Below are positions 1 through 27,103 of a stretch of DNA of 27,103 bases, one piece after another; positions within the stretch are counted from its first letter, which is position 1; every line of letters begins with the position of its first letter. The translations under genes and the position numbers were made by a program. A model generated the notes under the pieces. It made no database searches, was not told the DNA's origin, and saw only the letters and a program-made list of their open reading frames with translations. The stretch comes from a virus, in IMG/VR virus record IMGVR_UViG_3300032053_000422, positions 1 to 27,103 of that record. One strand, written 5' to 3'.

Positions 1-492
1 ACGGTATTTCCTCTTAGGGGGTGCTTCTGCTAGTCGAACTTCTTTTAGACTAGCCGGCGCTACACCTACGGGGCGATCGTGTGAATTCTCTGCCACTGGT
101 TGCGTGGCAGCGGCCAGGACAGCCGCAACCTTTTCTTTCTCAGAAGCAACCAGGTCGCGGAGCAACGTTACCGTCTGCTCGAATCCTTGGATCTTTCCTG
201 TCTGGGCTATTCGAAGATTTGATGCATTGTGCGCCGCATTGTTGAGCGCGTGTACCCCGCGAAGGAGATACCGTTTAACAAGCTCAAGCGTAGTGGCGTC
301 AAGCTTTCCATCTGCTAGATCTTTGTCAGCGTAACCCAGTAGGGACTCCACTACTTTAGCCCCATCAGAGAAGCCAGTTTGACGACCTTCTAGAAGGGCG
401 AGCTCCGTCCTAGCGCTTTCAAGCGCGTCTTCGACTTTGACGCCTACTTCGTAGGTGACCAACTGCTTCAATTCGGATTTGAGTACGCTCAT
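1..492 (-). CDS. Helical hypothetical protein, C-terminus cut by window edge
   Basis: The reading frame is open for 164 codons from an ATG at 490-492 to the left edge, so the stop is outside the window. A strong AAGGAG ribosome-binding site sits just upstream of the ATG, and the 518-residue gene ends 22 bases before it. The protein starts MSVLKSELKQLVTYEVGV and is mostly charged helix with likely coiled coil. An SEKEKVAAVLAAA stretch near residues 128-140 is followed by a Pro/Ala-rich, basic segment. It carries one EKxA motif of the kind found in other proteins of this window. I do not recognise the family. Its position downstream of a structural gene suggests a virion or assembly role, which is inference only. 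Confidence 0.8.
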   Translation of the reverse strand, partial: MSVLKSELKQLVTYEVGVKVEDALESARTELALLEGRQTGFSDGAKVVESLLGYADKDLADGKLDATTLELVKRYLLRGVHALNNAAHNASNLRIAQTGKIQGFEQTVTLLRDLVASEKEKVAAVLAAATQPVAENSHDRPVGVAPASLKEVRLAEAPPKRKYR

Positions 493-514
493 GGGGCTCC
501 TTCTACCTCATGAA

Positions 515-2071
515 CTACGCGTAGGGAATGACGCAGAGGACGTCGTTGGTTTTTACCTTGAACTCAAACTTGAGCCTGGCTGGAGCGGTAATGGTGGACC
601 CCGGGTAATAGTCATTGTTAGCTAGGGAGTCCGCACCAGGCCTAAGAAGATTTCCATTAAGGAATACATCGTAATCAGTCAGGAAGTTTCCAAGACTTAG
701 ATCCGGGAGAGCTATGTCTAGATTCCCGCTAGCAAGACTTACATCAAGATCCGCTAGAGTGTTAGCAGTTACACGCGCATATACCTTTGGGTACCTAGGC
801 GTGATATTCTTGGCTTGGTTGATAGCGTTTAGCAGGGAAACTTCGCCGTAATTAGTCTCGAATAGATTCCACTCAGCTATCGTGTCTGAGAGCTTGATCC
901 CTGTCGTCTGAGCCCAGGTGGAACCGGTCTGATTTCCATCATCGAGATACAGCTCACCCGCACCGATAACCCTAAGATCATTGACGCCGACCGTCTCAAT
1001 TACACCGGCGTTGACGCCAATATCGATACGAGTGGAACCCGTAGCTGTGCTCAATCCAGTACGGAAATCATTAACAACAGCGTCATTGTTGAACACATCG
1101 ACGTCGATGCCTAGCTGAACTTCGCTAGTGCCTCCGGTGCTGCCTTCCAGAATAGTAAGTAAATCCGCATTCAGCAGATCCCGTACTTTCCACGTAAGAG
1201 CTACGGCGTTAAGGTCGAGCGTGGCGTTGGTGAGGAGCTCCACAGGGGTAATGCCCTGGTTGTCGTAGGCGACCTGCCGGGTGACAGTAGCTGCGGACGC
1301 AACGTCTACTACAGCGCCGCGGAGGAAGTCCTGCTCGTTCAAATCCTGTAGAGCCTTACGCTCGGCATTTGTGTAGTTGACTACCTTGCCCGCGATGTCC
1401 GCCACAGGAACGGCTTCGAGGCCATCGCCTGTAGCATTGATCCTAACAAAGCTAAGCTGTACGCGATTAGGCGTAGTGCCGGTAATCGTGAAACCGTCCG
1501 TAGCGTTCTCGGACTGGAGTAGTGCGAAGATGTCGCGGCCTGTCGCTGATTGAATCTTCTCCCTTGTGGTTCCATCCACGATCTCGCAGAGATTCTTAGG
1601 GTCGATAGCATTGGATCCCGCTACTGCGGCCAGACTATGTGCCGCGAATGCGCCTGCGGCAGACGCTACAACTGTGCCCCGTGTCACTACTGCGCCAACA
1701 GCGGCTACAGTATTGGCAGGGATCTGCGCGATAGAAAGTACAACGAAGTTCTGTAGCGCCGGAACAGTCACATCCGTTAGATTGGTGACGGCAGTCAGGA
1801 CGCGCTTGCGTTCTAGGTCGTGCAGGTCGGTATTCAGATTGGTGATGCCGCGCTTGGCCCCGTTCTCAAAGGACCCCGGGGTGTTGAGGTCAGACCACCA
1901 GTCCCCTGCATTGTCGGCATAGAGAAACCGCTTAGCCTGTGAACGAATAGCGTTTAGATCGCCTTCGATTTCAGTAGCGTTCGTCTCTAGCGTTACACCC
2001 GCCGCTATGGTGTCGTCATAGAGGTCAGAGTTACGGATCTGTGTATCTTGACGAATAAAGGTACGCGACAT
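515..2071 (-). CDS. Virion structural protein, probably tail or fibre associated (518 aa)
   Basis: The start is an ATG after a GAGAGG ribosome-binding site. The N-terminus, MSRTFIRQDTQIRNSDLYDD, followed by a region with WW and a DLERKRVL motif (about residues 85-92), resembles phage structural proteins of the tail or appendage type that I recall; I cannot name the family precisely. The middle is Thr/Val/Asn-rich and predicted to be beta. The last 50 residues contain VFLNGNLLRPG followed by a run of short strands, the same small beta domain as the neighbouring 80-residue protein. There are no transmembrane segments. The gene lies downstream of the capsid gene in the same direction. It could instead be a neck or baseplate protein. 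Confidence 0.7.
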   Translation of the reverse strand: MSRTFIRQDTQIRNSDLYDDTIAAGVTLETNATEIEGDLNAIRSQAKRFLYADNAGDWWSDLNTPGSFENGAKRGITNLNTDLHDLERKRVLTAVTNLTDVTVPALQNFVVLSIAQIPANTVAAVGAVVTRGTVVASAAGAFAAHSLAAVAGSNAIDPKNLCEIVDGTTREKIQSATGRDIFALLQSENATDGFTITGTTPNRVQLSFVRINATGDGLEAVPVADIAGKVVNYTNAERKALQDLNEQDFLRGAVVDVASAATVTRQVAYDNQGITPVELLTNATLDLNAVALTWKVRDLLNADLLTILEGSTGGTSEVQLGIDVDVFNNDAVVNDFRTGLSTATGSTRIDIGVNAGVIETVGVNDLRVIGAGELYLDDGNQTGSTWAQTTGIKLSDTIAEWNLFETNYGEVSLLNAINQAKNITPRYPKVYARVTANTLADLDVSLASGNLDIALPDLSLGNFLTDYDVFLNGNLLRPGADSLANNDYYPGSTITAPARLKFEFKVKTNDVLCVIPYA

Positions 2072-2113
2072 AGGGGCCTCTCCCTCGCGGGGGATTACTG
2101 CGTAAAGTTTGGG

Positions 2114-2344
2114 CTACTCGCCGCGAATAGCTCGGCTTCGTAGATACTTAAAAGCTTCGAAGAATCTCGAATGGTCCGACGTAGTATAGGCGCTCTCCTG
2201 CGCCGTTCCCTCGGCCACAGTAAGTTTGAAGGTGAAAATAGCACGGCCCTTGCTTTTGGCGTTTATACCGTTCAACTCCACGCCCTTGATCATCAAATAG
2301 CAAGCGAGGCCTATCTTGTCGGTAGAGAATAGTCCGGGTGTCAT
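2114..2344 (-). CDS. Small DUF5659-like protein (76 aa)
   Basis: The ATG overlaps the stop of the preceding gene as ATGA, so translation is probably coupled. The sequence has an ACYLMIKGVEL segment near residues 14-24, then a beta stretch (AIFTFKLTV), and ends with FFEAFKYLRSRA. This layout is like small phage proteins of the DUF5659 type, which share a YLxxxGxxL start and a C-terminal helix. The assignment is by memory of pattern and function is unknown. It is co-transcribed with the two beta-rich proteins on either side. Confidence 0.6.
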   Translation of the reverse strand: MTPGLFSTDKIGLACYLMIKGVELNGINAKSKGRAIFTFKLTVAEGTAQESAYTTSDHSRFFEAFKYLRSRAIRGE

Positions 2345-2583
2345 CGTAGGTAGTCTACCAGAATCACGTCATTTGTCCTCGGGGCGAGCACGAAGATGAC
2401 GGTGGAGGGTGGGGACACTGTGTAGTCACCCGTACGCCGCTGACGAACGCCATTAAGGTAAAGGCGTTCCGTATCGCTGCGAAACGGGGCTGCGGTTACA
2501 AACGAAGCGTTGACGCCATCAATAGCGCCTCCTGGTATTTCGCTGTAAACCTCGGTGCTGCGAGATGGGCCGGTAATAATCAT
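2341..2583 (-). CDS. Small beta-rich structural protein (80 aa)
   Basis: I chose the ATG at 2581-2583. A longer frame exists from 2619, but that ATG lies in the loop of the capsid-gene terminator. The product reads MIITGPSRST, then GGAIDGVNASFVTA, RLYLNGVRQRRTGDYTV, and ends NDVILVDYLR. The order iDGxNxxF, then ylNG, then DYxV, then Dxixxdy is a recurring small beta domain in phage tail, fibre and neck proteins. A diverged copy forms the end of the 518-residue protein. The ribosome-binding site is weak. It probably contributes to a virion appendage; the exact role is unknown. Confidence 0.6.
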   Translation of the reverse strand: MIITGPSRSTEVYSEIPGGAIDGVNASFVTAAPFRSDTERLYLNGVRQRRTGDYTVSPPSTVIFVLAPRTNDVILVDYLR

Positions 2584-2591
2584 AACGGAAG

Positions 2592-2634
2592 CCCTTAAAA
2601 GGAAAGGGACGCCTGGCATAGCACCAGACGTCCC
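2592..2634 (-). terminator. Rho-independent terminator after the capsid gene
   Basis: Read on the minus strand, GGGACGTCTGG (2624-2634) pairs with CCAGGCGTCCC (2606-2616) across a 7-base loop, with one G-U pair. TTTCCTTTT follows directly. It begins 23 bases after the capsid stop codon. This would end the head-gene transcript or reduce expression of the genes beyond it. Confidence 0.85.
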
Positions 2635-2656
2635 TAGATTACCACATCACCTGAGC

Positions 2657-3565
2657 TTACGGGAAGGTGATCGACTGGATCGACAGGCGGTTACCGATAC
2701 CAATGCCCGGCGCTGCGTACGTCCAGAAGGTGATGGTGTCAGCCTCCTGCTTGATGTACAGGGTCGCATCCTGGAGCAGGAAGAAGTTACCCAGGTAGTT
2801 CTCAGGCGAATAGATATACGCCTTCTTCGGGTCGTGGATGGTGGACTTGATGGTGGTGATGACCGGGAAGCCCCAGAGCTTCTCTTCACTCTCCACGCCC
2901 TCATCGTAGTGCCGCGACGCAATGTCATTACCGACACTGGTGGCAACCAGGTCAAGGGCCTCGTAGTACAGGCTCTTGGTCATGGTCATCTTGCCGATAG
3001 GCCGGCGACGATTTACCATCTTCTGGAAGCCCTGCTTGAACGCAGTGGAGTTAAAACCACCGGCGTTAATGTTCTGCTCGACCGGGTTGAGTGCGATGAG
3101 CGCGTCAACCGTCTCTTGCCACTTCTTATCCTCTTGGTCCGCCATGTCCTTGACAGAGTTATCGGAAAGCATCTTCCGAATGTCGTTCTGGTAGGTCATC
3201 AGCTGGAACTTCGACTTGGTGAAGTGCTGGCTCTCAGTCTTCCCGAAGAAGACAGAGTAACGCGGCCCCTTGAACCAGGTGCGCGGACCGGCGCCCTGGA
3301 ACTGGACGAAGGTAGCCACCGACTTGGGCTCCTTCTCCACGATCTTCTTGGGCTCGTCCGTGTTTTCGTCACGGTCGATCTCGTCGTCCTGGAGCAGGAC
3401 CGGCGTGAGAATCTCACGCGCGTATGACTCCTGACGAACGAACTCGCGGATGAATGCACTGCCTTCCGCCGCTGCCTCTTTGATGCGCCCGTCTTCGATC
3501 TTCTTGACGAAGTTCGAGTTGACGAACTGTGCTGAGACTTGCTGGGTTTCTGTCTTGTAAGCCAT
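2657..3565 (-). CDS. Major capsid protein, HK97-like (302 aa)
   Basis: The start is an ATG behind a GGAGG ribosome-binding site. The 302-residue protein opens with a helical, charged N-arm (about residues 1-50), then a mixed alpha/beta region. A long helix follows near residues 125-160 (MLSDNSVKDMADQEDKKW). A later block has KSLYYEALDLV and LWGFPVITTIKSTI, and the end is beta-rich with a FFLLQDATLYIKQE segment. This arrangement, plus a decoration-like gene just before, a scaffold and a protease upstream and a terminator just after, fits a HK97-fold shell protein. Length is normal for the family. I see no large insertion. Assignment rests on context and fold pattern rather than a catalytic motif. 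Confidence 0.8.
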   Translation of the reverse strand: MAYKTETQQVSAQFVNSNFVKKIEDGRIKEAAAEGSAFIREFVRQESYAREILTPVLLQDDEIDRDENTDEPKKIVEKEPKSVATFVQFQGAGPRTWFKGPRYSVFFGKTESQHFTKSKFQLMTYQNDIRKMLSDNSVKDMADQEDKKWQETVDALIALNPVEQNINAGGFNSTAFKQGFQKMVNRRRPIGKMTMTKSLYYEALDLVATSVGNDIASRHYDEGVESEEKLWGFPVITTIKSTIHDPKKAYIYSPENYLGNFFLLQDATLYIKQEADTITFWTYAAPGIGIGNRLSIQSITFP

Positions 3566-3628
3566 TTGGAAAAGCCTCCGTGTACATCTGCCCAGAGTCT
3601 GAGCGTAAAGGGTTAGTCGTGATAGATA

Positions 3629-4120
3629 TTAGGAAATGCCGCCCTGAGGCACAATAACCTGAAGGACGCCATTGATTGCGTCGAGCCCCGCGGGACCAAC
3701 AGCGCCGATGATCTGGTCAGTTGCACCAGCAACGGTCACCTTACCTGCGGAGAACGAAACAAGAACGCCGGGCGTGTACGGACCAGCTACAAACTGATCG
3801 GTGTTCATGGTGAAGCCACCATTTAGAACGGTAAGCTTCTGCACGAATGAGCCCGTGAAATCCTGGTTACCATCGATGGCAACAAACGCCATCTGGGCAT
3901 TCAGCCGGGACGCAACAACGTCGCCAGTGGTGCCAAGAAGAGCCTCACCTGTGGTGGTGTCCATCACTACGATGGCGCCCGCCGGGATCGTGCCCGCGAC
4001 AGGGGTACCTTCCGAGTTGAGGGTCATCCCGCCAGGAACGGCAAGGACCTGTGCGAGGGCTGCAACGGCAACCGGGTTATCAACGGAAACAATGTCAAAC
4101 TTCGAGTTTAGGATGCTCAT
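3629..4120 (-). CDS. Capsid decoration or head-stabilising protein (163 aa)
   Basis: The start is an ATG behind an AGGGAG ribosome-binding site. The protein is almost wholly beta-strand and turn, rich in Val, Gly, Thr and Ala, with few charges. It includes IPAGAIVVMDTTTGEALLG near residues 45-65, which resembles the beta-tulip type of head decoration proteins, where a short strand pair with DxxTGxA is common. It sits directly upstream of the capsid gene, where decoration genes often lie. Spacing to the capsid gene is 63 bases. It could instead be another small outer-capsid protein. Confidence 0.55.
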   Translation of the reverse strand: MSILNSKFDIVSVDNPVAVAALAQVLAVPGGMTLNSEGTPVAGTIPAGAIVVMDTTTGEALLGTTGDVVASRLNAQMAFVAIDGNQDFTGSFVQKLTVLNGGFTMNTDQFVAGPYTPGVLVSFSAGKVTVAGATDQIIGAVGPAGLDAINGVLQVIVPQGGIS

Positions 4121-4155
4121 TGCGTGTCTCCCTGCTTTCTATCCGCCTGACGGCG

Positions 4156-4524
4156 TTAGGAATTGATGTAATTACCAAACCGCTCGTAGGCAGCTTCTGC
4201 CGCTTCTTTCTTGCTTGTCGGCTGCCTGCTAGCCGATTTCTCGCTTGACCGGCCAAGGCTCTCAACCCCGCCGGTACTGCCAGCCGTCTTCTCCAGCAGC
4301 TGCTTAACCGTGGAAAGTACATCTTCCCCGGAGGATGAAAGTTTAGCGAAAACCTCTTCCGGGATCTCCTCGCCGGTTGCTTCCGCGTATTTGTCCGCGA
4401 CGCTTTTCATGGCAGCGTCACGAGCAGTCTTTACTGCGGCGGCCTTTTCGACTTCATGGCCGTCGATAATCTTGGCCGTCTCTTCGAGCACAGCAGCGAC
4501 CTTCAGAAGAAAATTAGCGGACAT
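4156..4524 (-). CDS. Helical hypothetical protein, head region (122 aa)
   Basis: The ATG overlaps the end of the upstream 50-codon gene by 11 bases and has an AAGGTGA ribosome-binding site inside that gene. The protein is nearly all helix and rich in Ala, Glu, Lys and Ser. It carries three EKxA motifs: VEKAAAV, LEKTAGS and SEKSASR. The end is a short helix, EAAYERFGNYINS. It lies between scaffold-like and decoration-like genes. A minor scaffold or internal head protein is plausible, but I do not recognise the family. Confidence 0.65.
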   Translation of the reverse strand: MSANFLLKVAAVLEETAKIIDGHEVEKAAAVKTARDAAMKSVADKYAEATGEEIPEEVFAKLSSSGEDVLSTVKQLLEKTAGSTGGVESLGRSSEKSASRQPTSKKEAAEAAYERFGNYINS

Positions 4525-4666
4525 TAGAGCTCACCTTTGTGCGCAGGACGTTCAACGCCCGCGCCGCCTGGATAACCTGCCCGCACTTCACTTGAGTAGT
4601 AGCCTCTACAGAGGCGGCTTTCTCCCGAAGAAGGACGGCTAGCTGTTTGAGATTCTCAGACGTCAT
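4514..4666 (-). CDS. Small helical protein (50 aa)
   Basis: A 50-codon frame runs from an ATG at 4664-4666 to a TAA at 4514-4516. It overlaps the gene before by 11 bases and the gene after by 11 bases, exactly filling what would otherwise be a gap. The product begins MTSENLKQLAVLLREKAASV and is one or two helices. It has the EKxA motif followed by SVEA. The 50-residue protein at 4868-5020 also has KxASVEA. Close packing between real genes is the main support. The ribosome-binding site is weak. Confidence 0.6.
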   Translation of the reverse strand: MTSENLKQLAVLLREKAASVEATTQVKCGQVIQAARALNVLRTKVSSNVR

Positions 4667-4871
4667 AGGTTTTCCGGAACTTAGCCAAGTCAGTATAGGT
4701 GATTGGTGATGAGTCTGCGATCCGTAGCTGCTCAGCTACTTTCATCAACATCTTTCCAGCCTCTGTCTTGAAAGACTGTTCCTTGGTATAGGCCAATTCC
4801 GCCTGCTTAACCACTTGCCCCTGTTCCACTTCGCGCATCACTGACGCAGCTAGCTGGCTTAGATCTTTCAT
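4656..4871 (-). CDS. Small helical protein (71 aa)
   Basis: The ATG forms an ATGA overlap with the stop of the upstream 50-codon gene and has a GGAG ribosome-binding site 7 bases away. The protein (MKDLSQLAASVMREVEQG at the start) is predicted all helix with amphipathic spacing and ends in LAKFRKTYDV. There is no recognisable domain. It belongs to a run of four small helical genes between scaffold-like and decoration-like genes. Confidence 0.65.
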   Translation of the reverse strand: MKDLSQLAASVMREVEQGQVVKQAELAYTKEQSFKTEAGKMLMKVAEQLRIADSSPITYTDLAKFRKTYDV

Positions 4872-5020
4872 GATTTGCTCCAGCGAACGGTCAGTGCTTG
4901 CGCGACAGGGGCCTCGACGCTTGCTGTTTTCACCGTAGCCTTGCGCACAGACAGAGGCAGATTGGCTTCAGCCAATTTGAACAGCTGGGCGTAGGTAGCG
5001 CGGGTGACGGAGTTGTACAT
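4868..5020 (-). CDS. Small helical protein (50 aa)
   Basis: A 50-codon frame runs from an ATG at 5018-5020 to a TGA that overlaps the next ATG as ATGA. It starts 6 bases after the stop of the scaffold-like gene. The product begins MYNSVTRATYAQLFKLAEAN and includes VKTASVEAPVAQAL. Tight spacing on both sides and the shared KxASVEA motif with the other 50-residue protein support it as a real gene. The ribosome-binding site is weak, so translation may depend on coupling to the upstream gene. Confidence 0.6.
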   Translation of the reverse strand: MYNSVTRATYAQLFKLAEANLPLSVRKATVKTASVEAPVAQALTVRWSKS

Positions 5021-5026
5021 AACGTA

Positions 5027-5617
5027 TTACCGCTGTGCGGCCGCAATGATCTGCGCGGTTACTTGCGCGGCCTTCATGAACTCGAGGGAAGCGGTCTTGT
5101 AGATGGTTTCAACAGTATCGTTGTAACCCTGCACGTAAGACTCTTCCGCTTGCTTCTCCAGGTCGGCCTTAGCGGTGTCGTACCCAAGCTGCGCGGCCTG
5201 CTTCACCAGTTCCGCGTTTTCCTGGGAGAACTTGCTGTAGTCAATGGCAACCGGTGAAATCTTAGAGACCGGAGTACCGGAGACCATCTGTTGCGCAGTC
5301 TTATTCCACTCCGCCATACGGGCGATCGCAGAATCGGCAAAAGCGGCGCCCAGAAGCTGCGCCTCTTTGACGGCTGCTTCCTTCTCAGCGCCGGCAAGCT
5401 CCTGCGCGACCTTCATCACATCATCAACTGGTGACGCCGCCGGGGTGGCGACTGAAGCAGATTTCTCTGTTGAGGAGAGCGCGTCGTGCAGTGCCGAAAC
5501 AAGCGACGACTGAGTAGAGGCGGTCTTCTCCGCGACAGGAGCGGAAGTATGGTCGCTGGCCTGCTTCTCAGCAGCCTGCACCTCACGGATACCAGCAAGA
5601 ATTCGGTCGATCTTCAT
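5027..5617 (-). CDS. Scaffold-like protein (196 aa)
   Basis: The start is an ATG after a GAGGG ribosome-binding site. The protein is rich in Ala, Glu, Lys, Gln and Ser, with no cysteine and little predicted tertiary core. Helical and coiled-coil stretches lie around residues 60-90 and 125-190. It holds five EKxA motifs: AEKQASD, AEKTAST, TEKSASV, AEKEAAV and LEKQAEE. It follows the protease-like gene and precedes the decoration and capsid genes, the classical place for a scaffold. It would act inside the prohead and be removed before packaging. Composition and position are the basis for the call. Confidence 0.55.
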   Translation of the reverse strand: MKIDRILAGIREVQAAEKQASDHTSAPVAEKTASTQSSLVSALHDALSSTEKSASVATPAASPVDDVMKVAQELAGAEKEAAVKEAQLLGAAFADSAIARMAEWNKTAQQMVSGTPVSKISPVAIDYSKFSQENAELVKQAAQLGYDTAKADLEKQAEESYVQGYNDTVETIYKTASLEFMKAAQVTAQIIAAAQR

Positions 5618-5672
5618 GGGTTAACCCTCAGTTGCAGGAAGTCTAGTAGACCCCCGGTGGAAAAACAAATAA

Positions 5673-7655
5673 CTACCGGAGCAGCACACTACCAATTTTT
5701 TCAACGACAGCATCAATATCAATATCAGGGGATAGCACACTGTCTTCTGCGTTACGCGATCCTAGCGTACCAGCGTACTCAGAGAATTTACTGAGTGCAT
5801 GTCTAACGCCGCCATAGGCGCCCAATGTCCCTAGCACGCCAAGCGACGGGTTATCCGCGTAGAACGAACCGAGCCGATCCAGTACGCGCCGCCCAAGCGG
5901 GGCATCCGGATCATTTACAGGCTGGCCACTTTGAAGACGAGAAACGTAGTCATGCCCCAGGGCAGCTACTAGCGCTGCGGACCCTAGAATTGGTAGCCCG
6001 ACTGAGGCCGCATCAGAGTGCTTGCGCATCTCTGTCAGTGTAGAGATTGGTATACCTTCGTCCGTCAGATACTGTGACCCGTACTCGGGACGAAGAGCCT
6101 TGCTGCCAATTAGACCGGCGGTAGCCCAAGTAAGGGGATGGTACGCAGACGGAGTGAGATGCGCTGCCAAACGCCCGCCACCAGCCAGCAGTGCTCCTGT
6201 ACCAATTAGTTTGGCCAGTTGCTTCTTAGCGATCTCATCATGGGCGTCACGCGCCGCGCCGCGTGTGGTTATATACTTATCCCCTGTCGCGGGGTCGCTG
6301 ACGTGCAGATTCTCAGTCCAGTTAGGTTCTTCAGACCGTAGCTGGGGCGGTAGAAGACTCCGCGAGAGGTAGTCGGTAATAGTGGAGCGCTTCTCAAGAT
6401 ACTTTTCAGCGACTACACCAATCTCAGGATTTACGTTACCGACAGTATGCTCGTACATCCCGGTGGCCCCCAGTTGCTCGAGAAGCTGAGGGTGCGCTGC
6501 GAACAAGTCGAAGATGTGCCCCTGCATTGCTACAACGCCATCTAGTACATGCTCCGGAATTTGGGTGCCCGGCGCTAGGCGTTCTACAATCATTTTAACG
6601 AACTCAGGCGTAGTTAGAATTACGCCTGCGGCCGATAGCGTAGAAAGTACTTGGGCTACCGGGTACTTGGCTAGAGACTTGATAGTACCGTCGTCGAAGG
6701 AAGGCATCCGACTGACAGCCGGTAGAATCATATCCCGATACTTCTGGGTGTTGTGTACGTCGAGCTCTGAGAGAGGAGACGTCTTATGATCAACTGGTAC
6801 GCCACGGACGACTTTGTCGATATCAGCGATCTTACGAATCGCTGCCCTCTTCTCCTCTACGGAATCCAGGTACTCCCCAAGCTCGGCGGACGTACGTACC
6901 GTATATGAGCTTTCATCCGCGACTTTCTTCATCATGAATCCCGTAAGATCTGCGGGTTTCACGACAAATGAAATGTCGAAGAATTTAGGGGAGGGATTAA
7001 GCGCGCCAGCGCGAAGGCCACTTGGCGTTACTTGGCGCATCCCAAACTTAAGGTGGTCGCAATACTGTTTACGCGTCGGAGCTTTGTGCCCGCAGATGGT
7101 ACAAACGTCATACTTGATCCGGCAGCCCATCGACACCGCAGGATATTCTCCGGCTTCAATGCGTTCCGCCAAGTCAGGCGCCAGATCATTACGAAGACCT
7201 AGAAGTAGCTCAACGCGGTGCATCTGAGGATTCCAGAAAGACTTGAGCACGTCGCCGCAAGCTTTCAACGGATCCTTGTTTTGGTGGTGCCGGTAAATCT
7301 TGCCATGCTCTTCGAAAGATTTGTAATGATTCGGAAGGACCTCTTGCTGCGTAACCCAGGCGCCGTCAGACGAGCAGCAGCCACACGTAGGCTTAATGCT
7401 ATTCTTGTAGGGGAACTCGTTGAAACCGTCACCGTTACGATTCAAGTCATATGTCTCGTACGCCCCGAGAGCCAGTACGAGAACGATGCTAGTGCCAGGT
7501 TTTGGCTCTACGGCGCGAATGTAGTCGGACGCCTCGCTAGCCGTCTTGGTGAATCGTTCACGCAAAGGACGACCATTAGCGCCCCATAGGAGCACAGGCT
7601 GAACCGTCGCTTCGCCAGTAGCGAAGTGCGTGTCGATCTCGACTACCTTACGCAA
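5673..7655 (-). CDS. Prohead-protease-like protein with zinc knuckle and long C-terminal extension (660 aa)
   Basis: The start is a TTG behind a GAGG site; a stop lies just upstream in frame. It overlaps the previous gene by 8 bases. Residues about 55-245 look like a head-maturation serine protease. After a GAYETYDLNRNGDG block come IYRHHQNKDP (His123/124, candidate catalytic His), a strand block MHRVELLLGL, then YPAVSMGCRI (Ser175, candidate nucleophile). A zinc-knuckle-like cluster follows at Cys185, Cys188, Cys199 and His201, and then FDISFVVKPADLTGF. This region alone is near the size of a normal prohead protease. The remaining ~400 residues are helical and contain Gly-rich hydrophobic stretches near 482-520, 552-567 and 604-618. 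The extension is unusual; it could be a minor head protein fused to the protease. The position upstream of the scaffold and capsid genes supports the call. Confidence 0.7.
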   Translation of the reverse strand: MRKVVEIDTHFATGEATVQPVLLWGANGRPLRERFTKTASEASDYIRAVEPKPGTSIVLVLALGAYETYDLNRNGDGFNEFPYKNSIKPTCGCCSSDGAWVTQQEVLPNHYKSFEEHGKIYRHHQNKDPLKACGDVLKSFWNPQMHRVELLLGLRNDLAPDLAERIEAGEYPAVSMGCRIKYDVCTICGHKAPTRKQYCDHLKFGMRQVTPSGLRAGALNPSPKFFDISFVVKPADLTGFMMKKVADESSYTVRTSAELGEYLDSVEEKRAAIRKIADIDKVVRGVPVDHKTSPLSELDVHNTQKYRDMILPAVSRMPSFDDGTIKSLAKYPVAQVLSTLSAAGVILTTPEFVKMIVERLAPGTQIPEHVLDGVVAMQGHIFDLFAAHPQLLEQLGATGMYEHTVGNVNPEIGVVAEKYLEKRSTITDYLSRSLLPPQLRSEEPNWTENLHVSDPATGDKYITTRGAARDAHDEIAKKQLAKLIGTGALLAGGGRLAAHLTPSAYHPLTWATAGLIGSKALRPEYGSQYLTDEGIPISTLTEMRKHSDAASVGLPILGSAALVAALGHDYVSRLQSGQPVNDPDAPLGRRVLDRLGSFYADNPSLGVLGTLGAYGGVRHALSKFSEYAGTLGSRNAEDSVLSPDIDIDAVVEKIGSVLLR

Positions 7656-8040
7656 AGAGGCCTCGCATCAAGTTTACTGCGTATTCCCGACCTAGAAGCT
7701 GTACTGCACGAGCTGCGTCGTACTCTTCTCCAGACAACTTCTCAAGTTGTTCATCAAGCATGTCGTCTACATATTCAGCGGTAGCGAGCTTCTGTAGAAG
7801 CTCCGCTGTAACGTCGGGGGACGCTGCCAGCTTCTCGCCGGTGACCCGATGCTCTCCTCGCAGAGCCATCATCTCCTGCAGAAGGTCGCCTGAGGAGTTC
7901 TTTACGTACGTAAAAACATCGTCACAGGCTGCGGCAAGACTCTCCTGTGCAGAGTGTGCGAGTCCAAGATCCTCACTAGAGGATAGCTTCTCGAGCCCTG
8001 CGACTACTTGCAGCTTTTTCCATACGGTAACGTAGCGCAT
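7648..8040 (-). CDS. Helical hypothetical protein (130 aa)
   Basis: I chose the ATG at 8038-8040, which has GGAGG five bases upstream. A TTG at 8052 in the same frame would place the start inside that ribosome-binding site. The product begins MRYVTVWKKLQVVAGLEKLS and is predicted all helix. It repeats a Leu-x-Lys-Leu theme (GLEKLSSSEDLG, LLQKLATAEYVDDML, QLEKLSGEEYDAAR). It has an EKLA motif. It belongs to a chain of co-transcribed helical genes before the protease. No family is recognised. Confidence 0.65.
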   Translation of the reverse strand: MRYVTVWKKLQVVAGLEKLSSSEDLGLAHSAQESLAAACDDVFTYVKNSSGDLLQEMMALRGEHRVTGEKLAASPDVTAELLQKLATAEYVDDMLDEQLEKLSGEEYDAARAVQLLGREYAVNLMRGLFA

Positions 8041-8041
8041 C

Positions 8042-8251
8042 TTAGCCTCCAAGATCTTTAAGGGCGTTTAGACCCTGATTGACCTGGCGCCACTCCGCCA
8101 AGCGAGTCATCAGCTTGGTACCGATGATATCAGCAGCCGTCTTTTCATTAATTTCATCAACGCCGTACATAGTGGCGGCTACCTTATTGAGGCCAAAACG
8201 CTGAACGGCCTCACGTAGCTCTGGCGCGATAAACTGGTCAATATTTTCCAT
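8042..8251 (-). CDS. Small helical protein (69 aa)
   Basis: The ATG lies 3 bases after the upstream stop, with AGGGG as ribosome-binding site. The protein has two or three helices. It contains LREAVQRFGLNKVAATMYG near residues 12-30 and NEKTAADIIG near 35-44. The FGLNKVA element is close to FGLTKHA in the 159-residue protein of this window. The downstream gene starts 2 bases past its stop. Function is unknown. Confidence 0.65.
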   Translation of the reverse strand: MENIDQFIAPELREAVQRFGLNKVAATMYGVDEINEKTAADIIGTKLMTRLAEWRQVNQGLNALKDLGG

Positions 8252-8253
8252 GG

Positions 8254-9300
8254 TTAGTGCCCCTGCCCGTAGTGCGGTTTTGCGTCAGCGATAGCTCGCT
8301 CGGTATCCACCAAATTCTTGATGGTAGCGTAGTTAACCCCAGAGCCTCCCATTACGGCTTCACGGAGGAAAGACCTAACAGCATTGATGTCTAGCGAAAG
8401 CGTAGGAGCGAACCGTACCATCGTGCCGTAGGAATCTTTAACGAGAGTCCGGCTGTCAGGGTGCCTAGATATGGCATCACTGAGAACCGGGTCCGTGCGT
8501 AGAAGCGTATCCACGAGAGCCTTACGCTTGGGTTCGAGCATAAAATGATCTCTAAGCGCGTCAACTCCCGACCCAATTCCGTGAGCGGCTAGGCCTACCA
8601 ATGCGCCACCTACGGAGGAACCTATACCTTTGCTGATGCCCTCCGTAACAGAGCTGCCCATAGAAGGCCAAAATCCAGGTTCTTTGGTACTCATGCGCTT
8701 ACCCACAGCGCGAGCAGCCGCGTTACCTATCGATTTAACATCTTTACCGTGCTGAGCCTTGGACTGTTGCTGAAACTTTTTTATACGCGCCTCTAGCTGC
8801 TGCATCTCGGACTTGGGCGCCTTCGCGGCTTCCTTGGTCATCGAATACAACTCAGCCTTCTTCTCAAGGAAGGAGTCCAAGCTAGCAACAATCACGCGGC
8901 TGGGGTCGGCGTAGGCATTCATGAGTTCGTCCTCATGCTGTTTTTGGGACGTGTTAAAAGCATGCAGGAGTATAGGCGCAAGAGCGGCAGTACCCACAGC
9001 GGCTCGAGCTAGCGCAGGTCGTTTCGCTATAGCGGAGCCAGCGTTGCTGATACTTTTGGCCAACGAGCTATTAGGGTCGTGCGTGGGGGATACGAATTTA
9101 GACACGCTGCGGTACCCCGCGCCCAGGGCTCCTTTAGCGGAGGAGGCAGCGCCACGAGCGCCTTCCATTAGCGCCAGTCCTCGGCGTAGATCCCCGCTGT
9201 CTTCCTTTGGAAGATTAGCCAACACAGCGCGCGGGTCATGCCCGAACGCCTCTTTTTCAAAGAGCGCTAGCACCTGCGCTTTGAAAATAAGGTTCTTCAC
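8254..9300 (-). CDS. Putative virion protein with Gly-rich hydrophobic segments (348 aa)
   Basis: The start is a GTG at 9298-9300, right after the previous stop; an ATG two bases upstream is out of frame and stops at once. The N-terminus, MKNLIFKAQVLALFEKEAFG, carries an EKxA motif. A hydrophobic stretch at about residues 97-115 (ARAAVGTAALAPILLHAF) and a glycine-zipper-like stretch at about 220-250 (GIGSSVGGALVGLAAHG) could associate with membrane. The C-terminal 90 residues (from about 258) form a helical domain with VRFAPTLSLDINAVRSFLRE. Such proteins in head clusters are sometimes internal proteins released on infection. That role is inferred, and I do not know the family. Confidence 0.6.
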   Translation of the reverse strand: MKNLIFKAQVLALFEKEAFGHDPRAVLANLPKEDSGDLRRGLALMEGARGAASSAKGALGAGYRSVSKFVSPTHDPNSSLAKSISNAGSAIAKRPALARAAVGTAALAPILLHAFNTSQKQHEDELMNAYADPSRVIVASLDSFLEKKAELYSMTKEAAKAPKSEMQQLEARIKKFQQQSKAQHGKDVKSIGNAAARAVGKRMSTKEPGFWPSMGSSVTEGISKGIGSSVGGALVGLAAHGIGSGVDALRDHFMLEPKRKALVDTLLRTDPVLSDAISRHPDSRTLVKDSYGTMVRFAPTLSLDINAVRSFLREAVMGGSGVNYATIKNLVDTERAIADAKPHYGQGH

Positions 9301-9301
9301 A

Positions 9302-10111
9302 TTACCGCCCTAGTTCGGGCATGTTCTTATCAACCCAGGCCAATGCACCAGACATTTTCTGGTACGTCTGCCGGGCCTCATGCGCTTCCCGCAAAAGTTT
9401 GATCTCCGGGGTGTTATCTACAACAAGGCGTTCCTGTAGGAACGCTACTTTTTCAGCTGTCATAGGAACGCTAGATACTTTTAGCTCTTCGTACAGTACC
9501 GCCATCTCAGGCGCGGCGTCTGAGCCTAGATCGGCCCAAGCCATCTTCTCGAAATCCCTGAATTTGGGCCCGTACCCAGGAGCGCGGCGGAAAACATTGG
9601 CTAGGCTCCCTAGCTTCTCCTCCCAGTCAGCCCCCGCCGATAGACGAGCCAGCGTGAACTCTGACGCTAGCTTACGTAGATTCAGCACTACCATGTCAAC
9701 ACGGGGTGCCTTCTCAACATATTCTGACGCCACCTTTTCGGTGGAAGCCACATCAAACTTCTTACCTAGACGTTTCTCAAGCATCATGTCAGGCACTTCA
9801 CCGGCCAATTTGTCGTTGTTGACATTGGCGCTCTGCGGCGGGGCCGAAGCGTGTGACACCATATTACGAATTACAGCTTCAGGGTCGCCGGTATCAAACT
9901 CGATCATTTTGTCCCCGCCGTCCTTTTTCTTGAATAGCTCTTGGAAGGTAGAGACATTCGCCAGGCGTACGAGGGTCCTAATCTCTTCAGGATTAAGGTT
10001 ATTCTCGGTGGCAAATTTCTCGGAGAGCTCATTCAGGCTCTTTTTAGTTACTAGGTGCTGCTCCGCGAGATTCTGGGCGTGCTTTATATACTCTGACTCG
10101 TTCCAGCGCAT
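9302..10111 (-). CDS. Helical hypothetical virion-cluster protein (269 aa)
   Basis: The ATG is preceded by AGGA at 8 bases. The product is nearly all helix, begins MRWNESEYIKHAQNLAEQHL, and ends WVDKNMPELGR. It has three EKxA motifs (TEKVASE, FEKMAWA, AEKVAFL) and related repeats such as LRKLASE and YQKMSGA. A segment at about residues 55-85 (FKKKDGGDKMIEFDTGDPEA) looks disordered. There is no enzyme motif. The order and spacing with the 230- and 348-residue genes suggest one transcript. A structural or internal head role is the most likely reading. Confidence 0.6.
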   Translation of the reverse strand: MRWNESEYIKHAQNLAEQHLVTKKSLNELSEKFATENNLNPEEIRTLVRLANVSTFQELFKKKDGGDKMIEFDTGDPEAVIRNMVSHASAPPQSANVNNDKLAGEVPDMMLEKRLGKKFDVASTEKVASEYVEKAPRVDMVVLNLRKLASEFTLARLSAGADWEEKLGSLANVFRRAPGYGPKFRDFEKMAWADLGSDAAPEMAVLYEELKVSSVPMTAEKVAFLQERLVVDNTPEIKLLREAHEARQTYQKMSGALAWVDKNMPELGR

Positions 10112-10120
10112 GGCTATATC

Positions 10121-10813
10121 CTAGTGGAAAATGTCATCCAGCAAAACAGGAGATTTTTCTACCGAGATAGTTTCGTCAACGCCTTCCAAGGCGATACGAA
10201 GTTCCTCGTAGGCTTGCTTAGTTGCCTGCGGATCCATCTTCTCGAGGATCTCAGCATTTCGAATAGCGGTAGCCCACCACTTCTGAGATTCTTTGGCTAC
10301 GCTACTAGTAAGACTATTTCCGCGGTGTGACATACCTCGATAGAATGCGTCGATCATAGTGCGCCGCACGACAACTCGAGTGTCCACGCTCTGCTGACCG
10401 CCATACGTCCAAATAAGATATTCAGCCCCGACCATGATGCCGGTCTTTAGAAGCTCCCCGGCATAGGCATCACCGTCGTAATTAGACGCGTATGAAATCT
10501 TTTCGAGACGATTCCTGAATGCAGTAACGTCAAAGAAGAGGTACTCATACGCGAGTATTACTAGCGCTGGAATGCCTAGGACAGATGACATTACTGCGCG
10601 ATCCGCGCCTGAGAGTACGAAAGCATCCAAGACTGCGCGATGCTGCGTATCCAGATATAGATCGTAGGCGTACTCGACTAGGGGATCCGGAGTTCCAGTA
10701 CGCGTAATAAGCCCGTGGAGAGCTAGCTCGAAATCCCCCGGAGGCGGGGGAGTCGCTGTCTTTACGGATGCGAGCACAGACTCGAACCTGTGCCGTGGTG
10801 ACGCCCGTTTCAT
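10121..10813 (-). CDS. Helical protein with possible helix-turn-helix (230 aa)
   Basis: The ATG lies directly after the stop of the 876-residue gene (AGGGG, then TAATAATG), so translation is likely coupled. Residues about 58-92 read HRAVLDAFVLSGADRAVMSS followed by VLGIPALVILAYEYLFFDV. The form is one helix, a Gly turn, a second helix with LGI, then YEYLFFDV, which resembles helix-turn-helix segments in phage small-terminase-like or regulatory proteins. The rest is helical, with a WW pair near residue 179. It could bind DNA, interact with the packaging motor, or be purely structural. Confidence in function is low; the gene itself is clear. Confidence 0.6.
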   Translation of the reverse strand: MKRASPRHRFESVLASVKTATPPPPGDFELALHGLITRTGTPDPLVEYAYDLYLDTQHRAVLDAFVLSGADRAVMSSVLGIPALVILAYEYLFFDVTAFRNRLEKISYASNYDGDAYAGELLKTGIMVGAEYLIWTYGGQQSVDTRVVVRRTMIDAFYRGMSHRGNSLTSSVAKESQKWWATAIRNAEILEKMDPQATKQAYEELRIALEGVDETISVEKSPVLLDDIFH

Positions 10814-10815
10814 TA

Positions 10816-13446
10816 TTACCCCTGGTAGACGCTATGGTCATTCTGGTCCCGCAGGACGAGTGTGTTCTGATTAATCTTCAGAATCAAATCACCCATTCCA
10901 CGGAACGTAGAACGAAGATTGTCTTCCAGCGAGATAAAGGCATCGTCGCCAATATCACCCTTGATGCGCATTTCGTCCATCCAGAGCGTAAGTAGCACGC
11001 GCCCCAGATTGTCTAGGGACTTCTCAAGGTTCGGCAGATAGCCAGCGACCATCTCTTTGAGAGACGGAGTTTGGGCCATCGACGAAAGAGCCGCAGCGTC
11101 GAAAGTACCAGCGTCATTGAGCTGTCCTGCTTGCTCAATGAACTGGGGGTTTACTTGCTGCTGCATCGTATCCATGGACCCGTCATCTGACGACATTGTT
11201 GCTTGCGGCGGCTGTTGCTGTTGCGCATTCGGGTCTTGCCCCGGCTGTCCAGCTTGAGGCTGCCCAGCTTGAGGCTGTCCAGCTTGAGGCTGTCCAGCTT
11301 GAGGCTGCTGCGCCTGAGCGTTGGGATCCTGCCCAGGCTGCGGCTGACCGCCCATACCTTGAACAGGCGCACCAGCGCCCATCTGAGACGGGTCCATCGG
11401 GCCACCCATTGCGGCTGCTGCGGCAGCAGGAGCAGCGCCAGCGCCACCACCACTAGCGATCATGCTAGCGCGTTGCTGGATTGTCTGCACCATTTGCTGC
11501 ATCTGCGTGAGAGCAGCCATCTGGCCCTGGATGCTCTGCATCTGCTCGGCTACCGCCATATCAACAGGCGACGGGCCTTGAGGCTGTTGCATCTGAGCCT
11601 GTTGCATTTGCATCATTGCGGCTTCGGCGGGATCAGGGGCTTGTTCTTTTCCACCTTCGGCGGCGACACTCATCCGCGCCGCCACCTTCTGAAACTTCTC
11701 CTGCTCAATAATCCAGAAGGAGTAGTTTCCAGTGTCAGCCGCTTGCTTGAGCGCGAACTCCGCGTCGTCGATGGAAATTACTGCGTCCGTCGCTAGCTTG
11801 CGGAGGGCGGAAACAAAATTAGGCGCGTAGTCACCCGAGATGTTGTAGCCATCTTCACCTGTGTACTTAGACACCTTAACCTTCTCGGCGCCCTCCTCTA
11901 GCATCGCGTCGGTGGTCCAGTGGAAGATGTCCTTAGGTGACGTGAGGAAGTCGCGCTGTACGAGTTCGCCTTTGGTAGGAAACCAAACGAAGTTGCTCGG
12001 CATGTAGACTACGTCGCTATTGGCCGGGATCATCAACTTACTAGTAGGGCTCTTCTCGTCCATGACGAGGGTCTTCTTACCCCAGCCGCCAAGAACCTCG
12101 ATGTGCTTCTTGCCGTCGGTCGAGGTGATCGATTCGATGGTTACAGGGGCGGTGGCTACGAACGTACCGCCACGCTTCTGTACGAAGATACCCTTTTGAC
12201 CCTTGCGAGGGCCCGCAGCTGAAGTCTCCCCGACCGTCTTCTTGAAGACAGCAGAACCTTCTAGCTGGCTCATCGCAACCTGCGTACCAAGAAGCACGCT
12301 AGACTCGATTAGGTCGCCGTCTTCGGTAATCCCAACATACCGATCCACGTGGAATTCATCTTTGTACCCGGTGATGCCCGGGATACGATACCGAGAATTG
12401 TGCCCCTGCAGCGGGTCTGCGGGACCTTCATTGGTGGGGCGGAATCGGATGTTACGCGCCGGAATTCGTTTACCATCCGTGTCAGAGAACAGGTTGATGG
12501 GGTTAGCGATAACTAGCGCGACTACGGGCTTCCCATCTTTCTTCCACAGCTTGTAGGCTCCAGCATCTTTGGGCTCGTGCAGATCCAGATAAGGCTGGAT
12601 CGCTAGAGCACGGTTGACCCTCTTACGGTCATCTTTAGCGTAGTAGCCCTTAACCTTCACACCCTGGAAGGCTGCGGGGGACTTAGAACCAAAGATGTCC
12701 TTGAACTCCATTGAGGTAGTCTTGTCGTCTGCGACGTACAAGGCACCACCCGTCATTTTGATCCCGCCGCCATAATCAGCGAGTTTAAGGGAATCGACCA
12801 GGGGTTTCTCGCCATAAAACCACACTGCCTGCTTCAGCATCGTGGGGCGAGTTTCAAATAGTTTAGCCGCGGCCGTCTTTACCTTGTTAGGGGCCTTGGA
12901 GAGAAAATCAAGGAACGCCAACTTGGGCTCAACTTGGTTACGGGCTTCGTCGAAGACACGACCGGCCTGCTTGATAGCGCTGGAGGTATCTGACGCGTAG
13001 CTGTAGCGGCCCGTGGTGGGCGGTACGACAGTGTTTCGGATATCAACATCAGTCGGCATGGTCTTGGGCGGAGTAACACCCCGGCCCATCTCACCAAGCG
13101 ACTGCTTGTCTAGCTCTTCGAGCCATTCTTTGCTCAAAGGCATGAAAGCGTTAAGATCTTTGTAATAGAGAATATCCAGGGGCTTAACCTGGTTATCCGC
13201 CATCACCACAGGGATGTAGATAGTCTGCCCGCGCCGGATAACCACAAAGGCGCCTACACCGGAACCCTTCTCGTGGTCCGTCTCAAGAACTTTGAACGTA
13301 ACAACATCCGGGGCCACGTTAGGTAGCTTGCTCAAAAGGATGTTGTAGGCCATCTGAGAGAGACCCTGATCGAACAAGGCTTTCGCCTGGTCGCTCGTAC
13401 CACCTTGTTGGCCCATCCCCTGTGTCCGTGGCGAGATAGCAGGCAT
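10816..13446 (-). CDS. Large virion-associated protein with Gln/Gly/Ala linker (876 aa)
   Basis: The start is an ATG with AGGAG six bases upstream; the gene lies just past a terminator for the 439-residue gene. Residues 1-115 hold mixed alpha/beta with GAFVVIRRGQTIYIPVVMAD. Residues about 190-600 are a large beta-rich region without cysteine (VDSLKLADYGGGIKMTGGAL, HVDRYVGITEDGDLIESSVL). Residues about 610-750 are a low-complexity linker rich in Met, Gln, Gly, Ala and Pro, including four QPQAG units. The last ~125 residues are a helical domain (YLPNLEKSLDNLGRVLLTLW). No catalytic motif is visible. Size, composition and position suggest a structural or internal virion protein. I do not recognise the family. 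Confidence 0.65.
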   Translation of the reverse strand: MPAISPRTQGMGQQGGTSDQAKALFDQGLSQMAYNILLSKLPNVAPDVVTFKVLETDHEKGSGVGAFVVIRRGQTIYIPVVMADNQVKPLDILYYKDLNAFMPLSKEWLEELDKQSLGEMGRGVTPPKTMPTDVDIRNTVVPPTTGRYSYASDTSSAIKQAGRVFDEARNQVEPKLAFLDFLSKAPNKVKTAAAKLFETRPTMLKQAVWFYGEKPLVDSLKLADYGGGIKMTGGALYVADDKTTSMEFKDIFGSKSPAAFQGVKVKGYYAKDDRKRVNRALAIQPYLDLHEPKDAGAYKLWKKDGKPVVALVIANPINLFSDTDGKRIPARNIRFRPTNEGPADPLQGHNSRYRIPGITGYKDEFHVDRYVGITEDGDLIESSVLLGTQVAMSQLEGSAVFKKTVGETSAAGPRKGQKGIFVQKRGGTFVATAPVTIESITSTDGKKHIEVLGGWGKKTLVMDEKSPTSKLMIPANSDVVYMPSNFVWFPTKGELVQRDFLTSPKDIFHWTTDAMLEEGAEKVKVSKYTGEDGYNISGDYAPNFVSALRKLATDAVISIDDAEFALKQAADTGNYSFWIIEQEKFQKVAARMSVAAEGGKEQAPDPAEAAMMQMQQAQMQQPQGPSPVDMAVAEQMQSIQGQMAALTQMQQMVQTIQQRASMIASGGGAGAAPAAAAAAMGGPMDPSQMGAGAPVQGMGGQPQPGQDPNAQAQQPQAGQPQAGQPQAGQPQAGQPGQDPNAQQQQPPQATMSSDDGSMDTMQQQVNPQFIEQAGQLNDAGTFDAAALSSMAQTPSLKEMVAGYLPNLEKSLDNLGRVLLTLWMDEMRIKGDIGDDAFISLEDNLRSTFRGMGDLILKINQNTLVLRDQNDHSVYQG
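11251..11310 (-). repeat. Four tandem 15-bp units coding QPQAG
   Basis: Four head-to-tail copies of AGCTTGAGGCTGNCC (plus strand) lie at 11251-11265, 11266-11280, 11281-11295 and 11296-11310. Units two and three are identical and the last ends CTG. A partial unit precedes them. They encode the QPQAG pentads at about residues 713-732 of the 876-residue protein. Copy number could change by slippage without breaking the frame. Confidence 0.95.
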
Positions 13447-13475
13447 TTCGTTCTCCTACAGCAATCAGTTTACCA

Positions 13476-13526
13476 CGTAAAGTAAAACGGCCGCCAGGCC
13501 CGGATACTGTGGACCCGACGGCCGTT
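13476..13526 (-). terminator. Rho-independent terminator after the 439-residue gene
   Basis: On the minus strand AACGGCCG (13519-13526) pairs with CGGCCGTT (13486-13493). An inner GGTCC/GGGCC stem extends the hairpin. TTTTACTTTACG follows. It lies 28 bases past the stop of the 439-residue gene and 40 bases before the 876-residue gene, so the latter needs readthrough or its own promoter. Confidence 0.75.
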
Positions 13527-13553
13527 GCGGGCCAACATGCTAAACGCTACTAC

Positions 13554-14873
13554 TTAGCTTGCGGCCGACGATGCTGCGATTTCACGAATCTTTCCAAGAA
13601 GAGCGCTTTCCTTCTTCTGGGAATGCCCGATTTCGTCCTTGTGCTCCGGGTCCTTCTTGTACTTGCTGTGATCAACGTCCTTACCGTGCTTGGACTCATC
13701 ACCCTTCATGCCCTCGGCTTCAGCCTTCTTCTCGCCGTGAAGCGTATTCAGATACGCCTGACGCCCGGCATGGTCGTAGCCAATCATCTTGCTGATAGCA
13801 GCGACCTTCTCATCGTCACTCATCGTAGGCAGGTAAGGCCCCACATCTTCAGCGGTCTTCTTGAAGAGAACCAGGAACGCATCTTCCTCGGACGTCTTCG
13901 AAGCGTCGATGACTGAGTTGGTGCCCGAGGGGCTGTTCTTCGGGGCCTTCGGGTGCGGCTGCTCCTTACCAATGCGCGCAGCCTCATCTTCCTTGATGTT
14001 CGCGTTGCCACGACCAACATGGTACATGCCCTGGGGACGGTTCTTCTGGTCAAGTGCAGCGACAGTGTCGATCTTTGCGGCGTCGCTCAGCTCGTTCTTA
14101 TCCTTGCCGTCGTGCAGACCAACTAGCTTGTTGGCAATCTTCTTCAACTGCGCGTCAAGACCCGCGGCCTTGGAAGATCCTGCGTCGTGGGTAAGAGAAT
14201 TGCTGCCCGCAGGCGTATTAGCCGGACCCTTGGGGTTCTTGCTCAGATCGCCAATGTGTCCCTGAATAGTCTCGAGCTGAGTCTTGCCCATCCCAAGATG
14301 ATACGCCCCTTCCGGGCGCTGCTTCTTATCGAGCGCGGCGACTTCGCCCCACTGCGCAGCTTGCGACGCATCATTGCCCTTGTCGCCACCCTGGACGAGA
14401 CCACCCCCAGTAGCGAGCTTGTACTCAGAAGCTGCCTTGTCCATACAGGCAACCGCTGCTTCTGCTGCGAGATCCGGGTACGCAGTAGATGACGCAGTCT
14501 TCGTCAGGTCCGCGGACACTTTTGCGGCTTCTGGTGACGGGGGCGGAGGAGCTTCTGCGCCTTCCGGGACAGGAGGACCACCCGCTTCAGGGCTACCAGG
14601 AGCGGCGGCGCCAGCTTGCTCCATTAGGGCGTGGGCGATCTCCATTAGCTTGTTGGCGACTTCTGCCATCTGCTCAGGGGAGTGCCCGCCTTCAGGAGAA
14701 ACTTCCGGCATCCCGCCAGGAAGACCGCCAGCCTCACCAGGAGCGCCAGGGGTGGCGTCAGCAACGGCGTCAGCGGCCTCGTCCATTGCTTCCTTGGACG
14801 GGAATGCGACGATCCCGCTACGAACCAGTTCGTGTGCTACGCCTCGCGCCGCTGCCCGCTTAAAAATTCCCAT
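13554..14873 (-). CDS. Hydrophilic Ala/Pro/Glu-rich protein with internal duplication (439 aa)
   Basis: The ATG has AAGGAG nine bases upstream. Residues 1-40 are helical (MGIFKRAAARGVAHELVRSG). Residues 40-120 are a Pro/Gly/Ala/Glu linker containing a helix. Two diverged copies of about 58 residues lie at 172-228 and 264-322, sharing VAALDxKxRPxGxYHxGxG, then IG, PKxPxN, PxGxNS. The C-terminal third is very charged (Lys/His/Asp/Glu). There is no cysteine in the repeats and no enzyme motif is visible. The gene has its own candidate promoter (14903-14931) and terminator (13476-13526), so it may be expressed as a separate abundant product. An internal head or DNA-condensing role is possible but unproven. 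Confidence 0.65.
   Translation of the reverse strand: MGIFKRAAARGVAHELVRSGIVAFPSKEAMDEAADAVADATPGAPGEAGGLPGGMPEVSPEGGHSPEQMAEVANKLMEIAHALMEQAGAAAPGSPEAGGPPVPEGAEAPPPPSPEAAKVSADLTKTASSTAYPDLAAEAAVACMDKAASEYKLATGGGLVQGGDKGNDASQAAQWGEVAALDKKQRPEGAYHLGMGKTQLETIQGHIGDLSKNPKGPANTPAGSNSLTHDAGSSKAAGLDAQLKKIANKLVGLHDGKDKNELSDAAKIDTVAALDQKNRPQGMYHVGRGNANIKEDEAARIGKEQPHPKAPKNSPSGTNSVIDASKTSEEDAFLVLFKKTAEDVGPYLPTMSDDEKVAAISKMIGYDHAGRQAYLNTLHGEKKAEAEGMKGDESKHGKDVDHSKYKKDPEHKDEIGHSQKKESALLGKIREIAASSAAS
13908..14360 (-). repeat. Coding duplication of a ~58-residue module
   Basis: Copy one is at 14190-14360 and copy two at 13908-14084. They are recognisable in protein (VAALDKKQRPEGAYHLGMG versus VAALDQKNRPQGMYHVGRG) but diverged in DNA, so the duplication is old. 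About 105 bases of unique sequence separate them. Confidence 0.85.
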
Positions 14874-14902
14874 GAAAGTTATCTCCTTCTTACGTTGGCC
14901 GG

Positions 14903-14931
14903 AGTGTAGGCCAGAGTTTGGTGTTTTACAA
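14903..14931 (-). promoter_or_regulatory. Candidate sigma70-type promoter for the 439-residue gene
   Basis: In the 102-base gap upstream of the gene, the minus strand shows TTGTAA (14926-14931), a spacer of exactly 17 bases, and TACACT (14903-14908). Each box matches the consensus at 4 of 6 positions. It would start transcription about 25 bases before the start codon. Chance occurrence cannot be excluded. Confidence 0.3.
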
Positions 14932-14975
14932 TTTGATACGGGCAGCCATCACCGGTACGACTAGCATAGGAAAAA

Positions 14976-15455
14976 TTACTCACCCGCCGCAACCTCTGAA
15001 TTTTCTACGGATGGTTTAGGGTCAAAATGGCTACCAATAGCGCGCCCGGCATTCGCTAGAAGCATTCCTCCGCCTACAGTACCAACGGTACCCGCCAGAG
15101 GTCCACCTAGCATAGATCCAGCAGTTCTCCCAAGCATATCCCCTACAACTTCACCCCGGCTACTTTCAGGGGACATCTTGGCGAACAAAGCCGTAAGGGC
15201 GAGAGGCATCGCGAGGCTACCCGCTATGGACCCCGCCGTACGGGGAAGGCCTTGATGGTATAAACCCGTACCAGGTTTGAACAAGGTACCCGCCCTGATT
15301 TGTTTTGCCGCTTCAACAGGATGTCCGAACGCCTGGTTCCTTGTTGACGTAGCTACTTCCTTCCAAAACTCAGGAGATAGTACTCCAGCGTGCTTGGTGA
15401 GACCGAACGCCTGAAGCGCCGCCACAACTCCTGCGTTAGTGCTACGTGCGCTCAT
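14976..15455 (-). CDS. Gly-rich, partly hydrophobic hypothetical protein (159 aa)
   Basis: The ATG starts 3 bases after the stop of the beta' C-half gene. The N-terminus has VVAALQAFGLTKHAGVLSP, an FGLxKxA helix also seen in the 69-residue protein. Residues about 75-95 (AGSIAGSLAMPLALTALFA) and 108-135 (TAGSMLGGPLAGTVGTVGGG) are hydrophobic and glycine-zipper-like. They could insert in or pack against membrane. The end is charged. A holin is one alternative, but the cluster context favours a minor virion or internal protein. Family not recognised. Confidence 0.6.
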   Translation of the reverse strand: MSARSTNAGVVAALQAFGLTKHAGVLSPEFWKEVATSTRNQAFGHPVEAAKQIRAGTLFKPGTGLYHQGLPRTAGSIAGSLAMPLALTALFAKMSPESSRGEVVGDMLGRTAGSMLGGPLAGTVGTVGGGMLLANAGRAIGSHFDPKPSVENSEVAAGE

Positions 15456-15457
15456 AG

Positions 15458-17257
15458 TTAGTAACGCCCTTCGGGGCCCATACCGAATTCAGCGCCATAA
15501 GCATAGGCAGATACCGGATGTGTACTATGGCGATCTGACGCTGCACCAGTGCGCGCGCCCTGGAGAAGACTGTCTTTGAGATATCTGTGCGCTAGGCGGG
15601 CCATCCAGTCAGGGTGCAGCAGAGGATTCCGCGCCAGGGGGCGCATGAGAAATTCTACTTTGGGGAGGCTAGTCGCCACAGTGACGGAGGTAATGCCGTG
15701 AGATTTCAAAGTGGTCAGGGCGCTAGCTGAAAGCGGAGTTCCAACGGTGAAATGCAGAACTTCTTTCCCCAAGGTTAGGCCTTCCGCCTGGTTAAGGGGA
15801 ACGACTTTTCCACCGCTAGCAGCGGCGTCACGGTAAGTCGTATAGGGGAGTACTTCGCCCTTTATGAGCTCAGGGTGTTCGTCGGAGTGCTCTAGTACTT
15901 TGATGTGGCTGAGATCAGCCCTGGCGACCAGCTCAAGATGCCGCTTATCGACGTCGATGCCTTGGCGCTTGTAAATGTCATGGAGCGTGTCAACGAGGTA
16001 TTGTCTACCGGCGCCAAAACCTTTATGGAGAATGAGGTCATCGGGTTTAGGAATTCCTTCAGAGAGAATATCACCAGCTTCTACTTTCTGACCCGTAGAC
16101 ACCACGGCTTTCAGGTTAGGTCCCACGTAGTGCTGCGTATCTCCAACATAGATATGGCTACCGCCATGTGACGCTGGAACGATCTTAGTAACGGTACCGG
16201 CGTGCTCTGCGAGAGCGGCCTTGTTGATGAAGTTCTGGGGGACTTCCAGAAGCTGACGGATACCAGCGATACCTTCCAACTTTGGTGAGGTACCTTTCAG
16301 AACGCGCATACCGTGCTTAGCCCCGAGGGCCATTTGCGTCAAGGGCTCCGAGATCGATTGTGCGGCACGAACACCAACATTGATACCAATAGCGTGCGGA
16401 CGCCCGCGCTCATCAAGACCCTGACATTTTCGGCAAACGCCGTCGGATAGGTCGCATGTCATTGGTGATCGGACATACACAGTCTTGACAGCGTCACGTA
16501 GTTTCGATGCGACAGCTTTTGTTACAACATCATTGCGGTGAAATCCTGCTTGATCTTGAGATAGGTAACGGTCAACGACATTGCCGTCTTGGCTATTCAG
16601 TGCGATTCCGTTATGCGTCCCACAGTCATCGGCTGTAATAACCATGGGGTACATACTATTAGTCATGATCTTCGACATATCGCCAGGTTCGGCGATAGCG
16701 GTGTATGTCTGTACGGTGTTGTGGCGAGCCTCGTTACCGGCGGCCCAGTGATCCGCGGCGGACAGACCTTCTGCGTATGACTTACTGATGAGCCAGGGAT
16801 TGATAGCTCCGCGACCCGTGGTAGTCGCAACTGGAGAAGCAATTGTCTTCATCAGCTGGGGGATATTTCCGCGGGCGCCTGAAAGAGCCATGGCTGTCAT
16901 AGAGCCAGGATGTGTTTTGGTATGCTCGAGCATCCTCTTCTGGACATCGAGTATGATGTTTTCCTTCTCCGCCATAGTCTTAGCGTTTTTCATGGCCGCT
17001 ACACCAGGCGCCATGATCGCATCACGAGACTTATATTCTGGCGTGATATCATCAAGTCCGACCGAGATACCCTCTAGAGTAGAGAGGTCATCTCCAAGCT
17101 GTTTAAGCTTACTCACAATCTCTACATACTCCGTGGGATCCTCCTGCGCGAGATCCAGCATCTTCTGCTGGAACTCTTTTTTATTCAAAGTGCCCGTAAC
17201 GTGATGCTTAAGCGGCAGCAACGAGTTTACGAGGTACTTACCTAGAGTCTGGGACAT
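15458..17257 (-). CDS. RNA polymerase beta' subunit, C-terminal half (599 aa)
   Basis: This is the catalytic-core C-half of a bacterial-type beta'. It starts MSQTLGKYLVNSLLPLKHHV, matching beta' just after the double-psi barrel region (E. coli TTVGRAILWMIVP). SGARGNIPQL (126-135) leads into the bridge-helix region (about 155-195). A zinc site has Cys212, Cys268, Cys275 and Cys278 (DDCGTH, CDLSDGVCRKC). AAQSISEPLTQMALGAKHG (298-316) is the trigger-loop segment. His315 aligns with the catalytic-loop His, while the neighbouring Arg is Gly. A jaw/clamp C-terminus follows (LHDIYKRQGIDVDKRHLELV). It must assemble with the fused beta-beta'N protein encoded 2 kb upstream. No Shine-Dalgarno is obvious; a 7-bp hairpin lies just before the start. 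Confidence 0.93.
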   Translation of the reverse strand: MSQTLGKYLVNSLLPLKHHVTGTLNKKEFQQKMLDLAQEDPTEYVEIVSKLKQLGDDLSTLEGISVGLDDITPEYKSRDAIMAPGVAAMKNAKTMAEKENIILDVQKRMLEHTKTHPGSMTAMALSGARGNIPQLMKTIASPVATTTGRGAINPWLISKSYAEGLSAADHWAAGNEARHNTVQTYTAIAEPGDMSKIMTNSMYPMVITADDCGTHNGIALNSQDGNVVDRYLSQDQAGFHRNDVVTKAVASKLRDAVKTVYVRSPMTCDLSDGVCRKCQGLDERGRPHAIGINVGVRAAQSISEPLTQMALGAKHGMRVLKGTSPKLEGIAGIRQLLEVPQNFINKAALAEHAGTVTKIVPASHGGSHIYVGDTQHYVGPNLKAVVSTGQKVEAGDILSEGIPKPDDLILHKGFGAGRQYLVDTLHDIYKRQGIDVDKRHLELVARADLSHIKVLEHSDEHPELIKGEVLPYTTYRDAAASGGKVVPLNQAEGLTLGKEVLHFTVGTPLSASALTTLKSHGITSVTVATSLPKVEFLMRPLARNPLLHPDWMARLAHRYLKDSLLQGARTGAASDRHSTHPVSAYAYGAEFGMGPEGRY

Positions 17258-17263
17258 GGAGAA

Positions 17264-17584
17264 TTAAAGACCGTTAGGGTCTTTTGGCGCCGGAGTGAGA
17301 GCATTCTGAATTAGTCCTGCTGCCACGGGGATACCGAGCCCAGATACCATTTGTCCGCCGAAGGTATCCATGAAGGGCTTCTTCGCTGGTGCGGCGCCAG
17401 GAGCTCCAGGTGCAGCAGCACCTCCGAATACAGGGCCCTTAGGCGCGGCAGAGGCTACAGGTGGGGCAGCAGGAGGAGCGGCTGGCGCTACCTTCTTAGG
17501 GAAGTTCATGACAGGTACGTTGGCTACCTTGAACATGGCGTGGGCTTCTTTAACCCCAGCCTGGTAGTAAATTTGATCAATCAT
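17264..17584 (-). CDS. Pro/Ala-rich small protein (106 aa)
   Basis: The ATG overlaps the upstream stop as ATGA. The N-terminal helix, MIDQIYYQAGVKEAHAMFKV, resembles the starts of the two genes before it (a short helix with xYxxGxxxA). Residues 27-75 are a Pro/Ala/Gly linker (APAAPPAAPPVASAAPKGP). A Gly-rich hydrophobic stretch follows (FGGQMVSGLGIPVAAGLIQN, about 75-94). It immediately precedes the beta' C-half gene. Function unknown. Confidence 0.6.
   Translation of the reverse strand: MIDQIYYQAGVKEAHAMFKVANVPVMNFPKKVAPAAPPAAPPVASAAPKGPVFGGAAAPGAPGAAPAKKPFMDTFGGQMVSGLGIPVAAGLIQNALTPAPKDPNGL
17266..17284 (-). other. Perfect 7-bp hairpin before the beta' C-half gene
   Basis: AAAGACC and GGTCTTT flank a 5-base loop; the stem includes the stop codon of the 106-residue gene. 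It lies 8 bases before the ATG of the beta' C-half, which has no clear ribosome-binding site. It could act as an mRNA processing site, a weak terminator or a translational control element. Confidence 0.45.
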
Positions 17585-17874
17585 ATTGCTGCCCCATCCC
17601 GGCCGATGCCGGAGTAATCGTAGGAGGACGCGCCAGTAGCGAAAGGAGAAGACTTAGCGCCCCACCGTACGGGGTTCCCGAAGCGCTTCTTACCCTCATC
17701 TTTTAGCGGGGAGACCCCGGGGTCCAAATCTGTAAGATGCTTAGCTAGGCGTTCAGCGGATACGTTCATGTCACCATGAGGGATCGCTCGCTGATAGGAG
17801 TCTCCGGCGGTACGAAAGCCGAATTCCTCCTCGGCACGAGCCTGACCTTCAGCGTAAGCTAGTTTCTTAAACAT
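17581..17874 (-). CDS. Hypothetical protein (97 aa)
   Basis: The start is an ATG 13 bases after the previous stop, and it is coupled by ATGA to the next gene. It begins MFKKLAYAEGQARAEEEFGF, a short helix with AYAEGxxxAxxEF. The remainder is polar and Gly/Ser/Asp-rich, probably extended. No family is recognised. It is part of the five-gene cassette between the two polymerase genes. Confidence 0.6.
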   Translation of the reverse strand: MFKKLAYAEGQARAEEEFGFRTAGDSYQRAIPHGDMNVSAERLAKHLTDLDPGVSPLKDEGKKRFGNPVRWGAKSSPFATGASSYDYSGIGRDGAAI

Positions 17875-17887
17875 GGCTGAGCCTAGG

Positions 17888-18046
17888 TTATTTGTTGGAA
17901 CTGGACAATCTGTTGGGCGCTACGGAGTTCTCTTTACTGCCAACCAGGGCTTCTCGCCGCTTTACGGCATCCTCCAACTTTTTAGCCAACTCCTCTCGGG
18001 CTAATTGCCGCCCTTCTTCGAAAGCTAGCTTAAGATGTGGATTCAT
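17888..18046 (-). CDS. Small helical protein (52 aa)
   Basis: I chose the ATG at 18044-18046 because AAGGAG lies 8 bases upstream. The frame extends further to 18172, but that part overlaps the nuclease gene and is not protein-like. The product begins MNPHLKLAFEEGRQLAREEL and is one long charged helix. The start resembles those of the next two genes. It overlaps the end of the HNH gene by 17 bases. Confidence 0.6.
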   Translation of the reverse strand: MNPHLKLAFEEGRQLAREELAKKLEDAVKRREALVGSKENSVAPNRLSSSNK

Positions 18047-18617
18047 CGTGGACTCCTTCAATGCTAGCGTGACGCTTGAGGTACTCAATAGCACGGGACA
18101 ACCGCACGGGGGACTCCCTAGCGAATCCCAGAAGAGTGTTACACGCGGGACAAAGAAGATCGCGCACGGCACCAGTTGTGTGATTGTGGTCTACGCATAA
18201 AAAACGATGCTTGCCTGAGGGAGGGTCGCCGCAACAGGCGCAAAGGCCCCGTTGCCTCTGTAGCCTCGCAGAGTAGGCGTCCAAGGAAAGCCCATACGTC
18301 TGGAGCAATTTTTTCCTACGTATTTTAAGATACTCAGCAGGATTCTTACGTCGCCATTCCTTTGCGATAGCTATAAATTTTTCAGGATCACGGCGATATT
18401 TATCTCTACTCGCCAAAAGAACATTCTCTCGATTCTTGGCGTACCACTCAGCGCTCCTACGTTTGGCTTTACCTGGATTCGCGGAGTCCCAGCGCTTCAC
18501 GCGGAGACAAACACAGCTCTTACACTCGCTAGTTCTTCCGCATTTAGCCCGTCTATCGATGTAGAATAACGTAAGTACTTTTTTATTACCGCAGGCGGTA
18601 CGGGTCTTAGTCAGCAT
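18030..18617 (-). CDS. HNH / endonuclease-VII-like nuclease (195 aa)
   Basis: The C-terminal half has the fold signature of recombination endonuclease VII-like HNH enzymes. A GLCACCG zinc pair (Cys126, Cys129) is followed by LCVDHNHTTG with the catalytic His cluster (about 142-148). LLCPACNTLLG then gives the second zinc pair (Cys156, Cys159), and ARESPVRLSRAIEYLKRH ends the domain. The N-terminus has a Cys-containing zinc-like segment. Charged repeats (EWRRKNPAEYLKIRRKK) lie in between, as in free-standing homing nucleases. I chose the ATG at 18615-18617, just after the upstream stop; another ATG at 18656 would overlap the ferritin-like gene. The gene is visibly AT-richer than its neighbours, which suggests recent transfer. 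It would cut DNA and spread itself. Confidence 0.85.
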   Translation of the reverse strand: MLTKTRTACGNKKVLTLFYIDRRAKCGRTSECKSCVCLRVKRWDSANPGKAKRRSAEWYAKNRENVLLASRDKYRRDPEKFIAIAKEWRRKNPAEYLKIRRKKLLQTYGLSLDAYSARLQRQRGLCACCGDPPSGKHRFLCVDHNHTTGAVRDLLCPACNTLLGFARESPVRLSRAIEYLKRHASIEGVHDESTS

Positions 18618-18621
18618 AAAG

Positions 18622-19230
18622 TTATTTTTCACATAGGAACATGCGACGCAAATCATCTGCGTGTTTCTGATCGACTAAAACTGTATTTTCTATCAGTACG
18701 CGTAATCCCGTATTCTCCCCACATAGAAGAAGAAGTTCACGCCCACAAACTATCAATTCTTTCTCCGCTTGTAACAGCGTAATGAAAATTTGGTGAAGAT
18801 CCCCTATGTCCGGTACCCTGGATACCGCCGGTGTAGGCTCTCCTCCTAACGCGGTTATTTTCATCGCCAAATCATACGCAGCGTCTCTCTCCTCTAAGAG
18901 GTGCACATTGAAATGGTCGTAGATAGCATCCCTAAAATGCGCTCTAACACGATCCCCGTAATTCATCCACATGATCACAGCGGTGTACTTCAAGCGTAGT
19001 AGAGCTTGTAGCTTTTTAACTACCTTCTCCTGCGGAACGGCGAACATGCCCTCTTCAGGGGAGACAGCTAGTGGATGCACGCCCTCCGAAGCAGTGGGCA
19101 GCGGAACTTGGGTCTCTACCTCCGCCACCTCAGGCGACTCAGGCGAAGCGCCTCCTGGCAATTCAACTAGAGCCGCCGCCTCAGCCCGCTTAATGTAAAA
19201 CTGCGTGATCTCATAGCGTGACATAGACAT
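18622..19230 (-). CDS. Ferritin-like four-helix protein (202 aa)
   Basis: The ATG shares bases with the stop of the polymerase gene (TAATG), so the two are translationally coupled. After a Pro/Glu linker (about 20-65), four helices follow at about 67-92, 98-127, 143-170 and 174-198. The second has HLLEERDAAYDLAMKITALG and a following GEP turn, and the fourth has LIENTVLVDQKHADDLRRM. These are close to bacterioferritin/Dps-like helices. The diiron ligands are only partly kept: the helix-A Glu appears to be Lys81 and the helix-B ExxH lacks its His, while DQKH remains in helix D. Iron oxidation is therefore doubtful. It may be a structural or storage protein. Its link to the polymerase is by position only. 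Confidence 0.6.
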   Translation of the reverse strand: MSMSRYEITQFYIKRAEAAALVELPGGASPESPEVAEVETQVPLPTASEGVHPLAVSPEEGMFAVPQEKVVKKLQALLRLKYTAVIMWMNYGDRVRAHFRDAIYDHFNVHLLEERDAAYDLAMKITALGGEPTPAVSRVPDIGDLHQIFITLLQAEKELIVCGRELLLLCGENTGLRVLIENTVLVDQKHADDLRRMFLCEK

Positions 19231-22200
19231 TAGCCCACCTCGACCTTGGTACCTAGGGTGATCTCACCGCGTTTATACGCGGCCAAAGCGTCAGATTTAG
19301 TCTTATACTTATGCGTCTTCCCGTTCGGCGAAGCTTCTGCTTTAGACGCCAAGTGCACTCCAAGCATAGCTTCCATCCGGGGAGCTACCATCAAAGAATC
19401 CTTGGCCAGGTCTGAGAAGAGAAGATTCGATAGCGTCATTCCCTTAACTTCCTGAACAGCGCCAGGGAGCACCGGAACATGAATCTGAAAGGTATCCCCG
19501 TCATAGTCAGCGTTCATTCCTAGCTCAATGAATGGATTGACGTGGATTGTCTTCCCCGCGACGGGTACAGGATTCGCTCCTACGAAACCGTACCGATGCA
19601 GCGTCGGCGCTCGATTGACCATGACGGGACGTTCCTTGAGCTCCGCCATAAGAGCGTCGTTCGCCGCCGGGTGTTTATTCTCAACCATCTCTTTGGCGGC
19701 TACCGCGCCAAAACCTCGACGTACCAAACGAGCAATAACAAATTTGCCGTACATACCCCAGAGCATGTCTGTAGGTAGACCGATCTCATCCATCCCGAGA
19801 GAGCCGTCGGGCGCGATTGTTCCGCGTCCGGATACGTCCTGCTGACGCTTCATTATCTTCTTCTGAAAGAAACTACTCTTAGGAGTAGTCTTGCCTGTTA
19901 GGTGCTCGAGTAAGCCTTTCACGTTACGCTTCAAAAGCTTGGGGTTGTCAGACTCGTTGGTTCCGATCACTGCGCCCACGGCGTTAGCCAGGTTCTGCCG
20001 TAGTTTGGCATGCTCATCTGGGGGCAAGGTATTCTCATCCACCTGCCGCTGCAGCGATTTATTGTGCAGCATGGCGCTTTGATAGAGATAGTTGGAGTCC
20101 CCAACCACCAACTCAGAGCCGCTCTTGCCGGGAAGAATGGGGCGCATTACAGGAGGTAGTACGGGTAGCTTTGACAGTACATAGGCGTCCCCGGCCTTGA
20201 GATTCTGTCGGTGTAGGGCGTCAAGGAACTTGATCTGTTTTACCGCGTCGTCAAGTTTGGCACCTTTTATAGTTTTGAGAGACGTTCGAAGTTCAGCTAG
20301 GCGCCCCGTGACGTCGATAGCATTGAGCCGTTTCTTCATGACGGCTCCGCCGTTGGAGTAGTAGTGCGCCTCAAATTCTTTAGCCGTCAAACCTAGTAGC
20401 CGCCGGGCAGGGTCAACGAAAATAGGATTCATGATCGGCTCAGCGAGCTCGATGTGACTCCACCTGGTACCTGTTGGGCCGCCAGTAACTGCGGGGTCGA
20501 ACAAGCCCCCACGTTCCGGGGCTAGGTCTTTAGCTCGAACTAGTTTTTCGTTCTGAATGGCTCCGGACGACATCTTAAGAATGTCGTGATCTGTAAGAGG
20601 CGATAGAGTACTAATGCTCCCCCGAGTATCTACCTTCACGCCAGCGCCGTGCAGCATCCCGACGAACTTGTCGTAGGCGAAGGATGATTTAAGCGGAGGG
20701 AGCGGGAGTCCTAGCTGAACAGCGCGCCAAAACTCATCATTCTTTTGGCTCTTAATGACGGCGGTCTCCCGCAGAACATTGCGAGCATTATGCGCTACCA
20801 GGGCATTGAACTCCATCTTGCCGACGGCCTTGGCCCCGTTGTCCCCGCCCTTGATGGGCTGTTGATTGACGTCATAGGCTCCAGTACCGCGAGCAGCGAA
20901 GTTGGTCTCCGTTGTCTTGAACAACCGGAGCACGTACTGAGGGCCTACTAGGATACCCGGAATCTTCTTTCCAGATACGGGATCGAATAGGGTCTCTTTG
21001 TCCTTGACCCCATGCTCCTTAGCCAGATTCTTAGCCCACTGTACGTTGTCACGCCCAGAGAAGTTCTCCACGGCGATGGGCTTCCCCATCTTCCTCGCAA
21101 CCTTGGCTACGACTGTCTCCAGGATCTGCGCGGGGTTGATACGAGAGATAACGCCAGCAGAGGTATACAGAACCTCGAGGGGTTTACCGCTCTCATCCTG
21201 TAGCATCTTATGGTCGGGTACGATCATTGACACAACGCCCTTATTGCCGTGGCGCCCTGTCAACTTATCCCCCACGCGCATGGGCTCTTTTGTCTTGACC
21301 GTAACGACGACGCGCTTATCCGTTACGTGAACGTCGATCACTTCTCCAGGATAGTCGTGCTCCCATGCTCTAACCAACTCACGATATGGGTTCACGAGCG
21401 TCTTCTTCAAATTACCGAGAAGCATGTCCGATGCCGACATCTTGCCGCGAACAACCCCAGCGATAAGGATATCATGAGGCATTACAACCGTGCCCTGCTT
21501 TACTACACCATTGGACCCCAGCTTACGATACTGATCCTGTGTGTACTTAATGCCGTAATACTGTTGATGAATGTCGCGGCCAATCGTAGCGTCACGTTCA
21601 ACTTCTACGATCTCCTTATACATATGTTCGGACGTCAACTTCTCCGCGGCGCCCTCTGAGATGACAACTGCGTCATTGGAGTTCATGCCATAGTAGGGAA
21701 CATACCCAATGGTCATGTTGCGGCCGAGAGCGAATGTGCCATCCCGCGTGAAGTTCGACTCTGCCAGGTGCTGGTCAGCTTCAACGTGATCCCCGGGCTT
21801 AACTAGCAGCTCGTGATTGAGGTGCGTCTTGGACGCGAATGGTAGATTCGTATCGTAAGGCACCCTAACTAGATCTTTATCCGCGGACTCCTTAGTACGC
21901 TCCGCCAGATAATCGTCCTTGAACTCGTCCCAGGTGTATTCTTTCAAAGATCCGAAACCCCATTCGGGGCCATGCTTCTCGTAGGCGTATTTCGCAGCAT
22001 CCTTTGAGTCGAACCCCACCATACACTTGTCTTCGTCGTGCGAGCCGTCCTTCTTCTTCTGACGAACGACGTATACATGATCGAAGACACCATCCTCCTT
22101 GAGGTAGATATCCACCGTCTCCCCATCATCTCCAACCGTCTTGGGGATGTGGCCGTACGCCACGTACATCTTCTTCTCCCACTTCTTACCTTCGGGAGAA

Positions 22201-23891
22201 ACGCCAGAGCGTACGTCGCCGGGCTCGAGCTCAATTTTCATCAGAAGACCGTTGATCGTCTTCTGACGCTTAACGGCTCCAGCGCGCTTCTCAACCATAG
22301 GGGTATATTCTTCAGACTGCTTCTTCCCAGACGGATCGATGTAGATGTACTGACCGTCGATCTTTACGACTTTACCCGCGACAGGTGACGTAGGCAGAGC
22401 GAGGGAAGCGAGTACCTTTTCCCAGCTTGAATGCGCAACGCCGTCCTTCACTATGCCGGACTGTACGAGCGGGACCTCGCGATGGATGAGGGGAAGCGCT
22501 TGCGTCTGTACCTTACCCCCCATGATGCCACGGTTCCCCTGCACAGACTCAAGGAACGGAATCATATTAGTTACAGGTGAGTAGAGCTGTGAAGCGTCCC
22601 AAAGTTCGTGGGTAACCTGCGAGGCAGGAACGCTGTCCACCTGGCCTTTGCGCATGACGGCTACTAGCCCAGACATCTTCTGTTTTGGGAAAGCCACTAC
22701 CGCCTTGGCCATCTGCGCGGCTGACAGCATTTCTGTCTTGTGCGTCTTTACATTGTTTACCGGCGTATAGAGATTACCGGCAGCGTCTCGGTGCGTCTCC
22801 ATCGCGGTGCGGATGTCGATGCCTGCCCGAAAAGACTCAGACGTACGAATGGGGTCCAGAATGCCGAGATGGCTTGAGTGAATGGTTCGGGCTTCGGCGG
22901 GAATCGCTCGCTCGTTGGCGATGCCGCCTTCACCCAGAGAAGTAACCCTAACGGCGTGATCAATTGCCTCCACGGGGTTGATGTGTGTAGGGATAGAGCT
23001 CAGCTGGGACCCAGTGAGGAAGCTTCGGATGCCTGCGGAGAAAGGCGACGCTGGTAGAATCGCGCGAAGCTCAGTCTTATGCGTAGCGCGGCCTTTAACC
23101 TTCATGGCCAACGTACGCGCGTCTAGAGCGATACGCTCTTTGATGAAATCGTCTACGGAGTGGTACGTCTTGAAGTGAAGAGCATCTCGATCGTCTGTGT
23201 CTTCGTTGTCTTTATAGACATGCAACAATCGCTTAGACGCCACAAGAAGAGACTGCGGAGTCACAGAGGAGAATTCATGACCCAGGGTCTCCTTAGTTAC
23301 TTCTGGGTCCATCGACGTAGCGGCGTAAGCTGCTTTCACCGCCTCAAGCTGAGTTTCAGGAGTTGTAGCGGTTCTCTTCGATGGGTGTGACAGCTTCTCA
23401 TAGAGCTTCGACAAATTCTTGTCGTGCTTACCCTCGAACGCTGTCTCGTTCTGCTTAGCTACTTCAGCCCCCCAAGCGGAGGAGATATCGGCGTGGGGTA
23501 CGCCCAGTTTACGCAGTACAGAGTAAAGCGGAATCGCTGTAGTACCATATTCTATATAGGGGTGGCCCTTGGCAGGATCAAGCGACAGACGGAAGTTGGC
23601 GCCCTTAGATAGGTTGAACGCCGCCTCGAGTTCTTCGTTACCTCGGCGACGCGTATAGACGCCCGGCTTCAGTCGTAGCTGATTGGAGACGTTGTACTCA
23701 TTACCGTCAATGATGAAGGTGTGCCGTCCCGTGAAGTAGGGAAGATTGAGCAGGGTAAAACCTTTTACCTTCTCGATCTCCTTGCCGTCAGCCCCTCGGA
23801 GCACGACGGTGCCCTTTACCTGTTCGTAGAGGGACCCCCCACTGAGCAGAGCCTGCTTCTGGTCATGGGGCCCAAAGTCATGCTGGTGCAC
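19230..23891 (-). CDS. Fused RNA polymerase beta + beta' N-terminal half (1553 aa from first GTG)
   Basis: Residues 1 to about 1095 are beta. FTGRHTFIIDGNEYNVSNQL and LKPGVY correspond to the GTFIINGTERV region, SSQLSS to the beta fork, GRNMTIGYVPYYGMNSNDAV (723-742) to the GYNFEDS block, and GDKLTGRHGNKGV (874-886) to the active-site Lys block. Residues about 1098-1553 are beta' N-half: LTDHDILKMSSGAIQ, PERGGLFDP, SHIELAEP, then KLPVLPPVMRPILPG (1241-1255), NRAPTLHRYGF (1426-1436) and the catalytic NADYDGD (1460-1466) with all three Asp. The first beta' zinc domain is missing between GGLFDP and SHIELA. A pyrophosphatase-like domain is inserted at about 522-665. The protein ends at the point where the separate C-half begins. 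The GTG at 23891 is unlikely to be the true start (see the 23892-24022 entry). Confidence 0.93.
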   Translation of the reverse strand: MHQHDFGPHDQKQALLSGGSLYEQVKGTVVLRGADGKEIEKVKGFTLLNLPYFTGRHTFIIDGNEYNVSNQLRLKPGVYTRRRGNEELEAAFNLSKGANFRLSLDPAKGHPYIEYGTTAIPLYSVLRKLGVPHADISSAWGAEVAKQNETAFEGKHDKNLSKLYEKLSHPSKRTATTPETQLEAVKAAYAATSMDPEVTKETLGHEFSSVTPQSLLVASKRLLHVYKDNEDTDDRDALHFKTYHSVDDFIKERIALDARTLAMKVKGRATHKTELRAILPASPFSAGIRSFLTGSQLSSIPTHINPVEAIDHAVRVTSLGEGGIANERAIPAEARTIHSSHLGILDPIRTSESFRAGIDIRTAMETHRDAAGNLYTPVNNVKTHKTEMLSAAQMAKAVVAFPKQKMSGLVAVMRKGQVDSVPASQVTHELWDASQLYSPVTNMIPFLESVQGNRGIMGGKVQTQALPLIHREVPLVQSGIVKDGVAHSSWEKVLASLALPTSPVAGKVVKIDGQYIYIDPSGKKQSEEYTPMVEKRAGAVKRQKTINGLLMKIELEPGDVRSGVSPEGKKWEKKMYVAYGHIPKTVGDDGETVDIYLKEDGVFDHVYVVRQKKKDGSHDEDKCMVGFDSKDAAKYAYEKHGPEWGFGSLKEYTWDEFKDDYLAERTKESADKDLVRVPYDTNLPFASKTHLNHELLVKPGDHVEADQHLAESNFTRDGTFALGRNMTIGYVPYYGMNSNDAVVISEGAAEKLTSEHMYKEIVEVERDATIGRDIHQQYYGIKYTQDQYRKLGSNGVVKQGTVVMPHDILIAGVVRGKMSASDMLLGNLKKTLVNPYRELVRAWEHDYPGEVIDVHVTDKRVVVTVKTKEPMRVGDKLTGRHGNKGVVSMIVPDHKMLQDESGKPLEVLYTSAGVISRINPAQILETVVAKVARKMGKPIAVENFSGRDNVQWAKNLAKEHGVKDKETLFDPVSGKKIPGILVGPQYVLRLFKTTETNFAARGTGAYDVNQQPIKGGDNGAKAVGKMEFNALVAHNARNVLRETAVIKSQKNDEFWRAVQLGLPLPPLKSSFAYDKFVGMLHGAGVKVDTRGSISTLSPLTDHDILKMSSGAIQNEKLVRAKDLAPERGGLFDPAVTGGPTGTRWSHIELAEPIMNPIFVDPARRLLGLTAKEFEAHYYSNGGAVMKKRLNAIDVTGRLAELRTSLKTIKGAKLDDAVKQIKFLDALHRQNLKAGDAYVLSKLPVLPPVMRPILPGKSGSELVVGDSNYLYQSAMLHNKSLQRQVDENTLPPDEHAKLRQNLANAVGAVIGTNESDNPKLLKRNVKGLLEHLTGKTTPKSSFFQKKIMKRQQDVSGRGTIAPDGSLGMDEIGLPTDMLWGMYGKFVIARLVRRGFGAVAAKEMVENKHPAANDALMAELKERPVMVNRAPTLHRYGFVGANPVPVAGKTIHVNPFIELGMNADYDGDTFQIHVPVLPGAVQEVKGMTLSNLLFSDLAKDSLMVAPRMEAMLGVHLASKAEASPNGKTHKYKTKSDALAAYKRGEITLGTKVEVG
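21909..22259 (-). other. InPase-like (inorganic pyrophosphatase-type) domain inserted in beta
   Basis: Residues about 545-661 of the fused polymerase do not match beta. They read TINGLLMKIELEPGD, then HIPKTVGDDGETVDIYLKED, FDHVYVVRQKKKDGSHDEDK, CMVGFDSKDAAKYAYEKHG and WGFGSLKEYTWDEF. This is the layout of the InPase domain known from phage polyvalent and head-associated proteins: a GxDGdxVDVyl motif, then a VyVvdQ strand, a DEhKvmlGF block and an AyxxxyxxGwG tail. Asp589, Glu591 and Asp594 take the places of the DxDPxD metal-binding Asp residues of family I pyrophosphatases, with Glu for the second Asp. The flanking beta sequence resumes at LVRVPYDTNLPFASKTHLNH. Confidence 0.75.
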
Positions 23892-24022
23892 CTTGAGGTC
23901 AGTAAGCTCAATCCGCTTGTCCCGTAGCGGAAGAGGGAAGCTAGCCTTAGGGCGTCCAGCGCCTTGTTGCGTATCTGCGTCCGCCTGGATTCGGCATCGG
24001 TGAGCACTGAAGTTAGGGCCAT
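23892..24022 (-). other. Probable N-terminal coding segment of the polymerase, frame-shifted
   Basis: Upstream of the GTG at 23891 the polymerase frame stays open to a stop at 24045-24047. Its last part (KASFPLPLRDKRIELTDLK) reads like beta, yet there is no ATG, GTG or TTG in it. In the overlapping frame, an ATG at 24020-24022 starts MALTSVLTDAESRRTQIRNK, followed by ALDALRLAS, a natural helical start. A -1 shift near 23930-23945 would join the two into one protein. It may be a programmed frameshift, a mutation, a sequence error, or a rare start codon such as ATA at 24036-24038 behind AAGGA. TATACT at 24034-24039 could be a -10 box. Confidence 0.5.
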
Positions 24023-24108
24023 AGCGTTCCGTAAGTATAGGTCCTTATTTGGTATCAGTATGTGAGCCGCGATTTACGGGCTCTTACTCGCTGGAGGGGA
24101 AGTAAAAA

Positions 24109-24867
24109 ATGACGCTCAAGAAGAAGACCACCAAGGCCAAGACAGCACAGAAGCGCACCCAGAAGGAAGAGGTCCCGACGCTAGTGGACATCAGTAGCAT
24201 ACCGCCGATACCGGTGCTGCGGGAAGCTCTGATTTGCGTCGTGGACTCACCTGCCCGCTGGGGGCGGCTTCAAATGGCGATGGTGGCCTTACCGCGGATC
24301 GCAAGACTCGCGGCTACGTTGTGTCAGGGTACCAAGTGCTTCTTCTGTGGGGAAGCACAGGCACCCGTTCCGAAGGAAACTCTGTTCATGTTTCACCCGG
24401 AGTACCCCCTCTGCGCCTGCCTCGCGAAATTCCGCAAGATGGCGTTCGATTACATTCCGCGCTGGGAGTTCGCGGAGGGGAAGAAGGCGATTCTCGATCA
24501 AGTGGAAGCAGGAACTATTGCACTCGACACGCCGGTCTATCAGTTCTTCTGCCAGTGCGGAACTGGTCCCGTCGTGGTTGACGTAAGGTCTGTTGCATAC
24601 GGTCTCCGTACCTACCGGATGCATTCGCGTAGAAAGCTCTGCAACACGTGCTACAACGCGGTCAAGCGACCGCAGGCAGCAAAAAGCAAAATCGTTGCGC
24701 ACCGGCCGAAGCATGACCCAGGCGCGAGGATCAACAAAGTCAGGCATGAGAAGCCCAACAAGAGATTGATTTCTGAATCTCTTCCCCCCGTTGACGCGAT
24801 ACTTAGTGAGCAACAGCTCGTAGAGATGGATAGGAAAGCTCTCGAGACGCTCAATCAAGTTCGCTGA
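24109..24867 (+). CDS. Cysteine-rich basic protein, the only plus-strand gene (252 aa)
   Basis: The ATG is preceded by GGAGG at 11 bases. The protein opens with a Lys/Thr-rich tail (MTLKKKTTKAKTAQKRTQKE). Metal-type cysteine groups follow: KCFFCGE (about 76-82), LCACL (101-105), FFCQCG (145-150) and LCNTCY (177-182). The C-terminus is basic (about 185-225) and then acidic-helical. Two or more zinc sites and a nucleic-acid-binding role are plausible. It diverges from the polymerase gene across an 86-base gap and converges on the portal unit. I do not recognise the family. A frame of 189 codons on the opposite strand is taken as a shadow because this one has the ribosome-binding site and paired CxxC motifs. 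Confidence 0.75.
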   Translation: MTLKKKTTKAKTAQKRTQKEEVPTLVDISSIPPIPVLREALICVVDSPARWGRLQMAMVALPRIARLAATLCQGTKCFFCGEAQAPVPKETLFMFHPEYPLCACLAKFRKMAFDYIPRWEFAEGKKAILDQVEAGTIALDTPVYQFFCQCGTGPVVVDVRSVAYGLRTYRMHSRRKLCNTCYNAVKRPQAAKSKIVAHRPKHDPGARINKVRHEKPNKRLISESLPPVDAILSEQQLVEMDRKALETLNQVR

Positions 24868-24932
24868 GATCCAGCCTACTTCATGAATATTCGGTACCTG
24901 GTCTTGCTAGCTCGTCTGTTCTTCCGAGCCTA

Positions 24933-24983
24933 GACAAGACGGCCCCCTCGTAGAAAGAACATCTTCTGCGAGGGGGTCTTGTC
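24933..24983. terminator. Strong hairpin between convergent genes, putative bidirectional terminator
   Basis: GACAAGA (24933-24939) pairs with TCTTGTC (24977-24983), and CCCCCTCG (24943-24950) with CGAGGGGG (24969-24976). A 3-base bulge lies between the two stems, and AGAA/TTCT extends the stem inward. It lies between the ends of the plus-strand gene and the 165-residue gene. There is no T-tract on either side, so it may be an RNA-processing or transcript-stabilising hairpin rather than a classical terminator. Confidence 0.65.
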
Positions 24984-24996
24984 CGAGGGAGGTAAG

Positions 24997-25494
24997 TTAG
25001 AGGTCAGGCTCTGGTGACGTACCGTCAATATTTTGCTTAGCCTTATTTTTCTTAGCGGCCGTCCTCTCGTACCAGCGTAACGAGATGAGAACACTGCCGT
25101 CCTTCTGCGTGATCTCCTGCTCAGACCCGAAGATAAGCTTACCCGCCAGAATCTGGTTTACAGTATCTTCGTACTCATCTTCGGCTACGTGCGGGCAGGA
25201 GTAATCTCCAACATCCGGGAGGTTTACTTTATTGTTTGCGATGTCAGCGCCGCATCTGGCGCAGGACTCCCAAGGCCGGAAGATAGTAAAAACTTGGCGA
25301 TGGATTTTGTAATCGTACGCCGTGATTCCAGGGATACCCTCCTCCGTGGACTCTACCGTGCGATGGCCGTCCATATTTGGCAGCGGAAAGCCATCGGGTA
25401 GATCAACGCCTTTGCCTTCAAACCCTTCTGGGGTTTGCATGGCAGCGTTGAGGATAGATGCGAAATCAGAACCGGCGTCTTGTTTTAGAGGCAT
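24997..25494 (-). CDS. Zinc-motif hypothetical protein downstream of portal (165 aa)
   Basis: The ATG has AAGGA nine bases upstream and follows the portal stop by 12 bases. The N-terminal half is polar (MPLKQDAGSDFASILNAAMQ). The middle has a zinc-knuckle-like set, SCARCGADI (Cys80, Cys83) and YSCPHV (Cys100, His102). The C-terminal half is a mixed region with ILAGKLIFGSEQEITQKDGS and SLRWYERTAAKKNKAK. Its position after the portal suggests a head-completion or portal-associated role. Family not recognised. Confidence 0.65.
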   Translation of the reverse strand: MPLKQDAGSDFASILNAAMQTPEGFEGKGVDLPDGFPLPNMDGHRTVESTEEGIPGITAYDYKIHRQVFTIFRPWESCARCGADIANNKVNLPDVGDYSCPHVAEDEYEDTVNQILAGKLIFGSEQEITQKDGSVLISLRWYERTAAKKNKAKQNIDGTSPEPDL

Positions 25495-25506
25495 GCTTTA
25501 TGTTCC

Positions 25507-27103
25507 TTAAGCTGCGGGCTGTGCTCCGCCTTGAGCCTTGGCTTGAGCTCCTTGTTGGTTTTGTGCATCTTCAAGTCGCTGGATCACTACCGCGTACATA
25601 ACGGCATCTTCGGCCTGGAGGGAGTGAAGCTGTGATCTACGTGACCCAGGGTCCATCTGCGTAATTTGCTGTACGATCTGGTCTGCCTGCGCGATGACAG
25701 CTTGTTGGTCGTAGTTGAGACCCTGGGCGGATTGCGTCTGTTGCTGTACCTGCTGCGCCAGGTTGTTCTGCAGCTTTCTAACTTCGTTCTGCACGCGTTG
25801 CTGGTGGCGAGCTTCATCGAGAGTTTCTTGGAGACGCTTCTCTCTCTCCTCATCCAAATCGATATCGAGACGCTCCATGACAGTAGTCATCGAAACGTAC
25901 TGCTGCCCCGACTGACCCGTCGCCATGTTGATCAGCATCTGCTTGGACTCGGTGTCATCTACTAGTTTGAGGGGTGTTAGTTTGGCTTCGATCTTCTCCC
26001 AGCCCAGGAACTTAGACATCTGGTCGGCGTACCACTGCAGCAGATCGTTCATGTCATCGGCGTGACCCTGCGTCTGATTCTGAATCATACGCAGCGTGGC
26101 TTCCATCCCTGCTTTGGTTAGCCCGCCGTACAAGAACTCCTGCGGAATACCAAGCGCTGCCATGATGCACTTGTCAGCCTCTTGGAGCTCACCAATAGTG
26201 AGCATCGCGCGACCATCTCCGCCGAGGTTAGACACACCAAGAGCGACAGGAGCCATCATGATGTGTAGCGGGTCACGCCTCCACTTCTTGATGTTATCCT
26301 TCATCTCCGACTGCCAACGAGCTAGGCTGATCTGCTGCGTGAAATCTTGCGCCCCGTTCTGGGCGGGGTGAAGAATGCGCATCGGTACGATGTGCTCTAG
26401 CGCAATTGCTTCGTTCGCCTTACGCAGCACTAGGGTGTAGAGGAACAATTTGATGGTAGCGGCTAGCGGCGGGAACCCCCACTGCTGGTCGATCCCTGAG
26501 GGGCTGGCGACCTTGATGTGAAAAAGGGCATCTTTCTCAAAGCGGAATGTCTTGTTGTCCCTAATGTTTTCCAGGAACTCGATCGGCATCGAATTGATTA
26601 GATGCTTAGACCCCGATTTAACTTGATCCTTGATGTCCTGCGGGATATTGTAATAGTATACCGACTGGCCTGTGATCGGGTTATAATCGATGTCCATCAA
26701 CTTAGGGTCCCAGCGTATGATGTGGATCTTGCTGGCCGCTAGAATCTTTCGGTCCACTACTGCGCCCTGCACGGTCTTGTTGCAGCCTGCACATACGTAT
26801 GTGAACGTCAACTTCTTAAGGTCAAACTTGTAGTCAATGTGCGTGATAGCTACCAATGCTTGGCAACCATTGCACTTGAGGCTGCGGACGAACGGTTTGT
26901 AGATGGACGTGAAATGATTGCCATAGACGTGCTTATCCAGCGATGCCATCAGCAAGGCTGCTTTGATCTTTAGGGTCTTGTCGAAGAGCCTGCGGTAGTT
27001 CCTCCGTAGCGCCTCATTCGACGTGCCGTACTCGATATCCGTAACAACAAGCTCGCCGAACTTACGCAGTGCGGCATAGACATGGGCGCTATTGTACAGG
27101 AGA
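25507..27103 (-). CDS. Portal protein, N-terminus cut by window edge
   Basis: The frame is open from the right edge (531 residues visible). An in-frame ATG near 26949 is not the true start, because portal-like sequence continues upstream of it (YAALRKFGELVVTDIEYGTS, RRNYRRLFDKTLKIKAALL). Typical portal features are WDPKLMDIDYNPITG, FEKDALFHIKVASPSG, HIMMAPVALG, and GIPQEFLYGGLTKAGMEATL. A helical stem (MQNQ-type, DLLQWYADQMSKFLGWE) and a Gln-rich C-terminal helix tail follow. A zinc ribbon (two CxxC pairs, 26782-26874) is inserted in the clip/wing region. It would form the dodecameric DNA channel at the capsid vertex. Confidence 0.85.
   Translation of the reverse strand, partial: LLYNSAHVYAALRKFGELVVTDIEYGTSNEALRRNYRRLFDKTLKIKAALLMASLDKHVYGNHFTSIYKPFVRSLKCNGCQALVAITHIDYKFDLKKLTFTYVCAGCNKTVQGAVVDRKILAASKIHIIRWDPKLMDIDYNPITGQSVYYYNIPQDIKDQVKSGSKHLINSMPIEFLENIRDNKTFRFEKDALFHIKVASPSGIDQQWGFPPLAATIKLFLYTLVLRKANEAIALEHIVPMRILHPAQNGAQDFTQQISLARWQSEMKDNIKKWRRDPLHIMMAPVALGVSNLGGDGRAMLTIGELQEADKCIMAALGIPQEFLYGGLTKAGMEATLRMIQNQTQGHADDMNDLLQWYADQMSKFLGWEKIEAKLTPLKLVDDTESKQMLINMATGQSGQQYVSMTTVMERLDIDLDEEREKRLQETLDEARHQQRVQNEVRKLQNNLAQQVQQQTQSAQGLNYDQQAVIAQADQIVQQITQMDPGSRRSQLHSLQAEDAVMYAVVIQRLEDAQNQQGAQAKAQGGAQPAA

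What the first reader, a model, noticed from the sequence alone, without database searches (positions are those of the whole stretch)
21909..22330. Pyrophosphatase-like (InPase) domain inserted inside beta
About 120-140 residues unlike beta sit between the segment ending KVVKIDGQYIYI and the one starting LVRVPYDTNLPF. They carry the GDDGETVDIYL, VYVVRQ, DEDKCMVGF and WGFGSL elements of the InPase domain found in phage polyvalent proteins. Family I pyrophosphatases cleave PPi, the product of every nucleotide addition. Having such a domain inside the polymerase could drive synthesis forward, or the domain could be a binding module. I know of no such insertion, but I could not search.
Basis: partly seen in the sequence, partly recalled or inferred. 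Interest (0 to 1): 0.85.

Follow-up and report, generated by a model that had tools for sequence, protein, structure and literature searches.

The report
Pyrophosphatase-like domain inside phage RNA polymerase
A bacterial virus carries a pyrophosphatase-like domain spliced into its own RNA polymerase, at a spot where related viruses insert different domains or none, which suggests that the polymerase doubles as a carrier for proteins injected into the host; neither the activity nor the delivery has been tested.

Summary
Residues 519-673 of a fused beta-beta' RNA polymerase (window 21873-22337, minus strand) are a 155-aa in-frame insert; 535-659 are Pfam InPase (E = 2e-32), modelled at pLDDT about 97, with family I inorganic pyrophosphatases as closest solved folds. 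Metal-site residues (E554, D589, E591, D594, D619/E620, K622) are conserved and the domain is under purifying selection. New here: the site is a hot spot. Of 90 different related RNAPs, 72 have a 7-37-aa linker there; 18 carry at least four kinds of InPase, GNAT acetyltransferases, an unknown domain, or a multi-domain InPase-kinase insert. Other insertions of 80 aa or more look like inteins. The tree forces at least seven gains or losses, and inserts are exchanged between RNAPs. In cultured relative Arash the homologous beta gave the most spectra of all virion proteins, and InPases typically sit in injected 'polyvalent' phage proteins. Best reading: virion RNAP beta has become a carrier of effector domains, the InPase acting on PPi or a nucleotide signal early in infection. 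A cis role in driving transcription is possible but less likely. No activity has been shown.

The parts
19230..23891 (-). Fused RNA polymerase beta + N-terminal part of beta' (1553 aa from the first GTG; open frame 1604 aa)
   Evidence: Pfam Rpb2_3, Rpb2_6, Rpb1_1, Rpb1_2; NCBIfam rpoB/rpoC partial matches; AF2 model, core Z about 34 to bacterial beta
21873..22337 (-). Whole insert, residues 519-673, between KIDGQYIYI and LVRVPY
   Evidence: Alignment with relatives that have a 7-37-aa linker here
21915..22289 (-). InPase domain, residues 535-659
   Evidence: PF18823 E 2e-32, 6.8e-36 in six-frame search; AF2 pLDDT about 97 over the domain, family I PPase fold
22230..22232 (-). E554, probable counterpart of E20 of E. 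coli PPase
   Evidence: 90% or more conserved in 72 InPases; counterpart by eye against the E. coli Ppa sequence
22110..22157 (-). YG-x8-D-G-E-x2-D motif, residues 579-594 (Y579, G580, D589, E591, D594 = E. coli Y55, G56, D65, D67, D70)
   Evidence: Aligned to E. coli Ppa by profile comparison; Y579, G580, D589, D594 invariant in 72 InPases
22026..22037 (-). Second acidic motif D619-E620-D621-K622 (region of D97/D102/K104 of E. coli PPase)
   Evidence: D619, E620, K622 invariant in 72 InPases; register against E. coli not settled
22278..22292 (-). EKRAG linker motif (residues 534-538) at the N-terminal edge of the domain
   Evidence: EK-x-A motif enriched in this gene cluster and flanking inserts in relatives
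19494..19514 (-). NADYDGD catalytic loop of the beta' part (residues 1460-1466)
   Evidence: N, D, D, G, D invariant or nearly so in 55 relatives
15458..17257 (-). Rest of beta' as a separate gene (599 aa)
   Evidence: Rpb1_5 E 3.6e-19; rpoC partial match
25507..27102 (-). Portal-like gene upstream of the polymerase (runs off the window)
   Evidence: 30% identity to annotated portal Gp204 of phage Arash, E 1e-85

Best explanation
The insert is a polyvalent-protein-type InPase domain (a distinct branch of the family I pyrophosphatase fold), plugged through flexible linkers into a beta-hairpin turn of the beta-bD1 region of a virion RNA polymerase. The polymerase is packed into the head and enters the cell with the DNA, so its beta subunit serves as a carrier for host-acting domains, as MuF, portal and DarB proteins do in other phages. 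The InPase would hydrolyse PPi, or a related phosphoanhydride such as a nucleotide-type defence signal, in the first minutes of infection; other phages of the group load the same socket with an acetyltransferase, an unknown domain or a multi-domain insert. Shown here: domain identity, fold, residue conservation, insertion site, exchange and loss, purifying selection. Taken from the literature: virion packaging of the homologous RNAP in a relative. Inferred: virion packaging in this phage, catalysis, substrate, and action on the host.
For: PF18823 at 2e-32. Profile search of solved sequences hits a phage portal (9b41, 3e-44) and otherwise only inorganic pyrophosphatases, weakly (E 0.001 to 0.4). 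Foldseek and VIA top hits are family I PPases. Metal-site residues invariant in 72 InPases. pN in the domain 0.06-0.09 among close relatives, comparable to beta and well below the linkers. Site occupied in 18 of 90 RNAPs by at least four InPase types, GNAT (E about 1e-8 to 6e-10), an unknown domain and an InPase + P-loop kinase insert. At least 7 occupancy changes forced by well-supported branches. L007 RNAP 66-74% but insert about 32% identical to its sisters, and L156/L157 inserts 82% but RNAPs 66%. The other long inserts look like inteins. G001: RNAP without InPase, but a 54% identical InPase in another protein and a third in a C39-peptidase polyvalent-like protein. Phage Arash beta (Gp206, 36.6% identical) is the protein with most spectra in purified virions (PMC10585845). 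InPase domains known mainly from virion or injected polyvalent proteins (PMC5512222).
Against: No biochemical data. Virion packaging is shown only for a cultured relative at 37% identity that lacks the insert, and its authors also allow carry-over from infected cells. A beta hairpin of classical PPases is reported absent from polyvalent InPases (PMC5512222), so the substrate may differ. InPase is the commonest occupant (14 of 18), which a transcription-linked role would also predict.
Confidence: 0.55

Rival explanations
1. Cis model: the InPase removes the PPi made at each nucleotide addition, close to the polymerase, preventing pyrophosphorolysis and PPi inhibition and pulling early transcription forward.
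For: A PPase-type fold with conserved metal-site residues; InPase is the main occupant (14 of 18) and was acquired more than once; the five InPase-A genomes hold no second InPase; PPi clearance was proposed for polyvalent InPases in general (PMC5512222); another phosphohydrolase-type domain (HD) is fused to the virion RNAP beta of Bacillus jumbo phages (PMC7598289).
Against: The same socket holds GNATs and an unknown domain in relatives; 72 of 90 RNAPs do without; the domain moves to other proteins in G001; free host PPase is abundant in cells (general knowledge).
Confidence: 0.25
2. The domain is a non-catalytic binding or structural module (for example docking the RNAP in the head or holding nucleotides).
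For: A classical PPase beta hairpin is reported lost in this branch (PMC5512222); the register of D97/D102 could not be fixed; family members occur in portals and other head proteins.
Against: E554, D589, D594, D619, E620, K622 kept invariant or nearly so across 72 InPases, which a mere spacer would not require; the site is empty in most relatives, so it is not needed for packaging.
Confidence: 0.12
3. Release model, a refinement of the carrier model: EK-x-A motifs in the linkers are processing sites of the phage's head protease, so beta is cut there and the cargo domain is freed.
For: The motif is about 5-9-fold over shuffled proteins in the window and in G010 lies mostly in the 20 kb with the RNAP gene; it sits at the edges of most inserts and in many empty linkers; linkers have pLDDT under 50.
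Against: No known cleavage specificity for this group; K-A rich linkers may simply be flexible; a cut beta would have to stay functional.
Confidence: 0.2
4. The inserts are neutral or selfish passengers tolerated at a surface loop.
For: Frequent gain, loss and exchange at one site.
Against: Strong purifying selection on the InPase, conserved catalytic-type motifs, and domain types overlapping the known effector repertoire of polyvalent proteins.
Confidence: 0.06

Closest known systems
InPase domain of phage polyvalent proteins (PF18823; Iyer et al. 2017, PMC5512222)
   Same: Same Pfam family far above cut-off, same motifs; typical of (pro)phage proteins likely packed in the virion
   Different: Known carriers are MuF/portal/DarB-like/very large polyvalent proteins; no multisubunit RNAP beta carrier was found in the papers read
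Family I soluble inorganic pyrophosphatase (E. coli Ppa, Mtb Rv3628)
   Same: Same fold (Foldseek prob 1.00, VIA Z about 8), YGYI..T..DGDPVD motif with D65, D67 (E here), D70 counterparts
   Different: 17-19% identity, D67 replaced by E; a beta hairpin of the classical enzymes is reported absent in this branch; embedded domain rather than free oligomer
mReC phage RNA polymerases (Weinheimer and Aylward 2020, PMC7481178) and fused RNAP of Salmonella phage Arash (PMC10585845)
   Same: Caudovirus-encoded beta and beta' close to cellular RNAPs; Arash and Vibrio D69 share the portal-RNAP gene order and the fused beta-beta'N gene
   Different: Arash and D69 have an 8-11-aa linker at the site and no InPase match anywhere in the genome
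Virion RNAP of Bacillus jumbo phages AR9/PBS1 with an HD phosphohydrolase domain fused to beta-C (PMC7598289)
   Same: A phosphohydrolase-type domain of unknown role attached to a virion RNAP beta polypeptide
   Different: Terminal fusion to a split subunit; different fold; no exchange at one site described
Lineage-specific BEAN/HABAS insertions of bacterial beta/beta' (PMC11515920)
   Same: Whole domains inserted into loops of beta
   Different: Five known sites in uD2, uD3, uD4, uD5, not bD1; ancient, lineage-fixed and of one fold, not exchangeable enzymes

Membership tests
InPase (PF18823) | Score above the curated cut-off over most of the profile | tested here: met
   112.3 bits vs 26.8, profile 4-132 of 135
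InPase (PF18823) | Conserved YG...DG(D/E)..D and DE.K motifs | tested here: met
   Y579, G580, D589, D594, D619, E620, K622 invariant in 72 sequences
Family I inorganic pyrophosphatase | OB-type PPase fold | tested here: met
   Foldseek E 3.4e-4, prob 1.00; listed best hits all PPases; VIA Z 8.4, rmsd 3.0 over 110 residues
Family I inorganic pyrophosphatase | Four acidic metal ligands (D65, D70, D97, D102) and E20 | tested here: inconclusive
   E20, D65, D67 (as E), D70 counterparts present; D619/E620 are conserved but the register against D97/D102 is not settled by profile alignment
Family I inorganic pyrophosphatase | Hydrolysis of PPi | not testable with these tools
   needs an enzyme assay
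Polyvalent protein (injected, multi-domain) | Carries effector-type domains that vary between relatives | tested here: met
   InPase types, GNAT, InPase + P-loop kinase, or nothing at the same site
Polyvalent protein (injected, multi-domain) | Packed in the virion and delivered with DNA | not testable with these tools
   Only indirect: Arash homologue is the protein with most virion spectra (PMC10585845); gene next to portal
mReC multisubunit RNAP | Beta and beta' with conserved catalytic core, close to cellular RNAP | tested here: met
   Pfam/NCBIfam matches, NADYDGD, core Z about 34
mReC multisubunit RNAP | Falls in the published mReC clade | not tested
   The published trees were not rebuilt; assignment rests on source (IMG/VR phage contigs) and sequence
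BEAN/HABAS beta insertion | BEAN or HABAS fold at one of five sites in uD2/uD3/uD4/uD5 | tested here: not met
   Insert has the PPase fold and lies in the bD1 hairpin

The most novel reading that the evidence does not exclude
A multisubunit RNA polymerase subunit has become a general delivery chassis: one socket in beta of a virion-packaged polymerase is loaded with exchangeable enzymes (pyrophosphatase-like, acetyltransferase, kinase-containing and others) that enter the host together with the first transcribing machine and are perhaps cut free at EK-x-A linkers.
Probability: 0.45. Interest if true: 0.88.

Novelty: new variant of a known kind. Interest (0 to 1): 0.74.

Why it matters
Insertions in RNA polymerase beta known from cells are ancient, lineage-fixed and not enzymes. 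Here closely related phages gain, lose and exchange whole enzyme domains at a single beta site without disturbing a conserved polymerase core. If the carrier model is right, it ties two separate themes, virion RNA polymerases and injected polyvalent effectors, into one protein, and shows a natural position in a multisubunit RNA polymerase that tolerates grafted domains. It also makes a stated but untested idea, that phage InPases clear PPi for early transcription or destroy a nucleotide signal, directly testable because the same polymerase exists with and without the domain.

Tried and rejected
Assembly artefact: rejected, the insert occurs in several other contigs from different samples. Intein: rejected, no intein features, and intein-like inserts in relatives lie at other positions. 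Flap/SBHM-type or BEAN insert: rejected by fold. Descent from one insertion without exchange: rejected, L007 and L156/L157 show replacement or transfer. Target-site duplication or DNA repeats at the insertion boundary: none seen; no 14-base repeats in L156, only similar linker codons. Number of independent InPase gains: not resolved, because L007 and L028 domains have long branches that meet in the tree; A and C clades are sisters and may share one old gain. Full-length profile alignment to E. coli PPase: only the 24-27-column core motif aligned reliably. PHROGs and Pfam gave no identity for the first part of the L156 insert; Pfam gave none for the L018 insert, though PHROGs matches it to a family of unknown function. 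A literature search for an RNAP with an embedded pyrophosphatase found none, but only open-licence papers were searchable; one further query was malformed and not run.

Full report
WHAT IS THERE. The minus-strand ORF 19230-23891 (1553 aa from the first GTG, open frame 1604 aa) is an RNA polymerase beta subunit fused to the N-terminal part of beta', including the NADYDGD loop. The rest of beta' is the separate gene 15458-17257. Between KVVKIDGQYIYI (507-518) and LVRVPYDTNLPF (from 674) lie 155 residues unlike beta. Residues 535-659 match Pfam InPase with E 2e-32, and a six-frame search of the record gives one match, with no match in 14 control genomes.

FOLD AND RESIDUES. An AlphaFold2 model of residues 500-695 built on 72 aligned InPases has pLDDT about 97 over the domain. 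The listed top Foldseek hits are family I inorganic pyrophosphatases (best E 3.4e-4, probability 1.00), and VIA-align gives Z up to 8.4 with rmsd 3.0 over 110 residues. That Z is near the range where an unrelated fold can score, but here the sequence evidence agrees: a profile of the 72 domains searched against solved sequences finds a Pseudomonas phage portal (9b41, E 3e-44) and then only inorganic pyrophosphatases (E 0.001 to 0.4). Against E. coli Ppa, Y579-G580, D589, E591 and D594 fall on Y55-G56, D65, D67 and D70; by eye E554 falls on E20. Y579, G580, D589, D594, D619, E620 and K622 are invariant in all 72. Whether D619/E620 are D97 and D102 could not be settled. Polyvalent InPases are reported to lack a beta hairpin of classical PPases (PMC5512222), so substrate handling may differ. 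Among the closest relatives non-synonymous change in the domain (pN 0.06-0.09) is comparable to that of the surrounding beta and well below the linkers (0.17-0.35); synonymous sites are near saturation, so ratios are rough.

WHERE IN BETA. A model of residues 354-1553 from 55 RNAPs has mean pLDDT 86; the polymerase core aligns to bacterial beta at Z about 34, and the insert is bounded by stretches with pLDDT under 50. Against Thermus beta the insert replaces a short hairpin turn (about residues 606-612). That is the bD1 domain in the scheme of PMC11515920, which is not one of the five sites where bacterial beta subunits carry lineage-specific insertions.

A SHARED SOCKET. Searches with the whole protein and with an insert-free stretch of beta gave 90 different RNAP sequences. 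Of these, 72 have 7-37 residues at the site and 18 have an insert: type A InPase (8 rows including the window), a different InPase in L007, a third kind in L028, L157 and L178, a fourth in L175 (E 7e-38), GNAT acetyltransferases in L147, L168 and L163, an unknown 155-aa domain in L018 with relatives in phiKZ-like phages, and a 558-aa insert in L156 holding an InPase and a P-loop kinase. L157 reaches the InPase family only below its cut-off (E 0.0015), but its insert is 62% identical to that of L028, which passes. The other insertions of 80 residues or more lie at a few positions and look like inteins. On a tree built without the insert columns, the well-supported branches alone require at least seven changes between empty and occupied. 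The first search included one pattern from the insert, which favours occupied sites; the second used polymerase core only but kept the 80 most similar loci, so 18 of 90 is not an unbiased frequency.

EXCHANGE. L007 lies inside the type-A RNAP clade and its RNAP is 66-74% identical to its sisters, but its insert is only 32-33% identical over most of its length (44% over a 63-residue core with L043), and its best match is an InPase in a non-RNAP protein. L156 and L157 have 82% identical InPases but 66% identical polymerases, whereas L156 and L028 show the reverse. G001, a related 191-kb phage, has an empty RNAP site but carries a 54% identical InPase inside a homologue of window ORF 5673-7655, and another InPase in a protein with a C39-peptidase-like domain. 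Five large contigs with type-A RNAP InPase have no second InPase; of the others with an empty site, five have one elsewhere and nine have none (one further genome, G022, has a GNAT at the site and no InPase); contigs may be incomplete.

DELIVERY. Salmonella phage Arash has the homologous fused gene close to its portal gene. Its beta, Gp206, had the most spectra of all proteins in purified particles, with beta' fifth; the authors suggest early transcription, or carry-over from infected cells (PMC10585845). InPase domains occur mainly in phage proteins thought to be packed and injected (PMC5512222), as also seen here in head and portal families. Virion packaging in the window's phage is therefore inferred, not shown.

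MECHANISM. I consider it most likely (0.55) that beta of a virion RNA polymerase has become a carrier of host-acting domains and that the InPase acts on PPi or a related phosphoanhydride early in infection. Against it, unrelated enzymes use the same socket and most relatives have none. EK-x-A motifs at the insert edges are enriched in this gene cluster (10 against 1.1 +/- 1.1 expected in the window for the tighter pattern) and might be processing sites; this is a lead only.

NOVELTY. Each component is known: mReC RNAPs, InPase in polyvalent proteins, and an HD domain fused to virion RNAP beta in Bacillus jumbo phages with unknown role (PMC7598289). The combination, an enzyme domain exchanged at one site inside multisubunit RNAP beta, was not found in the papers searched, which cover open-licence literature only.

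Noticed in passing
L156:2555-8821 (insert at the same beta site): 558-aa insert with an unidentified first domain (YSYVPAAALPAILRDGLHSG...), an InPase 82% identical to that of L157, and a P-loop kinase-like domain, separated by EK-x-A linkers.
   Followed up: partly
L147, L163, L168 (same beta site): GNAT acetyltransferase domains of about 136 aa with a kept R-x-x-G-x-A/S type motif in place of the InPase.
   Followed up: partly
L018-L020 (same beta site): Unknown alpha/beta-looking domain (VVVKGNPRFIEGN...GHSRGADRL) with relatives among hypothetical proteins of phiKZ-like jumbo phages such as PhiPA3 and 201phi2-1.
   Followed up: partly
L207:758-2878 and L207:10998-13001 (genome G001): Two further InPase-bearing proteins in one RNAP-encoding phage: one a homologue of window ORF 5673-7655, one with a C39-peptidase-like N-terminal part.
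   Followed up: partly
L007, L021, L022, L024, L027, L028, L029, L032, L137, L138, L155, L156, L159, L160, L172: Intein-like insertions at several positions of the fused RNAP (window residues about 353-410, 878-923, 1347, 1467, 1501); L024 has three.
   Followed up: partly
window 18622-19230 and 18030-18656: A ferritin-like domain gene and a recombination endonuclease VII gene lie between the two halves of the polymerase.
   Followed up: no
L030, L031, G001, G003: Beta and all of beta' appear fused into one polypeptide of about 2070-2165 aa in some relatives.
   Followed up: no
window 5030-5617 and G010 structural cluster: Repeated EK-x-A[SAGE] motifs (EKQAS, EKTAS, EKSAS, EKQAE) in one small protein; the motif is concentrated in the gene cluster that contains the polymerase.
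   Followed up: partly
L037 (Vibrio phage D181) 2839-8353: The fused RNAP gene is split by a homing endonuclease insertion, while the close relative D69 has it intact.
   Followed up: no
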